DNA of 64,000 nt, from positions 1 through 64,000 of the forward strand of contig CALXAM010000007.1 of NCBI GenBank assembly GCA_944386285.1. The letters are read 5' to 3'. A program made the position numbers and the translations under genes. Below the pieces are notes generated by a model. That model was not told where the DNA came from, made no database searches, and saw nothing but the letters and a program-made list of their open reading frames with translations. The stretch comes from an uncultured Clostridia bacterium. GTDB taxonomy: Bacteria > Bacillota > Clostridia > Oscillospirales > Ruminococcaceae. The stretch's first letter is position 1. Every line of letters begins with the position of its first letter. Shown piece by piece: positions 1-64,000 of the stretch.

Positions 1-77
1 TCTTTGCTCCACTTCCGATGTGGTGTCCCTTTCTTTCCCATTCCTATTCCTCCTTTTTCTCTTATTTTACTACGAAA

Positions 78-111
78 AAGTAGACACCCACACTTTTGTG
101 AGTGTCTACTT
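78..111 (-). terminator. Terminator of gdhA
   Basis: An inverted repeat with 10-base arms (AAGTAGACAC and GTGTCTACTT) lies downstream of gdhA. Read on the minus strand, the second arm runs into a T-rich tract, as in an intrinsic terminator. The plus-strand side is also moderately T-rich, so it may work in both directions. Confidence 0.7.
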
Positions 112-124
112 TCATTTTACAGGT

Positions 125-155
125 GCACCGGAATATTCTTTCCGGTGCTTCTTTT
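125..155 (+). terminator. Hairpin with plus-strand T tract
   Basis: GCACCGGAA and TTCCGGTGC form a perfect 9-bp stem followed on the plus strand by TTCTTTTTT. This suits a terminator for transcription entering from the left edge, converging on gdhA. The gene it would serve lies outside the window. Confidence 0.55.
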
Positions 156-183
156 TTATTGAGAAAGCATGTATCAAAAAAAC

Positions 184-1665
<1,482 letters not shown>

Positions 1666-1805
1666 TCATTTGTTAAAATACCGTAAAACCAAAAGACAAG
1701 CATTGTGTTTTGCAACACAGCAGCTTAAAAACTGCAAAATCAGAAATAGATCTGCACTTTTGCTTCAGAAATACGAAAGATTTCATTTTTGCTCTGCCAA
1801 AACGA

Positions 1806-1834
1806 TTGCATTTTGCTTGTTTGTGCGGTATGAT
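1806..1834 (+). promoter_or_regulatory. Promoter of the Nudix gene
   Basis: TTGCAT and TATGAT with a 17-base spacer, about 40 bases upstream of the Nudix start codon. Divergent to the gdhA promoter. Confidence 0.75.
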
Positions 1835-1873
1835 AAACACAAATCAACAAGGTTTTGAGAGGAAGGATTCAAT

Positions 1874-2434
1874 ATGGATCAGTCGTCATTTACGGAAACA
1901 CATGTTTCAACCAGACGGATCTATGAGGGAAAAATTATCAATGTACGTGTAGACGACGTGCTGTTACCAAATGGAAATGAAGCTGTGCGTGAAATTGTCG
2001 AGCACAACGGTGCTTCTTGTGTTGTGCCCGTCACAGACGATGGCAAAGTATATATGGTACGTCAGTACCGCTATCCTTTTGCACGGATGGTGCTGGAAAT
2101 TCCAGCTGGAAAACTGGATGCAGGGGAATCACCGGTAGACGCAGCAAACCGCGAACTTGAAGAGGAAATCGGCATGCGTGCATCGGAACTTGTTTATATG
2201 GGCGAGTTCTGTCCGTCGGTTGCATACGATACAGAAGTGATTCATATGTATCTGGCAACCGGATTGACACCATCTGTTCAGCATCTGGATGATGATGAGT
2301 TTTTGCGTGTTGAAATGTATGATCTGGATGAAGTTGTCCGTATGGCAATGGACAATGAACTCATTGACGGAAAAACAATTGCCGCCATTTTAAAAGCAAA
2401 ACGCATTCTTGAAACAAACAGCGCAAAGGCTTGA
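1874..2434 (+). CDS. Nudix hydrolase, ADP-ribose pyrophosphatase type
   Basis: Nudix-family pyrophosphohydrolase of 186 aa. The Nudix box (residues 79-101) fits G-x5-E-x7-RE-x2-EE-x-G, with E85 and the RELEEE helix supplying the metal ligands. The N-terminal strands before the box and the size resemble NudF-type ADP-ribose pyrophosphatases, which split ADP-ribose to AMP and ribose 5-phosphate; this substrate is inferred. A GAGAGGAAGG ribosome site precedes the ATG. Its stop codon overlaps the -35 box of the alaS promoter, so it forms a single-gene unit. Confidence 0.9.
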   Translation: MDQSSFTETHVSTRRIYEGKIINVRVDDVLLPNGNEAVREIVEHNGASCVVPVTDDGKVYMVRQYRYPFARMVLEIPAGKLDAGESPVDAANRELEEEIGMRASELVYMGEFCPSVAYDTEVIHMYLATGLTPSVQHLDDDEFLRVEMYDLDEVVRMAMDNELIDGKTIAAILKAKRILETNSAKA

Positions 2435-2459
2435 CAAATCGGGCATCGGCGCGTATACT
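2431..2459 (+). promoter_or_regulatory. alaS promoter, overlapping the Nudix stop codon
   Basis: Consensus TTGACA (2431-2436) and TATACT (2454-2459) with a 17-base spacer. The TGA stop of the preceding gene (2432-2434) lies inside the -35 box. It would drive the T-box leader and the alaS operon. Confidence 0.88.
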
Positions 2460-2462
2460 TAA

Positions 2463-2731
2463 AGGCAAATCGGATGATAGAAAATGACTGTGAACGGAAC
2501 GGATTTGCCAATGTATTCAGTCAAAGAGACAAAGCGGATGGTGAAAGCTTTGGAATACGGCAAAACTCCTGCTCTCCGCGAGTCCGACGATGAAAATCGC
2601 CGCGCTTATGCCAGCGTTATCGGCAGCAAAAGCGGTGCTGCATCAATGTGCAGCACAATCCGGGTGGTACCACGGAAACGCACAGGCGTCTTCGTCCCAG
2701 TTGATGGGAGGAAGGCGCTTTTTTGATTTTC
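2463..2731 (+). promoter_or_regulatory. T-box riboswitch, alanine specific
   Basis: Leader RNA that senses uncharged tRNA-Ala and controls read-through into alaS. The T-box bulge sequence GGGTGGTACCACGG (about 2662-2675) is diagnostic. Stem I features are present: GGATGGTGAAAGC resembles the distal loop motif and is followed by a purine-rich specifier region. The terminator is the GCG-rich hairpin ending in GGAAGGCGCTTTTTT (to about 2725). The likely specifier is GCT at about 2571, but this needs a covariance model. A pair of arms GGCAAATC (about 2463) and GATTTGCC (about 2500) forms an additional 5' helix. Confidence 0.9.
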
Positions 2732-2770
2732 CCCATCCGAGCAAATTTTATTTTTGGAGGAATCTCTTTC

Positions 2771-5419
2771 ATGGAATGGACATCTCTTAACGATTTGCGG
2801 GAAAAGTATCTTTCCTTTTTTGAAAGCAAAAACCATACACGGTTAAAAAGCTTCCCGCTCATCCCGATTAACGACAATAGTTTGTTTTTAATTAACTCTG
2901 GCATGGCGCCGATGAAAAAATACTTCCTCGGACAGGAAACACCGCCCAATACCCGTGTTACCACCTGCCAGAAATGTATCCGTACTCCGGACATTGAGAA
3001 TGTCGGTAAGACAGCACGTCATGGTACTTTCTTTGAGATGCTCGGTAACTTCTCGTTTGGTGACTATTTTAAACGGGAAGCAATTACATGGGCATGGGAA
3101 TTTTTCACCGAAGTATTAAAAATGCCGAAAGAAAAGCTGTATGTCTCTGTCTATTTAGAGGACGATGAGGCATATGACATCTGGACAAAGGAAGTCGGTG
3201 TCGAAGAATCGCACATGGTGCGCATGGGCAAAGAGGACAACTTCTGGGAGCATGGTACCGGTCCGTGTGGTCCATGCTCGGAAATTTATTTTGACCGCGG
3301 CGAAGACAAAGGCTGCGGCAGTCCGGACTGTCACGTCGGCTGTGAGTGTGACCGTTTTGTCGAGGTGTGGAACCTCGTGTTCTCACAGTTTGATTCTGAT
3401 GGCAATGGTCACTATGCGCCGCTTGCACAGAAAAACATCGACACCGGTATGGGCCTTGAGCGGTTGGCTTGTGTCATGCAGGGCGTCGACAACCTGTTTG
3501 AAGTTGATACCATTCAAAACATCATGAATCATATTAGTAAAATTGCCGGCGTCACCTATCACGAAGACGAGAAAAAGGATATTTCCCTGCGCGTCATTAC
3601 GGACCATATCCGTTCCACTACCTTTATGATCGCAGATGGTGTCATGCCGTCCAATGAAGGACGCGGCTATGTGTTGCGCCGTCTTTTACGCCGTGCTGCG
3701 CGTCATGGACGTCTGCTCGGTATCACGAAACCATTTTTGTATGAAGTGGTAGAAACAGTTGCACGTGAAAATCACGCAGCTTATCCGGAGCTTTCTGAAA
3801 AAGTAGAGTATATCAGCCGTATGGTGAAAAACGAAGAAGAAAGCTTTTCCAAAACGATTGAAAAAGGCTTCGAACTGTTAAATCAGATGATCGATGAAAT
3901 CGATACCGCTTCTGTTGAACGTCCAGTTCTTGCCGGAACACAGGCATTTCGTCTGTATGATACCTATGGATTCCCGCTTGACTTGACCCGTGAGATCATT
4001 GCAGAACACGGAATTCAAGTGGATGAGGAAGAATTTGTTCGTTTGATGAATGAACAGCGCGAACGTGCCCGCAATGCACGTGCAACCGGCGATGCGTTTG
4101 GCGTAGGCGATGATTCCCTCTCCGATCTGACCGAGGACACCGTGTTTGTCGGCTATGAACAGACCGAGTGTGACGCAGTCATCCGTGCCATCCTGTTCGA
4201 GGGTGAACGTGTGGGAACCGCACTTGCAGGTCAGAAAGTTGTTGTCGTTACCGACACTACCCCGTTCTATGCAGAAAGCGGCGGTCAGGTTGCCGACAAA
4301 GGCGTCATCACCGCAGACGGTGTGCGTTTAAATGTATATGACGTACAGAAATCGAACGCAGGCGCACAGATTTTACATCTCTGCGAAGTAAAAGAGGGCA
4401 CCGTAAACGTTGGTGACCATGTCTACATGGATGTAAACAATGCGCTTCGTGATGCGATTGCAAGAAATCACACCTGTGCACACTTGCTCCACGCAGCACT
4501 CCGCAAGGTGCTCGGCAACCACGTACATCAGGCAGGCCAGCTTGTCAACGCACGTGAATTACGTTTTGACTTCTCCCACTTTGAAGCAATGACCCGCGAA
4601 GAGCTTGACCGTGTTGAACAGGAAGTCAACCGTGTCATTTTGAACGCAGTACCGGTTCTGCGCTATGAGACCGATATCCAGTCGGCAAAAGACAAAGGCG
4701 CAATGGCATTGTTTGGTGAAAAATATGGTGAGCGTGTACGTGTATGCGAAGTGGGCGACTTCTCGATTGAGTTGTGCGGCGGTACGCATGTCGAAAACAG
4801 CGCAAAAATCGGCTTGTTCAAGATTCTTTCTGAAAGCTCGGTTGCCGCAGGTGTGCGCCGTATCGAAGCAGTTACAGGCTACGGTGTACTCGATCTGATC
4901 TCCGCACAGGAATCTCTGATCCAAAAAACAGCAGAGAACTTGAAAGCGCCGAACATGATGGAAGTGGCAAATCGTGCTGCACAGGTCATGACAGAACTGA
5001 AAGAAAAAACAAATGAAGTGTCTGCACTGACCCAGAAAATTGCGGACAGCAAAATCGAAGGCTTGTTTGAAAACATCCAGCGCATCGGTGAGATCGGTTA
5101 TGTCACCGCAATGTTCAGCGGAACAAAATCAGATTCTCTGCGTGTGCTTGGCGATAAGATCAAAGAACGCGCACCGAAATGTGTGACACTGCTTGTGGGT
5201 GTCAACGAAGGCAAAGGCACCATGCTGTGCGTCTGCGGCAAAGATGCAGTAGCTGCCGGTGCACATGCAGGCAAGATCGTTGGCAAAGCAGCCGCAGTTG
5301 CAGGCGGTAAGGGCGGCGGACGTCCGGATAGTGCAATGGCCGGTATTGCACAGCTTGATAAAATTGATGAAGCTTTCCTGGCACTGCCGGAAATTTTGAA
5401 AGAATTTATCAACCAATAA
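2771..5419 (+). CDS. alaS: Alanyl-tRNA synthetase
   Basis: Class II synthetase (882 aa) that charges tRNA-Ala. It contains the aminoacylation core with RRAARHGR, the editing domain with HTCAHLLH and CGGTHV zinc/editing motifs, and a C-terminal DHHA1 region (GKAAAVAGGKGGGRPDSA). A Cys-rich insert (CGSPDCHVGCEC) lies in the core, as is common in the family. The frame is open upstream to 2723, but GGAGG at 2756-2760 and homology of MEWTSLNDLR to AlaRS N-termini fix the start at 2771. First gene of a plus-strand run reaching rnmV or further; controlled by the T-box. Confidence 0.98.
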   Translation: MEWTSLNDLREKYLSFFESKNHTRLKSFPLIPINDNSLFLINSGMAPMKKYFLGQETPPNTRVTTCQKCIRTPDIENVGKTARHGTFFEMLGNFSFGDYFKREAITWAWEFFTEVLKMPKEKLYVSVYLEDDEAYDIWTKEVGVEESHMVRMGKEDNFWEHGTGPCGPCSEIYFDRGEDKGCGSPDCHVGCECDRFVEVWNLVFSQFDSDGNGHYAPLAQKNIDTGMGLERLACVMQGVDNLFEVDTIQNIMNHISKIAGVTYHEDEKKDISLRVITDHIRSTTFMIADGVMPSNEGRGYVLRRLLRRAARHGRLLGITKPFLYEVVETVARENHAAYPELSEKVEYISRMVKNEEESFSKTIEKGFELLNQMIDEIDTASVERPVLAGTQAFRLYDTYGFPLDLTREIIAEHGIQVDEEEFVRLMNEQRERARNARATGDAFGVGDDSLSDLTEDTVFVGYEQTECDAVIRAILFEGERVGTALAGQKVVVVTDTTPFYAESGGQVADKGVITADGVRLNVYDVQKSNAGAQILHLCEVKEGTVNVGDHVYMDVNNALRDAIARNHTCAHLLHAALRKVLGNHVHQAGQLVNARELRFDFSHFEAMTREELDRVEQEVNRVILNAVPVLRYETDIQSAKDKGAMALFGEKYGERVRVCEVGDFSIELCGGTHVENSAKIGLFKILSESSVAAGVRRIEAVTGYGVLDLISAQESLIQKTAENLKAPNMMEVANRAAQVMTELKEKTNEVSALTQKIADSKIEGLFENIQRIGEIGYVTAMFSGTKSDSLRVLGDKIKERAPKCVTLLVGVNEGKGTMLCVCGKDAVAAGAHAGKIVGKAAAVAGGKGGGRPDSAMAGIAQLDKIDEAFLALPEILKEFINQ

Positions 5420-5437
5420 GAAAGGGGCTTTCTTACA

Positions 5438-5776
5438 ATGGACTGTATCTTTTGTAAAATCATTGCCGGAGAAATTCCATCTAAGAAACTGTATGAAGAC
5501 GAAGATGTACTGGCTTTTTTGGATGTTTCACCACAGGCGCCGGTTCATTTCCTTGTAATTCCAAAAGAACACATTGAAAGCATGGCAGCAATCACACCGC
5601 AAAACAGCGCAATTCTCGCAAAAATAGGCGAAGTAATCGCGAAACTTGCAAAAGAACAACATCTTGAGGACGGATTCCGTGTGATTACCAACACCGGTGT
5701 CAACGGTGCGCAATCCGTAAAACATCTTCATTTTCACGTCCTTGGCGGCGTAAAACTCAGTGAATCGCTCTGTTAA
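5438..5776 (+). CDS. HIT family nucleotide hydrolase (Hint type)
   Basis: Histidine-triad protein of 112 aa. The HLHFH motif (H96, H98, H100) is the catalytic triad of Hint-like purine nucleoside phosphoramidases. The N-terminal CIFCKIIAGEIPS block is typical of bacterial Hint proteins. Sits 18 bases after alaS and overlaps the annotated start of comEC by 17 bases, so the three genes are probably co-transcribed. The physiological substrate is not visible from sequence. Confidence 0.95.
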   Translation: MDCIFCKIIAGEIPSKKLYEDEDVLAFLDVSPQAPVHFLVIPKEHIESMAAITPQNSAILAKIGEVIAKLAKEQHLEDGFRVITNTGVNGAQSVKHLHFHVLGGVKLSESLC

Positions 5777-7919
5777 AAATCTATCTTTCCTTCTTTTGGA
5801 GGAACGGCCATTAGCCGCAGTTGGAATGTCCTTTCTGGCTGCGGCTTTTGCCGTTTCTTTTTTTGACCTTTCTTTGTCGATTTTTGTCGGATTTTGTATT
5901 TTATCTGTATTATTATGTATCGTATTGTTTCATCGTGCACCCAGAATTTCACTCCGAATTGCCGCTGCGATTTGTGGTGCAGTATTCTTGTTCTGTTTTC
6001 AGTACACACGCTTTGATCTCTCTTCTTTTGAAAATCAGACGATTTCACTGACTGGCCATGCAGTCGATACCGAACAAACCAATGCAAACACCAAATTTAT
6101 ATTGGAGTCCGCACATTTGAATGGTCAAACACGTACATTTCGTGTCATGGTCTACATGCGAGGAGAACCGACATGGGAAGATGGGGACACGGTAGATATT
6201 ACTGCATCGGTATTTACTGCAGAGAAAACAGACGCCTTTGACTCTTACCGATTTTTGCACGATAATAATTTGGCCGGAACTGTTTGGGCTTCCGATGCAG
6301 TTGTAATCGAAACGGGAAGTCCGCCGCCGATGACACGATTCAAACAACTCAAAAACATGTTATCCGATATCATTCGTGCACAAGTTCCGGGTGAAGAAGG
6401 CGCACTGCTTAGCGCAATGTTATTCGGTGACACAGAAAATCTTTCTGATTTGACGATATCTTCCTTTCAAGCAGCAGGCATTGCACATTTATTCAGCGTA
6501 TCGGGATTTCATATTACACTTTTTTCGCTGTTCTTAAAACGGTTTCTCCAAAGGCTTCACCTTTCCCGTAGGAAAAGTGCGTTTTTTGCACTTGTCGGTG
6601 CGTGGAGCTATGTGCTATTATCCGGCGCCCAAATCCCGGCGGTTCGTGCCGGAATTATGGCAACTGCTGTGCTGATCGGAGAACTCGTCGGACGCAGAAG
6701 TGATGCGGTCAACAGTTTATTCGGTGCAGGTTTATTGATCGTCTTATTGTCTCCTTGGTCGATTACGTCCGCAAGCTTTTTGCTTTCTTTTTCGGCGACA
6801 TTCGGACTTTGTGTGTTGTCTCCTGCGCTGATGCGTACTGTCAAGATGATTTTACCAATCAAAGTGCGGGTATTCACAACCATTCTTTCGTCTGTTTGTG
6901 CCTCTATCTCTTGTTCGATCTCCATTCTATTTGTCACTGCGTATTTTTTCGGCGGAATCAGCTTGATCTCTCCGATTGCCAATCTGTTAACCATCTTCCT
7001 TGTTCCATCGTCTCTTTTGTTAACGCTTATCGGCTTTCTTCCCGGAATGGATCTTTTTACTTCACTGGCATCCGCACTTCTTCGCCTTTTCTGTCAACTG
7101 GTTGAAACATTATCGAAACTGCCTTATGCTTTTTTCGGATTTTCTACACCGCAGGGCGAAATCGCACTCGTGGTGTTTGGCATGATATTTGTCGGATTTA
7201 TTCTCTTCCTTCCAAAACTGCGTCACCATAGCATTCGTTTTATTTTCTTCTTGCTGGCTGGCATAACGGTCTTCTTATTCGTGTCTGAACAAAACAACAT
7301 GCAAACATCTATGATTTCAACCTTTTCCTATTCCGATGAAATGCAGGCGGTTGTCTGTGCGCAAAACGGAGAAGCCGACGTTATTTTATTAGGCGGCGCA
7401 CGGGACTATGGCACTTCCCTGTTATCATTTTTAAGAGCAAGAAATATAAAAACCATTCGATCGCTCATTTTTACAGACCCATCAAACAGTTCGATCACAC
7501 CGGTTTATTTTCTCAATCAAACGCTTGGCATTGAATATGTCGTTTTGCATCGGGAAAACGTATTATACGAACCACTCAGAGATGCCGGAATGCAAACAAT
7601 TACATTTTCAAACAATATTTCACGTCCCATTTTCGGTGACCTGTTGGTGTTGTGCAATGAATCAGGGGTTGTCACCGTGAAAATGAAGAAATACAACGTA
7701 ACCGTCTCTATATCAACCGATCAGATTGTTTCAGATGCGCAAGTGCAATTCTTACGTGTAAACAATTTGAAAACACTATATACAACAGAGGAAATTTATT
7801 CTATAATAATGAAGGCACCGCCCGATTTTACCCTTTCGGGCGGAACCAACGCGTTTTTCAGTGATCCGTCTATAACAATTTGGATCGCCCCGTCGGGCAA
7901 TATTTCTGTGTGGAGGTGA
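5760..7919 (+). CDS. comEC: ComEC/Rec2 family DNA-uptake channel, degenerate C-terminal domain
   Basis: Polytopic membrane protein (719 aa) with the N-terminal DUF4131-like region and the competence domain (GDTENLSDLTISSFQAAGIAHLFSVSG region), followed by about ten membrane segments. The C-terminal ~200 residues occupy the place of the metallo-beta-lactamase-like nuclease domain, but the metal-binding HxHxDH is absent: the equivalent stretch reads IFTDPSNSSIT. The start is uncertain. GTG at 5760 overlaps the HIT gene and has a weak ribosome site; ATG at 5826 is the alternative. The position just before holA is the usual one for comEC. Uptake function is inferred. Confidence 0.88.
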   Translation: MNRSVKNLSFLLLEERPLAAVGMSFLAAAFAVSFFDLSLSIFVGFCILSVLLCIVLFHRAPRISLRIAAAICGAVFLFCFQYTRFDLSSFENQTISLTGHAVDTEQTNANTKFILESAHLNGQTRTFRVMVYMRGEPTWEDGDTVDITASVFTAEKTDAFDSYRFLHDNNLAGTVWASDAVVIETGSPPPMTRFKQLKNMLSDIIRAQVPGEEGALLSAMLFGDTENLSDLTISSFQAAGIAHLFSVSGFHITLFSLFLKRFLQRLHLSRRKSAFFALVGAWSYVLLSGAQIPAVRAGIMATAVLIGELVGRRSDAVNSLFGAGLLIVLLSPWSITSASFLLSFSATFGLCVLSPALMRTVKMILPIKVRVFTTILSSVCASISCSISILFVTAYFFGGISLISPIANLLTIFLVPSSLLLTLIGFLPGMDLFTSLASALLRLFCQLVETLSKLPYAFFGFSTPQGEIALVVFGMIFVGFILFLPKLRHHSIRFIFFLLAGITVFLFVSEQNNMQTSMISTFSYSDEMQAVVCAQNGEADVILLGGARDYGTSLLSFLRARNIKTIRSLIFTDPSNSSITPVYFLNQTLGIEYVVLHRENVLYEPLRDAGMQTITFSNNISRPIFGDLLVLCNESGVVTVKMKKYNVTVSISTDQIVSDAQVQFLRVNNLKTLYTTEEIYSIIMKAPPDFTLSGGTNAFFSDPSITIWIAPSGNISVWR

Positions 7920-7923
7920 ATCG

Positions 7924-8991
7924 ATGCCGGTTTTAGAAGATCGCGCACTGATGGAAGCGCTGAAATCAAAAAAGATTTCGAATGTCTATTACTTGTATGG
8001 TGCAGAACCGGCATTCACACTGGCAGCACTCAAAAAAATCAATATGCGCGTTGATACCGGCAGTTTTGACGAATTTAATCGGATTACATTTGACGGTGAT
8101 CGGTTGTCGGTTGAAGCCTTGGCAGAACATTGCGAAACACTTCCTATGATGGCGCCGCAGAAACTTTTGCTTGTACGAGATTTAAACGCAGACAAGCTTA
8201 CAGAGTCATCACTCACACAGTTGCTTGAAGTAATCTTAAATATTCCCGATACATCGGTGCTTGTATTTTGCTGCACTGTATTTGATCCCGGAGAAAAAAA
8301 GGTCTCCGCAAAAAATAAAAAACTCATTGATGCAGTGAAAAAAGCGGGCATTGTCTGCCGGTTTGATCCAAAAGATGCAAATACCATTTGCCGCGCACTT
8401 TGTGAACGTGCCGCAAAGCAATATATTCGCTTAGAAATCGATACAGCACAAATGCTTATTGAACGTTGTGGTTCAAATTACAGTACCCTGCTGAATGAAG
8501 TGGATAAGTTATGCGCCTATGTCCAAGAAGGCGAGATTACGAAACAAGATATTCTGTTATGCTGTACGCCCTCCGCTGAGGCCGGCGCATTTACATTGGC
8601 AAAACAACTATTGCTTTCTCAATACGGGGCTGCGTTGGAAACGCTTGATAAACTGTTTTATCTAAAACAGCCGCCGGCATCGATTACAGCGGCGCTTTCA
8701 ATGGCTTTTGCCGACATCTACCGTGCAAAAGTTGCGATTGCTGCAAAAAAGAACACCGATGAAGTTGCCTCCGATTTTTCTTATCCGAAAAATCGTCTGT
8801 TTGCAGTGCGAAATGCCTATCGTGATGCAAACCGGTTTTCATTGTCACAGATTCATGCCTGTATTGATGCACTATACCGTGCAGACCGCAGTATTAAATC
8901 ATCGAAGGCGGACAATCGGCTGATTTTGGAGCAAATGATCGGAGAAATCGCACAAATGATGCGTTCAGAAAGGAATTCATGGACAAAATAA
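7924..8991 (+). CDS. holA: DNA polymerase III subunit delta
   Basis: Clamp-loader delta subunit, 355 aa. The N-terminal YYLYGAEPAFTLAALKKI matches HolA, with the degenerate AAA+ fold and the C-terminal collar region to residue ~350. It opens the sliding clamp and takes part in chromosome replication. GGAGGTGAATCG precedes the ATG, four bases after the comEC stop, and its end overlaps rnmV by 13 bases, so translation is likely coupled. comEC-holA is a very common pair in Firmicutes. Confidence 0.93.
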   Translation: MPVLEDRALMEALKSKKISNVYYLYGAEPAFTLAALKKINMRVDTGSFDEFNRITFDGDRLSVEALAEHCETLPMMAPQKLLLVRDLNADKLTESSLTQLLEVILNIPDTSVLVFCCTVFDPGEKKVSAKNKKLIDAVKKAGIVCRFDPKDANTICRALCERAAKQYIRLEIDTAQMLIERCGSNYSTLLNEVDKLCAYVQEGEITKQDILLCCTPSAEAGAFTLAKQLLLSQYGAALETLDKLFYLKQPPASITAALSMAFADIYRAKVAIAAKKNTDEVASDFSYPKNRLFAVRNAYRDANRFSLSQIHACIDALYRADRSIKSSKADNRLILEQMIGEIAQMMRSERNSWTK

Positions 8992-9578
8992 AAGTATCCC
9001 GCGCCGTTATTGTAGAGGGGCGCTATGATAAAATCAAACTTTCGTCTTTGATTGACGGTATCATCATACAGACAGATGGTTTTAGAATTTACAAGGATAA
9101 GGAAAAGGCTGCAATGATTCGCGCACTTGCAAAGAAGCGCGGACTGCTTGTGATCACTGATTCTGATCGAGCGGGATTTCAGCTGCGCGGCTTTATTCGC
9201 TCGATCGCGAAAGATGCCGATATTCGCCATGTATACATCCCACAAATCAAAGGGAAAGAAAAACGGAAAGCCATCCCCGGAAAAGAGCACCTGCTCGGCG
9301 TGGAGGGCATGGATGCAGACTGTCTGCGCAAACTGATTGAACAAGCGGGGGCACTCGATCATGAATCATCTCCCCCCTCTCGCCCCATTACAAAACTTGA
9401 TTTTTATGAAGATGGTCTTTCCGGTGGAACCGATGCGAAGCAAAAACGAGAAGCACTGTTAAAAAAACTCGGACTTCCGACTTATCTTTCACAAAACAGT
9501 CTGCTTTCTGTGATCAATGGGCTTGTTTCATATGAACAATACCAGATGCTATGCAAACAAATAGAGGAGGAACAGTAA
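8979..9578 (+). CDS. rnmV: Ribonuclease M5 (Toprim nuclease)
   Basis: Toprim-domain endonuclease of 199 aa. It has the Toprim glutamate in VEGRYD (E13) and the DSDRAG acidic motif (residues 61-66), followed by the conserved HVYIPQIKGKEKRK and VEG segments of RNase M5. The family matures 5S rRNA precursors. Starts inside the end of holA, and a good GGAGGAA site for the next gene lies at its end. Family assignment is firm; the 5S rRNA role is known from Bacillus. Confidence 0.92.
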   Translation: MDKIKVSRAVIVEGRYDKIKLSSLIDGIIIQTDGFRIYKDKEKAAMIRALAKKRGLLVITDSDRAGFQLRGFIRSIAKDADIRHVYIPQIKGKEKRKAIPGKEHLLGVEGMDADCLRKLIEQAGALDHESSPPSRPITKLDFYEDGLSGGTDAKQKREALLKKLGLPTYLSQNSLLSVINGLVSYEQYQMLCKQIEEEQ

Positions 9579-9582
9579 CAAC

Positions 9583-10992
9583 ATGGTTTTTTCAAGTATG
9601 ACGTTTTTGTTCGGCTTTTTGCCGATCGTACTGCTGATTTATTATATTTCGCCCAAAAAAGTGAAGAATCTCATCATTATGATTTCGGGCATCTTGTTTT
9701 ATGCATGGGGTGAACCACTCTATGTGTTTGTAATGCTTTTAACGATTCTTGTCGACTACTTTGCCGGTCTTTTAATGGATCGGTTTGACGCATTTCCAAA
9801 GCGAAGACTTGCAATCCTCATTGTGTCAGTCGTATTGAATCTCGGAATTTTGTGTGTATTTAAATATGGATCATTCCTCATTCAAAACATCAATGCACTA
9901 CTGGGAACCGAAATTTTTGATCCGCAGCTGCCACTGCCGATTGGTATTTCATTTTATACGTTCCAGGCAATGTCTTATACCATTGATCTGTATCGCCGGA
10001 GCATTCGGGTACAAAAAAGCATTATCAATTTTACCGGTTATGTCACCTTATTCCCGCAGTTAATTGCAGGTCCTATCGTACGTTACAGCGATGTTGAGGA
10101 ACAAATTAACGAACGTGAAATCTCTATGAGCAAAACTGCCGACGGTATCAGCATTTTTATCCGCGGCCTTGCGAAAAAATTGATTCTTGCAAATAACATC
10201 GGTGCAGTTTGGACATTGGTAAAATGTATGGATTATCAAACACTTCCTGTTCTGACCGCATGGATTGGTATTCTGGCGTTTACGTTTCAGATTTACTATG
10301 ATTTCTCCGGCTATTCGGATATGGCAATCGGTCTTGGAAAAATGCTCGGCTTCGATTTTCCGGCGAACTTCAATCATCCCTATCTTTCAAAGAGTGTGTC
10401 CGAATTTTGGCGTCGCTGGCATATGACGCTCGGCTCATGGTTCTTGTCATATGTGTATATCCCACTGGGCGGCAATCGAGTCGGCAAACTAAAACTCGTA
10501 CGAAATACGCTGATTGTCTGGATGCTCACCGGACTGTGGCACGGCGCAAGCTGGAACTTTGTGTTGTGGGGACTCTATTTTGGTGTGCTCATTTTACTCG
10601 AAAAATTATTCTTGGGAAAACTATTGCAGAAGCTTCCACGCGTAGTACAATGGCTTTATGCATTTCTCCTTGTCGTGTTCGGATGGGTGCTGTTTGAAAT
10701 GACCAGCCTCTCTTCCATCGGCTCGTTCTTCGGTGCGTTGTTCGGCGTAAATGGTGCAGCGCTCTTTGATCGGCAGTCAATCTATCTTTTCCTGTCCAAT
10801 ATTTTGCTGTTTATCGTCTGTGCATTCTGCTCTACAAACGTTTCACGTCGTATTTATCACTTCGTCCGTGATAAATGGGCGATTTGGTGTGCAAATGCAA
10901 TGCGGCTTGGACTGGATGTTGTATTGTTTGCTGTTTCCATTTGTTATGTCGTAACTTCCACTTACAATCCATTTTTGTATTTTAATTTCTGA
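9583..10992 (+). CDS. MBOAT family O-acyltransferase (AlgI/DltB-like)
   Basis: Membrane-bound O-acyltransferase, 469 aa, with about ten transmembrane helices. The catalytic histidine lies in LWHGASWNFVLWG, and upstream are the conserved PQLIAGPIVRY and FWRRWHMTLGSWF signatures of the AlgI group. AlgI proteins pass acetyl groups across the membrane to an extracellular acetylation partner. The next gene encodes such a DHHW partner, so the pair probably acetylates a cell-surface polymer. The polymer is unknown. GGAGGAAC precedes the ATG. Confidence 0.93.
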   Translation: MVFSSMTFLFGFLPIVLLIYYISPKKVKNLIIMISGILFYAWGEPLYVFVMLLTILVDYFAGLLMDRFDAFPKRRLAILIVSVVLNLGILCVFKYGSFLIQNINALLGTEIFDPQLPLPIGISFYTFQAMSYTIDLYRRSIRVQKSIINFTGYVTLFPQLIAGPIVRYSDVEEQINEREISMSKTADGISIFIRGLAKKLILANNIGAVWTLVKCMDYQTLPVLTAWIGILAFTFQIYYDFSGYSDMAIGLGKMLGFDFPANFNHPYLSKSVSEFWRRWHMTLGSWFLSYVYIPLGGNRVGKLKLVRNTLIVWMLTGLWHGASWNFVLWGLYFGVLILLEKLFLGKLLQKLPRVVQWLYAFLLVVFGWVLFEMTSLSSIGSFFGALFGVNGAALFDRQSIYLFLSNILLFIVCAFCSTNVSRRIYHFVRDKWAIWCANAMRLGLDVVLFAVSICYVVTSTYNPFLYFNF

Positions 10993-11012
10993 TGAAAGGA
11001 GCAGGTTTCTCT

Positions 11013-12149
11013 ATGGCTTCTAAACGCATTCTTCTCGCTTTATTCTTTGCAGTAATCTTTTTGTTTCCCATTGTATCTCTGATTGTTCCGGATGAAACAT
11101 TTTCGGAACTTGAAAACCGCACACTCAAATCTGCCCCGACACTTTCAGCAGAAACAATTCTTGATAAATCTTTTATGGATGATACAGAAACCTATATGGC
11201 CGATCATATTGTCTTGCGTGATGAAATTGCAAAGGCAAAATCTGCGATTGAACTGGCAGCAGGGAAACGCGAATTGGGTGGAGTTTATGTTTGCAGTGAT
11301 AAACTTGTCGAGCACATTGACACGCCTGATAAAACCGTCACCGCACAAAATGCCGATGCAATCAACGCTTTTGCTGAAAAGTATAAAGGAAAGATTGATA
11401 CAACCGTTATGCTTGTTCCGACAGCAGAAACGATTTATTCTTCCTCTTTACCCATGTCAGCACCTTATTTTGATCAAACCACCTATATTAAATCGTTTTA
11501 CGACACGCTCCAAAACGTAAATACGGTGGATGCCTACGCGGTCCTTTCCGCGCATCAAAATGAATATATCTATTACCGCACCGACCATCATTGGACAAGT
11601 TACGGTGCATATCTTGGATATACCGCTCTCGCAAAATCATTAAACTTAAAGGCTGCAACCCATGATATGTTCAATATTGAACATGTGGCAAACGATTTTC
11701 TTGGTACGCTTTATTCCAAAGCGCTTTGCCACGAAGATTTTGCCGATGCAATTGATCTTTATACCTATTCTCAGGGTGACCCTGTTTCAGAAGTTGTACG
11801 CTACATGGGAAAGAACACGCAGACGTATTCCTCTCTCTTTTTCCGCGAAAATCTTGAAGGGAAAGACAAATATACCGTCTTTTTAGGACAAAATGCGCCG
11901 GTTGTAAAAATCAATACCAACATTAAAAACGGGAAAAAACTGATTGTCTTTAAAGACAGTTACGCAAACTCCATGATGCAGTTCTTAACGCTTCATTATG
12001 AAGAAATTGCAGTTGTCGACCTGCGTTATTTGAATGTTCCGCTTTCAGAATATCAGATAGACTTAAACGACTATCAGCAGGCACTGTTTTTATACAATGT
12101 GGGTACGTTCACAGACGATCAAAGTATGCGAAAATTGGCAGGATGCTAA
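11013..12149 (+). CDS. DHHW family protein (AlgJ/AlgX-like partner of the MBOAT protein)
   Basis: Exported protein of 378 aa with an N-terminal hydrophobic anchor (ILLALFFAVIFLFPIVSLIV) and the hallmark DHHW motif in YRTDHHWTSYGAY, plus a later KDSYAN motif; these match the SGNH-like catalytic residues of AlgJ/AlgX. It probably transfers acetyl groups delivered by the preceding MBOAT protein to a surface glycan. An in-frame ATG at 10992 overlaps the MBOAT stop, but AAAGGAGC ten bases before 11013 makes the second ATG the better start. Last gene of the run before the hairpin at 12167. Confidence 0.9.
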   Translation: MASKRILLALFFAVIFLFPIVSLIVPDETFSELENRTLKSAPTLSAETILDKSFMDDTETYMADHIVLRDEIAKAKSAIELAAGKRELGGVYVCSDKLVEHIDTPDKTVTAQNADAINAFAEKYKGKIDTTVMLVPTAETIYSSSLPMSAPYFDQTTYIKSFYDTLQNVNTVDAYAVLSAHQNEYIYYRTDHHWTSYGAYLGYTALAKSLNLKAATHDMFNIEHVANDFLGTLYSKALCHEDFADAIDLYTYSQGDPVSEVVRYMGKNTQTYSSLFFRENLEGKDKYTVFLGQNAPVVKINTNIKNGKKLIVFKDSYANSMMQFLTLHYEEIAVVDLRYLNVPLSEYQIDLNDYQQALFLYNVGTFTDDQSMRKLAGC

Positions 12150-12166
12150 CACATTTGAATAAAAAA

Positions 12167-12243
12167 TAAAAGACTTGCGCTTTCTGGTTTCGTATGTTAT
12201 ACTCGTGGCGAAATCAAACCAAACCGGAAAGCGAGGTCTTTTT
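12167..12243 (+). promoter_or_regulatory. Long hairpin with the GH27 promoter inside its loop
   Basis: Arms at about 12168-12190 and 12221-12242 are complementary over about 21 bp with one bulge and one G-U pair, followed by seven Ts. In read-through RNA from the upstream operon this would act as a terminator and also hide the GAGG ribosome site of the next gene. The loop contains a promoter, TTGCGC (12175-12180) and TATACT (12198-12203) with a 17-base spacer. Transcripts from it start after the left arm and cannot fold the hairpin. Confidence 0.75.
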
Positions 12244-12245
12244 TT

Positions 12246-13382
12246 ATGACACCGAACACCCCTCCAATGGGATGGAATTCATGGAATACATTCGCACAGA
12301 ATATTGATGAAACACTCATTCTCGAAAGTGCTGACCGCATGGTTGAAACCGGAATGCGTGACGCAGGATACCGTTATCTTGTCATTGACGATTGCTGGGC
12401 ACAGCGGGAACGCGACGCATCCGGTCATCTCGTTCCTAATCCGGAAAAATTCCCGCATGGCATGCGGTATGTTTCGGATTATGTTCACAGCAAAGGTCTT
12501 TTATTCGGCATGTACTCATGTGCCGGTATGATGACCTGTGCCGGATATCCGGGCAGCTTCGGACATGAATTTGAAGATGCCAAAACCTTTGCGGAGTGGG
12601 GCGTTGATTTCTTAAAATACGACTATTGCTACAAACCTTCTCATGCCGCGGGCGATCTTCTATATCGGAAAATGGGAACTGCACTCAAGAATTGCGGCAG
12701 AGATATTTTATTCTCCGCTTGCAGCTGGGGTGCAGATAACACGGAACAGTGGATTCGTACAACCGGTGCAGGGATGTGGCGTTCCACATTAGATATTGTT
12801 GACGCATGGAAATCCGTGCATGATGTGCATGCACTTCAGACCCGTTTATTGCCCTATGGCGGTAAAGGCTGCTTTAATGATATGGATATGCTGATTGTCG
12901 GCATGAACGGAAAAGGGCATGTTGGCTTAACCGGATGCAGCTTTGAGGAATATAAAACACATTTCTCATTATGGGCTCTGCTTGCATCTCCGCTTATGGC
13001 AGGCTGTGATCTGCGTACTATGGATGAGAAGGCAAAACAGATTCTTCTCAACAAAGATATGATTGCAATCAACCAAGATCCGCTTTGTGCGCAGCCGTAT
13101 ATCGCAGGCGGACATCCATGGCCGGATGCAAACGAAGACTATATCTGGACACGTTCACTTGCAAATGGTGATTTGGCAATCGGTTTCTTTAACATGGGTG
13201 ATACCGATACGAATATGACGGTCAGCTTATATGATCTGGGATTTGACAAGGGCTGCGGAAAAACGCTGTCCCTGTTTGATGTTTGGAGCAAGGAAGTTTC
13301 CCGTCCAATAAACGACAGCATTACACATACCGTCAAGGCGCACGAGTGCATCGTCTATCGTGCAAGTGTGGTAGACGCATGA
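12246..13382 (+). CDS. Alpha-galactosidase, glycoside hydrolase family 27
   Basis: GH27 enzyme of 378 aa that removes terminal alpha-galactose. The N-terminal PPMGWNSWN and DDCW motifs, the nucleophile D126 in LKYDYC and the acid/base D183 in WRSTLD (the R-x3-D pattern) are all present. A C-terminal beta-domain follows. There is no signal peptide, so it acts in the cytoplasm on imported oligosaccharides such as melibiose or raffinose-type sugars; the substrate is inferred. Its stop overlaps the start of the zinc-ribbon gene (ATGA). Confidence 0.95.
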   Translation: MTPNTPPMGWNSWNTFAQNIDETLILESADRMVETGMRDAGYRYLVIDDCWAQRERDASGHLVPNPEKFPHGMRYVSDYVHSKGLLFGMYSCAGMMTCAGYPGSFGHEFEDAKTFAEWGVDFLKYDYCYKPSHAAGDLLYRKMGTALKNCGRDILFSACSWGADNTEQWIRTTGAGMWRSTLDIVDAWKSVHDVHALQTRLLPYGGKGCFNDMDMLIVGMNGKGHVGLTGCSFEEYKTHFSLWALLASPLMAGCDLRTMDEKAKQILLNKDMIAINQDPLCAQPYIAGGHPWPDANEDYIWTRSLANGDLAIGFFNMGDTDTNMTVSLYDLGFDKGCGKTLSLFDVWSKEVSRPINDSITHTVKAHECIVYRASVVDA

Positions 13383-13573
13383 GCGCACGGTGTAAGGAAT
13401 GCGGCGCACCGCTCAGCAATAATGAGATCGGTTTATTTAAAAAATTAGTAAGCCGCCGTGCAGAATCTTTTTTGTGTATCCACTGTCTTGCAAAGACATT
13501 TTCTTGTGATGAGTCTTTGCTTTATGAAAAAATAGAACAATTTAAAGAGGCAGGATGCACCCTGTTCGTTTAA
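13379..13573 (+). CDS. Small zinc-ribbon protein
   Basis: Encodes 64 aa beginning MSARCKECG. Two Cys pairs, CKEC near the N-terminus and CIHC about 30 residues on, could bind one zinc ion. The start ATG overlaps the GH27 stop as ATGA, the sign of translational coupling, and the frame runs to the terminator at 13581. Function is unknown. I treat it as real because of the coupling, the Cys pairs and its fit between stop and terminator. Confidence 0.72.
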   Translation: MSARCKECGAPLSNNEIGLFKKLVSRRAESFLCIHCLAKTFSCDESLLYEKIEQFKEAGCTLFV

Positions 13574-13578
13574 AAATA

Positions 13579-13606
13579 AAAACGCCGGAGTTTCCGGCGT
13601 TTTTAT
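13579..13606. terminator. Bidirectional terminator
   Basis: AACGCCGGA and TCCGGCGTT form a stem with As on the left and Ts on the right. It can end both the GH27 operon (plus) and the converging sigma-factor operon (minus). Confidence 0.88.
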
Positions 13607-13615
13607 TTTTAGGAT

Positions 13616-14374
13616 TTATTCGTTTTCTGATGTATCCGCGAACGGATCGGTCTGGATAATCCATTGGACAAGCTCGGATTCCGTCATTTTATCCAGTTGA
13701 TCCCGGGTGAGTTGTGCGGATATTCCTTGTGTTTGCGGCTCCTTCGCTTCAAGAACCAAATAATAATAGGGCGGTTCATATGCGTTTTTCTGAAGCGCTG
13801 TTTGTACCTGCTTTAACAATGCCGCGCCCTTTTGTGCATCCGGAAATGAAACGGTTGTGCGAATCATTAACTCAACTTCACAAGCATCTACCGCTTTATT
13901 GGAAAAGGGCATTCCATGGGAAATGCCGTCTAATGAATCCGTTTCTGAAAGATGCGGAGAAATGTATGAAGTGTGATGATCTTTGCCCATGATCTCATCA
14001 AGAATGGGACGAATATACGCATCATACTCCTCAGCGATACGCCAACGCGTTGTACCGAATTGTACAATATCCGATTCATATGTGTCTGATATGATTTCGC
14101 CGCCCCGCACTTCTACCGTAAATTGTTCATCGATATTTTCATCAGAAGAAAGCCGTACCACATAGCTTCCAAATTTGAAATTATAATTTGATTCTTCTGC
14201 ACGCCACTCACGCTGCGGATATGTTTTGTCAGCATAGGCTTTCGCCGTATTTTTCGCCATCCATCCGCTGATTGGATTTCCGAGGAAACTCATCGCAATC
14301 CATACACAAAAGCCAATCAATAAAAATGCACAAGTCCCGGCAGCGATTTTAATTGCAAGTCTTTTCTTCGTCAT
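13616..14374 (-). CDS. YfjL-like membrane-anchored protein
   Basis: Protein of 252 aa with a short cytoplasmic start, one transmembrane helix (about residues 9-31) and an extracytoplasmic domain. The region after the helix (WMAKNTAKAYADKTYP and following) resembles YfjL-type proteins. Third gene of an ECF sigma operon, overlapping the anti-sigma gene by 26 bases with GGAGCGGGAGG upstream. It is therefore likely to sense or modulate the signal for that sigma factor, which is an inference from position. Confidence 0.75.
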   Translation of the reverse strand: MTKKRLAIKIAAGTCAFLLIGFCVWIAMSFLGNPISGWMAKNTAKAYADKTYPQREWRAEESNYNFKFGSYVVRLSSDENIDEQFTVEVRGGEIISDTYESDIVQFGTTRWRIAEEYDAYIRPILDEIMGKDHHTSYISPHLSETDSLDGISHGMPFSNKAVDACEVELMIRTTVSFPDAQKGAALLKQVQTALQKNAYEPPYYYLVLEAKEPQTQGISAQLTRDQLDKMTESELVQWIIQTDPFADTSENE

Positions 14375-14927
14375 GTTCCTCCCGCTCCTTTCGAAATGCG
14401 ATGTGTAAAAGCCAACCGATCAGGACACCGATCCCTGTAAATACTGCATATAAAAGGGCCATGATGCCGCTTGCCAGAAAAAAGCTCCACCACGGCGCCG
14501 AAGTGACACCACCTGAAAAAAATGGTGCCAGTGTTTGCGGAAGCTGCCATAAACAGGTGATAAAAAATACGCCAATTGGCACAGCAAAGCTCCACTTTCG
14601 AAATAAAAAGTAACCAAACGCGCCGAGAATCGGTAACCCGATCAGATTATAAAACATCGAAAACGTATTGATGACCGATGCTGCCAGCAACGCGCCGCAC
14701 AGCAGAAGCAAAACGCCGCCCCAAAACAATGCACGCCGCGTCCGCTTTAAAACCGTCTGTTTTGTGCCAACAGGCAGCACCTCTATCGGAAGTGTGCCCA
14801 TTTTCTCCCGGCAGCTGTCACACGTTTTGATATGTTCACAGACGAGCGCTTTCGACGGCTCACTTGCCACACCGTCTATGACCAGCGGAATTAAATCCTC
14901 GATCACTTCACATGGAATCTGTTTCAT
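14349..14927 (-). CDS. Anti-sigma factor with zinc-finger (zf-HC2) domain
   Basis: Membrane protein of 192 aa. The N-terminus carries H-x3-C-x2-C (HIKTCDSC), the zinc-binding anti-sigma signature, followed by four hydrophobic segments. Such proteins hold the neighbouring ECF sigma factor inactive at the membrane. The frame is open further upstream, but AGGAGGGA before the ATG at 14927 fixes the start. That start overlaps the sigma stop by four bases (ATGA), tying their synthesis together. Confidence 0.88.
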   Translation of the reverse strand: MKQIPCEVIEDLIPLVIDGVASEPSKALVCEHIKTCDSCREKMGTLPIEVLPVGTKQTVLKRTRRALFWGGVLLLLCGALLAASVINTFSMFYNLIGLPILGAFGYFLFRKWSFAVPIGVFFITCLWQLPQTLAPFFSGGVTSAPWWSFFLASGIMALLYAVFTGIGVLIGWLLHIAFRKEREEHDEEKTCN

Positions 14928-15409
14928 AAAAATCCCTCCTTTGAAAGCATATCGATCAGCCATCGTTTGACACGCGAAAACAGTACACGTGCTGTGTTTT
15001 CATGAATATTGCATCGAGCGGCAATCTGTGCATATGCGTATCCATCCGCACGCATCCAGAAAATTGTGCGTTCCGTTTCACTGCGGGTGCTCATGAGCGT
15101 CTTGATCCGGTCAAGCAGTGCACGGTTTTCCGCTATCTCCTCAACCGACACACTCAAACAGTCGGCAAGCGGCTCATCACCGCTTAATCTCTTCGATTTT
15201 TTTAATTGCGAAAGCCAGACGTTTCGCGCAATGCCGAACAGCCATGTCTTTTCGCTCGATTCCCCGCGGAATACGGAAAGTGCGCCGATCACCCGCACAA
15301 ACGTTTCCGAGAGAAGATCCTCCGAAAGGGCGGCGTCGTGTGTCAAAAAGAGCAGATACCGGTATAGATCCGCCGCGTACGCATCGTACAGCCCTTCGAT
15401 GACCTGCAT
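14924..15409 (-). CDS. ECF RNA polymerase sigma factor
   Basis: Sigma-70 family protein of 161 aa with region 2 (LYDAYAADLYRYLLFLTHD to RGESSEKTWLFGIARNVW) and region 4 (ERTIFWMRADGYAYAQIAARC, a helix-turn-helix). The frame is open to 15442, but AAAGGAGGCGG eight bases before the ATG at 15409 favours the shorter form. First gene of a three-gene operon with its anti-sigma factor and a YfjL-like protein, so it is probably autoregulated and responds to an envelope signal. I could not identify a clear ECF-type promoter upstream. Confidence 0.92.
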   Translation of the reverse strand: MQVIEGLYDAYAADLYRYLLFLTHDAALSEDLLSETFVRVIGALSVFRGESSEKTWLFGIARNVWLSQLKKSKRLSGDEPLADCLSVSVEEIAENRALLDRIKTLMSTRSETERTIFWMRADGYAYAQIAARCNIHENTARVLFSRVKRWLIDMLSKEGFL

Positions 15410-15493
15410 GACCGCCGCCTCCTTTCGATTGATTTCTTTCATCTAATGAGTTCCGTTTTTACACATTTCGCAACATGAGATCAAAAGTTTTTT

Positions 15494-15536
15494 GAAAAAA
15501 TCCGCTTTCCTATAAAAGAAAGCGGATTTTATTTTG
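15494..15536. terminator. Terminator of proS
   Basis: AATCCGCTTTC and GAAAGCGGATT form an 11-bp perfect stem flanked by A and T tracts on both sides. It ends proS on the minus strand and insulates the sigma operon. Confidence 0.85.
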
Positions 15537-15549
15537 TGTTCTAAAAGGA

Positions 15550-16989
15550 TTAGTACTGTTTACCCCAAACAACCATGTGTTTTGCCGGTTTTCCGCAGCA
15601 GACGCAAACGTCAGATACGTGTTCCTCTTCAAACGGGATGCAGCGGGACTTCACGCCGCCGGTTTCCTCTTTGAGTTTTTCCTCACATTCTGTGCAGCCG
15701 CACCACATTGCACGGATAAAGCCCGGATGGTTTTTGGCAATGTCCAAGAACTCCTCATGTGTTCTCGCAGTGAATGTTTTGGATACAAGATTTGCTTTTG
15801 CTTTTTCATACAGTCCCTGATGCAGTGCTGCAAGTGCAGATTCAATCGCCTCATCCAGATGATCTAGACTTACAAACTGTTTTTCACGGTTATCACGGCG
15901 AACGAGAACACACTGATTTTTCTCAATGTCTTTAGGGCCGATCTCCAAACGCAGCGGTACACCTTTCATCTCATATTCGCTGAACTTCCAGCCCGGTGAG
16001 TTATCCGAGTCGTCAAGTTTCACACGGTATTTTGTACGCAGCGAATTAAGCAGCTCGTTTGCTTTGTCCAGAACGCCCGGTTTGTGCATTGCGATCGGTA
16101 CAATTACAATCTGAATCGGTGCAATTTTCGGCGGCAGTACAAGGCCGTTGTCATCGCCGTGGGTCATGATGATCGCACCGATCATACGGGTGGAAACGCC
16201 CCAGGAAGTCTGGTGCGGGTATTTTAACTTATTGTCACGATCCGTAAAGGTGATGTCAAACGCTTTCGCAAAGCCATCGCCGAAATAGTGCGAAGTACCG
16301 CCCTGAAGCGCAACACCATTGTGCATCATCGGCTCGATGGTATACGTTGCCTGTGCGCCGGCGAATTTTTCTTTTTCGGTTTTTTGACCGACAACTGCCG
16401 GAATCGCAAGTGTGTCACGGTAGAAATCCTCGTAGCACTTTAACATACGCAATGTCTCTTCGCGCGCTTCCTCCTCGGTTGCGTGCATCGTGTGACCTTC
16501 CTGCCACAAGAATTCAGAGGTGCGCAAAAACGGACGGGTTGTTTTCTCCCAACGCATGACATTGCACCACTGGTTATACAGCTTCGGCAAATCGCGATAG
16601 GAATGAATAATATCTTTGTAATGTGCACAGAACAGCGTTTCCGAGGTCGGACGAATACACAGACGTTCTGCCAATTTGTTTTCGCCGCCCTGTGTCACCC
16701 ATGCAACTTCCGGTGCAAAACCTTCGACATGGTCTTTTTCCCGCTGCAATAAGCTTTCCGGAATTAGCAGCGGCATATATACGTTTTCGTGTCCGAGCGC
16801 TTTAAACCGTGCATCAAGATCTTTTTGGATATTTTCCCAGATTGCATACCCATACGGACGAATAATCATACAGCCCTTGACGCTTGAATAGTCGACAAGT
16901 TCAGCCTTTTTGACTACGTCGGTATACCATTTTGCGAAGTCGACGTCCATCGCAGTAATGTCGTCAACCATTTTCTTCTGTTCAGCCAT
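15550..16989 (-). CDS. proS: Prolyl-tRNA synthetase, archaeal/eukaryotic type
   Basis: Class II synthetase of 479 aa that charges tRNA-Pro. It lacks the editing insertion of the long bacterial form and instead has the short archaeal-type layout: the class II core ([17 protein letters not shown]), an anticodon domain ([11 protein letters not shown]), and a Cys-rich zinc-binding C-terminus (CGCTECEEK ... CVCCGKP) ending in tyrosine. An AAGGAG site precedes the ATG. It stands alone with its own promoter and terminator. The archaeal-like type occurs in many Clostridia. Confidence 0.97.
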
Positions 16990-17025
16990 AAAAATGATAC
17001 TCCTTGCATTTCATTCGTATCGTTT

Positions 17026-17054
17026 ATTATATCATTCTTTCTCACGCTTTGCAA
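17026..17054 (-). promoter_or_regulatory. proS promoter
   Basis: On the minus strand TTGCAA and TATAAT with a 17-base spacer, about 35 bases before the proS start. No T-box is present in the short leader, unlike alaS. Confidence 0.8.
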
Positions 17055-17119
17055 GAAATCAAACGTCATATTCATTTAAAACTTGTAGGAAAAATAGGCT
17101 TTTATGATGAAAAAACAGG

Positions 17120-17148
17120 TTGCGGGAAACGAGCTGCCGCAGTATAAT
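17120..17148 (+). promoter_or_regulatory. Promoter of the LytTR operon
   Basis: TTGCGG and TATAAT with a 17-base spacer, about 35 bases before the LytTR start codon. Confidence 0.78.
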
Positions 17149-17184
17149 AAAACAAACATCAGTGATGGAAAGTGAGGGGGCTAC

Positions 17185-17625
17185 ATGGAAGTAAAGATTA
17201 CGATTGATCCCACTGCAAAGGAACCTTGTATAGAAATCCGTACAGCGGTGATTACAGAAGAGCTTTCCGCATTGGCGACACGTCTTTCGGAATCAGGAAG
17301 CACGTTAATTGCAGGGTTTTTGGACGATCAGATTATTCCCATTTCTCCCATGCAAATTGTTCGGATTTTTACAGAAGGCGCACGTGTGTTTGCAGAAACA
17401 ACAGATTTATGTGTAGTATTAAAATATCGACTTTATGAACTTGAAATGCTTTTACACGAGCCTTTTTTCCTTCGTATTTCTCATTCAGAAATCGTCAATT
17501 TCAAACAAGTCAAAAGTATGGATATGAGTATGGCGGGAACGATTTCACTGCTGCTGACAAACGGAAAAAAATCATATGTTTCCCGACGCTATGTTGCAAA
17601 GATTAAATCATTTTTGGGACTTTAA
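17185..17625 (+). CDS. LytTR DNA-binding transcriptional regulator
   Basis: Protein of 146 aa. The C-terminal half carries the LytTR fold with FLRISHSEIVNFKQVKSM and the terminal SRRYVAKIKSFL. The N-terminal ~45 residues form a small alpha/beta segment, with no receiver domain. Together with the DUF3021 membrane protein that follows it forms the common LytTR-DUF3021 pair, in which the membrane protein restrains the regulator. The target genes are not visible. A GAGGGGG site precedes the ATG. Confidence 0.88.
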   Translation: MEVKITIDPTAKEPCIEIRTAVITEELSALATRLSESGSTLIAGFLDDQIIPISPMQIVRIFTEGARVFAETTDLCVVLKYRLYELEMLLHEPFFLRISHSEIVNFKQVKSMDMSMAGTISLLLTNGKKSYVSRRYVAKIKSFLGL

Positions 17626-17639
17626 AGAGAAAGGAAGGG

Positions 17640-18209
17640 ATGAAAGTCGTGAAACGATCTGTAATTTTTCGAATGCTTTGTTTCGGTGCGCTTGGCGGCG
17701 TGGCTGTTCTTTCAATCAACTGTCTATTGGGATTTTTAATTTGTTCGGATCCGTTGTTGTTATTTACACCGCTCACACACCTATTTCCCACTGCGCATTC
17801 GGTAGCCGTCGTTGGTACCATCCTATTTGTGCTTTATGGTGCAGCCACAGCTGCAAACGTACTGCTGTTCAAGTCAGAACGTCTTACATTACCAGGTCAG
17901 ACCGTCTGCGCTGCATCGCTCAATACCGTATTACTTTTACTGACCGCCGTACTATGCGATCAATTTGAAGGGAAAACCGTTCTTTTGATTGTGACGGGTT
18001 CCGCCGTACTGCATGTGATCATTTGGCTTTTACGTACATGGCGATGGAAATGCCGCGTCCATGAAGTCAATTCACTTCTTTCACAATCCGATTCTTCTCA
18101 TTCACTCACTACGACAATGATCGGCGAAGCCGTTTCAACTACACTGCTTTGGTTTTGTTTTTTAACCCTTCTTTTGTCGCCGTTGTTCTTGTTATATTTT
18201 TGGGAATAA
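17640..18209 (+). CDS. DUF3021-like membrane partner of the LytTR regulator
   Basis: Membrane protein of 189 aa with four predicted helices in the first ~130 residues and a further hydrophobic helix at the C-terminus. Size, topology and position 14 bases after a LytTR gene match the DUF3021 partners described as membrane inhibitors of LytTR regulators. The extra C-terminal helix is longer than I expect for the family. Start ATG at 17640 follows AAAGGAAGG closely; GTG at 17649 is possible. Confidence 0.7.
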   Translation: MKVVKRSVIFRMLCFGALGGVAVLSINCLLGFLICSDPLLLFTPLTHLFPTAHSVAVVGTILFVLYGAATAANVLLFKSERLTLPGQTVCAASLNTVLLLLTAVLCDQFEGKTVLLIVTGSAVLHVIIWLLRTWRWKCRVHEVNSLLSQSDSSHSLTTTMIGEAVSTTLLWFCFLTLLLSPLFLLYFWE

Positions 18210-18354
18210 AAGTGGAATAACCAGTAATAGTTAAAGGATAGACATCGAAGACAAATCAACTGTTAAAAGATGAAGTCCGGATTGTGTGATGAAAGGGTAC
18301 AGTCAGAAAAAATATAATGCAATAAAACGTGTTGAGATAAGATTTGATATAAAG

Positions 18355-18390
18355 AAAACCGGCGAACATGTTTGTTCGCCGGTTTTTTCT
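18355..18390. terminator. Bidirectional terminator
   Basis: ACCGGCGAAC and GTTCGCCGGT form a 10-bp stem with A-rich left and T-rich right flanks. It serves the LytTR operon on the plus strand and the PBP / deacetylase / TnpV-like run on the minus strand. Confidence 0.88.
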
Positions 18391-18422
18391 ATGGGAGTTA
18401 AGAAAAAAGAAAAGTATCAATA

Positions 18423-18761
18423 TTAAACAGGGCGTTTGAGCTCACGTGAGATAACCTCATCTGCGGCTTCCGCCAAAATGTTCATATGTGCAGCAACTTC
18501 TAAAAAGCTGCTTGTTTTAGGACGCGGATACTTCTTTTGAAGTTCCTGTACCAACATAAGTTTTAAATCCGTCAGCTCCTGTTCACGCAGATAAATTCGC
18601 TGCAACAGGGTTCCGGATAATACTAGACTCCAATAGCGATCGGGATAATCGTTTTTCATCATACGCAAAATCTCCATGCCGTAGTAGCCTAGCGGTTTTG
18701 GCAGTTCCTCCGGTTCTAACACCACAGTCGGAAGCGACAGGGGATTTGTTTTTACAGTCAT
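18423..18761 (-). CDS. TnpV-like small protein
   Basis: Encodes 112 aa starting MTVKTNPLSLPTV, with AGGAGAAG just upstream; the frame is open further, but this start is clearly the better one. The pattern YxxLxxSGTL near residue 50, a central E-rich helix and a final N-x-L-x-E-A-A-x-E-V-I-x-R-E-L helix follow the TnpV family layout (see also the ICE copy at 34236). TnpV proteins are known from Tn4451-type elements with unclear function. Here it sits alone on the chromosome with no transposase nearby. Confidence 0.6.
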   Translation of the reverse strand: MTVKTNPLSLPTVVLEPEELPKPLGYYGMEILRMMKNDYPDRYWSLVLSGTLLQRIYLREQELTDLKLMLVQELQKKYPRPKTSSFLEVAAHMNILAEAADEVISRELKRPV

Positions 18762-18906
18762 TGTTTCTTCTCCTTTAGTCGATGATCGTATGAAGACATC
18801 AGATGATTTTTCGGTTGTCCTTTGGTTCATCTTTATTGTACAAAACCTTTGTGAACAAACCATAAACCGATCATCTCGGATTTGTATTTCTTCTGTAAAT
18901 CTCATT

Positions 18907-19791
18907 TTACAATTCATCTGTCTCAATCCCCATTTTTGAAAAAAACGTATGCGTGTCATAGCGGTGGGCGCGATTAAACCGCCCCAGTACAATGGGAAGT
19001 GTATCCCCTTGCGAAATGCTTGAAACTTTTTCTTCGCATGAAAGGAGGATTTCGAAAGTCATTTCCTTTAAAACAGGTGCGCTTTCCTTGCAGATTGCAC
19101 CAAACGGATAGGCGAAAATGCGGGGCGCAGTATCTAAATGTTCCTCGCACAATTGATTCATATGTGATAAATCATCATATAACGCTTGCTGATATGACGT
19201 CACATCTTCGCCTGCCATTTTCTGAATTCCTTTTCTTCCACCGTTTTTTCCATCTCCGTGCATGTTGTACGTGTGACTTGCAAGTTCAAATACACCGCTT
19301 TGAAGCATTTCGCGCAGTTCTTCCCATCCGGTATTCGCGTAGTTGACATGACGCGGTTCATTGGGATCAGAAAATTGTTCTGTATATACACCGACGGGGG
19401 CAATGACCGCACACATTCCGTACTGTTTTAAAAGCGGGAACGCATAGACATACGTACTTAAAAACGCATCATCAAACGTGATCATCACGGCTTTTGAAGG
19501 GAGCGACTCACCGTTTTTTACAAACTGAAGAACAGCTTGCGCTGAAACCGTTTGATATCCTGCTTTTTTTAAAAACTTGAGATCTGACTCAAACTGTGCA
19601 GGTGAAATCACATAGTCTCCAAGTCTGGATGCTGATTCAGAAATGTGATGGTACATCAAGACTGGAAGTTGCATCGTTTGTTTGGGTGTTGCAGATGCAG
19701 GAAAAACCGGATGTTCTAAAAGTGTGCATGCTGCTACTAATAAAAAAGCCAATAGGACGGATGTCATTTTTTTACACAGTACTCGCTTCAA
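18907..19791 (-). CDS. Polysaccharide deacetylase (NodB domain), exported
   Basis: Protein of about 294 aa with an N-terminal signal (VLLAFLLVAAC, also a possible lipobox with C at the cut site) and a NodB fold: YHHIS, the TFDDAF metal/catalytic motif and the SHTYNMH histidine motif. Such enzymes deacetylate peptidoglycan or other N-acetylated glycans outside the cell. The start is a TTG: GGAGGG lies directly before a TTG at 19797 and about six bases before the TTG at 19791, which I prefer. It follows the PBP gene in the same direction, consistent with cell-wall work. Confidence 0.88.
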   Translation of the reverse strand: MKRVLCKKMTSVLLAFLLVAACTLLEHPVFPASATPKQTMQLPVLMYHHISESASRLGDYVISPAQFESDLKFLKKAGYQTVSAQAVLQFVKNGESLPSKAVMITFDDAFLSTYVYAFPLLKQYGMCAVIAPVGVYTEQFSDPNEPRHVNYANTGWEELREMLQSGVFELASHTYNMHGDGKNGGRKGIQKMAGEDVTSYQQALYDDLSHMNQLCEEHLDTAPRIFAYPFGAICKESAPVLKEMTFEILLSCEEKVSSISQGDTLPIVLGRFNRAHRYDTHTFFSKMGIETDEL

Positions 19792-19843
19792 TAACAACCC
19801 TCCTTTCCCATTTCAGTATATGCACAGTCGTTTTGCTTTTTTC

Positions 19844-21454
19844 CTATTCTTCAGGCGGACGGTATGTCATTTGATCGACAATTTCCCGGAATGTGTTAGA
19901 AGCATCTTTTGCGCCGTTTTCTGCATCTTCACAGAGTACAGCCATCACATAGGATGGATTTTCAGCGGGGAAAAAGCCGACAAACCATCCTTCTACGATT
20001 TCTGTATCATCTTCGTGATATCTTCCGGTTTGCGCGGTACCGGTTTTTCCACCCGCTGAGACAACTTTGGGGCGCGCCGCGTGGAAATCTACACCCATAA
20101 CCGTGTAAATCAATGCTTCTTTAATTGTATTGGCGGTTTGTGCACTCATTGCCTGTGTAGGTAGTGCCGCTTCTTGTGGGGAATCTACCAATTTTCCTGT
20201 TTTTGTGGTTCCTTCAATTAAAGATGCTGGTGTCATCGTTCCCTCTGAAATAAACGCGTTCATCGTTTGGGCAAGCTGTACGGGTGTGGCAGAAAACTGT
20301 CCTTGTCCAAATGAAAAATTGGCAAGCTGTCCAGCATTTTCGAGTGCTGCAACGGTGGGAAGCGTTCCGGAATCAGAGGAAAATCCTGGAGCAAAGACGG
20401 TTTCATGTCCGAACGATAGATCTTCCGCCATTGCATGCAGACGATACGGTGAGATCTGCTGTCCGAGTGAAATGAAATAAGGATTACAACTTCCTGCCAT
20501 TGCATTTTGAAAATCCAAAATACCTTGTCCTTCGCGATGAAAGCAGTGGAATATGGTATCACCTACAGTGATACTGCCTGTACAGCAAAAATTTGCAGGC
20601 AACGACAACCCATCTGACAGTGCAGCTGCTGCTACGGCAGATTTAAATGTGGAACCTACGCTGTAAGAGCAAAATGCTCGATTTAAAAGTGGCGCATTTT
20701 CTTCATCTTCCATTGCTGAAACAATATCGTTTGGATCGAAATCAGGAAAACTCGCGCAGGCACGTAGTTTTCCTGTATGTGCTTCCATTAACACCACTGC
20801 ACCTTTTTTTAGAAGTCGGTTTCCGACTTCTTCAACGATTGCTTGAAGCCGTTTATCAATTGTCAGTACAACGCCTTCGACAGCTTCTTCACTGCGCGTG
20901 CGATCAGGAAGAATGCCTGTAATTGGAGCGCCTTGTGCGTCCAATGTAAAGGAAACGGTATCTGCGCCATAACCGCTTAACAGCTCATTATAGGCTTGTT
21001 CGATCCCGGTCATACCCGTTTGATCCCCATTGACATAACCAATGATATGTGATGCGCAAGAGTCTTCGCCATAACGAATGGTTTGCGTAAGTGTAGCTGT
21101 CTGTACCAGATCATCTACAGAGGAAGATACAGGCGTTAAAAAGGGGGTTCCTGATTCGAATTGTTCTGTGCGTGTTTTTAAATCGGATAAGAACCGTTCA
21201 TCAGATAAGACGGCTTCTTTATTTTGCTCGCATGGAGCGACTGCGGCATATAAAACTTCTTCTGTATTGACAAGCGGACGCATTTTTGTATCATAAATCA
21301 TACCGCGTGTTGGTGCAACAGAAAGGGTTTTGCTTGACTGCCGTGCAGAAACTTCTGCCAAAGAAAGATCGGTGCTTAAAGAACCTGTTCGAAGTACTAA
21401 TGTGCAAAAAAGGGCACAAAAAGTACAGAAGATACGGATCATTCGTTTTTTCAA
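19844..21454 (-). CDS. Class B penicillin-binding protein (FtsI/PbpA-like transpeptidase)
   Basis: Peptidoglycan transpeptidase of 536 aa with one N-terminal membrane helix, a short dimerisation region (TRGMIYDTKMRPLVN, HIIGYVNGDQTGMTGIEQAYN) and a transpeptidase domain. The catalytic motifs are STFK (S268, K271), SCN (322-324) and KTGT (470-473). At 536 aa it is short for PBP2 or SpoVD and resembles PbpA-type proteins. The start is a TTG eight bases after AAGGAG. A perfect TATAAT lies at 21481-21486 on the minus strand but with a poor -35. Confidence 0.92.
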   Translation of the reverse strand: MKKRMIRIFCTFCALFCTLVLRTGSLSTDLSLAEVSARQSSKTLSVAPTRGMIYDTKMRPLVNTEEVLYAAVAPCEQNKEAVLSDERFLSDLKTRTEQFESGTPFLTPVSSSVDDLVQTATLTQTIRYGEDSCASHIIGYVNGDQTGMTGIEQAYNELLSGYGADTVSFTLDAQGAPITGILPDRTRSEEAVEGVVLTIDKRLQAIVEEVGNRLLKKGAVVLMEAHTGKLRACASFPDFDPNDIVSAMEDEENAPLLNRAFCSYSVGSTFKSAVAAAALSDGLSLPANFCCTGSITVGDTIFHCFHREGQGILDFQNAMAGSCNPYFISLGQQISPYRLHAMAEDLSFGHETVFAPGFSSDSGTLPTVAALENAGQLANFSFGQGQFSATPVQLAQTMNAFISEGTMTPASLIEGTTKTGKLVDSPQEAALPTQAMSAQTANTIKEALIYTVMGVDFHAARPKVVSAGGKTGTAQTGRYHEDDTEIVEGWFVGFFPAENPSYVMAVLCEDAENGAKDASNTFREIVDQMTYRPPEE

Positions 21455-21647
21455 TTTTGTCTCCTTCTTTCCTTTACCGAATTATACAGATTTATTGTTT
21501 CCGCAATTTTGAAATCTAAACATATTGGCAAAATCAAATCGATGCATGTGCCGAACGCTTGAAAACAGAGCAAAAACGTGGCAAAATAAAGATAAAACTC
21601 TTTTTCAAACGGGTATTTCCCGGTTTCAAAAAATGCAGGAGGTATTT

Positions 21648-23183
21648 ATGAAAAACGAACTGGTTTTGGTCATTGATTTTGGCGGTCAGTACAACCAGCT
21701 GATTGCACGCCGCGTTCGCGAATGTCATGTATACTGTGAAGTCATTCCGTATACACAGGCAACAGCTGCGGAAATTAAAAAACGCAATCCGATCGGCATT
21801 ATTTTTACCGGCGGTCCAAACAGCGTGTATGAAGAAGGTGCGCCGAAAATTGAACGCGAAGTGTTTTCGCTTGGCATCCCTGTGCTCGGTATCTGCTATG
21901 GTGCACAGCTCATGGCACACGTTTTGGGCGGAACAGTCAAAACAGCTGAAACACGTGAATATGGCAAAACCAATACGTTTTTTAGTTCAGACTGCAAACT
22001 CTTCTCTGGTTTGCCGGAGGAGGCGATTACATGGATGAGCCATACCGACTATATTGCTGCACTTCCTGAGGGATTCCGCAGCACTGCGCACACGGCGGAT
22101 TGCCCGGTTGCAGCAATGGATTGTGCAGAGAAAAAACTCTATGCAATGCAGTATCATCCAGAGGTGCTTCATACTGAAAACGGTACTGCAATGCTTAGAA
22201 ATTTCCTGTATGAAGTTTGTGGTGTGTCTGGCGACTGGACGATGGGAAATTATGCACAGCATGCAATTAACGAAATCCGCAATCGTGTAGGTGACGGTAA
22301 AGTTTTACTTGCACTTTCAGGTGGTGTAGATTCCTCTGTAGCCGCTGCGCTGCTTGCAAAGGCTGTCGGCAGTCAGCTGACTTGTATTTTTGTGGATCAT
22401 GGCTTAATGCGCAAAAATGAAGGCGATGAGGTTGAGGCAGCATTTTCAAAATGGGACATCCACTTTGTCCGCGTAAATGCGCAGGAACGCTTTTTATCCC
22501 GTCTGGCTGGTGTGAGTGAACCGGAGAAAAAGCGTAAAATTATTGGTGAAGAGTTTATCCGTGTATTTGAGGATGAAGCGAAAAAAATTGGCCGTGTCGA
22601 TTTTCTTGCACAGGGTACAATCTATCCGGATGTTATTGAATCAGGCGCCGGTGACGCTGCCGTGATTAAAAGCCACCACAACGTAGGTGGTTTGCCGGAC
22701 TATGTTGATTTCAAAGAGATCATCGAGCCGCTGCGCCTGTTGTTCAAAGACGAAGTGCGCGCACTCGGTACAGAGCTTGGTCTTGCGGATTATCTTGTAT
22801 GGCGCCAGCCGTTCCCAGGTCCGGGTCTTGCGATCCGTATTCTCGGGGAAATCACCGCAGAAAAAGTTTCAATTTTGCAGGATGCAGATTATATTTTCCG
22901 CGAAGAGGTAGCAAACGCACATCTTGACCGCGATATTCATCAATATTTTGCTGTTTTGACGAATATGCGTTCGGTTGGTGTTATGGGCGACGAACGCACA
23001 TACGATTATACGCTGGCACTGCGCGGTGTGACCACAACTGACTTTATGACGGCAGATTTTGCACGGATTCCGTACGATCTGCTGCAAAAAGTGAGCAGCC
23101 GTATTATTAATGAGGTCGGTTCGATCAATCGTATTGTTTACGACATTACGAGTAAACCGCCGGCAACCATTGAATGGGAGTAG
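21648..23183 (+). CDS. guaA: GMP synthase (glutamine-hydrolysing)
   Basis: Converts XMP to GMP with glutamine; 511 aa. The class I glutamine amidotransferase domain has C83 in GICYGAQL and the His/Glu pair in YHPE. The ATP pyrophosphatase domain has the P-loop [10 protein letters not shown], and the C-terminal dimerisation domain ends [15 protein letters not shown] eight bases upstream fixes ATG at 21648. A weak promoter (TTGAAA, 17 bases, CAAAAT at 21559-21587) may drive it. Its 3' end is the junction with the integrated element, and the protein remains complete. Confidence 0.98.
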
Positions 23184-23190
23184 TCAAAAA
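23160..23190 (+). other. Probable attL at the 3' end of guaA
   Basis: The last codons of guaA and its TAG stop mark the switch from chromosome to conjugative element genes. The 3' end of guaA is an established integration site of genomic islands, which keep the gene intact. The core repeat cannot be defined because the right end lies outside the window. Boundaries are inferred. Confidence 0.6.
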
Positions 23191-23258
23191 GGGTTATGAT
23201 GTGCCAAAAAACCCAGTAATAATGCGGGTTTGCGGACATCCCCCAAATAGCCAAATCA

Positions 23259-23308
23259 TTTTTGCAACATTTTTGCAACACGTTAGTTCAAAAAAAGAAT
23301 TTGCAACA
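23259..23308 (+). repeat. TTTTTGCAACA repeats near the element end
   Basis: Two exact 11-base copies lie head to tail at 23259-23269 and 23270-23280, and a third partial copy (TTTGCAACA) is at 23300-23308. Their place about 80 bases inside the left end suits arm-type binding sites for a tyrosine integrase or excisionase. This role is inferred. Confidence 0.6.
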
Positions 23309-23357
23309 GATGAGATAATTATAGATGGCTTTGAAGTAAAGCCATAAATACGATTAG

Positions 23358-23391
23358 GACTCCAGCTATAAAAAGTTGGAGTCTTTTTTTA
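23358..23391 (+). terminator. Intrinsic terminator
   Basis: GACTCCAGCT and AGTTGGAGTC form a 10-bp stem (one G-U pair) followed by seven Ts. It would stop guaA read-through before the first gene of the element. Confidence 0.88.
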
Positions 23392-23407
23392 TTTTTGAAA
23401 GGCATAA

Positions 23408-23436
23408 TTGAAATTATAGTTTCTTTTTTGTATAGT
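23408..23436 (+). promoter_or_regulatory. Promoter of the first element gene
   Basis: TTGAAA and TATAGT with a 17-base spacer, about 25 bases before the start codon at 23461. Confidence 0.65.
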
Positions 23437-23460
23437 AGTGGTGGTCAGGAGGTGTGTCAA

Positions 23461-23640
23461 ATGAGACAAAAAGATTACCATATTTATTTAGACGAACAAG
23501 AACGCTGTCAGGTCATACAATCTCTTATTGATCTCAAAAACGCTCTTATAGCACAAGGCAGATATACAGACGCAGTAGATGATGTTCTTATCAAAATAAC
23601 AAAAGCAAAAAAGAAACGGATTACCGTAAAATATAACTAA
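23461..23640 (+). CDS. Small conserved ICE protein (paralogue of 49959)
   Basis: Encodes 59 aa starting MRQKDYHIYLDEQE, with CAGGAGGTG just upstream; the frame is open earlier but this start is clear. It shares the pattern YHI-LD-E---VI-SL-D-K--L---G--TDAVDD--IKI with the 66-aa protein at 49959, so the element carries two members of one family. Basic C-terminus (KAKKKRITVKYN). Function unknown. It has its own promoter and terminator and is the first gene from the left end, a place where excisionase-like genes may occur, but no helix-turn-helix is evident. Confidence 0.8.
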   Translation: MRQKDYHIYLDEQERCQVIQSLIDLKNALIAQGRYTDAVDDVLIKITKAKKKRITVKYN

Positions 23641-23654
23641 ATGTAAAAGCAGTT

Positions 23655-23694
23655 AAGCCGCTTGTTTCTCTACGGAGAAGCAGGCGGCTTTTTT
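23655..23694 (+). terminator. Intrinsic terminator
   Basis: AGCCGCTTG(TTTCTC) and (GAGAAG)CAGGCGGCT form a long stem followed by six Ts. The outer sequence resembles the terminator at 43006. Confidence 0.85.
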
Positions 23695-23790
23695 GCGTTT
23701 TATAGGCAATTTTTAAAGGCTCAAAAATATTTTTAAATTTTTTTGTGATTTAGGGGGTGCATTTGACCTCTCCCAGTGGGAATAAGTGAA

Positions 23791-24160
23791 GGGGTTAAAT
23801 CCTGAACAAAGATTTCCCCCCCCTTCCTTGTAACTTGAAAACTGAATATGTAGGCACTAAGGACATTAGTTCTGATGAATAGCCCGAAGGTGGGTACGCC
23901 AAGACCTTTCAGCATTGAAAGCGAGCGAGAATTCCTGACCTGAAATTCGGTTTGCTACCGAAACGGCAATGACAGTCAGAATGATAATGATACTTCTCTA
24001 CGGAGCTGGCGGAGAACCCGGCAGAGGTGAAATTCCTATGATACGGTTTCGCAAACTGTAACCTTAGTGCTTCCCGCATAAAGCGAATCGCTTTCCGCAG
24101 GGGGTGTTGAGAACAAATACTGCGGCTGATACATAGCCAATCCTTATAAGACTGGCTGTG
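23791..24160 (+). ncRNA. Candidate structured RNA upstream of parA
   Basis: The 490 bases between the terminator at 23694 and parA hold no credible reading frame but are rich in helices. These include GCACTAAGG (23854-23862) pairing with CCTTAGTGC (24062-24070) around a 200-base domain. Inside are ATTCCTGAC/GTCAGAAT (23931, 23975), TTCGGT/ACCGAA (23946, 23957) and ACGGTTT/AAACTGT (24043, 24053). Outside are AAAGCG/CGCTTT (24080, 24089), AGCCA/TGGCT (about 24134) and a 5' hairpin GGGG..AAATC / GATTT..CCCC (23791-23821). It could be a leader RNA for parAB or a trans-acting RNA. I do not recognise it as a known family. Confidence 0.5.
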
Positions 24161-24189
24161 AATTTTAAGAAAGGAGGTTTAGGCTGAAG

Positions 24190-25020
24190 ATGTCAAACTG
24201 CAAAACAATAGCGATTTGTAATCAAAAAGGCGGTGTCGGCAAAACGACGACAACAGTAAACTTAGGAGTAGGACTTGCTATGCAAGGGAAAAAAGTTCTT
24301 TTAATTGACGCAGATCCGCAGGGCGATTTAACTACTTGTCTTGGTTGGAGAGATACTGACAGTCTTTCCTTAACGCTGACAGAAAAGCTTCAAGCAATCA
24401 TATCAGAACAGGAACAAAATCCTTTTGACGGTATTCTGCACCACGCAGAAAAGGTAGACCTTATACCCTCAAATCTTAGCTTATCTTCATTGGAAATGAC
24501 ACTCGTAACAGCAATGAGCAGAGAGTGTGTTCTGAAAAGTTATCTAAGCTTTGTAAAAGAAAAATACGACTATGTTCTCATAGATTGTATGCCGAGTTTG
24601 GGTATGATTACCTTTAATGCGTTGACTGCGGCAGACAGCGTTATTATTCCTGTTCAGGCACAGTACCTTCCTGCAAAGGGAATGACTCAGCTTCTTGGTA
24701 CGATTGCCAAAGTGAGAAAGCATACCAACGCTAATTTAAAAATTGATGGTATCTTGTTAACGCTTGTGGACGGAAGAACAAATCTTGCCAAAAGTACGGT
24801 AGAGACTCTGAGAGAAAATTTCGGCAGTCATATCAAAGTATATAAGTCAGCTATTCCAATCGCCGTGAAAGCGGCAGAAGTTTCGTCAAAAGGAAAAAGT
24901 ATTTATGCTTACGAGCCAAACAGTGCGGTGTCTAAGGCTTATGCCAATTTTACGAGGGAGGTGTTAGCTGATGGCAGGCAGAAAGAGCGACTTCACGCTT
25001 CCAATGAACACGCTCGATGA
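24190..25020 (+). CDS. parA: ParA family partition ATPase
   Basis: Soj/ParA-type ATPase, 276 aa. It has the deviant Walker A KGGVGKTTT near the N-terminus, the Walker B/A' region (DYVLIDCMPSLG) and VIIPVQAQYLPAKG. AAAGGAGG lies upstream, after a long structured leader. It would work with ParB to keep the excised circular form of the element stable in dividing cells. Its end overlaps parB by 50 bases, so the two are coupled. Confidence 0.94.
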   Translation: MSNCKTIAICNQKGGVGKTTTTVNLGVGLAMQGKKVLLIDADPQGDLTTCLGWRDTDSLSLTLTEKLQAIISEQEQNPFDGILHHAEKVDLIPSNLSLSSLEMTLVTAMSRECVLKSYLSFVKEKYDYVLIDCMPSLGMITFNALTAADSVIIPVQAQYLPAKGMTQLLGTIAKVRKHTNANLKIDGILLTLVDGRTNLAKSTVETLRENFGSHIKVYKSAIPIAVKAAEVSSKGKSIYAYEPNSAVSKAYANFTREVLADGRQKERLHASNEHAR

Positions 25021-25924
25021 ATTGTTTTCCTCGCAAGCAGAACGAGATGAAGCAAAGCTTTCAAAAATCAGAGATATTCCATTAAGTGAAATTGATGATT
25101 TCCCCGATCACCCATTTAAAGTTCGGGAAGATGAGGATATGTTTCAACTCGTGGAGAGTATAAAAGAGCATGGAGTTATTACGCCCGCAACAGTAAGGCA
25201 GAAAGATGACGGAAGATATGAACTTATTTCAGGACACAGAAGAAAAAAGGCTTGTGAGCTTGCCGGGTTTGAAACGCTGCGTTGTGAGGTGGTGGAACTC
25301 GACCGTGATGAAGCAACGATTTTAATGGTCGAAAGCAATTTCCAAAGGTCGCAGATACTTCCCTCAGAAAAAGCTTATGCTTACAAAATGCGGCTTGAAG
25401 CTATGAAAAGACAGGCAGGCAGACCGAGTAAAGAAAATGGTGCAACAGTGTTGCCCCATTTACAAGGTAAAAAAAGTCGTGAAATTCTTGCCGAAGAAAG
25501 CGGTGAAAGTCACGAGCAAGTAAGAAAATATATTCGCCTTACTTATCTTGTTCCTGAACTGCTTGAATTTGTTGATGAGGGCAAAATGAAAATGCGTCCT
25601 GCTGTTGAATTGTCTTATCTTAACGAGGATTGTCAAAGAGATTTGGTTGATGAAATCGACTTGAATGACTGTACCCCGTCCCACGCACAGGCAATTCGTA
25701 TGCGAAAGTTTTTCGAGGAAGGAAAACTTACACCGGAATCAATCCAAGCTATAATGAGTGAGGAAAAACCGAATCAGCGTGAAAAAATTGTGCTGCGTGG
25801 GGAAAGAGTGAGAAGTCTTATTCCGAAAGATGTTCCGATCGACCAAACGGAGGAATATGTCTGCAAGGCATTGGAACATTACAAAAAGTTTTTGAGAAAT
25901 CGGGCGGAGCGTGACAGCAGATGA
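24971..25924 (+). CDS. parB: ParB/Spo0J family partition protein
   Basis: Protein of 317 aa with the ParB N-terminal nuclease-like domain: IPLSEIDDFPDHPF, then GVITPATVRQ and the ELISGHRRKKACELAG box. It is followed by a helix-turn-helix region (SREILAEESGESHEQVRKYIRLTYLVPELL). Binds a centromere-like site and partners ParA; I did not find that site. The start follows GGGAGGTG, inside the end of parA. A low-complexity, A/T-rich stretch with no gene follows up to the lipoprotein gene. Confidence 0.92.
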   Translation: MAGRKSDFTLPMNTLDELFSSQAERDEAKLSKIRDIPLSEIDDFPDHPFKVREDEDMFQLVESIKEHGVITPATVRQKDDGRYELISGHRRKKACELAGFETLRCEVVELDRDEATILMVESNFQRSQILPSEKAYAYKMRLEAMKRQAGRPSKENGATVLPHLQGKKSREILAEESGESHEQVRKYIRLTYLVPELLEFVDEGKMKMRPAVELSYLNEDCQRDLVDEIDLNDCTPSHAQAIRMRKFFEEGKLTPESIQAIMSEEKPNQREKIVLRGERVRSLIPKDVPIDQTEEYVCKALEHYKKFLRNRAERDSR

Positions 25925-26111
25925 GTCTGTTTTTTTTCCATCCCCCTTCCTCACACTCCAACCCCTTATTACTACCAAACTACCCGAAATAAATAACTAT
26001 CTCACTTAATTAAATCTATCTAATATATTAAATCTATCTTAAAAGAACGCACAGTTCTCAAAGTTTGGAGGAATGAGTTATGATTTAAGATTACCCCTTG
26101 TTTTCGCACCT

Positions 26112-26140
26112 TTGTCTGCAACAGATTTTAGAGTTAAAAT
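26112..26140 (+). promoter_or_regulatory. Possible promoter of the lipoprotein gene
   Basis: TTGTCT and TAAAAT with a 17-base spacer, about 30 bases before the start codon at 26171. The 246 bases after parB are otherwise empty. Confidence 0.5.
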
Positions 26141-26170
26141 AGCGGCAGAAAAACAAAGGAGTGAAAGATA

Positions 26171-26851
26171 ATGAAAACTAAAACGCTTGCTTTTTTAACA
26201 GCTCTTTTACTGATTGTGCTTGCAGGCTGCAACAATGCCCCGCCAAAAGAAAATAAGACACAGCTGTCCTCTTCTTCGGTAAGTAGTCAAAGCACTTCTG
26301 AATTGGAAACACCTGTGGAAAACGAGAATAGAGAGGTTGAAACAAAGCCTGCAATCGAGCAAAATTCGTCAAAAGCTGAAAATGAGGAAAAAGCAGAGGA
26401 AAGGAACACGGTTAATTCCGAACAGCCTCAGACTGATTCTGATACAGAGCAGACGGTGCAGCAAACCGAATTGCCAAATAAAGCGGATAAGACCGAAAAA
26501 CCTGTTCCGAAACCTGAAACGAGCAATCCTGAACAAACAGAAAATAAAGAACCTGAGTCTGAGCCGCCAAAAACAGAAGAAACGCCGAGCGAAGTCAAAC
26601 CTGACTTTAATATCAATGACTGGATTCTTTTTGCACAAGAATATGCAAAAGATGTTGGGCTTGAACTCGACAGTGAAGCAATTTACTGTTGGGACGCTCC
26701 TTTGGGCGCAGGTGCGCACAGCAAGTATCTTGAAAGGGATATAACCGATTGTTTAAACCGCTATGCCGAAGACGAAGATATAACAGCCGTTTGGATATGG
26801 GCGGAAGAAATCGGAGATAACACCTTTGATTTGTATATCGGATACGCTTAA
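26171..26851 (+). CDS. Lipoprotein with E/T/K-rich linker
   Basis: Protein of 226 aa with a lipoprotein signal: hydrophobic LTALLLIVLAGC, the lipobox LAGC giving a modified Cys near residue 20. Residues ~25-140 are a disordered E/T/P/K/Q-rich linker, and the last ~75 residues form a folded domain (FNINDWILFAQEYAKDVGLEL ... YIGYA). Probably displayed outside the membrane with the folded domain at a distance. It precedes the adhesin gene, separated by a terminator. I do not recognise the C-terminal domain. Confidence 0.78.
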   Translation: MKTKTLAFLTALLLIVLAGCNNAPPKENKTQLSSSSVSSQSTSELETPVENENREVETKPAIEQNSSKAENEEKAEERNTVNSEQPQTDSDTEQTVQQTELPNKADKTEKPVPKPETSNPEQTENKEPESEPPKTEETPSEVKPDFNINDWILFAQEYAKDVGLELDSEAIYCWDAPLGAGAHSKYLERDITDCLNRYAEDEDITAVWIWAEEIGDNTFDLYIGYA

Positions 26852-26872
26852 AAATTAAATCACATTATTCAA

Positions 26873-26908
26873 TGCACTGTGTAAAAAAACACGGTGCATT
26901 TTGTTTTT
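26873..26908 (+). terminator. Intrinsic terminator after the lipoprotein gene
   Basis: TGCACTGTGT and ACACGGTGCA form a 10-bp stem (one G-U pair) with a T-rich tail. It lies immediately before the ribosome site of the adhesin gene. Confidence 0.82.
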
Positions 26909-26926
26909 AGGGAGGTTTTAAAAACA

Positions 26927-29900
26927 ATGAAAACAAATCTTTTTAAGAAAGCGACTTCAGCGCTTCTTGCGCTTGTAATGTGTCTTTCGACTTTTATAGG
27001 TATTGGCTCTACCACAGCCTATGCCGCAGGTGAAAAAGCAGAAGCAATGCTCGTGTCGTTCCCCCGTGACGGAGACAGTAATTACAGCAATTCGTGGGGA
27101 CACGACAGCCTGACATTTATGAATGGGTGGAGTACAAAATCTGCGAAATATACAACCGTATATGCTGTAAACTCATACAGTGGTAATATTTGCTATTGCA
27201 TTGAGCCGGGCGTTCCCCTTAAAACTGGCAATGACCTTGTTTCAAAAGATGAAACCTATTGGGACAACTATCCCGACGACTATAACCATACAATTACGCC
27301 ATTTGAGATAAAAATGTTTGTCGGTCGAATTTTTCAGTACGGATATACTGGAACAATCAGCACAAGCTGGCGTTCTCAAAACGCTTCGGACGCCGATAAG
27401 CTTTCCGAAGCAATGGCAACGCAAATATTGATTTGGGAGACTGTTGTTGGAGAGCGTGATGAAAACTTTAAAAAGGTTGATACCGGAGGCTATAACGCTA
27501 TGCTTGATACTGTCAAAAAGGATCACCCTTTGCGCTCTAAAATGATGGAACATTACAATCGTATTGCAGAAAGTGTGCAGAAGCATAGTAAGCTGCCGAG
27601 CTTTTGCAGCAAGACAACCGGAAAAGCTGAAACTGTTGAGCTTGAATGGAATGGTAAGAACTATACCGCTACGCTCACTGACAGTAACGGCGTTTTAAGC
27701 AGCTATAATTTCTCGGCAAATCAGTCTGGTATTTCTTTTAAGAAAGACGGCAACAAGCTGACAATCACAGCAGAAAAAGCACCAAATTCAGAAGTTACAA
27801 TCACTGCCGAAAAGACCGCACAGCGAAAAGGCATTGTTGTGTGGGGCGACGGTATCTATAAGCCAAGCACCGGTATTCAAGACCTTGCAACCTATACACA
27901 GACAGTCAACGATCCTGTCAAGGGATTTATCAAGTTAAATGTTTCTTATGGTTCAGCAAAGATTGTGAAAACCGCAGAAGATGGAAAAGTTGATGGTATC
28001 AGCTTCCGTATTCAAGGCAATGGCATTGATAAAATCGTACAGACTGCAAACGGAGGGCAGATTCAGGTCGATAATCTAATGCCGGGTGTATACACCGTAA
28101 CCGAGCAGGAATATGACCAGTATGAAACACAGGAATCTCGCAGAGTAACCGTTGTTGCAGGACAGGTCGCAACCGTTACCTTCAACAACACCTTAAAGCG
28201 TGGCGACATTGAAGTTATTAAATCTTCAGAAGATAATTTCAACGAAGGTGTCACCTTCCACCTGTATGGTACTTCGCTTTCCGGTATTGAGGTAGACGAA
28301 TATGCTGTTACTGATGAAAACGGAGTAGCAATCTTTGAAGATGTGCTGATTAGCGGAACAACACCATATACCATTGAGGAAGTGGACACTGCAATCCGCT
28401 ATGTCATTCCTGAAGATCAGACCGCACCCGTTAAATGGAATGAGGTCACTACCCGTAATTTCACCAATATCCTGAAGAAGTTTACCGTTACCGTTACCAA
28501 GAGCGACGCTGAAACCGGAACAGCTCAGGGTAATGCTTCTCTCGCAAATGCAAAATACGGAATCTTTAAAGGCGAACAGCTTATTGACGAATACTACACC
28601 GACGAAAACGGACAGTTTACAACAAAGGAATATATCTGCGATTCAGACTGGACGATCAAAGAATTGGAGCCAAGCGAGGGATACTTGCTTGATCCGACTG
28701 TTCACAAGGTCGGTGCAGAGCCGGAGCTTTACACTATCGAGCATAATCAAACCGCAAATGATGTAAACGAACAAGTTATCAAAGGTAATATTGCCATCAT
28801 TAAACACACCGATAATGGCGATACACAGATTGAAACACCCGAAGCAGGTGCTGTTTTTGAAGTATATCTTAAATCCGCAGGCAGCTTTGCCAATGCAAAG
28901 GAATCTGAGCGTGACACACTTACTTGTGACGAGAACGGTTTTGCTCAAACAAAAGATCTGACTTATGGCGTATATACCGTTCATCAGGTTTCCGGTTGGG
29001 AAGGTCGTGAACTGATGGATGACTTTGATGTACTTATCTCACAGGACGGACAAACCTACCGTTACTTGATTAACAACGCCTATTTTGAGAGCTATATTCA
29101 AGTGGTAAAAGTAGACTCAGAAACAGGAAAAACCATTCCGTATGCAGGTGCAGGATTCCAGATTTATGATCCTTCCGGAAATTTGGTAACAATGCAGTTT
29201 ACTTATCCAACTCCAACTACCGTTGACACTTTCTATACCGACGCAAATGGTTCTCTCGTAACGCCGGAAAAACTGCCATACGGTAAAGGGTACTCAATCG
29301 TAGAGGTACAGAGTCCACACGGATATGTTCTCGACAGTACGCCTGTCTATTTTGATATTACAGAAGAAAATTCTTCTGAGGAAAGCGGGGTTACAGTGAT
29401 AAAAGTTGAAAAAGCCAATATGCCGCAAAAAGGAACGATCACCATTGAAAAAACGGGTGAAGTATTCTTTGGTGTTTCGGTAAGCGGAGGCACAGATGAA
29501 AACGGGCGGGAACTTCCCGTTATTTATCAGCCGATTTATGAAACACAAGGACTTCCCGATACAGTTTATGAAATTCGTGCAGCCGAAGATGTGGTAACTC
29601 CTGACGGTACGCTGAGATACAGCAAAGGCGAGCTTGTAGATACCGTTACAACGGATAAAAACGGATTTGCAAAGAGCTGTGAACTCTATCTCGGAAAATA
29701 TGAAGTCAAAGAAGTAAAAGCAGGATACGGAATGGTATTGAGTGATGAACCCCATACCGTAGAACTCGTTTACGCAGGACAAAATGTTGCTGTAACCGAA
29801 ACAGCCACTTCATTTGTCAACGAAAGACAGAAGGTTGAAGTAAGCCTTGAAAAAGCACTTGAAACAAGCGAGTTGTTTGGTATCGGCAATAATGGCGAAA

Positions 29901-31189
29901 TCAAAAATATCAGCTTTGGCTTATTTGCTGATGAAGAAATCATTTCCGCAAGCGGCACTTCTATTCCGAAAGATGGTTTAATTGAGGTTATCACTCTTGA
30001 TGAAAACGGAAAGGCGACCGTCAAAACCGATTTGCCTTTGGGCAGCTATTATGTAAAAGAGCTTGCAACAGATGAGCATTATCAGCTAAGCGGTGAAAAA
30101 TATCCCGTTGTATTTGAGTATGCGGGACAGGAAACCGCAACAGTGCATATTGCCGTGAATGACGGAGAGCCGATTGAGAATAAGCTGATTTACGGTTCGG
30201 TTTCCGGTAAAAAGGTTGATGAAAATGGCAAAGGACTTGGCGGTGCGCTCATTGGTCTGTTCAAGACTGATGATGTTGAGTTTACAAAAGAAAATGCCAT
30301 TATGACAACCGTATCCGGAGACGACGGCAGTTTCACTTTTGAAAATGTGCCTTACGGAAACTGGTATATCCGTGAGATCGAGCAGCCGACCGGATTCGTT
30401 CTTAATGATACTGTCTATGATGTGAATATTTCAGAGAACGGACAGACTATTGAAATTGAAATCGTCAATAAACTTGTTCGTGGCAATATCACTCTGACAA
30501 AGGTGGACGCTGAATACACCGATACGAAGTTAACGGGCGCTGTTTTTGAGATCTACAAAGACTCTAATGACAATGGCGAACTGGATAAAGAAGATGAGCT
30601 TATTGGAACACTGACCGAAAAAGAAATCGGGCAGTATGAAATGAATGATTTGCTCTATGGACGCTATTTTGTGAAAGAGACAAAAGCACCGGAGGGCTTC
30701 ACGCTGGACGAAGGCGTGTATGAAGTGTTTATTGACACCGACGGCAAGACCTATCAGGTCGAAAATACAGAGGGCAAAGGTTTTGCAAATGAGGCTATGC
30801 GTGGAAACCTGAAAATTGTGAAAACATCATCTGACGGAAAAGTGGAAGGCTTTGCTTTCCGAATCACCGGAGAGAACGGTTATGATGTTACTCTTGAAAC
30901 GGATAAAAACGGAGAAATTTTCCTTGAAGGTCTGCGCATTGGTGAATACAAGATTTCCGAAGTAAACAATTCGGCTTCCGCAATGTATATTCTTCCTGCC
31001 GACAAGGAAGCTACTGTTCAGATTGGCTCTACTACTATCGTAGAAATGCACAACGAACTGCGAGATACTCCGAAAACCGGAGATAACAGCAATCTTGGTC
31101 TTTGGCTTGCACTTGCAGGTGTATCGGCAGCAGGTATAGCAGTTTGCAGCATTCTTGGATTCAAAAGAAAGAAGAAAGGAGATAAATAA
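26927..31189 (+). CDS. Sortase-anchored thioester / Cna-B repeat adhesin
   Basis: Surface protein of 1420 aa. It has a signal peptide (to AYAAG, about residue 35), then an N-terminal thioester-like domain with Cys in CYCIEPG (C89/C91) and the partner Gln in ATQILIW (Q166), which in this family can form a Cys-Gln thioester and attach covalently to host targets. About ten Cna-B/SpaA-type beta-sandwich repeats follow, ending with TPKTGD near residue 1381, a membrane helix and a KRKKK tail. The sorting motif resembles the S/P-PKTG signals of C. difficile SrtB, and a class B sortase is encoded at 56690. GGGAGG sets the start; the longer frame is ignored. Likely mediates donor-recipient or host contact. 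Confidence 0.92.
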   Translation: MKTNLFKKATSALLALVMCLSTFIGIGSTTAYAAGEKAEAMLVSFPRDGDSNYSNSWGHDSLTFMNGWSTKSAKYTTVYAVNSYSGNICYCIEPGVPLKTGNDLVSKDETYWDNYPDDYNHTITPFEIKMFVGRIFQYGYTGTISTSWRSQNASDADKLSEAMATQILIWETVVGERDENFKKVDTGGYNAMLDTVKKDHPLRSKMMEHYNRIAESVQKHSKLPSFCSKTTGKAETVELEWNGKNYTATLTDSNGVLSSYNFSANQSGISFKKDGNKLTITAEKAPNSEVTITAEKTAQRKGIVVWGDGIYKPSTGIQDLATYTQTVNDPVKGFIKLNVSYGSAKIVKTAEDGKVDGISFRIQGNGIDKIVQTANGGQIQVDNLMPGVYTVTEQEYDQYETQESRRVTVVAGQVATVTFNNTLKRGDIEVIKSSEDNFNEGVTFHLYGTSLSGIEVDEYAVTDENGVAIFEDVLISGTTPYTIEEVDTAIRYVIPEDQTAPVKWNEVTTRNFTNILKKFTVTVTKSDAETGTAQGNASLANAKYGIFKGEQLIDEYYTDENGQFTTKEYICDSDWTIKELEPSEGYLLDPTVHKVGAEPELYTIEHNQTANDVNEQVIKGNIAIIKHTDNGDTQIETPEAGAVFEVYLKSAGSFANAKESERDTLTCDENGFAQTKDLTYGVYTVHQVSGWEGRELMDDFDVLISQDGQTYRYLINNAYFESYIQVVKVDSETGKTIPYAGAGFQIYDPSGNLVTMQFTYPTPTTVDTFYTDANGSLVTPEKLPYGKGYSIVEVQSPHGYVLDSTPVYFDITEENSSEESGVTVIKVEKANMPQKGTITIEKTGEVFFGVSVSGGTDENGRELPVIYQPIYETQGLPDTVYEIRAAEDVVTPDGTLRYSKGELVDTVTTDKNGFAKSCELYLGKYEVKEVKAGYGMVLSDEPHTVELVYAGQNVAVTETATSFVNERQKVEVSLEKALETSELFGIGNNGEIKNISFGLFADEEIISASGTSIPKDGLIEVITLDENGKATVKTDLPLGSYYVKELATDEHYQLSGEKYPVVFEYAGQETATVHIAVNDGEPIENKLIYGSVSGKKVDENGKGLGGALIGLFKTDDVEFTKENAIMTTVSGDDGSFTFENVPYGNWYIREIEQPTGFVLNDTVYDVNISENGQTIEIEIVNKLVRGNITLTKVDAEYTDTKLTGAVFEIYKDSNDNGELDKEDELIGTLTEKEIGQYEMNDLLYGRYFVKETKAPEGFTLDEGVYEVFIDTDGKTYQVENTEGKGFANEAMRGNLKIVKTSSDGKVEGFAFRITGENGYDVTLETDKNGEIFLEGLRIGEYKISEVNNSASAMYILPADKEATVQIGSTTIVEMHNELRDTPKTGDNSNLGLWLALAGVSAAGIAVCSILGFKRKKKGDK

Positions 31190-31281
31190 TGGAACTTAAA
31201 GCTATTATCGGAATTGTTTTGGTCGTCTTTATTGTAGGCGGCTTTATTTTTTTACAAGTTCGAAACAGAAAGAAAAAGTGA
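31189..31281 (+). CDS. 30-residue single-pass membrane protein
   Basis: Starts at ATG overlapping the adhesin stop (TAATG) after AAGGAGATAAATA. It codes MELKAIIGIVLVVFIVGGFI, then a basic KKK end: one membrane helix with a positive cytoplasmic tail. Too short for most gene finders. Tight coupling to the adhesin suggests an accessory role in its export or anchoring, which is inferred. Confidence 0.7.
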   Translation: MELKAIIGIVLVVFIVGGFIFLQVRNRKKK

Positions 31282-31289
31282 TTGCTTGG

Positions 31290-31320
31290 GGGGCGGAGTA
31301 AAAAACTTCGCCCCTATTTC
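31290..31320 (+). terminator. Possible terminator
   Basis: GGGGCGGAGT and ACTTCGCCCC form a 10-bp stem (one G-U pair) with a short T-rich tail (TATTTCTATATT). A weak or attenuating terminator after the adhesin unit. Confidence 0.6.
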
Positions 31321-31338
31321 TATATTAAGGAGGTTTAT

Positions 31339-31653
31339 ATGAAAAGCCTTAAAACCATTGAAAACAAAGTGCTTGCAGTGTTAAAAGAACACCCCGAAGC
31401 ACGAAATGATGATATGAAGCTTTATCTGCTCATCAGCAAAATGTGTATTTATGATACTCACGGTATCGCAGATTTTAGCTTTGAAGATGTGATGATCAAT
31501 TATAAGGCGTATGGTATCCCTTGTTTTGAAAGCGTCCGAAGAACAAGACAAAAGATTCAGGCGAAATATCCTGAGCTTGGCTGTTCTCCCGAAGTACGCA
31601 GAGCAAGGCATAAAATGCAGCGTGTCTATTCCGACTACGCTAAAAGTAAATAA
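31339..31653 (+). CDS. Conserved ICE protein, function unknown
   Basis: Protein of 104 aa starting MKSLKTIENKVL after AAGGAGG. It is alpha-helical and basic, with a C-terminal segment rich in Arg (SVRRTRQKIQAKYPELG, VRRARHKMQRVYSDYAK) that contains two similar R-R-x-R-x-K-x-Q units and looks like a DNA-binding surface. I do not recognise the family. First gene of a tight set running to the 2901-residue protein. Confidence 0.72.
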   Translation: MKSLKTIENKVLAVLKEHPEARNDDMKLYLLISKMCIYDTHGIADFSFEDVMINYKAYGIPCFESVRRTRQKIQAKYPELGCSPEVRRARHKMQRVYSDYAKSK

Positions 31654-31670
31654 AGGAGAGGATAAAGACT

Positions 31671-31919
31671 ATGGCAGTTAGAAAAACAGATACTTTACAG
31701 CAAAAAGTAAAGGTGCTTGCAAAACTATACGATTCCGGTTATAAGACCGAAAAAGATTTGAAGGCTCTCAGCTTGCAAAACATTTTAAAAATTCCCGATA
31801 TAACGGTGTCTGATATGACCGTAATCACAGAGCTTCAGGAACAGATTACAAAAAACAGGCTCTTTTCCTATTTGGGAGGTGCTGATGATGAGCAGCAAAC
31901 AGAACAAAATGGAGGATAG
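31671..31919 (+). CDS. Small conserved ICE protein, function unknown
   Basis: Protein of 82 aa, MAVRKTDTLQQKVKVLAKL, helical, with an acidic Gln-rich end (ADDEQQTEQNGG). A possible helix-turn-helix (SGYKTEKDLKALSLQNILKI) would be consistent with a small DNA-binding protein, but it is not diagnostic. AAAGGAGAGG lies upstream, and the end overlaps the next gene by 32 bases. Confidence 0.7.
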   Translation: MAVRKTDTLQQKVKVLAKLYDSGYKTEKDLKALSLQNILKIPDITVSDMTVITELQEQITKNRLFSYLGGADDEQQTEQNGG

Positions 31920-32451
31920 ACATATTATTTGGAGTGACATAAACCTTGATTTGGACGATTGGCGTGAGGACTTACAAGCCGATTATCCTGACCTTTCTGA
32001 AGATGAACTGTATCAGACAATGTGTGAAATAAACGGTAATTATCTTGATGATCAACGAGCCAACCTTAATGTTCAGCTTTCTCAGCCGATTATTGTTATC
32101 GGTGATATAGGCAGGTGGAACGGAAGGGCTATGGGGTACAAGATGATCGAGTCGGGAAATATCAGAGATTGCCTTTATCCTGATACAGATATGACTGAAT
32201 GGTATGTAGATAAGTATGGTGATTTACGAGCAGACGCTGTTCATCACGACGGCACGAATCACTATTTGTACCGTGTGTTTAAGGATAATGCTTCGCCTGA
32301 ACAAATCGAAAGACTGCAAGATAAAATCTACTTTGGAAAAGCTACACGGGCAGACATCACAAGAGTTACGAAACGACTTGGTGATGACATTGCCCGTGTA
32401 TACGGTTGGAATATTCCAAAGCAAAGAATATCTAAAGAACAAGTGAGGTGA
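31888..32451 (+). CDS. Conserved ICE protein, function unknown
   Basis: About 187 aa. GGGAGG at 31874-31879 serves two adjacent ATGs (31885 and 31888); I prefer 31888 for spacing. Acidic N-terminal half (WSDINLDLDDWREDLQADYPDLSEDELY), then an alpha/beta region with IIVIGDIGRWNGRAMGYKMI and a C-terminal basic helix. Conserved-looking but with no catalytic motif I recognise. Its stop overlaps the ribosome site of the next gene. Confidence 0.72.
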   Translation: MSSKQNKMEDRHIIWSDINLDLDDWREDLQADYPDLSEDELYQTMCEINGNYLDDQRANLNVQLSQPIIVIGDIGRWNGRAMGYKMIESGNIRDCLYPDTDMTEWYVDKYGDLRADAVHHDGTNHYLYRVFKDNASPEQIERLQDKIYFGKATRADITRVTKRLGDDIARVYGWNIPKQRISKEQVR

Positions 32452-32456
32452 AAGAA

Positions 32457-33392
32457 ATGAAGATCCGACCACTTAACACAGACGAACAAAAATACACCTA
32501 CACACAAAGCACGCAAATAGAGGGACAGACAGGGTGTATAGGACATTTGCGAGGCGATTTTGGAACGGGCGGCAAGGAATTTTTTACTTCTTGGTTTGAC
32601 CGCAGGCGTGATTTAAAAACAGACCAGTTTAAAAGCGAGCTGGACGAGGTTATCAACGCTTTGCGCTCTAAAGAATACGGACTGTTAAAAAGTCGCAGCG
32701 ATATGTCACAGTATGCAAATAACTGTCCAAACAGTGCTTTTGAAGGCAGCTATACTACTGAGTATGGTTTTCGTGTTGACACAGAAAAGCACGCATTTCT
32801 TATACGCTGCAACCCTACTCGTGGTGATTACAATTTTTACTGCTATTGCTTTGTGCGGGAATGGCTTGACCAGCATTTGGAAAAAGCAAGTCGAGGTATT
32901 CGATTTATCACTTCCGACTACAAGGAAAAGTTTATTATCCCCGACGGAGATAAAATCCGTATCACACTGAGTGACGGTGAACAACTCGACCGTACCTGCC
33001 GATATATAGACGATTATCATTTGGAGGTAGGAAACAACCTCTATCACATTTGTGAATTTGCTGAACGAATGGAGCAGAACGGAAATACCGTTATTCCGCT
33101 TCGTTCCTCACTTCCTGAACAGTGCTATATATTTGTGCAGACAGAAAACTGTGTGGGGATTGTCAAAAAAGGCGAAAGCGGATTTTACCGCACAGAGATT
33201 AAAGGCGGCAAGCCCAGTGAAACAAATGCCATTGCAAACAAAATGAATGAAAAGCTCGGCATATCAAAAGGTCAAACGGAAGCAATGAAAGCCGGATCTA
33301 TGTTTGGGTGGGGTGCTCCTGCCGCTGATCCAAAGAACTATGATGAAAACGGTATTCCCGTAAAAATAAAAAATAAAGATTATGAACGATAG
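32457..33392 (+). CDS. Conserved ICE protein, DUF4316-like C-terminus
   Basis: 311 aa. The N-terminal two thirds (GCIGHLRGDFGTGGKEFFTSWFD and CNPTRGDYNFYCYCFVREWLDQH) look like an accessory domain common in Tn1549-type elements. The C-terminal segment with NKLGISKGQ-like text and MKAGSMFGWGAPAADPKNYDENG resembles DUF4316 repeats, which occur beside or within the large polyvalent proteins. ATG 32457 is chosen over GTG 32448 because GAGGTG lies eight bases before it. Function unknown. Confidence 0.65.
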   Translation: MKIRPLNTDEQKYTYTQSTQIEGQTGCIGHLRGDFGTGGKEFFTSWFDRRRDLKTDQFKSELDEVINALRSKEYGLLKSRSDMSQYANNCPNSAFEGSYTTEYGFRVDTEKHAFLIRCNPTRGDYNFYCYCFVREWLDQHLEKASRGIRFITSDYKEKFIIPDGDKIRITLSDGEQLDRTCRYIDDYHLEVGNNLYHICEFAERMEQNGNTVIPLRSSLPEQCYIFVQTENCVGIVKKGESGFYRTEIKGGKPSETNAIANKMNEKLGISKGQTEAMKAGSMFGWGAPAADPKNYDENGIPVKIKNKDYER

Positions 33393-33406
33393 GAGGTGCG
33401 TAGCCA

Positions 33407-36400
33407 ATGGCACGAAAATACGACCTGATTTCTGAAATGTACCGTCGTACCTGCAATGCTGTTACCGCTGATGTGCAGAACTGGCAAGCGTTTTTGCGTT
33501 GTGCCTGTCGAAATTACAAGCTGCGCTTTGATGAACAGCTTCTTGTTTATGCACAAAGACCGGACGCAACTGCGGTGCTTGAAATTGAACGATGGAACAA
33601 TAGCTTTGGTCGGTGGGTTAATCGTGGAGCGAAAGGTATTGCTGTTTTTGAGGACGCTGATCGGAAAAATCAGCGTTTAATCCACTATTTTGATGTTTCA
33701 GATACTCACGAAAACCGATATTCCCGCCCTGTCCCTATTTGGCAGATGAGATCGGAATATATGCAGGAGGTAATTGAAACCCTTGAAAACACTTTCGGTG
33801 AGTTGGAAAACAAAGATTCTATTGTTCAAGCAGTGCTGAGTGCTGCAAAAAACGCTGTGGAGGACAATATTCCCGACTACCTGAATGATTTGCTGTATTA
33901 TGTTGACGACAGCTTTCTTTTTGGTCTTGAAGAAGATATGATTTCCGCAATGTATAAAACGGTCATAACTAACAGCGTGGCATATATGATGATGGTGCGG
34001 CTTGGAATAGATACTGAGCTTTATTTTGAAGCAGAGGACTTTTCAAAAATTGCGAACTTCAATACACCTGAAACTTTAAATGCGCTTGGCATTGCCACAA
34101 GCGATATTGCGGAAATGGGACTTGGAGAAATTGCCCGAACAGTTCTTGCTCTTGATAAGCAAAATCGCATAATTGCAGATAACAGCAGAACTGAATACAA
34201 TAAAGGTGAAAATAAAACTGAAAGGAGTTTTGATAATGAGCGAAATCACATACACAATGCAGGGCGATTACAACCTGCCGAACTTAACAATGCCGGAACA
34301 GCCGGAGGTGACTTTGGGCAGATACGCTCAGATGAGGAGGAAATTTCTCAAGGAACACCACAAAATCCGCTATTACAATCTTCTGACGAGCTGCACGCTG
34401 ACGGAGCATTTGGCGGAAACGGAAGAAACAGCACTCAGACTGGAAGAAACTCTTATGAAGAAGATGGCGGTGCAGGAGGGCTTGACCGAGAGCCTGAAAG
34501 CAACCAATATGATGAAATGGGTACAGGGAATGAACAATCTCAGGAACAGAGTTCAGGAGATCGTGAAAGCGGAGGTAATCTTCGCTTAGATTATTATGAC
34601 CGAGAACACGAGGACAAGAGCTTACCGTTTTTCGGGACAGATGATACCATTCGTGAAATTCTCGGTACAACACCACATTTAAAAGCTTCAAAAGACGAAA
34701 TTCGTGCTTTCTTTGAGAACAATCCCGATAACACAGTTCGTACCGAATATATCAAAGGTATCTTTAACAACGATTACACCGAAGTGATTTTGAATGACGG
34801 AAGGCGTGCGGGATATAAGACCTATCAGAATGTTCTTCAGCTTTGGGAGGGCAGCTACCCGTCCCGTACAAAGCAAAGCTTCTATGATTGGGGTGTGATT
34901 GCACAACACTTTGAAGCAATGAGACTGCTCGGTGAACTGTACGATACAATGAAGCCATTACCGTCTGTAAACGGACAACTGAATTTTATGGATATGCAGG
35001 CAGAGGAAAAAACCTCTGCCTTTTCTTTTTCACAAGAAATCATTGACACTGTACTTACTCGTGGAAGCGGTGTCGCAGAAGGCAAATTCCGTATCTATGA
35101 GCAGTTTGAAAAAAGTCTGTCTACAAAAGAAAACATTGATTTCCTGAAAGATGAGTACGGTTGGGGCGGCTCTTATCCCGTTATAATCGGAACAGGAATT
35201 GATGAACAGCACGACGGAAAAGGAATTACGATTTCTAAAGGAATTGGAGATGGTAAACCGTATATCAATCTAAATTGGAATCAGGTAGAAAAGCGAATTT
35301 CTGAACTGATAAAGATTGACCGTTATCTCAACCCGAAGGAAAAAGAAATTTATCCTCAGTGGCTCGCAAAGCAGGAGGAACGAAGAGCTGAGCTTGCAGA
35401 GAAACAGAAAAACCGTGAAATTCTCTCATCTGCACCACCTGAAAAGGAAGAAGCAAAAGAAGAGATCAACATTGTGGAATGGCAGCGGCGACAACCTAAG
35501 TATGAGTACCATCTTGGTGATACGGTATATATTGGTGCTGACGAATATGAAATTCTCTCTTTTGATGAAAACAGTGTAAAGCTTTATGATACACAATTCC
35601 CTTTGCTTAACAAGGAAATAAACAGAGATGAATTTGACCGTAGGGTAAAAGAAAACCCAATGAACGACCATTTGAAAGTCAAGGAATTACTACCCGAAGA
35701 AAAAACGGACGAAGCACCTGCCTTTGACATTGGTATGGGCTATCTCGGAAACGGTCTTACCGTTTGGAACAGAGCTGTTGAAGAAAACGGCGATTATCAA
35801 AATATCGCTCATATCAGCAGTGAAGGCGAAATTCGTTACTATGTGGACGGGCTGCCTGAAGATGTAGTGACAAGAATTGAACAGGCGGCTGCGCAGGAAC
35901 AGCAAAAGGCTTTGTTTGCCGCCTCTTATCAAGTAGGTGACAAGGTTTATTTGGACGGAAAACCATTTGAAATCACACGGGTAGATGACTGGAATGTAGA
36001 ACTTATGGATCGCTCCGTGCAAAACCCGCAGCCCCGTTTAGAGCGTAAGGACAGCTTTGTGAAGCTTGTTCAGCAAAATGAGCATAACAGTCGCTTTACC
36101 GAAGCCTACCGTGAGTACAGCGAATTAAAAAATGAAAACCCTGACAGTATTCTTTTGTACCAGCTTGGTGATTTCTATGAAGCTTACGGTAATGACGCAC
36201 AGACCATAGGCGAAGCTTTGGAAATGAACTTGACTTCTCGCTCTATCGGAAACAATCAGACAGTATCACTGTGCGGCTTGCCATCACAAAGTCTCGAAAC
36301 CTATATGAATATGCTGCTTGATCGTGGGTTTGATGTAGCGATTAGTTCACTTGAAAACGGAGAACGAATGACACACAATATCGTATCAACCAACAAGGAA

Positions 36401-39400
36401 GATCCGGTACAGTCGCAACCAGTAGGCAGAATAAATTATTTGCATACTGATGGTACAATCCGTGAAAGTATTGAATATACCAGTCCATATCAGTTTGAAA
36501 AAGATATTAAAGAGGAAAGCCTATATGGAGTTCCTATGTCCGTTGATGTGTATGCAGATAAAAACGGTAACACGATTGATCAAACTTTCCTTTATGAGTG
36601 TGATCCCCCACTTAAAGGAATCAATGTAATTGCATATCCATTCATTCAAAGAACACTTGCTGAAAGGCTTGTAAGTTTCTACAAAGATATAGATTTCTAT
36701 GATTATCAAGATAGTCTTGAGGTTGGAGACACAGATGAAGACGCTGTTCAAAAAGTGGATTCAGAACTGGGTTCATATACTTCTGTTTCATCTATGATGG
36801 ATAGTATTTCGTCATTTACAGATGAAGGAGATTTATCTGATGAACAGCTCAGCGAAGTAATAGGTTTATACAATGAATTGTTAGCACTCATTCAGAAAGA
36901 GCCGTTATGGAATGCTAAACGCATTATTGATGACTTTTGCAAATATGAATATGAGCGTGAAGAAGGAGCTGATTATTCCGATTTATCTAATGTAGAGATA
37001 GCCTATACGACAACAGAAGATGATAAACACCAAATTCAGGCGAGAGTAAATCTTTTAGCTTTTAAAATTGAAACTCTTGTGGACGGAAATATAGTCAGGA
37101 GCGAGCAGTTCTCTTCACTGGAAGATATGACAGAAAGAGGATTGCTCAATCTTTCCTTTGATGAACTGGTGTTTTTATCAGATGAAGAGATTGAGAGTGT
37201 AGAAAAAGAATCTACGGAACAGGAAACATCAGAAAAGAGTGAGCTTTTATCTCCTGATTTTAATCAGCGGAAACGATCACGGGTACAAAGCTTTGACTTG
37301 CACTCCGACATACCTATGTCCGAAAGACATACCTTTGATCTTGCTTCTCACGAAGTACCGGAGGCAGGCAAAAAGGAACGCTTCCGCAGGAATATGGAAG
37401 CAATCAATGTACTGAAAGAATGTGAGCTTGAGAATCGCTTTGCTACTCCTGAAGAGCAGGAAATTCTTTCGCAGTATGTAGGTTGGGGCGGTATCCCCGA
37501 AGCCTTTGACGAGAACAATTCCTCGTGGGCTGATGAGTTTATCGAGCTTTATACCGCCCTTTCCCCTGATGAATATGAGAGCGCAAGAGCAAGCACACTG
37601 ACCGCTTTCTACACCCCGCCTGTTGTCATTTCTTCGATCTACAAGGCAATGGAACAGATGGGATTCCGTGAAGGAAACATCTTGGAGCCTTCCTGCGGTA
37701 TTGGAAACTTTATCGGTATGCTGCCTGATTCAATGCAAAATGTAAAGATGTACGGTGTGGAAATTGATAGGGTTTCGGCGGGTATTGCGCAGCAGCTTTA
37801 TCAGAAAAACTCGATTGCGGCACAACCGTTTGAAAAAGTGAATCTTCCTGACAGCTTCTTTGACGCTGTCATTGGCAATGTGCCTTTCGGTGATATTCGT
37901 ATTAACGACAGGCGGTATAACAAGCATAACTTTTTAATCCACGATTATTTCTTTGCTAAATGCTTGGATAAACTTCGTCCGGGCGGTGTAATGGCGCTCA
38001 TCACAAGCAAAGGTACAATGGACAAGGAAAATCCGGCTATCAGAAAATATATTGCACAGAGAGCCGATCTTCTTGGTGCAATCCGACTGCCCAATAATAC
38101 CTTTAAAGGCAATGCCGGAACAGAAGTCGTGTCTGATATTCTGATCTTACAGAAGCGTGACAGACTTATTGACCTTGAGCCGGAATGGGTACACCTGAAT
38201 ACCAACGAAAATGGTGTTAAGATGAACTCCTACTTTGTCGATCACCCTGAAATGGTATTAGGAGAATGGAAAACCGTGTCCGGCAGATTCGGTGATGAAG
38301 ATACTGTTGTCCCTTACGAGAATGCCGACCTTTCACAGCTTTTAGGAGAAGCAATTTCCAATATTCACGCCGAAATCACTGATTATGAGGTGGACGAGGA
38401 ACTGTCCGAAGAAGATAATTCTATTCCCGCTGATCCGCAAGTACGAAACTTCTCTTATACGATTGTAGATGATAAAATTTACTACCGTGAAAATTCAAGA
38501 ATGACTCCTGTGGAGTGTTCAGCAACAGCCGAGAGTCGCATTAAAGGTATGATTGCCATTCGTGACAGTATTCGCAGTTTGATTGAAATTCAGACTTTGG
38601 ATTATCCCGATTGGGAAATAGAAAAAGAACAGCAGAAGCTTAACGAGTTGTATGATACCTTTTCCAAAAAATACGGGCTGATTAACAGCCGAGCTAATGT
38701 GTCCGCATTTTCTCAGGATAGCTCCTTTTCCCTACTGTCTGCTCTTGAAGTGTTAGACGAGAATGGTGAACTGGAACGCAAGGCGGATATGTTTACAAAA
38801 AGAACAATTAAACCGCATACCCCTGTTACTTCGGTTGATACCGCAAGTGAGGCTCTTGCCGTATCTATGGGTGAAAAAGCTCAGATTGATATGGAATATA
38901 TGTGTTCACTGACCGGAAAGACAGAGCAGGAAATTTATCAGGAATTAAAGGGTATTATCTTCCTTAATCCTATGTATGGATATGGGAACAGCACTGAAAA
39001 CCAGTATGTGATGGCAGACGAATATCTCTCCGGCAATGTTCGAGAAAAGCTTGCTTGGGCGAGAAAATGTGCAGAAGTCTATCCCGAAGATTATCAGGTT
39101 AATGTGGAAGCTCTCGAAAAGGTTCAGCCCAAAGACCTGAACGCCAGTGAGATTTTTGTGCAGCTTGGTTCTACTTGGCTGCCCGAAGAAATTGCACAAC
39201 AGTTTATGTATGAGCTGTTGGATACCCCTATGTATGCAAGATGGAATATTAAAGTCCACTATTCAAAGCTGACAGGTGAATGGAATGTTGAGGGAAAGTC
39301 CTATGACAGCAATAACCTGAAAGCCTACAACACCTATGGTACAAAGCGAGTAAACGCTTATAAGATTATTGAGGAAACACTCAATATGAAAGATGTCCGT

Positions 39401-42112
39401 GTTTTCGATTATATTGAGGAAGCAGACGGCAAAAGGAAAGCCATTCTGAACAAAAAGGAAACTGCTATTGCTCAGTCAAAACAGGAGCTTATTAAGCAAG
39501 GTTTTCAGGATTGGGTATGGCGTGATCCTGCAAGACGAGAAAAACTGGTGCGGTTATATAACGAAAAGTTCAACTCAATTCGTCCCCGTGAATATGACGG
39601 AAGCCACATTGTTTTTAGTGGTATGAATCCTGAAATTGAACTGAGGGAACATCAGAAAAATGCGGTTGCTCACATTTTGTATGGCGGTAATACTCTGTTA
39701 GCGCACGCAGTCGGCGCAGGAAAGACTTTTGAAATGACTGCCGCTGCAATGGAATCTAAGCGTCTCGGTCTATGTAATAAATCGCTGTTTGTAGTCCCAA
39801 ATCACCTGACAGAGCAATGGGCGGCAGAGTTCTTGCAGCTTTACCCTGCGGCGAATATCTTGGTGGCAACGAAAAAAGATTTTGAAACAAAAAACCGCAA
39901 ACGCTTCTGCGGCAGAATTGCAACGGGAGACTATGACGCCGTTATTATCGGTCACAGTCAGTTCGAGAAAATCCCGATGAGCATTGAGCGACAAAAGGCA
40001 GTTTTGCAGCAGCAGATTGATGATATTATTGAAGGTATTTCGGATATAAAGAGAAATCGTGGCGACCGTTTTTCGGTCAAGCAGCTTGAAAAGACTAAGC
40101 GTTCCCTTCAAACAAAGTTGGATAAACTTAACGATCAATCAAGAAAAGATGATGTGGTAACCTTTGAAGAACTTGGTATAGACCGTCTTTTTATCGACGA
40201 GTCCCACTACTATAAGAATTTGTACCTTTACACAAAGATGAGAAATGTCGGCGGTATCGCTCAGACAGAGGCTCAAAAGTCCAGTGATTTGTTTATGAAA
40301 TGCCGCTATTTGGACGAAATCACCGGAGGTCGTGGCGTGGTTTTTGCTACCGGAACTCCAGTATCCAATTCAATGGTAGAACTTTATACTATACAGCGTT
40401 ATTTGCAGTATGGAACACTTCAGAAACACGATTTGCAGCATTTTGACGCTTGGGCTTCGAGCTTTGGCGAAACAGTTACAGCAGTAGAACTCACACCTGA
40501 AGGAACGGGATACCGAGCCAAAACACGCTTTGCAAAATTCAACAACTTGCCCGAACTGATGGCAATGTTTAAGCAGGTTGCCGATATAAAGACAAGTGAT
40601 ATGCTCAATCTTCCTGTGCCGGAAGTAGAGTATCATAACATTGCAGTTAAACCTTCACAAGTGCAAAAAGATATGGTTGCAGCACTTGGAGAACGAGCAG
40701 AAAATATAAGAGGGGGCGGTGTCGATTCCAGTGTTGACAATATGCTCAAGGTAACAAACGACGGGCGTAAACTCGCACTCGATCAGCGTATGATGAATGA
40801 ACTGTTACCTGATGAGGAGAACAGCAAAGTAAACGCCTGCGTAAATGAAGTTTATCGTATTTGGGAAGAAAACATTGATAAAAAATCAACACAGCTTCTC
40901 TTTTGCGATCTCTCCACTCCAAAGGGCGAAAAAGAGTTCTCGGTTTACACAGACATACGAAAAAAACTTATTGAACGAGGTATTCCTGAGTCGGAGATTA
41001 AATTTATCCACGAAGCAGATAATGAAGCCAAGAAACAGGAGCTTTTTAAGAAGGTGCGTCGTGGCGAAGTGAGAATCCTGATGGGCAGCACACAGAAAAT
41101 GGGGGCAGGTACGAATGTTCAAAACAAGATTATTGCCTCTCACGATCTTGACTGCCCGTGGCGACCTGCCGACTTGGAACAGCGTGCCGGAAGAACGATC
41201 AGACAGGGTAATGAAAATCCAAAGGTTGCTATATATCGGTATGTTACCGAAGGAACTTTTGACGCATATTGTTGGCAGCTTGTAGAAGGAAAGCAAAAGT
41301 TTGCCTCACAGATTATGACGAGCAAATCGCCTGTTCGTTCCTGCGAAGATGTGGACGCTACTGCCCTCTCTTATGCTGAAATAAAAATGCTTGCGGCTGA
41401 AAATCCGCACATTAAGGAAAAGATGGACTTAGATGTTCATGTGCAGAAACTTCGTCTGCTTAAATCCAATTACCTTTCTGAAAAGTATGAGTTGGAGGAT
41501 AAAATTATCAAATACTACCCGAAAACAATCGCTCAAATCAAAGAAACAATAGCAGGTCTTGAGTCCGATATGAAAATTGCGGTTGAACACCCCAAACCTT
41601 TGAACGACAGTTTTGTCGGTATTGAGGTTAAGGGTGTTTTTTATTCCGAAAAAGCAGAAGGCGGACAAAAAATCATTGACACCTGCAAGGAAATGACTTC
41701 ACCCGATCCTATTCCTCTCGGTAAGTACAGAGGTTTTGAATTGGATCTTGCTTTTGATTCAACAGAAAGAGTTTATCAGGTGAAGATCAAAGGCAGCCTT
41801 TCCCGTTCTGTTTCTTTGGGAACAGACGCTATCGGCAATATTACCCGAATTGATAATGCTATTGAAAAAATTTCTGAACGATTAGAGGTAAAAAAGCAGG
41901 AGCTTTCAACCCTCGAACAGCAATTCGCTACTGCCAAACAAGAGGTTGAGAAACCATTTGATAAAGAGCAGGAACTAACCGAAAAAACCAATCGGCTTAA
42001 TGTACTCAATAGTCTGCTCAATGTAGACAAGCGTGAAAATGAACTTGTTGACAGTGCGCCGGAAGAAGGAGATGAACCAATAGAGAAAAAACAAAAAGAA
42101 TATGAGAGATAA
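33407..42112 (+). CDS. Giant polyvalent protein: ArdC-like, MutS-I-like, N6-adenine methylase and SNF2-like helicase
   Basis: 2901 aa without a break. Order: ArdC-like ssDNA-binding domain (about 10-130); disordered N/G/E/S-rich linker (about 255-400) that overlaps the tnpV gene in another frame; accessory domains including two related beta segments (YHLGDTVYIGADEYEI and YQVGDKVYLDGKPFEI); a MutS domain I-like module around 914 (LYQLGDFYEAYGNDA); a methylase with EPSCGIGNF (~1427) and NVPFG (~1490); and a helicase with AVGAGKTF (~2100), DESH (~2264) and QRAGRTIRQG (~2590). Proteins of this kind enter recipients with transferred DNA or protect it from restriction; that role is inferred. No endonuclease motif seen. 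GATAGGAGGTG precedes the start. Confidence 0.9.
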   Translation: MARKYDLISEMYRRTCNAVTADVQNWQAFLRCACRNYKLRFDEQLLVYAQRPDATAVLEIERWNNSFGRWVNRGAKGIAVFEDADRKNQRLIHYFDVSDTHENRYSRPVPIWQMRSEYMQEVIETLENTFGELENKDSIVQAVLSAAKNAVEDNIPDYLNDLLYYVDDSFLFGLEEDMISAMYKTVITNSVAYMMMVRLGIDTELYFEAEDFSKIANFNTPETLNALGIATSDIAEMGLGEIARTVLALDKQNRIIADNSRTEYNKGENKTERSFDNERNHIHNAGRLQPAELNNAGTAGGDFGQIRSDEEEISQGTPQNPLLQSSDELHADGAFGGNGRNSTQTGRNSYEEDGGAGGLDREPESNQYDEMGTGNEQSQEQSSGDRESGGNLRLDYYDREHEDKSLPFFGTDDTIREILGTTPHLKASKDEIRAFFENNPDNTVRTEYIKGIFNNDYTEVILNDGRRAGYKTYQNVLQLWEGSYPSRTKQSFYDWGVIAQHFEAMRLLGELYDTMKPLPSVNGQLNFMDMQAEEKTSAFSFSQEIIDTVLTRGSGVAEGKFRIYEQFEKSLSTKENIDFLKDEYGWGGSYPVIIGTGIDEQHDGKGITISKGIGDGKPYINLNWNQVEKRISELIKIDRYLNPKEKEIYPQWLAKQEERRAELAEKQKNREILSSAPPEKEEAKEEINIVEWQRRQPKYEYHLGDTVYIGADEYEILSFDENSVKLYDTQFPLLNKEINRDEFDRRVKENPMNDHLKVKELLPEEKTDEAPAFDIGMGYLGNGLTVWNRAVEENGDYQNIAHISSEGEIRYYVDGLPEDVVTRIEQAAAQEQQKALFAASYQVGDKVYLDGKPFEITRVDDWNVELMDRSVQNPQPRLERKDSFVKLVQQNEHNSRFTEAYREYSELKNENPDSILLYQLGDFYEAYGNDAQTIGEALEMNLTSRSIGNNQTVSLCGLPSQSLETYMNMLLDRGFDVAISSLENGERMTHNIVSTNKEDPVQSQPVGRINYLHTDGTIRESIEYTSPYQFEKDIKEESLYGVPMSVDVYADKNGNTIDQTFLYECDPPLKGINVIAYPFIQRTLAERLVSFYKDIDFYDYQDSLEVGDTDEDAVQKVDSELGSYTSVSSMMDSISSFTDEGDLSDEQLSEVIGLYNELLALIQKEPLWNAKRIIDDFCKYEYEREEGADYSDLSNVEIAYTTTEDDKHQIQARVNLLAFKIETLVDGNIVRSEQFSSLEDMTERGLLNLSFDELVFLSDEEIESVEKESTEQETSEKSELLSPDFNQRKRSRVQSFDLHSDIPMSERHTFDLASHEVPEAGKKERFRRNMEAINVLKECELENRFATPEEQEILSQYVGWGGIPEAFDENNSSWADEFIELYTALSPDEYESARASTLTAFYTPPVVISSIYKAMEQMGFREGNILEPSCGIGNFIGMLPDSMQNVKMYGVEIDRVSAGIAQQLYQKNSIAAQPFEKVNLPDSFFDAVIGNVPFGDIRINDRRYNKHNFLIHDYFFAKCLDKLRPGGVMALITSKGTMDKENPAIRKYIAQRADLLGAIRLPNNTFKGNAGTEVVSDILILQKRDRLIDLEPEWVHLNTNENGVKMNSYFVDHPEMVLGEWKTVSGRFGDEDTVVPYENADLSQLLGEAISNIHAEITDYEVDEELSEEDNSIPADPQVRNFSYTIVDDKIYYRENSRMTPVECSATAESRIKGMIAIRDSIRSLIEIQTLDYPDWEIEKEQQKLNELYDTFSKKYGLINSRANVSAFSQDSSFSLLSALEVLDENGELERKADMFTKRTIKPHTPVTSVDTASEALAVSMGEKAQIDMEYMCSLTGKTEQEIYQELKGIIFLNPMYGYGNSTENQYVMADEYLSGNVREKLAWARKCAEVYPEDYQVNVEALEKVQPKDLNASEIFVQLGSTWLPEEIAQQFMYELLDTPMYARWNIKVHYSKLTGEWNVEGKSYDSNNLKAYNTYGTKRVNAYKIIEETLNMKDVRVFDYIEEADGKRKAILNKKETAIAQSKQELIKQGFQDWVWRDPARREKLVRLYNEKFNSIRPREYDGSHIVFSGMNPEIELREHQKNAVAHILYGGNTLLAHAVGAGKTFEMTAAAMESKRLGLCNKSLFVVPNHLTEQWAAEFLQLYPAANILVATKKDFETKNRKRFCGRIATGDYDAVIIGHSQFEKIPMSIERQKAVLQQQIDDIIEGISDIKRNRGDRFSVKQLEKTKRSLQTKLDKLNDQSRKDDVVTFEELGIDRLFIDESHYYKNLYLYTKMRNVGGIAQTEAQKSSDLFMKCRYLDEITGGRGVVFATGTPVSNSMVELYTIQRYLQYGTLQKHDLQHFDAWASSFGETVTAVELTPEGTGYRAKTRFAKFNNLPELMAMFKQVADIKTSDMLNLPVPEVEYHNIAVKPSQVQKDMVAALGERAENIRGGGVDSSVDNMLKVTNDGRKLALDQRMMNELLPDEENSKVNACVNEVYRIWEENIDKKSTQLLFCDLSTPKGEKEFSVYTDIRKKLIERGIPESEIKFIHEADNEAKKQELFKKVRRGEVRILMGSTQKMGAGTNVQNKIIASHDLDCPWRPADLEQRAGRTIRQGNENPKVAIYRYVTEGTFDAYCWQLVEGKQKFASQIMTSKSPVRSCEDVDATALSYAEIKMLAAENPHIKEKMDLDVHVQKLRLLKSNYLSEKYELEDKIIKYYPKTIAQIKETIAGLESDMKIAVEHPKPLNDSFVGIEVKGVFYSEKAEGGQKIIDTCKEMTSPDPIPLGKYRGFELDLAFDSTERVYQVKIKGSLSRSVSLGTDAIGNITRIDNAIEKISERLEVKKQELSTLEQQFATAKQEVEKPFDKEQELTEKTNRLNVLNSLLNVDKRENELVDSAPEEGDEPIEKKQKEYER
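34236..34589 (+). CDS. tnpV: TnpV protein encoded out of frame inside the giant gene
   Basis: 117 aa starting MSEITYTMQGDYNLPNL, in the +1 frame relative to the surrounding 2901-codon gene. An ideal AAAGGAG site lies eight bases upstream of the ATG. The sequence follows the TnpV family from end to end: an N-terminal N-L-T-x-P segment, a YYNLLTSCTL core, an E-rich helix and a C-terminal WVQGMNNLRNRVQEIV helix. In the giant protein the same bases code only for a low-complexity linker, as expected for overprinting. TnpV function is not settled; it was first named in Tn4451. Alternatively two genes flanking tnpV have fused across it. Confidence 0.85.
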   Translation: MSEITYTMQGDYNLPNLTMPEQPEVTLGRYAQMRRKFLKEHHKIRYYNLLTSCTLTEHLAETEETALRLEETLMKKMAVQEGLTESLKATNMMKWVQGMNNLRNRVQEIVKAEVIFA

Positions 42113-42117
42113 CTTTG

Positions 42118-42141
42118 CGGTATGGGAATAATCCCATACCG
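42118..42141. repeat. Perfect palindrome before the cargo gene
   Basis: CGGTATGGGA and TCCCATACCG flank ATAA: a perfect 10-bp inverted repeat directly after the stop of the giant gene. No T tract follows on either strand, so it may be an operator or a weak terminator. Confidence 0.65.
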
Positions 42142-42182
42142 TCCTTACATACCACGATAATGTGGAAAAAGATACAATGTTG

Positions 42183-42191
42183 TGGTATAAT
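42183..42191 (+). promoter_or_regulatory. Extended -10 promoter of the cargo gene
   Basis: TGGTATAAT fits the extended -10 form (TGnTATAAT), which tolerates the poor -35. It lies about 65 bases before the start at 42257 and just after the palindrome. Confidence 0.6.
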
Positions 42192-42256
42192 TATTTAAAA
42201 TGACAATGAGTTTATTTTATCAAAAATATATCTTATTCAGAAGAGGAAGATTTACT

Positions 42257-42970
42257 ATGGAACCTAAGCACAATTTAACTGATATAAGCAATGCTCTTGC
42301 CAAAGTTATGGATAACCCAATTGCAAATCTCATTCGATCTGGTACTATTGGTGTATTGGGAACATTAAATCCGATTGCTGGAGTTCTTGCTGAAATTGGT
42401 AACGATTTATTATCTAATTATGATACTTTTAAGTTTAGCCTTTTGTTAAAAGGACTTTCATCTGAATCCAATATGGAAAAAAGATTGAATGAACTCTATA
42501 ATTATGTAAATGCAAGTCCAGAAAAAGCAGTTATTGTGGCTAATCTGTTCAGAAAAACTATTATTTCAGAATGCCCAAAAGTTTGCGTTATTTATGGTCT
42601 GATACTTGCGGCTCATTTAGAAAATAATACGGAATTTACACAAGACGAACTGATTGTATGCAAAGCTTTGGAAAATGCTACTGAATATGATCTAAATAAT
42701 TTCAAGACAATTATGGAAAAGTATCTTAAGTTGGACTCCAATGAAAAAAGGATAATCTTTCCGAAAGATTTTCCTGATTTGAATGAGTTTACTATTACTT
42801 GCGATTGGGGTGTATATAACAGGATTTTTCTTCTTCGTAGCCTTCAATGGGGAGGAATGAGAGATACTACTTCAGCAATCTATACAAATTATTATGAGAC
42901 AAAACCTGCATCAGTGCTTATGAATTACATTGAAAAAGCAACTCAGATATGGAATTATGGAGAGAATTAA
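42257..42970 (+). CDS. Cargo protein of unknown function
   Basis: 237 aa, MEPKHNLTDISNALAKVMDN, with AGAGGAAG before the ATG; the longer frame to 42200 lacks a ribosome site. A glycine-rich hydrophobic stretch (SGTIGVLGTLNPIAGVLAEIG, about 28-48) is followed by a helical region with repeated leucines, a two-helix E/K segment and a final W-rich portion. The gene looks more AT-rich than the element backbone. It has its own promoter, a palindrome before it and a terminator after it, so it is an independent insert between the giant gene and DUF3848. A defence or exclusion role is possible but unsupported by a motif. Confidence 0.7.
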   Translation: MEPKHNLTDISNALAKVMDNPIANLIRSGTIGVLGTLNPIAGVLAEIGNDLLSNYDTFKFSLLLKGLSSESNMEKRLNELYNYVNASPEKAVIVANLFRKTIISECPKVCVIYGLILAAHLENNTEFTQDELIVCKALENATEYDLNNFKTIMEKYLKLDSNEKRIIFPKDFPDLNEFTITCDWGVYNRIFLLRSLQWGGMRDTTSAIYTNYYETKPASVLMNYIEKATQIWNYGEN

Positions 42971-43005
42971 TCGTTCCGTTTTGTTATGAAATAAAATTAC
43001 ATTAC

Positions 43006-43049
43006 ATAGCCGCTTGGTTTTTATAAAAAATCAGGCGGCTATATTTTTG
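43006..43049 (+). terminator. Intrinsic terminator after the cargo gene
   Basis: ATAGCCGC and GCGGCTAT form the outer stem, continued by A/T pairs around a small loop, with a T tract after it. The CCGCTTG..CAGGCGG core is shared with the terminator at 23655. Confidence 0.78.
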
Positions 43050-43068
43050 TTTAAGGAGGTGTTCGCTT

Positions 43069-43398
43069 ATGGGCGAAACAAACTACAATGACCTGCTCTA
43101 CGACAAGATGAAAGCCGAGCAGGATAAGTACAGGGAGTGGCTGCTCTCACAGCCGCCGGAGGAATTTCTGAATCATACTTACGAGTACACGATAAGAGAA
43201 GATATTATGATGTGTATGGAAGAATTAGATCTTTCTCCGAAACAGGCAAAGGCTTTGCTTCGCTCCCCTTGCCCTCTTGATGATGTGTATAAAGAGTTCA
43301 AAGACAGAGAGGTCGAGCATATGGATACCATTCGAGATTCCATTGAAACAAGGGCAAATGATGTAATTAAACGAGATAAAAACAGAGAAAGCAGGTGA
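43069..43398 (+). CDS. DUF3848 family protein
   Basis: 109 aa. The block YDKMKAEQDKYREWLLSQPPEEFLNHTYEYTIREDIMM is characteristic of DUF3848, found almost only on Tn1549-type elements. The second half (LSPKQAKALLRSPCPLDDVYKEF) is a helical region common to the family. AAGGAGG precedes the ATG. Starts a tight row of genes that continues to the YodL protein. Role unknown; presumed part of element maintenance. Confidence 0.88.
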   Translation: MGETNYNDLLYDKMKAEQDKYREWLLSQPPEEFLNHTYEYTIREDIMMCMEELDLSPKQAKALLRSPCPLDDVYKEFKDREVEHMDTIRDSIETRANDVIKRDKNRESR

Positions 43399-43402
43399 AG
43401 AA

Positions 43403-43726
43403 ATGGCGCATAAATTAAAAACTATCCGTGCGGATATGTTGGTGCTGAGGTGCCAACTTGAAAGGGAACTAATCCGATATGTAAAGAGGTATCTCGCTCA
43501 GCCACGCACAACAATAATTACAGAGGACAAACAGTTTGCCTTTATGTGCGAACTGTACGACTATGTAGAAAATACAGAGTTTTCTCCTGAAATGGTAAGC
43601 TCCCTTATGAAAACAAAAAATGTTTTGGAACTGTCTTGGGATATGTGGATAGATGATTGTCTCTTGGAAGATTGCGAAGATTCCATTGAAAGAGTGGCGG
43701 AACTCTTGAAGAAAGGAAAAATATGA
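43403..43726 (+). CDS. Conserved ICE protein, function unknown
   Basis: 107 aa, MAHKLKTIRADMLVLRCQLE, entirely helical by appearance, with an acidic C-terminal half (DDCLLEDCEDSIERVAELL). Five bases after DUF3848 and two bases before the primase-like gene, so co-translated. I see no motif. Its dependable place between two conserved element genes makes it real. Confidence 0.72.
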   Translation: MAHKLKTIRADMLVLRCQLERELIRYVKRYLAQPRTTIITEDKQFAFMCELYDYVENTEFSPEMVSSLMKTKNVLELSWDMWIDDCLLEDCEDSIERVAELLKKGKI

Positions 43727-43727
43727 T

Positions 43728-44684
43728 ATGGCATATATCGAGCCGGAAGTAATTGAACAGGCTCGGCAGATTAACCTTTTAACCTATTTGCAAAACTGTG
43801 AGCCGCACGAGCTTGTGCGTCTTTCAGGCAACAGTTACACTACTCGTACCCACGACAGCTTAAAGATTTCAAACGGCAAATGGATGTGGTGGTCGCAAAG
43901 TATAGGCGGTGCAAGTGCCCTTGACTATTTGGTAAAAGTCAAGGGCGTTTCTTTTGTAGAAGCAGTCGAAACCCTAATGGGAAAAGCTGCGGTTATGCCT
44001 ACTCTTACCGTTAAACCGAAGCAGAAAGATAAGCCAAAAGTTTTGCTTCTGCCCGAAAAAAGCAAAACAACCGATAAAATCCGTGATTACCTTTTCAGCA
44101 GAGGGATAGACCAATCCATTACCGAAGAATGTATCAAAAAAGGAATTATCTTCGAGAGCTTACCGTATCACAACCTTGTTTTTGTGGGCTTAGATGAAAA
44201 ACAGAAGCCGAGATATGCTGCGTATCGCACAACAAACAACCGCCGAATTTTAGGTGATTGTTCAGGCAGCGATAAGCACTATTCTTTTCGGATAGCTGAC
44301 AGCAAGAGTGAAGAAGTACACTTGTTTGAATGTGCTATTGACCTTCTCTCCTACGCTACGCTCACAAAGTTATCGGGTAAAGATTGGCGTAAGGATAACC
44401 TTATTTCGCTTGCAGGAGTTTATCTCCCTAAAGAAAAAATAGAGGAAAGCACTACTCCGGCAGCCGTTGTTAAGTATCTTGAAGAAAGACCGGATATTCA
44501 AAAAATTCATATCCATTTCGACAACGATAATGCGGGAAGAAAAGCAGCTAAAACCTTGAAGATAATTTTGCCAAAGAGGTATGAAATTCTTGATGAGCCG
44601 CCGAAAAAAGGCAAGGACTACAATGATTACCTCTGTATTCAGTTAGGAATATATAAATCAAAAGAAAGGAGTTTTGAAAGATGA
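43728..44684 (+). CDS. Toprim-domain primase-like protein (DUF3991 type)
   Basis: 318 aa. The N-terminal region (INLLTYLQNCEPHELVRLSGNSYTTRTHDSLKI, WWSQSIGGASALDYLVKV) resembles the CHC2/DUF3991 domain of mobile primases without the zinc ligands. The C-terminal half is a Toprim fold with the glutamate in LFECAIDLLSYATL and the acidic motif HFDNDNAGRKAA. Probably primes or processes the transferred strand in the recipient. Ends with the ribosome site of the next gene (GAAAGGAG), overlapping it by four bases. Confidence 0.87.
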   Translation: MAYIEPEVIEQARQINLLTYLQNCEPHELVRLSGNSYTTRTHDSLKISNGKWMWWSQSIGGASALDYLVKVKGVSFVEAVETLMGKAAVMPTLTVKPKQKDKPKVLLLPEKSKTTDKIRDYLFSRGIDQSITEECIKKGIIFESLPYHNLVFVGLDEKQKPRYAAYRTTNNRRILGDCSGSDKHYSFRIADSKSEEVHLFECAIDLLSYATLTKLSGKDWRKDNLISLAGVYLPKEKIEESTTPAAVVKYLEERPDIQKIHIHFDNDNAGRKAAKTLKIILPKRYEILDEPPKKGKDYNDYLCIQLGIYKSKERSFER

Positions 44685-45448
44685 ATATACGAATTTATCA
44701 GATCAGTATGAAGCGTGACACCAACAATGTCGCCTTTATGAATTACGAGAGTCTGCCGAAATTTCAGGGCAGTTCTGATATTGACAGCAGCATTTACGAT
44801 AAAGTTTTTGAGGGTGAGGTTAACTGTAAAAACCTTGAAGAAGTATATCAGATGTTTAATCTGAATCACCCTGATGGGTACAAAGCCCGTTCTCTTTCGG
44901 TGTCTGATGTCGTTGAGGTAAGAGAAAGCGAGAATGTCTCGGACGGATTTTATTTCTGCGACAGCTTCGGATTCAAAAATGTTTCATTTCATTCAGAAAA
45001 ATGCGGCGTCGGAGACAAACTGAATGAAGCGTCAAAAAAGATAAATGTCTTGCTTGTAGAGCCGGGTAAATATCCGAAAATGATTGCGATTGATGACAAT
45101 TTGGAGGCAATGCAGTCCCTTGTCGGCGGGTATATTGAGGAATATATGCCTTTTGAAGATGAGGTTGCTTTGATCTGCAATGAGGAGGGAAAAATGAGTG
45201 GCTTGCCTTTAAACCGTGCCATTTATTCAGAGCCGACTGAAGAAACAAAGCGTGAAATGATCGATATTATCGCAGGAAAATTCTTTATCTGTTATGCACC
45301 GATTGAAAGCGAAAAGTTTGAAAGTTTACCCAACGAACTGGCGAAGAAATACGCAGCCAAGTTCAAATATCCGGAACGCTTTATTAGAGGGAACGGAAAC
45401 ATTGTTGCCGTTCCTTACAAACCTAAAGACAGAGAACAGGAAAGATAA
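44681..45448 (+). CDS. YodL and DUF3846 domain protein
   Basis: 255 aa. Residues 1-105 fit the YodL domain (MNIRIYQISMKRDTNNVAFM to GFYFCDSFGFKNVSF). Residues ~120-200 fit DUF3846 (VLLVEPGKYPKMIAIDDNLEAMQSLVGGYIEEYMPF ... LNRAIY), and a third segment (IIAGKFFICYAPIESEKFESL) is typical of the same proteins. Such proteins accompany antirestriction genes on Tn1549-like elements. ATGA overlap with the preceding gene. Directly upstream of the candidate oriT. Confidence 0.85.
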   Translation: MNIRIYQISMKRDTNNVAFMNYESLPKFQGSSDIDSSIYDKVFEGEVNCKNLEEVYQMFNLNHPDGYKARSLSVSDVVEVRESENVSDGFYFCDSFGFKNVSFHSEKCGVGDKLNEASKKINVLLVEPGKYPKMIAIDDNLEAMQSLVGGYIEEYMPFEDEVALICNEEGKMSGLPLNRAIYSEPTEETKREMIDIIAGKFFICYAPIESEKFESLPNELAKKYAAKFKYPERFIRGNGNIVAVPYKPKDREQER

Positions 45449-45497
45449 TATCTCCAAACGGGGCAACCGAAAAAGTCTGTATTATCTTGGCGAGCAG

Positions 45498-45553
45498 ACT
45501 GTTTGTATCCCCACGGGCTTCAAACAGTAAAACTCGTTAGGGGTTTCCCCTAA
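45498..45553 (+). other. Candidate oriT
   Basis: Between the YodL gene and the mobC/relaxase pair lie two neighbouring perfect inverted repeats: ACTGTTTG (45498-45505) with CAAACAGT (45521-45528), and TTAGGGG (45537-45543) with CCCCTAA (45547-45553) around a three-base loop. Inverted repeats next to a nick site, just before MobC and relaxase genes, are the usual oriT layout. The nick site itself is not identified. The second hairpin could also be a weak terminator but has no T run. Confidence 0.55.
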
Positions 45554-45583
45554 TACCCCATTATCAAGAAAGGATTTTTTACT

Positions 45584-45715
45584 ATGCACGAATTTATATT
45601 TTTTACGATAGGCTTTTTGCTCGGCGGCATTGCCGGTATTACGACAATGTGCCTTGTTCAAATCAATCATATTCGAAGCAGTCAAAATTCAAAAAAGGAG
45701 AATGATGAAAAGTGA
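45584..45715 (+). CDS. DUF3789-like small membrane protein
   Basis: 43 aa, beginning MHEFIFFTIGFLLGGIAGIT, with one membrane helix ending in MCLVQ and a polar tail. The G-x-L-x-G-G-x-x-G-x-x-T-M-C-L pattern fits DUF3789, short proteins seen at this place in related elements. AAGAAAGG precedes the ATG. Its end overlaps the GTG start of mobC by four bases and its last codons hold the mobC ribosome site. Confidence 0.75.
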   Translation: MHEFIFFTIGFLLGGIAGITTMCLVQINHIRSSQNSKKENDEK

Positions 45716-46053
45716 GAAAACGAAATATAGATAAACACATTTGGTTAGATCGTCAGGAAGCACAGGACTTGCAGAAAAAAGCAAAAAAAGCTTGCCTTAC
45801 AGAAGCAGCTTTGATCCGCTTGTTGATTCGTGGTTACGAGCCGAGAGAAAAACCGGACGAAAAATTTTACGACACTATGAGGGAGCTTTCCTCTATCGGC
45901 AACAATATCAATCAGCTTGCGATTAAGGCAAATGCACTCGGCTTTGTTGATTCACAAATGCTAAAAAACGAAGCACTCAGATGGCATAAGTTGCAGGCAG
46001 CAATCGAGCGTGAGTTTTTGCGTCCTGAAAAAAGCGGATTGAAATGGCAGTAA
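45712..46053 (+). CDS. mobC: MobC-like relaxosome accessory protein
   Basis: 113 aa. The N-terminal half is a ribbon-helix-helix-like segment (HIWLDRQEAQDLQKKAKKACLTEAALIRLLIRGY), and the C-terminal half carries the MobC signature (LSSIGNNINQLAIKANALG). It would bind oriT and help the relaxase open the DNA. GTG start overlapping the previous stop, with AAAAAAGGAG upstream. Overlaps the relaxase gene by ten bases. Confidence 0.88.
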   Translation: MRKRNIDKHIWLDRQEAQDLQKKAKKACLTEAALIRLLIRGYEPREKPDEKFYDTMRELSSIGNNINQLAIKANALGFVDSQMLKNEALRWHKLQAAIEREFLRPEKSGLKWQ

Positions 46054-47426
46054 CAAAACTTTGGAAGATAACTAATCGACTCGGTTATGTAATCGACTAT
46101 GCAACCAATCCCGAAAAGACTGCTAATCCTGAATATACACTCAGCGAATATCAATCGCTCAAAGATGTGCTTGCCTATGCGAAAGACGAAGAAAAAACAG
46201 AACACGAATTTTTCTGCGACGGTATTAACTGTAATGTAACAATGGCTCGTGACCAGTTTATTACCGTCAAAGAAGAGTTTAGTAAAACAAGCGGCATTCA
46301 GGCATATCACGGGTATCTTAGTTTTAAAGAAAGCGAGGTCTCACCCGAACAGGCACAGCGGATCGGAATGGAGTTTGCAAATAAAATGTGGGGCAAGCGT
46401 TTTCAGGTGGTTGTTACTACTCATCTGAATACAAAACATCTCCACTGTCACTTTGTTATTAACTCAGTTTCCTTTGTTGATGGCAAGCGGCTGCAAGACA
46501 AAGAAAAATCTTGGTACTATTTTCGGCATATCGCTGATGAAATTTGTTTGGAACATAAGCTGTCCATTGTAGAGAATCCTGATTTGCATAAGTCTCCCGC
46601 ATATCTCACGAAGAAGGACGAAGCAGGTATGCCTACCCGATATAACAATGCTAAAAAAGCGATTGATGAAGCTATCGCTATGAGCCGAAATCTGAGGCAG
46701 TTCCAATATGAACTTGGCGTAATGGGGTATCGTTCAAATTTCAGTCCGAATCACAAATATGCTACGATTACACCGAAAGGCAGCGAAAAACCGATACGAA
46801 CCTATCGTCTCGGTGAAGAATACACAAAGGAGCGAATTTTGGAACGGCTTATTGAAAATCGTGATAGTGTTGTTTTCAAACCGTTTCAGCCAAAGACTTA
46901 TGTTGTCAGACAGTACCGCTTGCCGACAAGGGAAAACAAAATTCAAAAGATTGGCGGATTGTATGGGCTGTATCTTTATTATTGTTATCAGCTCGGCTAT
47001 CTTCCAAAGTACAAATTAAAACAACAGAATAACGCAAGGCTTCATTATCTTCTTAAAGACGATCTGATGAAGCTGGATACACTCACAAAACAAGTAACGC
47101 TGCTCGGCAAACACCAAATCGGTACAGACGAGCAGCTATTTTCATACAAGCATTCATTGGAAGCGGAAATCAAAGTCCTCATTGCCGACAGAACACATCT
47201 CCGAAATGAAATACGAAAAGTAAATATTACAGATGAAAGGCTGTCGGCAGCAAAGGAAAAGATTTCTGCTATATCTGAACGCTTAAAAGAGCTTCGTTCA
47301 GAAGTAAAACTCTGTGACGGTATTGCTGAAAGGTCAGGTGTTATTGCTGATAATCTTTCGCAAGTCAAAGCAGAGGAAGAAAAATTACAAAGAAAGGAGT
47401 CCCGAAACTATGAACAACGGCGGTGA
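46044..47426 (+). CDS. Relaxase, MobA/VirD2-like (MOBP type)
   Basis: 460 aa. The N-terminal nuclease region contains a conserved tyrosine in LGYVIDYATNPEKT (Y15 or Y19, candidate nicking residue), and the metal-binding three-histidine motif KHLHCHFVIN (H132, H134, H136). The C-terminal ~120 residues are coiled coil. It nicks oriT and stays bound to the transferred strand. Resembles the relaxases of Tn1549 and C. difficile CTns. The last codons contain the ribosome site of the next gene, which starts inside it. Confidence 0.93.
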   Translation: MAVTKLWKITNRLGYVIDYATNPEKTANPEYTLSEYQSLKDVLAYAKDEEKTEHEFFCDGINCNVTMARDQFITVKEEFSKTSGIQAYHGYLSFKESEVSPEQAQRIGMEFANKMWGKRFQVVVTTHLNTKHLHCHFVINSVSFVDGKRLQDKEKSWYYFRHIADEICLEHKLSIVENPDLHKSPAYLTKKDEAGMPTRYNNAKKAIDEAIAMSRNLRQFQYELGVMGYRSNFSPNHKYATITPKGSEKPIRTYRLGEEYTKERILERLIENRDSVVFKPFQPKTYVVRQYRLPTRENKIQKIGGLYGLYLYYCYQLGYLPKYKLKQQNNARLHYLLKDDLMKLDTLTKQVTLLGKHQIGTDEQLFSYKHSLEAEIKVLIADRTHLRNEIRKVNITDERLSAAKEKISAISERLKELRSEVKLCDGIAERSGVIADNLSQVKAEEEKLQRKESRNYEQRR

Positions 47427-48219
47427 CGCAGCAGAACAAATCGTCAGGCTATCGCTTGAAGGATTTGAGGTTGCAGTAAAACTTACCGGTGCGGCGGCAA
47501 AAAATGTCGCCGTACTTTTGGCTTCTGTGCTAAAACAGGAGATTAACCAGTCAAGCAAAACCAGAGGAAAAGCCCGACTTACTAATATGATTAAGTCAGG
47601 CAAGGAACTTAAAGTATTTTCTATTCCGCAGGGAGATTTAAAAAAGTTCACGGAACAGGCAAAAAAATACGGTGTTCTCTACTGCGTTTTGCGTGATAAG
47701 AACAGTAAAGGCGATAATGTTCCCATAGATGTTATTGCTCGTGCTGAAGATTCTTCTAAAATTCAACGCATTGTGGAACGCTTTGAACTTGGTAAAGTGG
47801 ATAAAGTTTCTATTGTTTCTGAAGCAGAAAAAGATGTTGCGGATCGTGAAGCGATTGCAAATGAAGTACCCACTAAAACAAAGGGTGAGATTATCGTGGA
47901 AGAAGCAATGGGAAAACCAATGCAAAAGGAGGGCAATTCCCACCAAAACCCTACGGTCGCAAAGACAGACAAAAGCCCTCTGTCCGAGCGAGACTCAGAA
48001 ACGACAAGTACGCATACTGATAAGGGTGTAGTAAAGGCAGCAGATAAAAAACCTTCGGTTAAAGAAAAGCTTGATCGTTACAAGGCGGCTGCTAAAACGA
48101 AAAAGGAAGCAGAGCGTGCTGAGCCGGAGGTTTCCACAGAGAAACCGAAAACCAAAGAAACAAATCGGCAGACCGTTCATAAGCAGCCGAAAAAAAGGAA
48201 GAAAGCAAAGGAGAGGTGA
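47410..48219 (+). CDS. PcfB/DUF3801-like relaxosome protein
   Basis: 269 aa starting MNNGGDAAEQIVRLSLEG. The first ~150 residues match PcfB (EGFEVAVKLTGAAAKNVAVLLASVLKQE; IPQGDLKKFTEQAKKYGVLYCVLRDK). PcfB of pCF10 links the relaxase to the VirD4 coupling protein. The K-rich tail has a VKEKLDRYKA motif that recurs in the next protein. The ATG lies 17 bases inside the relaxase gene after AAAGGAG. Ends KER, with the GAGAGG of those codons serving as ribosome site for the next gene. Confidence 0.87.
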   Translation: MNNGGDAAEQIVRLSLEGFEVAVKLTGAAAKNVAVLLASVLKQEINQSSKTRGKARLTNMIKSGKELKVFSIPQGDLKKFTEQAKKYGVLYCVLRDKNSKGDNVPIDVIARAEDSSKIQRIVERFELGKVDKVSIVSEAEKDVADREAIANEVPTKTKGEIIVEEAMGKPMQKEGNSHQNPTVAKTDKSPLSERDSETTSTHTDKGVVKAADKKPSVKEKLDRYKAAAKTKKEAERAEPEVSTEKPKTKETNRQTVHKQPKKRKKAKER

Positions 48220-48225
48220 TGTTAA

Positions 48226-49050
48226 ATGGATAATCTGAATGAAAATCCGCAAATTGTGGAGTTAATCGATACTCTCGATAAAAACGGATTGATGAAAGAA
48301 AAAAACGAAGTGCAGTCGTTAGTGAAGTATATCGGTGATATGGAAGAAACACTGACCGGAATGCTCGGTGAACTTCAAGATATGCGCCGAGAAATCAATC
48401 TGATTCACAACAGCTCATTAAGAAGTAAATGCCAAAATCTTGTGCAGAAAACAGAGAACAAAATTCGTCAGGGTTTTTCCGCAGTAAAGATGATGAAGGA
48501 CAATCTGATAAAGTCAGCCGGAGACGCAATGAGAGCGTTTCGTGAAAAAGGAAAGGATACTCTTGCTGAATCAATCAGGGCAATGAAAATTCCGGTATTG
48601 TTTGACAAGCTTTCCTCTATGTTTCATAAACTTTCAAATGAGATGGCGCAGGACACAATGAAACTGTCATCTATGCAGTCTGAACTCCGAAGTGCAAAAG
48701 GACATCTGAAAAATATGGGACTTTTGTTCATTGGAAAAGCTGCAAAGGAAGCGGAACATACCAAAACCGATAAGGGCGTTTTATCAAGGCTAAGCCGTTT
48801 GTTTGAAAAAGCGCAGCAAGGCTTTGCTTCATTAGAACAAAAGGCAATGGATATAGCGGATAAACTCAGGGTTGCTCGTGTAAAGGTATCTGTAAAAGAA
48901 AATTTGAACAGGTATAAAGCACAGGCTGCGAAACAAAAAGAAGCTGATTATGAGCCGGACGCTCACAAAGAAAACAAGCACACACCACAGACAGTAGGAC
49001 AAACTACTGTTTCTCAACCGAAAACTACTGAAAAACCGAAAGAGAGGTAA
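48226..49050 (+). CDS. Coiled-coil ICE protein (possibly DUF6674)
   Basis: 274 aa, largely helical. Residues ~1-80 (VELIDTLDKNGLMKEKNEVQSLVKYIGDMEETL) resemble DUF6674 proteins of related elements. The middle is a long coiled coil, and the tail repeats the VKENLNRYKAQA motif of the preceding PcfB-like protein and ends PKER. Sits between PcfB and the ArdC-like protein, so it is probably part of the relaxosome or its delivery. Family name given with moderate confidence. Confidence 0.7.
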   Translation: MDNLNENPQIVELIDTLDKNGLMKEKNEVQSLVKYIGDMEETLTGMLGELQDMRREINLIHNSSLRSKCQNLVQKTENKIRQGFSAVKMMKDNLIKSAGDAMRAFREKGKDTLAESIRAMKIPVLFDKLSSMFHKLSNEMAQDTMKLSSMQSELRSAKGHLKNMGLLFIGKAAKEAEHTKTDKGVLSRLSRLFEKAQQGFASLEQKAMDIADKLRVARVKVSVKENLNRYKAQAAKQKEADYEPDAHKENKHTPQTVGQTTVSQPKTTEKPKER

Positions 49051-49055
49051 ATGTT

Positions 49056-49943
49056 ATGACAAACAATTTTAATCCCAAAAGGGGCAGCGGCACAAAACCG
49101 CCAAGACTTTCCCCCGAACAATATATAGAAAAGATGAAAGCAGAGAAAGCAGCAGTGTATAAAATGCTTGATGATACTGCGTCGGAGGTGGTACAGTCAC
49201 CTGAGAAATTCAAAGGGTATCTTGATATTCAGAGCAGAATGGAGAGATACACAGCAAACAATGTGCTGCTAATGTATAAACAGTTTCCGCAGGCAAGTCA
49301 GGTTAAGGAATTTAATGATTGGGTGGCTGATGGTGTAAAAGTCAATAAAGGCTCCAAGACCTTTATTATTCTTGATCCTTACGAATACACCAAAAAAGAC
49401 GGAACAACAGGAATTGACTTTAATCTCAAAAAAGTGCTTGATGTTTCACAGACAAACGGAAAACGACCTGCCGCACCAAGTATCAACCGTGATCCCCGTA
49501 AACTTGTAGCTGTTATGCTTGACAGCGCACCTATCATTATTGAAAGTGTTGACGAGCTGCCTTATTCGACTATGGGAGCATTTTACAACAACGAAGAACA
49601 AACGCTTTATGTGAAAAGAGATATTGGTGACAGTGTTGCTCTATGTCAGTGTGTGGCACAGGAACTCGGACACGCTGAACTCTCAATGAACAGTGAAGTA
49701 TACAGCCGCAGGGATATGGGATTTTCGGCGGTATGTATTGGGTATATGCTCTGCAAAAAGTATGGAGTAGATACACAAAATTTTGCGATTGACCGTATTC
49801 CTGATGAGCTGAAAAACAAAGAGCCAAAAGAAATTAAAGCAGAACTCGGCAAAAGTCAAAAAGCGTTTAAGGAAATTGCGACTCGTGTTTCTGATGAGCT
49901 ATACCGTCAGCGTGCGGAACGCTCAAAAGAACAAGAACGATAA
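49056..49943 (+). CDS. ArdC-like protein with altered zincin motif
   Basis: 295 aa. The N-terminal ~130 residues match the ArdC ssDNA-binding domain (YLDIQSRMERYTANNVLLMYKQFPQASQVKEFNDWVADGVKVNKGSKTFIIL) and are related to the start of the giant protein at 33407. The C-terminal part is a metallopeptidase-like fold in which the usual HExxH reads QELGH (202-206), so the first zinc ligand is a glutamine. ArdC proteins protect entering DNA from restriction. Here the metal site may be weakened or lost. The SD GAGAGG lies in the last codons of the preceding gene. Confidence 0.82.
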   Translation: MTNNFNPKRGSGTKPPRLSPEQYIEKMKAEKAAVYKMLDDTASEVVQSPEKFKGYLDIQSRMERYTANNVLLMYKQFPQASQVKEFNDWVADGVKVNKGSKTFIILDPYEYTKKDGTTGIDFNLKKVLDVSQTNGKRPAAPSINRDPRKLVAVMLDSAPIIIESVDELPYSTMGAFYNNEEQTLYVKRDIGDSVALCQCVAQELGHAELSMNSEVYSRRDMGFSAVCIGYMLCKKYGVDTQNFAIDRIPDELKNKEPKEIKAELGKSQKAFKEIATRVSDELYRQRAERSKEQER

Positions 49944-49958
49944 TCGGAGGTAGTTGCA

Positions 49959-50159
49959 ATGAAAGAAGAACTCTACCATATTGCTTTGGACGATTATGAA
50001 CACGGTGTTGTTATTCGTTCTTTGAATGACAAAAAGACCGACCTCAAAAAAGAGGGAAAGTCAACCGACGCTGTTGATGATTTGATTATTAAAATCGGTT
50101 ATGCCCCAAAACGCAAGTTCAAAGTAGTAGAAAAGGACTCAAACCGTGAATCGAGATAA
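49959..50159 (+). CDS. Small conserved ICE protein (paralogue of 23461)
   Basis: 66 aa, MKEELYHIALDDYEHGVVIRS. It shares YHI-LD--E----VI-SL-D-K--L---G--TDAVDD--IKI with the first gene of the element. CGGAGG before the ATG. Overlaps the start of the coupling-protein gene by 14 bases. Function unknown; two copies in one element suggest a role as partner of different complexes. Confidence 0.82.
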   Translation: MKEELYHIALDDYEHGVVIRSLNDKKTDLKKEGKSTDAVDDLIIKIGYAPKRKFKVVEKDSNRESR

Positions 50160-51939
50160 TGACAAACAGTCAGCATTGATTCTTTCTGTTGTAGGGATTA
50201 TTCCTGTGGTATGGCTTGGGCTTCTGATTGCTCCTTCTGTTAAGGGCGGTCTGCCTGAGATACTGCCGAGCCTTCTAACTGCATTCAACAATCCATTCCG
50301 TATTGTAATATGCGAGGACAGCTTAAAAACTGTCCTCGTTTTGCTTTTACTCTATGCAACAGGAATTGGAGTATATCTCTCAACCCGAAAGAATTACCGA
50401 AGGCGTGAGGAACACGGCAGCGCAAAATGGGGCAGCGCAAGAGCCATTGATAAGAAGTATCGCCAAAAACCGCCTTCGGAAAATAAGCTTATGACGCAGA
50501 ATGTCCGAATCGGACTTAATGCGAAAAAGCACCGGAGAAATCTTAACACTTTGGTATGCGGCGGTTCGGGCGCAGGTAAGACAAGATTTTACTGTAAGCC
50601 GAACTTAATGCAAACAAGTAATTCCTCTCAGGTGATTTTAGATCCAAAAGGAGAAATTCTGCGTGATGTAGGAAATTTACTCGAAAAGGCAGGATATGAG
50701 ATTAAGATATTGGACTTAATCTCAATGGAAAAAAGTCACTGCTATAACCCATTTGTCTATTTGAGAAATGATAACGACATTCAGAGGCTTGTAACAAACC
50801 TTTTTAAGAGTACAACACCGAAAGGCTCACAATCTAACGATCCGTTTTGGGATACTGCGGCAAGTATGCTGTTGCTTGCGCTTGTTTTTTATCTTCACTA
50901 TGAAGCACCGGAGGAAGAACAAAATTTCAGTATGGTAATGGAAATGCTCAGAGCCGCAGCGATAGAAGATGAAGAAGATAATCGCCCGTCGCCGCTTGAT
51001 AATTTATTTGCAGATTTGGAAATGGATCAACCCGACCATATTGCACTCAAGTATTATCGTTCTTACCATTCCGGCTCAGCAAAAACTTTAAAATCTATTC
51101 AGATTACCCTTGCCGCACGCTTGGAGAAATTCAACCTTGAAAGTTTAGCGGCATTGACTTCCGCTGATGAACTTGACCTTGCTTCTATGGGAGAAAAGAA
51201 AACAGCGCTTTTTGCTTTGATACCGGATAATGATTCGAGTTTTAACTTCCTTGTTAGTATTCTGTATACTCAGCTTTTTCAACAGTTGTTTTATTCAGCA
51301 GACCACATTCACGGAGGTTCCTTACCTGTTCCTGTTCACTTTATGATGGACGAGTTCGCCAATGTGAGCCTTCCAGATGATTTCGATAAAATTTTGAGTG
51401 TTATGCGTTCCAGAGGTGTGTCAGTCAGTATTATCCTGCAAAACTTGGCACAGCTCAAAGCTCTTTTTGAAAAGCAATGGGAAAGCATTGTCGGTAACTG
51501 CGACGAATTTCTCTATCTTGGCGGCAACGAGCAAAGCACTCATAAGTATGTGTCTGAACTTTTGGGAAAGGAAACAATCGATACAAATACCTACGGGAAA
51601 AGTTCAGGACGAAGCGGAAATTACTCGACCAACTATCAGATTTCAGGTCGAGAACTGCTTACACCTGATGAGGTGAGAATGCTTGATAACAAATATGCCA
51701 TTTTATTTATTCGTGGTGAGCTTCCGGTAATAGATTTAAAGTATGACATCTTAAAACACCCGAATGTGGCATATACCGCAGACGGAAAAGGCGGCGTGTA
51801 TAAACACGGAGAAGTCACAAAAAATGTGGCAACGATTGAAATCCTTTGGGATGATCTCGATAAAGTTCCTGAAACGGAAGTGTTCGAAACAAACTATGAA
51901 CTGTTGTCCGAAGAGGACTTTGAAACAATAACAAAATAA
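50146..51939 (+). CDS. Type IV coupling protein (VirD4/TraG)
   Basis: 597 aa. Two N-terminal membrane helices (about 8-30 and 60-85), then the hexameric ATPase with Walker A GGSGAGKTR (near 145), Walker B MMDEFANV (near 400) and the late ILQNLAQLKALFEKQWESIVGNC block of the TraG family. It links the relaxosome to the secretion channel and powers DNA transfer. GTG start inside the previous gene. First gene of the secretion module. Confidence 0.94.
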   Translation: MNRDNDKQSALILSVVGIIPVVWLGLLIAPSVKGGLPEILPSLLTAFNNPFRIVICEDSLKTVLVLLLLYATGIGVYLSTRKNYRRREEHGSAKWGSARAIDKKYRQKPPSENKLMTQNVRIGLNAKKHRRNLNTLVCGGSGAGKTRFYCKPNLMQTSNSSQVILDPKGEILRDVGNLLEKAGYEIKILDLISMEKSHCYNPFVYLRNDNDIQRLVTNLFKSTTPKGSQSNDPFWDTAASMLLLALVFYLHYEAPEEEQNFSMVMEMLRAAAIEDEEDNRPSPLDNLFADLEMDQPDHIALKYYRSYHSGSAKTLKSIQITLAARLEKFNLESLAALTSADELDLASMGEKKTALFALIPDNDSSFNFLVSILYTQLFQQLFYSADHIHGGSLPVPVHFMMDEFANVSLPDDFDKILSVMRSRGVSVSIILQNLAQLKALFEKQWESIVGNCDEFLYLGGNEQSTHKYVSELLGKETIDTNTYGKSSGRSGNYSTNYQISGRELLTPDEVRMLDNKYAILFIRGELPVIDLKYDILKHPNVAYTADGKGGVYKHGEVTKNVATIEILWDDLDKVPETEVFETNYELLSEEDFETITK

Positions 51940-51954
51940 TTGGAGGAAATCAAA

Positions 51955-52311
51955 ATGAAAATTTTTAATAAAAATCATAAGAAAGAAACCCATAAACTGC
52001 CTATGACCGGAAAGTTGAAAAAAGGCTTTCGTTTTTATTGTATGGCGGTTATTACAGTAGCGGCCCTGTCAGCAATGTCGTTGACCGCCTTTGCTGCCGG
52101 AGATCCGCTTACCGTTGTAAACAATTTGTCTGATTTTATTTTCGGACTTATCCGTGCAATCGGTTTGATTCTGCTCGGATTTGGTATCGTACAGATTGGT
52201 TTGTCACTCAAATCTCACGATCCGTCGCAGAGAGCAAACGGATTCCTTACTCTTGCAGGTGGTGTTATCATCACTTTTGCAAAAGAAATTCTCAATCTGA
52301 TTACCGCATAA
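51955..52311 (+). CDS. Pilin-like/Maff2-VirB2-like membrane protein
   Basis: 118 aa. An N-terminal signal-like helix ending in SLTAFAAG is followed by two helices (FIFGLIRAIGLILLGFGIVQIGL and GFLTLAGGVIITFAKEIL) joined by a polar turn with SQRANG. This layout and its position after the coupling protein match VirB2/TrbC-type pilin-like proteins annotated Maff2 in related elements. TTGGAGGA precedes the ATG at 51955. A strong terminator follows. Confidence 0.8.
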   Translation: MKIFNKNHKKETHKLPMTGKLKKGFRFYCMAVITVAALSAMSLTAFAAGDPLTVVNNLSDFIFGLIRAIGLILLGFGIVQIGLSLKSHDPSQRANGFLTLAGGVIITFAKEILNLITA

Positions 52312-52323
52312 TTTATACGCAAA

Positions 52324-52368
52324 AAGGGTGTTTCTAATGGTGTTATTAGAAACACCCTTCAGTTTTTT
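52324..52368 (+). terminator. Strong terminator inside the transfer operon
   Basis: AAGGGTGTTTCTAAT and its exact complement form a 15-bp perfect stem with a six-base loop, followed by TTTTTT. It sits between the pilin-like gene and the methyltransferase and should reduce expression of all downstream channel genes unless another promoter or antitermination acts. Confidence 0.9.
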
Positions 52369-52383
52369 ATAGGAGGTATGAAT

Positions 52384-52959
52384 TTGAAAAAATATAGTAT
52401 TATCTATGCCGATCCTCCGTGGCGTTATGAACGTAATGGAGTTCAAGGTGCAGCTGAAAAACATTATCCAACTATGTCGGTTGAAGAACTTTGCAATCTT
52501 CCTGTTTCTGAAATTGCAGATGATAATTCTATCCTTTTTTTATGGGCTACTTACCCAAAACTTCCACAAGTTCTTCAAGTTATCAATGCTTGGGGATTTA
52601 TTTACAAAAGTATTGCTTTCATTTGGCTTAAACAAAACAAAAGTGGTCAGGGATGGTTTTACGGTCTTGGTTACTGGACAAGAGGAAATTCAGAAATATG
52701 TTTACTTGCTACAAGAGGACACCCTAAAAGGCTGTCTAATCGTGTGCATCAGTTTATTATCAGTCCGTTGCGTGGGCATAGTCAAAAACCTGATGAAACA
52801 AAGGATAAGATTTTGGAACTTATGGGTGATCTTCCACGTATAGAACTATTTGCCAGACAAAAAACAAAAGGTTGGGATGTTTGGGGGAATGAAGTTGACT
52901 GTGATATACAGTTAGAAGATTATCAATATTTAAGCAGAGGTGATGAGAATGTCAAGTAA
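52384..52959 (+). CDS. MT-A70 family N6-adenine methyltransferase
   Basis: 191 aa. Catalytic DPPW near residue 10 (YADPPWRYE), the SAM-binding region and the conserved FIWLKQNKSGQGWFYGLGYWTRGNSEICLLATRG and RGHSQKPDE blocks of phage- and element-borne MT-A70 enzymes. It methylates adenine in DNA, so it may guard the element from restriction or mark it. The start is probably TTG at 52384, eight bases after AGGAGG; the ATG at 52378 is only one base away from that site. It interrupts the usual pilin-VirB6 order, so it is cargo, and overlaps the VirB6-like gene by 11 bases. Confidence 0.9.
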   Translation: MKKYSIIYADPPWRYERNGVQGAAEKHYPTMSVEELCNLPVSEIADDNSILFLWATYPKLPQVLQVINAWGFIYKSIAFIWLKQNKSGQGWFYGLGYWTRGNSEICLLATRGHPKRLSNRVHQFIISPLRGHSQKPDETKDKILELMGDLPRIELFARQKTKGWDVWGNEVDCDIQLEDYQYLSRGDENVK

Positions 52960-53785
52960 CTGGGTTGTTCAAAATCTTCAAAATGCCCTTGAAACTTGGA
53001 ATCAGAAACTTGCTGAAATTTGGCAGCTTATCACAACTACACCGCAGAATTTTAAAGGCGGAGGTATATGGAGGGTAATTGTCAATATCAACGGTGCGGT
53101 ACAAGCGATTGGTCTTGCCTTGCTTGTGTTGTTTTTTGTAATAGGTATGGTACGCACTTGCGGCAGTTTTACGGAAGTTAAGAAACCGGAACACGCCTTG
53201 AAGCTGTTTATACGCTTTGCTCTTGCAAAAGGAGCGATTACTTACGGTATGGAGCTTATGCTTGCCATATTTAATATTGTGCAGGGAACAATCTCCACAA
53301 TAATGAAAGCGGCTGGATTTTCTCAGGCGCAGCAAACAACCTTACCTCAGTCAATGATTAAAACGATAGAAAGCTGCGGCTTTTTCGAGTCCATTCCGCT
53401 TTGGGCAGTAACATTGATCGGAGGACTGTTTATTACCATAATGTCATTCATTTTGATTATGACAGTGTATGGGAGATTTTTTAAATTGTATATGTATACG
53501 GCGCTTGCCCCGATTCCGCTTTCAACCTTCGCAGGAGAGCCGAGCCAAAATGTCGGCAAATCGTTTATCAAGAGCTATTGCGCAGTCTGTTTGGAGGGAG
53601 CAGTAATTGTTTTAGCGTGTATTATTTTCTCGCTGTTTGCTTCTTCTCCGCCTGTTGTCGATCCTAACGCTGCGGCAGTAACACAAGTGTGGTCATATAT
53701 CGGTGAATTGCTCTTTAATATGCTTGTACTGGTTGGTGCAGTGCGTATGAGTGATAGGATTATCCGAGAAATGATGGGACTATAA
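52949..53785 (+). CDS. VirB6/TrbL-like channel protein
   Basis: 278 aa with about six membrane helices (IGLALLVLFFVIGMVRTC, FITIMSFILIMTVYGRFFKLYMYTALAPIPLS and others). The motif YTALAPIPLSTFAG is typical of the VirB6/TrbL-like proteins of Gram-positive conjugation systems. ATG at 52949 is chosen because AGAGG lies eight bases before it; two earlier in-frame starts are less suitable. It would form the inner-membrane channel. Its ribosome site lies in the last codons of the methyltransferase gene. Confidence 0.83.
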   Translation: MSSNWVVQNLQNALETWNQKLAEIWQLITTTPQNFKGGGIWRVIVNINGAVQAIGLALLVLFFVIGMVRTCGSFTEVKKPEHALKLFIRFALAKGAITYGMELMLAIFNIVQGTISTIMKAAGFSQAQQTTLPQSMIKTIESCGFFESIPLWAVTLIGGLFITIMSFILIMTVYGRFFKLYMYTALAPIPLSTFAGEPSQNVGKSFIKSYCAVCLEGAVIVLACIIFSLFASSPPVVDPNAAAVTQVWSYIGELLFNMLVLVGAVRMSDRIIREMMGL

Positions 53786-53796
53786 GGAGAAAAGCA

Positions 53797-53976
53797 ATGA
53801 AAAAAATTTACAACAAGTTTAAGGGATACACCCTTGAGGATTGTGATTGCAGATATTGTCTGTATTACGGAGGACGACGAAAAAGCAAGGTTACTTGCCT
53901 TGCAGATGAATGTGTCTGCGCTGACGAGATCCAAAAGGCAAAAAATAATAAGAAAGGAGCTTCGTATGGAAGTTAA
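53797..53976 (+). CDS. Cys-rich mini-protein in the transfer operon
   Basis: 59 aa starting MKKIYNKFKGYTLEDCDCRY. Cysteines occur as CDCRYC and, after a basic turn GGRRKSK, as C-x5-C-x-C, which suits one zinc site. AAGGAG precedes the ATG, and the end overlaps the PrgI-like gene by 11 bases. No other reading of this 180-base gap fits. Function unknown; a regulator or scaffold of the secretion module is possible. Confidence 0.72.
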   Translation: MKKIYNKFKGYTLEDCDCRYCLYYGGRRKSKVTCLADECVCADEIQKAKNNKKGASYGS

Positions 53977-54331
53977 GATTAACAGAGAAATCAGAAATTA
54001 CACAGAAGCAATGTTTTTTGGACTGTCTTTAAGACAGTTCATTTTTTCTGTCTGTGCCTGCGTTGTAGCGGTTGGCTTATATTTTCTGCTTAAACCCTAT
54101 GTAGGTACAGAAACAGTATCGTGGATGTGCATTTTAGGAGCTGCCCCATTTGCAGCTCTCGGCTTTATTAAATATAACGGAATGAGTGCAGAACAGTTTA
54201 TTTGGGCGTGGATTAAATCAGAGTTTCTTATGCCTAAAAAATTGACTTTTCGTTCAACAAATACCTACTACGAGCTGTTAAAGCCGAGTATGGAAACAAA
54301 TGCAAAGGAGGCAGTGAAATCGAATGATTAA
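53966..54331 (+). CDS. PrgI-like membrane protein
   Basis: 121 aa. Begins MEVKINREIRNYTEAMFFGL, the PrgI family signature, with two membrane helices (about 24-42 and 50-68) and a C-terminal R-S-T-N-x-Y box. PrgI-type proteins are a small partner encoded just before the VirB4 ATPase in Gram-positive transfer operons, as here. AAAGGAG seven bases before the ATG fixes the start, and the end overlaps virB4 by eight bases. Confidence 0.9.
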   Translation: MEVKINREIRNYTEAMFFGLSLRQFIFSVCACVVAVGLYFLLKPYVGTETVSWMCILGAAPFAALGFIKYNGMSAEQFIWAWIKSEFLMPKKLTFRSTNTYYELLKPSMETNAKEAVKSND

Positions 54332-56657
54332 GACATTGAAAAATCTATTCAAACAGGACAAAGAAAAGTTTGTTGTTCCCAAAGGGGTGCAAGATGTAAT
54401 TCCGATCAAGGCAATCTATGATGATGGAATTTTTCAGGTTGGAAAAGATAAATACTCTAAATCTTATAAGTTTACCGATATAAACTATGCTGTTGCCAGT
54501 AGAGAAGATAAGGAAGCAATGTTCCTTGAATATTCGGAACTTCTCAATTCCTTTGACAGCGGAGCAACAACAAAAATTACGATCAACAACCGCAGGCTTA
54601 ACCGCCGTGATTTTGAAAAAACAATCCTGCTTCCTCTTACGGGTGATGAACTGGACGAATACCGTGAGGAATACAATAAGATGTTGCTTGAAAAGGCGAC
54701 GGGAGCAAATGCTATTGTGCAGGATAAATATATCACTATTTCTGTAAGCAAGAAAAGCATTGAAGAAGCGAGGAATTATTTTTCTCGTGTGGGTGCTGAC
54801 CTAATTGCACACTTTGGCAGGCTTGGCAGCAAGTGCGTTGAATTGGAAACAGATGAACGCCTGAGAGTTTTCCACGACTTTTACCGAGTTGGTGAGGAAA
54901 GCTCTTTTCGTTTTGACATTAAGGAAACACGAAAGAAAGGACACGATTTCAAAGACTATATCTGTCCCGATTCTATGGAGTTCGAAAAAGATTATTTTAA
55001 AATTGGCGAGCGTTATGGCAGAGTTCTTTTTCTCCGTGAATATGCTTCCTATATCAAAGACAGTATGGTAGCGGAGCTTACCGATCTCAATCGTAACCTG
55101 ATGATGTCTATTGATGTCGTTCCCGTGCCGACTGATGAAGCGGTAAGAGAAGCAGAAAACCGTCTGCTCGGCGTGGAGACAAACATAACGAATTGGCAAA
55201 GGCGACAAAACTCCAACAATAACTTTTCTGCAACCGTACCGTATGATATGGAACAGCAGAAAAAAGAAATGAAAGAATTTCTTGATGATTTGACAACAAG
55301 AGATCAGAGAATGATGTTTGCAGTTGTAACCTTTGTTCTTACAGCAGAAACCAAAGAACAGCTCGATCAGGATACCGAAGCACTCTTGACCACTGCAAGA
55401 AAACATCTTTGTCAATTTGGTGTTTTGAAATTTCAGCAGATGGACGGGTTAAATACGGTAATGCCTTTTGGTACACGAAAAATTGATACCTTCAGAACGC
55501 TCACAACCGAGTCGTTGGCAGTATTTATTCCCTTCCGTGTTCAAGATATTTATCACGAAAACGGTATTTACTACGGGCAGAATGTTATCAGCAAGAATAT
55601 GATTATTGCAGACCGTAAACAGCTATTGAACGGAAACTCGTTTATTCTTGGTGTTTCGGGCGGTGGTAAATCGTTTGCGGCAAAGGGAGAAATTGAAAAC
55701 ATTATTCTATCCTCTAATGCAGATGTTATCATCATTGATCCTGAGAGAGAGTATTCTTCACTTGTAAAAGCGTTGGGCGGTGAGATTATCAATATCTCAG
55801 CGACTTCTTCTAACCATATCAATGCAATGGATATGAACAAGGAGTATGGTGATGGAGCAAATCCGGTTATACTCAAGTCGGAATTTATTATGTCACTGTG
55901 CGAACAGCTTATCGGCGGTAATAATCTCGGTGCAAAGCAAAAGTCAATCATTGACCGTTGTACTGCCAGTGTTTACCGTACCTATCAGCAGAACGATTAT
56001 ACAGGCACAGTACCGACTTTGCAGGATTTTCGTGCTGAACTTCTTAAACAGAATGAGCCTGAAGCACAGGAAATTGCTCTTGCCATTGAGCTGTTTACCA
56101 ATGGCTCGCTTAATACCTTTGCAAAACAAAGCAATGTGGATACTGCTAACCGTCTGATTTGTTATGACATTCTTGATCTTGGCAAACAGCTTATGCCTAT
56201 CGGTATGCTTGTAGTTCTTGATTCTATTCTGAACAGAATTACACAGAACAGAGCTAAGGGAAAGCATACCTATATTTTCATTGATGAGATTTACTTGCTT
56301 TTCCAGCACGAGTATAGTGCAAACTTCTTGTTTACGCTTTGGAAGCGAGTTAGAAAATACGGTGCGTATGCAACAGGTATTACGCAGAATGTTGATGACC
56401 TTTTGCAGAGTCACACTGCGAGAACAATGCTCGCAAACAGTGAGTTTATCATTATGCTCAATCAGGCTTCGACCGATAGAATTGAGCTTGCGAAACTGCT
56501 TAATATTTCTGATCTTCAGATGTCCTATATAACCAATGTGGAAGCGGGACACGGACTTATCAAGGTGGGCAGTTCTCTTGTACCGTTTGCAAATAAGTTC
56601 CCTAAAAACACGAAACTTTATAAACTGATGACCACAAAGCCGGGCGAGGGCGTATAG
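54324..56657 (+). CDS. VirB4/TraE-like secretion ATPase
   Basis: 777 aa. The C-terminal ATPase has Walker A GVSGGGKSF (about residue 445), a DPEREY motif, Walker B YIFIDEIYLLF and the sensor region ITQNVDDLLQS. The N-terminal half is the VirB4 pre-domain. It is the energy-providing core of the type IV secretion channel, membrane associated. AAAGGAGG precedes the ATG. All key residues are intact, so the transfer machine looks functional. Confidence 0.94.
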   Translation: MIKTLKNLFKQDKEKFVVPKGVQDVIPIKAIYDDGIFQVGKDKYSKSYKFTDINYAVASREDKEAMFLEYSELLNSFDSGATTKITINNRRLNRRDFEKTILLPLTGDELDEYREEYNKMLLEKATGANAIVQDKYITISVSKKSIEEARNYFSRVGADLIAHFGRLGSKCVELETDERLRVFHDFYRVGEESSFRFDIKETRKKGHDFKDYICPDSMEFEKDYFKIGERYGRVLFLREYASYIKDSMVAELTDLNRNLMMSIDVVPVPTDEAVREAENRLLGVETNITNWQRRQNSNNNFSATVPYDMEQQKKEMKEFLDDLTTRDQRMMFAVVTFVLTAETKEQLDQDTEALLTTARKHLCQFGVLKFQQMDGLNTVMPFGTRKIDTFRTLTTESLAVFIPFRVQDIYHENGIYYGQNVISKNMIIADRKQLLNGNSFILGVSGGGKSFAAKGEIENIILSSNADVIIIDPEREYSSLVKALGGEIINISATSSNHINAMDMNKEYGDGANPVILKSEFIMSLCEQLIGGNNLGAKQKSIIDRCTASVYRTYQQNDYTGTVPTLQDFRAELLKQNEPEAQEIALAIELFTNGSLNTFAKQSNVDTANRLICYDILDLGKQLMPIGMLVVLDSILNRITQNRAKGKHTYIFIDEIYLLFQHEYSANFLFTLWKRVRKYGAYATGITQNVDDLLQSHTARTMLANSEFIIMLNQASTDRIELAKLLNISDLQMSYITNVEAGHGLIKVGSSLVPFANKFPKNTKLYKLMTTKPGEGV

Positions 56658-56689
56658 CTCTCGCTTGTAGCTTTTAGAAAGGAAAAACA

Positions 56690-57511
56690 ATGAAAAAGAC
56701 TATATGTATCATTTTGGCAACGGTATTTACCGTGCTTCTCGGCGTCAGTGGTTACTTTATCTTCGACTATTACACAGAAGCTGAGAAACAAACACAGATG
56801 TATGATTCTCTTGTGCAGATTGTAGAGGACAGTGAAAGTAAGGCTGTTGAGCCAATCAAATATTCGGAAGATAAGACAATCCTTCCGGAGCTTACCGAAC
56901 TATATCAGCAAAACAGTGATTTGGTTGGGTGGATTTGCATAGAGGACACTAAAATCAATTATCCTGTTATGCAGACAGTTGAAACCTCCAATTATTATTT
57001 GAGACGAGGCTTTGATAAAAAATATACTGTTTACGGTTGTCCTTATGTTCAAGAGGACTGTGATGTTTCAAAGCCTTCTGACAATGTGGTGATCTACGGA
57101 CATCATATGAATAACGGAACAATGTTTGCCGACCTTGAAAAATTTAAGAATGAGGAATTTTGGCAGGAACACAAAATCATTGATTTTAATACCCTGACTG
57201 AGAAAAACAAGTATGAAGTCCTTGCGGTTTTTAAAACAGCAGTATATACCGACAGTTCTGATTCATTCAAATACTATCGGTTTACAGACGCACAGTCACC
57301 GGAAGAATTTAAGTCTTATGTTGACAAGTGCAAGGAACTTTCTCTCTATGATACGGGCGTATCGGCAGAGTATGGCGATAAACTGATAACTCTATCTACT
57401 TGTGAATATTCCCGCACTAATGGCAGCCTTGTTGTAGTGGCAAAAAAAGTAACGGAAAGCGGTGGTGCCAATGCTTCCGCAAATGACGGGGCGACAGAGA
57501 TACCGAGCTAA
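56690..57511 (+). CDS. srtB: Class B sortase
   Basis: 273 aa with an N-terminal membrane helix. The active site is H138 in VIYGHHM, C238 in LSTCEYS and R242. The CEYS-x-T-N-G context and length fit class B sortases. In C. difficile the SrtB enzyme accepts S/P-PKTG signals; the adhesin at 26927 ends in TPKTGD, so it is the probable substrate. Placed inside the transfer operon after virB4, so anchoring of the adhesin and conjugation would be made together. AGAAAGGA precedes the ATG. Confidence 0.92.
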   Translation: MKKTICIILATVFTVLLGVSGYFIFDYYTEAEKQTQMYDSLVQIVEDSESKAVEPIKYSEDKTILPELTELYQQNSDLVGWICIEDTKINYPVMQTVETSNYYLRRGFDKKYTVYGCPYVQEDCDVSKPSDNVVIYGHHMNNGTMFADLEKFKNEEFWQEHKIIDFNTLTEKNKYEVLAVFKTAVYTDSSDSFKYYRFTDAQSPEEFKSYVDKCKELSLYDTGVSAEYGDKLITLSTCEYSRTNGSLVVVAKKVTESGGANASANDGATEIPS

Positions 57512-57833
57512 CGCCCTAATAAAAAAGCTGTGTGCTAACTATATAGATGGAAATTGCTTGCTGCTTGATGACGGAGAAAGCTGTGTCTGTGTGCAGAGCA
57601 TTTCCTATTCCTTGTTATGTAAGTATTTTCGCAATGCTGTTCTTCCGGCTGATCCAGTGTTAGAAGCAGAAATTCTTGGAACACACCCTGAAAAGTGTGT
57701 TTCCTGCGGTAAGCCGATTATCAAGAAAGGAAACAGAAAAAAATACTGTGAGAAGTGTGCCGAGATTATATATAAAAGGCAGCAGGCAGAGTACGCAAGA
57801 AAGAAGCGTGCAGAGTCGAAAAATAGGAGCTGA
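57483..57833 (+). CDS. Cysteine-rich VLP domain protein
   Basis: 116 aa starting MTGRQRYRANALIKKLCANY. The first 70 residues match the Cys-rich VLP domain (YRANALIKKLCANYIDGNCLLLDDGESCVC ... RNAVLPADPVLEAEI), including the VLPAD signature. The rest is a C-x2-C ... C-x2-C zinc ribbon (CVSCGKPIIKKGNRKKYCEKC) with a basic tail. It overlaps the sortase gene by 29 bases with only a weak ribosome site. Members occur on the same class of elements; function is unknown, DNA binding likely. Confidence 0.85.
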   Translation: MTGRQRYRANALIKKLCANYIDGNCLLLDDGESCVCVQSISYSLLCKYFRNAVLPADPVLEAEILGTHPEKCVSCGKPIIKKGNRKKYCEKCAEIIYKRQQAEYARKKRAESKNRS

Positions 57834-57875
57834 AAAGTCCTTATTTTATGCGGGTTTTCAGCACTTGTACTTTGA

Positions 57876-57910
57876 GGGGCAAGGTGTTTATACCTTTGCC
57901 CCTATTTTTT
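57876..57910 (+). terminator. Intrinsic terminator
   Basis: GGGGCAAGGT and ACCTTTGCCCC pair with one bulged base, followed by seven Ts. It separates the VirB4-sortase set from the CHAP hydrolase gene, which has its own strong ribosome site. Confidence 0.8.
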
Positions 57911-57949
57911 AAATTAAAAGCGTGACAAATGCTTGGAAAGGAGGTTTTT

Positions 57950-59674
57950 ATGGCAGACATTAAAACAAGAGATGTTGTAAAAGGCTCAATCAAAACAATA
58001 GATAAATCGGCAGTTGCCGCCGAGCGTATGAAGTCCGCATTTATTCAGACCAAAGATAAAGCGGAACATTCCGTTTATATTCAGGAAGGAAGTGCAGAAG
58101 AATACGCTTCCAACCGATTGGAAAGCGGTGTTGACCGTGCTTCTCACGAAGCCGTACACCAGTTTGACAAACAAGGTCGAAAAGGTGTGCAGAGAACAAA
58201 ACAGAATATCGTCAAAGCAAAAGACGGTATTCAGAAATTCAAGGAAAAACGGGCAGCGCAGTCATTGGAAAAGCAATCGTTTCGTACTATCCGAAATAAA
58301 GGTGTTAAAGCTGCGGAGCAAACGCAAAAAACAGTGAAACAATCTGCTCGTTCTGCGGGAAAAAAGACAATAAAGACTGTTGGAAAAGGCTCTGCAAAAG
58401 CTGCACAGAAAACTGTGAAGACCGCAGAGCGTACCGCTAAAACGACGGTGAAAACGGCACAGCAAACAGCGAAAGCCGCACAAAAAACGGCACAAGCTAC
58501 GGCAAAAGCAGCTCAACGGGCAGCTCAGGCTGCAAGGGCTGCAACTCGTGCCGCCATTGCCACTGCAAAGGCGATTGCCAAAGCAATAGCAGTTACGGTT
58601 AAGGCAATTATTGCCGGAACAAAAGCATTGATTGCCGCTATCGCCGCAGGTGGTTGGGTGGCGGTTTTGATCATTATTGTAATCTGCTTAATAGCTATGA
58701 TACTCGGCTCGGTATTTGGAATCTTTTTCTCAGGAGAAGATTCTTCAACCGGACAGTCAATGCAGACTGTTGTTCAGGAAATCAACACTGAATATGACGC
58801 AAAACTGCAAGAGAAAAAGAGTTCAGTATCCTATGATATTCTTGAAATGAGTGGAAGCAGAGCCGTTTGGAAAGAAGTTCTTGCGGTGTATTCTGTTAAG
58901 GTTAACACTGATCCTAATAATCCGCAGGAGGTCACAACAATAGATGATTCAAAAAAGCAGCTTCTAAAAGAAATCTTTTGGAAAATGAATGAAATATCTT
59001 CCCGAACGGAGACAAAGACCGAAACAGTGATTGTAGAGACAGATGACGGTCACGGTAATATTGTGGAAACTAAAAAGACTGTTACCCGAACTTACTTATA
59101 TATTACAGTAAATCACAAAACAGTTGAGGAGATGGCTACTGAGTATGGCTTCAATGAAGAACAAAAAAGCTATCTTACAGAATTGCTTGCAGATGAAAAC
59201 AATTCTCTGTGGTCACAGGTTCTTTATGGAATTGCAGGTGCCGACGATCAGATTGTATCAGTAGCATTTTCACAGATTGGAAATGTTGGCGGCGATCCAT
59301 ACTGGTCTTGGTACGGCTTTAATTCCCGTGTCGAGTGGTGTGCGTGTTTCGTTAGTTGGTGTGCTAATGAATGCGGCTATATTGACGCAGGCGTTGTGCC
59401 AAAATACGCAGGCTGCGTTAATGGTGTTAACTGGTTTAAAGAGCGAGGACAATGGATGGACGGAAGTGATGAGCCAGTTCCCGGTATGATTATCTTTTTC
59501 GATTGGAATGATGAGAGTGGTCAAGACGGACTATCTGATCATACAGGTATTGTCCAAAAAGTAGAAAACGGACGAGTTTATACAGTTGAGGGTAATTCTA
59601 ATGATTCTGTTCGTCAGAATAGTTATCCGGTCGGAGATAATGAAATTCTCGGCTACGGAGTCCCTCAATATTAA
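57950..59674 (+). CDS. CHAP-domain peptidoglycan hydrolase with K/A-rich N-terminus
   Basis: 574 aa. Residues ~1-120 are polar; ~120-220 form a long histone H1-like K/A/T/Q repeat ([20 protein letters not shown] and similar); a membrane helix ([21 protein letters not shown]) lies near 245. The rest is extracellular and ends in a CHAP amidase with the cysteine in WCACFVSWC and the histidine in LSDHTGIV. It corresponds to the VirB1-like wall-opening enzyme of such elements. GGAGG before ATG 57950. The basic repeat stays in the cytoplasm and could contact DNA; that is inferred. Confidence 0.9.
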
Positions 59675-59675
59675 A

Positions 59676-59704
59676 AGAGTGCTGTCCATTTGGGCAGCAC
59701 TCTG
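59676..59704 (+). terminator. Hairpin after the CHAP gene
   Basis: AGAGTGCTG and CAGCACTCT form a strong stem extended by CC/GG around ATTT. The T tract after it is poor on the plus strand. It lies between two converging genes and may end either. Confidence 0.65.
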
Positions 59705-59725
59705 AATTTACATATCTAATAATAT

Positions 59726-60034
59726 TTACTTTTTTAAGTCTCTTGCAATGGCAATGAGATTGTCGAGCTGTTCATTATTTAATGATTTTGCAATTTCAAA
59801 AAGCTCATTTGCCTTTGTGGGATTAGTTGACTTGGTATCAAAGAAGTCTTTAGGTTCTATACCAAGATATTCACAAATATAAAAGAATGTCATCATAGAA
59901 GGAAGATTTACACCATTTTCGATATTGTTAATATAACCAGCGCTTTGACCGATTGACAAGCTCATATCCCGTGCAGAAGCACCTTTATTTATGCGCAGCT
60001 CGGTTAGCCTTTTTATAAAATCTTCTTTATCCAT
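59726..60034 (-). CDS. XRE-family repressor
   Basis: 102 aa starting MDKEDFIKRLTELRINKG. An HTH of the Cro/CI type fills the first ~65 residues (ASARDMSLSIGQSAGYINNIENGVNLPSMMTFFYICEYLGIEPKDFF), and a short helical tail follows. The start is at 60034 after GGTGAGG; the longer frame is not used. Divergent from the SLOG gene and the only minus-strand gene in this part of the element. The inverted repeat inside the divergent promoter is its probable operator. Confidence 0.9.
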   Translation of the reverse strand: MDKEDFIKRLTELRINKGASARDMSLSIGQSAGYINNIENGVNLPSMMTFFYICEYLGIEPKDFFDTKSTNPTKANELFEIAKSLNNEQLDNLIAIARDLKK

Positions 60035-60108
60035 AGTCCTCACCACCTTTATATATAATTTTACTATATACATGCCTCTATTCTGTCCGGTTATTTTAGT
60101 AGTTTTCG

Positions 60109-60137
60109 TTGACATATCTAAAATAATTAGATATAAT
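60109..60137 (+). promoter_or_regulatory. SLOG promoter with internal operator
   Basis: Consensus TTGACA (60109-60114) and TATAAT (60132-60137), spacer 17. The spacer and start of the -10 form a perfect inverted repeat, TATCTAA (60115-60121) and TTAGATA (60127-60133). A repressor bound there would block polymerase completely. Confidence 0.85.
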
Positions 60138-60172
60138 ACTGATAAGTATATATTTTGATTAGATGTGACAAT

Positions 60173-60661
60173 ATGAAAGAAAAAACGGCTTGTTTTACGG
60201 GACACAGAAAAATAGCGTCCGGACAACAAAAACTTGTTGTCGAACGCTTGAGACAGACGGTAGAAAATCTCATTTTAAATGGATATTGTTATTTTGGTGC
60301 TGGCGGGGCATTGGGCTTTGATACATTGGCAGCACAATGTGTATTGTCCTTAAAAAAACAATACCCTCATATTAAACTGATTTTAGTTTTGCCTTGTGAA
60401 ACCCAAACAAGCGGTTGGAGCAAGGGAGATATTGATGTTTATGAACAGATCAAATCTCAGGCGGATAAGGTAGTATATACCTCAAAAGAATATACAAGGG
60501 GGTGTATGTTTAAGAGAAACCGTCATTTGGTGGATTACAGTAGTGTATGTATAGCATATCTAACCGAAACAAAAGGCGGAACGGCTTATACAGTAAATTA
60601 TGCTATACAAAAGAATATAAAAGTAGTTAATTTGGCACAAGGGTTTAGTAATGTAAAATAA
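60173..60661 (+). CDS. SLOG family protein (YpsA/DUF1273-like)
   Basis: 162 aa. N-terminal TACFTGHRKIASG, then GAGGALGFDTLAAQCVLSLK and a late ETKGGTAYTVNYAIQ segment, matching the SLOG Rossmann fold that binds nucleotide-derived ligands. Some SLOG proteins take part in signalling or phage-defence systems, whereas others are DprA-like. Start at ATG 60173; no strong ribosome site is seen and the RNA leader is short. Controlled by the XRE repressor through the operator in its promoter. Confidence 0.85.
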   Translation: MKEKTACFTGHRKIASGQQKLVVERLRQTVENLILNGYCYFGAGGALGFDTLAAQCVLSLKKQYPHIKLILVLPCETQTSGWSKGDIDVYEQIKSQADKVVYTSKEYTRGCMFKRNRHLVDYSSVCIAYLTETKGGTAYTVNYAIQKNIKVVNLAQGFSNVK

Positions 60662-60676
60662 CGGGGAGAGAAAGAA

Positions 60677-60898
60677 ATGACCACAAAACAAATTATTCGT
60701 CAAATCGCAAGGGATAATAATGTTACACCAAAACAAGTAGAGGAAGATATAAAGGAGGCTATTCGTGCAGCAATGGCTTCTGATGATCCGCAAGCACAAG
60801 CAATATGGAGGCAAATAGCGCCTGATGGCAAGGAGCCGTCAATAGATACTTTTTTGAAGTTTTGTGCTAATAGAATACATAACCAAAACCAATTATAA
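60677..60898 (+). CDS. Spo0A C-terminal-like small protein
   Basis: 73 aa, MTTKQIIRQIARDNNVTPKQVEEDIKEAI and then a D/Q-rich link and G-K-E-P-S-I-D-T-F-L. The pattern of helices resembles small proteins annotated as sporulation factor Spo0A C-terminal-like on Clostridia elements. It lacks the receiver domain, so it would be a DNA-binding module alone. GGGGAGAG precedes the ATG. Co-transcribed with the SLOG gene and followed by hairpins. Assignment is tentative. Confidence 0.6.
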   Translation: MTTKQIIRQIARDNNVTPKQVEEDIKEAIRAAMASDDPQAQAIWRQIAPDGKEPSIDTFLKFCANRIHNQNQL

Positions 60899-60954
60899 TA
60901 TTGCTTATATTATTTACCCTTCTACCATTATAATAATTTGTAAAAGGTAAAATA

Positions 60955-61010
60955 AGACTGTCTGTTTGACAGATAGACAGTCTGAAAGCTCGCTTTTCAG
61001 CGAGCTTTTT
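60955..61010 (+). terminator. Tandem hairpins with terminator
   Basis: AGACTGTCT and AGACAGTCT (9 bp) are followed immediately by AAAGCTCGCT and AGCGAGCTTT (10 bp) and a T run. The second is a clear intrinsic terminator; the first is an additional hairpin or operator. Confidence 0.85.
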
Positions 61011-61105
61011 CTATATACACTACAGTATAAGTGTAATAACTATTAGAAGGTGTGATGAAATAGCGACACCTAATGCTGAATAATAGATTGTTTTCGACTA
61101 AATTG

Positions 61106-61134
61106 TTGTTTTTTGCGAGATTTTAATATATAAT
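61106..61134 (+). promoter_or_regulatory. Promoter of the second XRE gene
   Basis: TTGTTT and TATAAT with a 17-base spacer, about 55 bases before the start at 61190. Probably also serves the helicase gene. Confidence 0.7.
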
Positions 61135-61189
61135 GTAGTCTGTATAGGTGCATTTGCCTGTTTATTGTTTTTAGAAAGGATGAAGTGCT

Positions 61190-61396
61190 ATGCGAGTAAG
61201 TTACAACAAGCTTCAAAAGCTGATGATAGATAATCAAATGAAAAGAAATGACTTGATAAGAGCGGCGGAACTTAGCCCGTATATGGCAACGAAAATCTAT
61301 AAGAATGAACCCGTATCCCTTGAAGTGCTTATGCGTATCTGTAAAGTATTTCATTGTGATATTGGAGATATATGCGAAATTATTTTAGACGAATAA
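61190..61396 (+). CDS. Small XRE-family regulator
   Basis: 68 aa, almost only a helix-turn-helix: YNKLQKLMIDNQMKRNDLIRAAELSPYMATKIYKNEPVSLEVLMRICKVFHCDIGDICEI. This short form is typical of control (C) proteins before restriction-modification or defence genes. AGAAAGGATG upstream. The helicase gene starts 41 bases later in the same direction, so it probably regulates that cassette. Confidence 0.88.
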   Translation: MRVSYNKLQKLMIDNQMKRNDLIRAAELSPYMATKIYKNEPVSLEVLMRICKVFHCDIGDICEIILDE

Positions 61397-61437
61397 AATT
61401 GGTTGTTATATGATTTTTGTCAGGTAGGAGAATGAAT

Positions 61438-64000
61438 ATGGAGTTGATTAACAACACTAGCAAAACATTGAGAGATGATTTAGCTATTGAGATACATAAA
61501 GGCAGTAAGCTGTCTATTGCAGCAGCTTGTTTCTCGATTTATGCCTTTCAGGAACTGAAAAAAGAATTAAAAGGAATCGAGGAACTTAGATTTATTTTTA
61601 CATCTCCTACATTTACAACGGAAAAGGCTAAGAAAGAAAAACGAGAGTTCTATATTCCTCGCTTAAATCGTGAACGCAGCTTGTACGGAACAGAATTTGA
61701 GGTAAAGCTGCGAAATGAACTGACTCAAAAAGCCATTGCTAAAGAATGTGCCCAGTGGATAAAGGAAAAGGTTACTTTCAAGTCCAACACCACCGGCGAT
61801 AATATGATGGGATTTATCAACCTTGATGATAAGAACTATATGCCGGTAAACGGATTTACGACGGTTGACCTCGGCTGTGAGCGTGGCAATAACGCCTATA
61901 ATATGGTTCAAAAAACAGAAGCTCCGGTTTCAACTGCATATCTTGAACTGTTTGATAGCTTATGGAACGACAATACAAAATTACAGGTTGTAACCGATGA
62001 GGTAATAGATAGCATTACAGCAGCATATCAGGAAAACTCTCCTGACTTCATTTACTTTGTGACGCTCTATAACATTTTCAATGAGTTTTTGGAAGATATA
62101 TCTGAGGATGTTCTCCCTAACGAAGCAACCGGATTTAAGAACAGCAAGATTTGGAGTATGCTTTATAATTTCCAAAAAGATGCTGTTCTTGCAATTATCA
62201 ATAAACTTGAAAAGTTTAATGGATGTATTCTGGCAGACAGTGTAGGTCTTGGTAAAACTTTCACTGCTCTTGCAGTTATTAAATACTATGAAAACAGGAA
62301 TAAATCCGTTTTGGTTTTATGTCCTAAAAAACTGACCAACAACTGGAATACATATAAAGACAACTATGTAAATAACCCTATTGCGTCTGATAGACTCCGC
62401 TATGATGTTTTGTATCATACTGACCTGAACCGTACACACGGTAAATCAAACGGACTTGATTTAGATAGATTGAATTGGAGTGCCTACGACCTTGTTGTAA
62501 TTGATGAGTCCCATAATTTTCGTAATGGAGGAAAGCTCAGCGGTGAAGAAAATGAAAAGGAAAACCGCTATCTGAGATTGCTAAACAGGGTTATCCGAAA
62601 AGGTGTTAAGACAAAGGTGCTTATGCTGTCAGCAACGCCGGTTAATAACAGATTTAATGACCTTAAAAATCAACTTGCACTTGCTTATGAAGGCAATACT
62701 GACTACATAGACGAAAAACTGAATACAACTCGTTCGATTGATGAGATTTTTAAAAGCGCTCAGAGAGCTTTCAACACTTGGAGTAAATGGGAACCGCAGG
62801 ATAGGACTACCGAAAACCTGCTAAAAATGCTTGACTTCGATTTCTTTGAAGTGCTGGATAGTGTTACGATTGCACGCTCGAGAAAACATATTCAGAAATA
62901 CTACGATACAACCGATATTGGTACATTCCCTACAAGGCTCAAGCCTATTTCTTTAAGACCTCAGCTTACTGACCTAAAAGAAGCAATAAACTACAACGAG
63001 ATTTTTGAGCAGCTTATGCTGTTATCACTGACAATTTACACGCCGACGCACTATATTCTGCCGAGCAAAATGGAAAAGTATGCGGAGCTGTACGAAGATA
63101 ACAAAGTCAATATCGGTTTTACACAGGCAAATCGTGAGCAAGGTATTCGACGATTGACTGCTATCAACCTAATGAAACGTATGGAAAGCTCAGTATATTC
63201 ATTTAATCTTACCTTAAAGCGAATTAAAGAATTGATTGAGAACACAATCCATACCATAGACACTTATGATCGTTCCTCAGCAGTCAAACTTGAACTTACC
63301 GATATATCTGATATTGACGAGTATGACAGTGATGATCAGAACGGTGATGAACTGTTTACTTTCGGCAGAAAGGTTAAAATAGATCTTGCGGATATGGATT
63401 ATAAGTCGTGGAGAGACAGCCTTACAAAAGACGCAGAGGTTTTAGAACTTCTGACCTTGATGGTTGGAGATATTACACCGGAACACGATTCTAAGCTGCA
63501 AGAGTTATTCAGGGTAATTCGTAATAAGTTAGAACATCCGATTAACACTGGAAACAAGAAGATTATTATATTTACTGCTTTTGCGGATACTGCCGGATAT
63601 TTATATGACAATGTAAGCCGTTATGTAAAAGAAAACTTTGGCTTAAATACAGCAATGGTATCCGGTACGGTAGAGGGTAAAACTACTGTGCCAAAGCTCA
63701 GAAATGACTTAAATACTGTTCTGACCTGCTTCTCCCCTATTTCAAAGGACAAGCAGCTGCTTATGCCCAATGACAATACAGAGATTGATTTCTTGATTGC
63801 TACCGACTGTATTTCCGAAGGTCAGAACTTGCAGGACTGTGACTATTTGATCAACTATGACATACATTGGAACCCTGTACGTATCATACAGCGTTTCGGA
63901 CGAATCGACCGTATCGGTAGTAAAAATGCGTACATCCAGCTTGTAAACTTTTGGCCGGATGTTACGCTTGATGAGTATATCGACTTAAAGGCAAAGGTTG
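61438..64000 (+). CDS. SNF2-type helicase, C-terminus beyond the window
   Basis: Open frame of about 854 codons without a stop, cut by the right edge. Start ATG 61438 lies seven bases after AGGAG (another ATG is six bases earlier). Residues 1-150 may be a phospholipase D-like domain (IEIHKGSKLSIAAACFSIYAF), but no HKD motif is seen. The helicase has DSVGLGKTF, IDESHNFRN, LSATPVNN and QRFGRIDRIG (motif VI near 63900). Such PLD-like/SNF2 proteins belong to restriction-like and DISARM-like defence cassettes, with a methylase and nuclease following. Those would lie outside the window. Confidence 0.85.
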   Translation, partial: MELINNTSKTLRDDLAIEIHKGSKLSIAAACFSIYAFQELKKELKGIEELRFIFTSPTFTTEKAKKEKREFYIPRLNRERSLYGTEFEVKLRNELTQKAIAKECAQWIKEKVTFKSNTTGDNMMGFINLDDKNYMPVNGFTTVDLGCERGNNAYNMVQKTEAPVSTAYLELFDSLWNDNTKLQVVTDEVIDSITAAYQENSPDFIYFVTLYNIFNEFLEDISEDVLPNEATGFKNSKIWSMLYNFQKDAVLAIINKLEKFNGCILADSVGLGKTFTALAVIKYYENRNKSVLVLCPKKLTNNWNTYKDNYVNNPIASDRLRYDVLYHTDLNRTHGKSNGLDLDRLNWSAYDLVVIDESHNFRNGGKLSGEENEKENRYLRLLNRVIRKGVKTKVLMLSATPVNNRFNDLKNQLALAYEGNTDYIDEKLNTTRSIDEIFKSAQRAFNTWSKWEPQDRTTENLLKMLDFDFFEVLDSVTIARSRKHIQKYYDTTDIGTFPTRLKPISLRPQLTDLKEAINYNEIFEQLMLLSLTIYTPTHYILPSKMEKYAELYEDNKVNIGFTQANREQGIRRLTAINLMKRMESSVYSFNLTLKRIKELIENTIHTIDTYDRSSAVKLELTDISDIDEYDSDDQNGDELFTFGRKVKIDLADMDYKSWRDSLTKDAEVLELLTLMVGDITPEHDSKLQELFRVIRNKLEHPINTGNKKIIIFTAFADTAGYLYDNVSRYVKENFGLNTAMVSGTVEGKTTVPKLRNDLNTVLTCFSPISKDKQLLMPNDNTEIDFLIATDCISEGQNLQDCDYLINYDIHWNPVRIIQRFGRIDRIGSKNAYIQLVNFWPDVTLDEYIDLKAKV

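Follow-up and report, generated by a model that had tools for sequence, protein, structure and literature searches.

A structured RNA of about 240 nt, encoded directly before parA at the left end of an ICE and at the head of its co-directional operon, is with a probability of about 0.86 a canT-type, cis-acting processive antiterminator of the main operon of that element, a reading that draws on its homology to canT of Tn916. The element begins within the 64,000-nucleotide stretch of clostridial DNA analysed here, referred to below as the window. In Tn916, canT spans 452 bp between orf8 and xis (Wirachman and Grossman 2024, PMC11658703) and acts in cis as an orientation-specific, processive antiterminator, most likely in the form of RNA, and is essential for transcription of the Tn916 transfer genes. 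Conjugation depends on canT because it carries transcripts past terminators (PMC11658703). The same study folded a single sequence, obtaining structures that were 'complicated' and hard to interpret, and noted some related elements as being without a recognisable canT (PMC11658703).

The ICE, of ~61 kb, is inserted just downstream of guaA and bounded by the 26-bp repeats at 23208 and 84510 (Table 1), between which the + strand encodes nearly all large genes. Its gene set comprises parA, parB, a MOBP-type relaxase, VirD4/TraG and VirB4-like ATPases, a CHAP protein and a sigma-70-region-4 protein, together with a PemK-like protein, an Xis-like protein and a tyrosine integrase, these last three named from their own sequence. 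The right end carries the tyrosine integrase, Xis-like and MobC-like genes and holds no second copy of the RNA.

Table 1. Features of the RNA and of the element that surrounds it, in window coordinates
Feature	Position	Strand	Remarks
guaA	21525-23183		upstream of the att repeat and the ICE
attL, 26-bp direct repeat	23208-23233; second copy, contig C7 84510-84535		just after the end of guaA (23183)
Intrinsic terminator	23357-23384	+	-16.4 kcal/mol; upstream of the RNA, insulator from guaA
Second strong intrinsic terminator	23655-23690	+	-26.1 kcal/mol; upstream of the RNA
Promoter-like block TTGACC...ATAAGTGAAGGGG	23763-23794	+	putative promoter; recurs before boxA in many homologues
boxA-like element ACTTGAAAACTGAATA	23833-23848	+	same as rRNA leader/spacer boxA of relatives
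Whole conserved RNA, boxA to closing stem	23833-24071	+	model R1, 207 bits
P1 closing helix	23852-23862/24062-24072	+	
P1b	23864-23868 (CATTA)/23985-23989	+	
P2	23870-23876/23975-23981	+	
P3	23882-23884/23965-23967	+	
P5	23897-23927	+	CGC-CAA-GA-hairpin-GA-GCG
P6 hairpin	23945-23963	+	
pemK core (P7-P9)	23984-24041	+	Rfam pemK RNA, RF02913
Most invariant motif AUAAUGAUAC	23984-23993	+	at the start of the pemK core
P10 hairpin	24042-24060	+	
3' add-on hairpin, loop GGGGUGUUGAGAACAAAUA	24095-24125	+	after the main RNA
parA	24190-25020	+	first gene after the RNA
parB	24971-25924	+	
Terminator inside operon	26871-26900	+	predicted; gap between co-directional genes
Terminator-like site inside operon	31289-31315 (31221/31289)	+	predicted
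Terminator-like site inside operon	43006-43042	+	17-bp stem
Terminator-like site inside operon	52324-52359	+	16-bp stem
Terminator inside operon	60985-61008	+	predicted

The relationship to canT emerges from R1, a covariance model built from 18 homologues with no Tn916 sequence among them, which was searched against the Tn916 copy in pCF10 (NC_006827; L159 in the coordinates that follow). A single strong match was obtained (L159:19379-19662, + strand, 101.6 bits, E 1.2e-30) that spans all 239 positions of the model, the next-best match in this copy scoring 18 bits. It lies between orf8 and xis and antisense to orf5, which is the mapped place of canT, and the Rfam pemK model independently matches canT at 19538-19638 of L159 with 55 bits. 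With the published offsets placed on L159 such that the orf8 stop ends at 19255, the active 452-bp fragment (+126 to +577) corresponds to 19381-19832, whilst the inactive 162-bp deletion (+229 to +390) corresponds to 19484-19645 and takes out the pemK core together with the 3' strand of P2 and most of P6. The inactivating S3 change, ATA to TGC at +283, falls on 19538-19540, the first three bases of AUAAUGAUAC, and the equivalent motif is present in the window. Because the R1 and pemK matches and the mutants all coincide, pemK RNA is identified as the 3' domain of canT and the window RNA as a canT homologue; the role of the motif itself is not simple, since a 400-bp canT fragment carrying the S3 change was still active (PMC11658703). 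The two RNAs share boxA, P1, P2 and the pemK core within a full-length match, as well as their strand, the type of element in which they reside and an operon with internal terminators, those in the window being predicted.

The first-pass annotation of this region had assigned the RNA to no known class, which holds only in part: the 3' domain is pemK RNA and the whole is homologous to canT. An Rfam scan of the entire 64 kb returned one family, pemK RNA (RF02913; 72.4 bits, gathering cut-off 34.8), whose match covers only part of the RNA. This orphan family, typed by Rfam as Cis-reg, models a 61-nt 3' portion of an RNA that is in truth ~4 times larger, and the first 11 positions of the model are unpaired, whereas here they are partly paired with a segment ~110 nt upstream. 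No paper on the function of pemK RNA was found among the open-access papers searched. Through canT the orphan family gains a function, strongly supported by homology.

Comparative evidence for the fold is decisive. The closing helix P1 has a core of 9 bp in which GCACTAAGG (23854-23862) pairs with CCTTAGTGC (24062-24070), exactly as the first-pass annotation had described it, and extends to 11 bp. In alignment A1, a MAFFT alignment of 18 homologues with a 45-pair structure, 88.8% of cells are paired and 34 pairs have changed on both sides; the 186 double-changed cells compare with 61.5 after shuffling, and none of 500 shuffles reached as high a value. The covariation score of A1 is 0.595, against 0.205 when shuffled and ~0.11 when the structure is slid, and G-U pairs are kept in the alignment. 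A larger set of 85 covariance-model matches gives 0.598 against 0.149, a figure biased by the fitted nature of that alignment. P1 and P2 were also assessed without any alignment, by comparing pairing within and between the sequences of 68 dissimilar loci: the strands of both helices pair far better within their own sequence, and for neither helix did any of 5000 cross-sequence permutations reach the observed mean. Strong compensatory change across 45 base pairs therefore supports the fold and bears out the claim of a large, structured RNA. Folding energy was dropped as a proof of structure in its own right, the region being moderately unusual in this respect (z -2.23, with 1 of 100 shuffles as good).

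Among the individual elements of the structure, the pattern of the AUAAUGAUAC motif occurs in 106 of 121 homologues, and P5 appears to form a kink-turn-like three-dimensional motif. The add-on hairpin that follows the main RNA is found in 32 of the 121, including the window (others are, for example, L003, L008, L012 and L074). Its 19-nt loop, GGGGUGUYGAGRACAAAUA, is nearly invariant and its stem covaries (own versus permuted pairing, 0/5000), while no Rfam family matches it. The UUCCC at 24071-24075, just after P1, could form a pseudoknot with the GGGG of this loop.

It had also been suggested that the RNA is a switch with two exclusive folds, in which one arm of the closing stem pairs locally, and that it might control ParAB or copy number. 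The local pairing of ACTAA with TTAGT does exist in the sequence, albeit with ACTAA at 23856-23860, one base from the position first given for it, but the alternative hairpin is neither conserved (p = 0.15) nor populated (ensemble probability 0.0, against 0.99 for P1), and the switch is consequently not upheld alongside the confirmed structure. A riboswitch or attenuator that governs only parAB, for partition or copy number, would fit the position of the RNA directly before parA, with the ribosome-binding site just downstream, and ParA does come first at 13 of the 106 homologous loci. The first gene at the others varies widely, however, being PemK at 39, a serine recombinase at 22, an integrase at 10 and a Tn916-type Xis at 1, so that the same RNA stands before differing genes in different elements and a ParAB-specific role is left unsupported. 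Moreover, the interval between the RNA and parA contains no terminator, and the Tn916 homologue antiterminates foreign terminators behind foreign promoters (PMC11658703), all of which makes control of parAB alone very unlikely. Such varied first genes would not be expected behind a regulator dedicated to one gene, but they would be behind an antiterminator that serves a whole operon.

The breadth of this distribution indicates that canT-type RNA is not a peculiarity of Tn916. Searches with the pemK model gave matches in 62 of 198 related genomes, with conservation around the matches reaching far beyond the Rfam model. R1 matches were obtained in 131 of the 391 sampled genomes of the class Clostridia, about a third, and in 27 of 299 from the phylum, often in several copies per genome and mostly at full length. 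Of 57 loci with a large ORF within 3.5 kb, 35 gave serine-recombinase and 18 tyrosine-integrase matches. A second, weak R1 match (30 bits) was noted in the same genome at the end of contig C25 (7-178, - strand), perhaps the edge of another element.

Immediately 5' of the folded RNA lies a boxA-like element, whose 16 nt match the boxA found in the rRNA leaders and spacers of relatives. The motif CCTTGAAAAYTGAATA, with variants containing TTGACAA, precedes the RNA in most homologues, and the rRNA leaders and 16S-23S spacers of relatives carry the same boxA, for example ACCTTGAAAATTGAACAA, GGACCTTGAAAATTGAACAAC and GTACCTTGAAAACTGAATAAG; six relatives were used for this comparison because the genome's own assembly is without rRNA. 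When an rRNA-derived motif was scored over 67 non-redundant loci picked by pemK, a model that excludes boxA, at least 12 of 15 positions matched in 73% of loci as against 3.7% of dinucleotide shuffles, and at least 14 matched in 39% as against none. The TTGACA within the element was considered as a -35 hexamer and rejected on inspection of the sequence, there being no -10 at the right spacing and the element being equal to the rRNA boxA. In rRNA operons, too, boxA stands 5' of a large structured RNA, although the rest of that RNA is unrelated to the one described here, and antitermination in rRNA operons bears chiefly on Rho and on the folding of rRNA (PMC5725501). No paper linking boxA with canT or with an ICE antitermination RNA was found among the open-access papers searched.

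The Nus factors NusB/NusE are probably bound at this boxA, to judge from its sequence. Whether they are is a question within the antiterminator reading, with which an incidental boxA that is no Nus-factor site would be compatible. That option derives some weight from canT itself: the active 452-bp fragment starts inside boxA (TTGAAAAC..., the leading CT being missing), so the full boxA may not be needed, and the canT study required no other element genes and proposed a direct contact with RNA polymerase (PMC11658703). Nevertheless, even divergent homologues keep boxA at the same fixed position, its sequence equals the rRNA boxA of related hosts, and we regard an incidental boxA as possible but somewhat doubtful. 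The rRNA-like boxA makes it testable whether canT-like RNA antiterminators act alone on RNA polymerase or via Nus factors.

Two further readings would set antitermination aside. A trans-acting non-coding RNA (antisense, decoy or guide) that overlaps canT by chance might also be large and strongly structured and might carry a 5' boxA, as structured rRNA precursors do. Such a role is highly improbable, given that canT acts in cis only and does not complement in trans (PMC11658703), that the RNA is always upstream of element genes and mostly co-directional with them (at 102 of the 118 loci where an ORF was called), and that no partner protein is constant across homologous loci. A structured DNA site, such as an oriT or att region, would account for the many stems near the end of an ICE, yet the att repeat is 600 bp away, the oriT of Tn916 lies elsewhere than canT (PMC11658703), canT is orientation-specific and behaves as RNA, and the alignment retains G-U pairs; this reading can hardly be entertained. 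A part in DNA transfer, as originally suggested for the RNA, is borne out only indirectly, canT being needed for conjugation via the passage of terminators (PMC11658703).

The operon that follows offers predicted terminators on which a processive antiterminator could act. The sites inside it (Table 1) occupy gaps between co-directional genes, and in a strict scan intergenic terminators were found on the + strand only, whilst raw counts were only slightly above expectation in the first 20 kb (22 against 17.7 in shuffles) and stood at 26 against 15.1 in the next stretch. No sigma-A promoter was detected on the + strand between 23690 and 24190. The block that recurs before boxA ends in ATAAGTGARGGG and, together with the sigma-like protein encoded by the ICE, suggests that the block may be an element-specific promoter. 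Under the antiterminator reading, transcription would start upstream of 23833 from this putative promoter, possibly served by the element's own sigma-like factor, and the nascent RNA would present an rRNA-type boxA before folding into several helices enclosed by P1, the pemK core included. Once folded, the RNA would stay with RNA polymerase, probably together with Nus factors at boxA, and cause intrinsic terminators to be ignored. The upstream terminators would keep the guaA transcript of the host out of the element and those inside the operon would stop stray polymerases, such that only polymerases having transcribed the RNA would complete the long transfer operon; passing the internal terminators would thus be the job of the window copy. 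As a separate observation, a promoter-like block of the form CCCCTC-N~13-ATARGTGAGGGG recurs upstream of boxA in L013, L032, L037, L060, L074, L076 and others, where the block often comes just after the end of an ORF that reads like a sigma-factor HTH; it may be a promoter specific to the element.

In its arrangement the window copy differs from that of Tn916. There, canT sits ahead of xis-int at the right end, and its route to the transfer genes leads only through the circle junction and terminator T1, which is crossed only after excision. Here, the left end carries the RNA with parA directly after it, the terminators near attL are upstream of the RNA and a 3' hairpin with a conserved loop has been added. 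As both insulating terminators lie upstream of the RNA rather than between it and the operon, this copy need not couple expression to excision.

A second orphan Rfam family, dinG RNA (RF03082), is probably a variant of the same RNA as canT and pemK RNA, since it shares AAUGAUACUUC with the window RNA and one of the two loci examined matches R1 over its full length (60.1 bits) and has a boxA upstream; it would then probably gain a function too. It is unlike the window RNA in its shorter core and altered helices, with only two examples seen. The dinG RNA loci L171 (1564-1750) and L172 were observed to carry boxA and the same upstream motifs. Other RNA-based or part-RNA processive antitermination systems that head long operons are conAn of pLS20, EAR of Bacillus and put of HK022. 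R1 found no match at the start of the pLS20 conjugation operon when the first 9 kb of pLS20 were scored with the full model (best 7.3 bits), for which reason conAn2 of pLS20 was rejected as a homologue, and the Rfam EAR model has no match in the window.

Judged against the open-access papers searched, what is new here is the family-wide structure with covariation, which replaces the single-sequence folding of canT, the uniting of canT with pemK RNA and probably with dinG RNA, the rRNA-like boxA, the breadth of the family and the left-end arrangement with its 3' hairpin. A broader proposal, to which we would give even odds, is that the superfamily of canT, pemK RNA and dinG RNA is the standard transcription-licence device of clostridial conjugative elements, in which the rRNA boxA has been copied to recruit the Nus machinery of the host and a ~220-nt structured RNA extends antitermination from Rho-dependent to intrinsic terminators. 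If true, an rRNA-like antitermination complex has been taken over by mobile DNA. The family also provides a sequence handle by which transfer operons could be found, and switched off, in ICEs bearing antibiotic resistance.

Several other observations concern the content of the element. Near its right end lie the gene for the sigma-70-region-4 protein (L161:19209-19829, contig ~81208-81828) and that for a PemK/MazF-like protein, recognised by sequence with no Pfam scan (L162:101-673, contig ~81900-82472); no copy of the RNA accompanies this PemK/MazF-like gene, whereas elsewhere the RNA is often directly before PemK. Within the transfer operon, a 1431-aa surface protein with a thioester domain and SpaA repeats (window 26894-31189) resembles the thioester protein in pLS20 and that in L067. 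The cargo of the ICE includes a DNA methylase and ResIII/endonuclease pair, similar to type III restriction-modification (L161:7376-12735, contig ~69375-74734), which is followed by an ImpB/UmuC-family gene.
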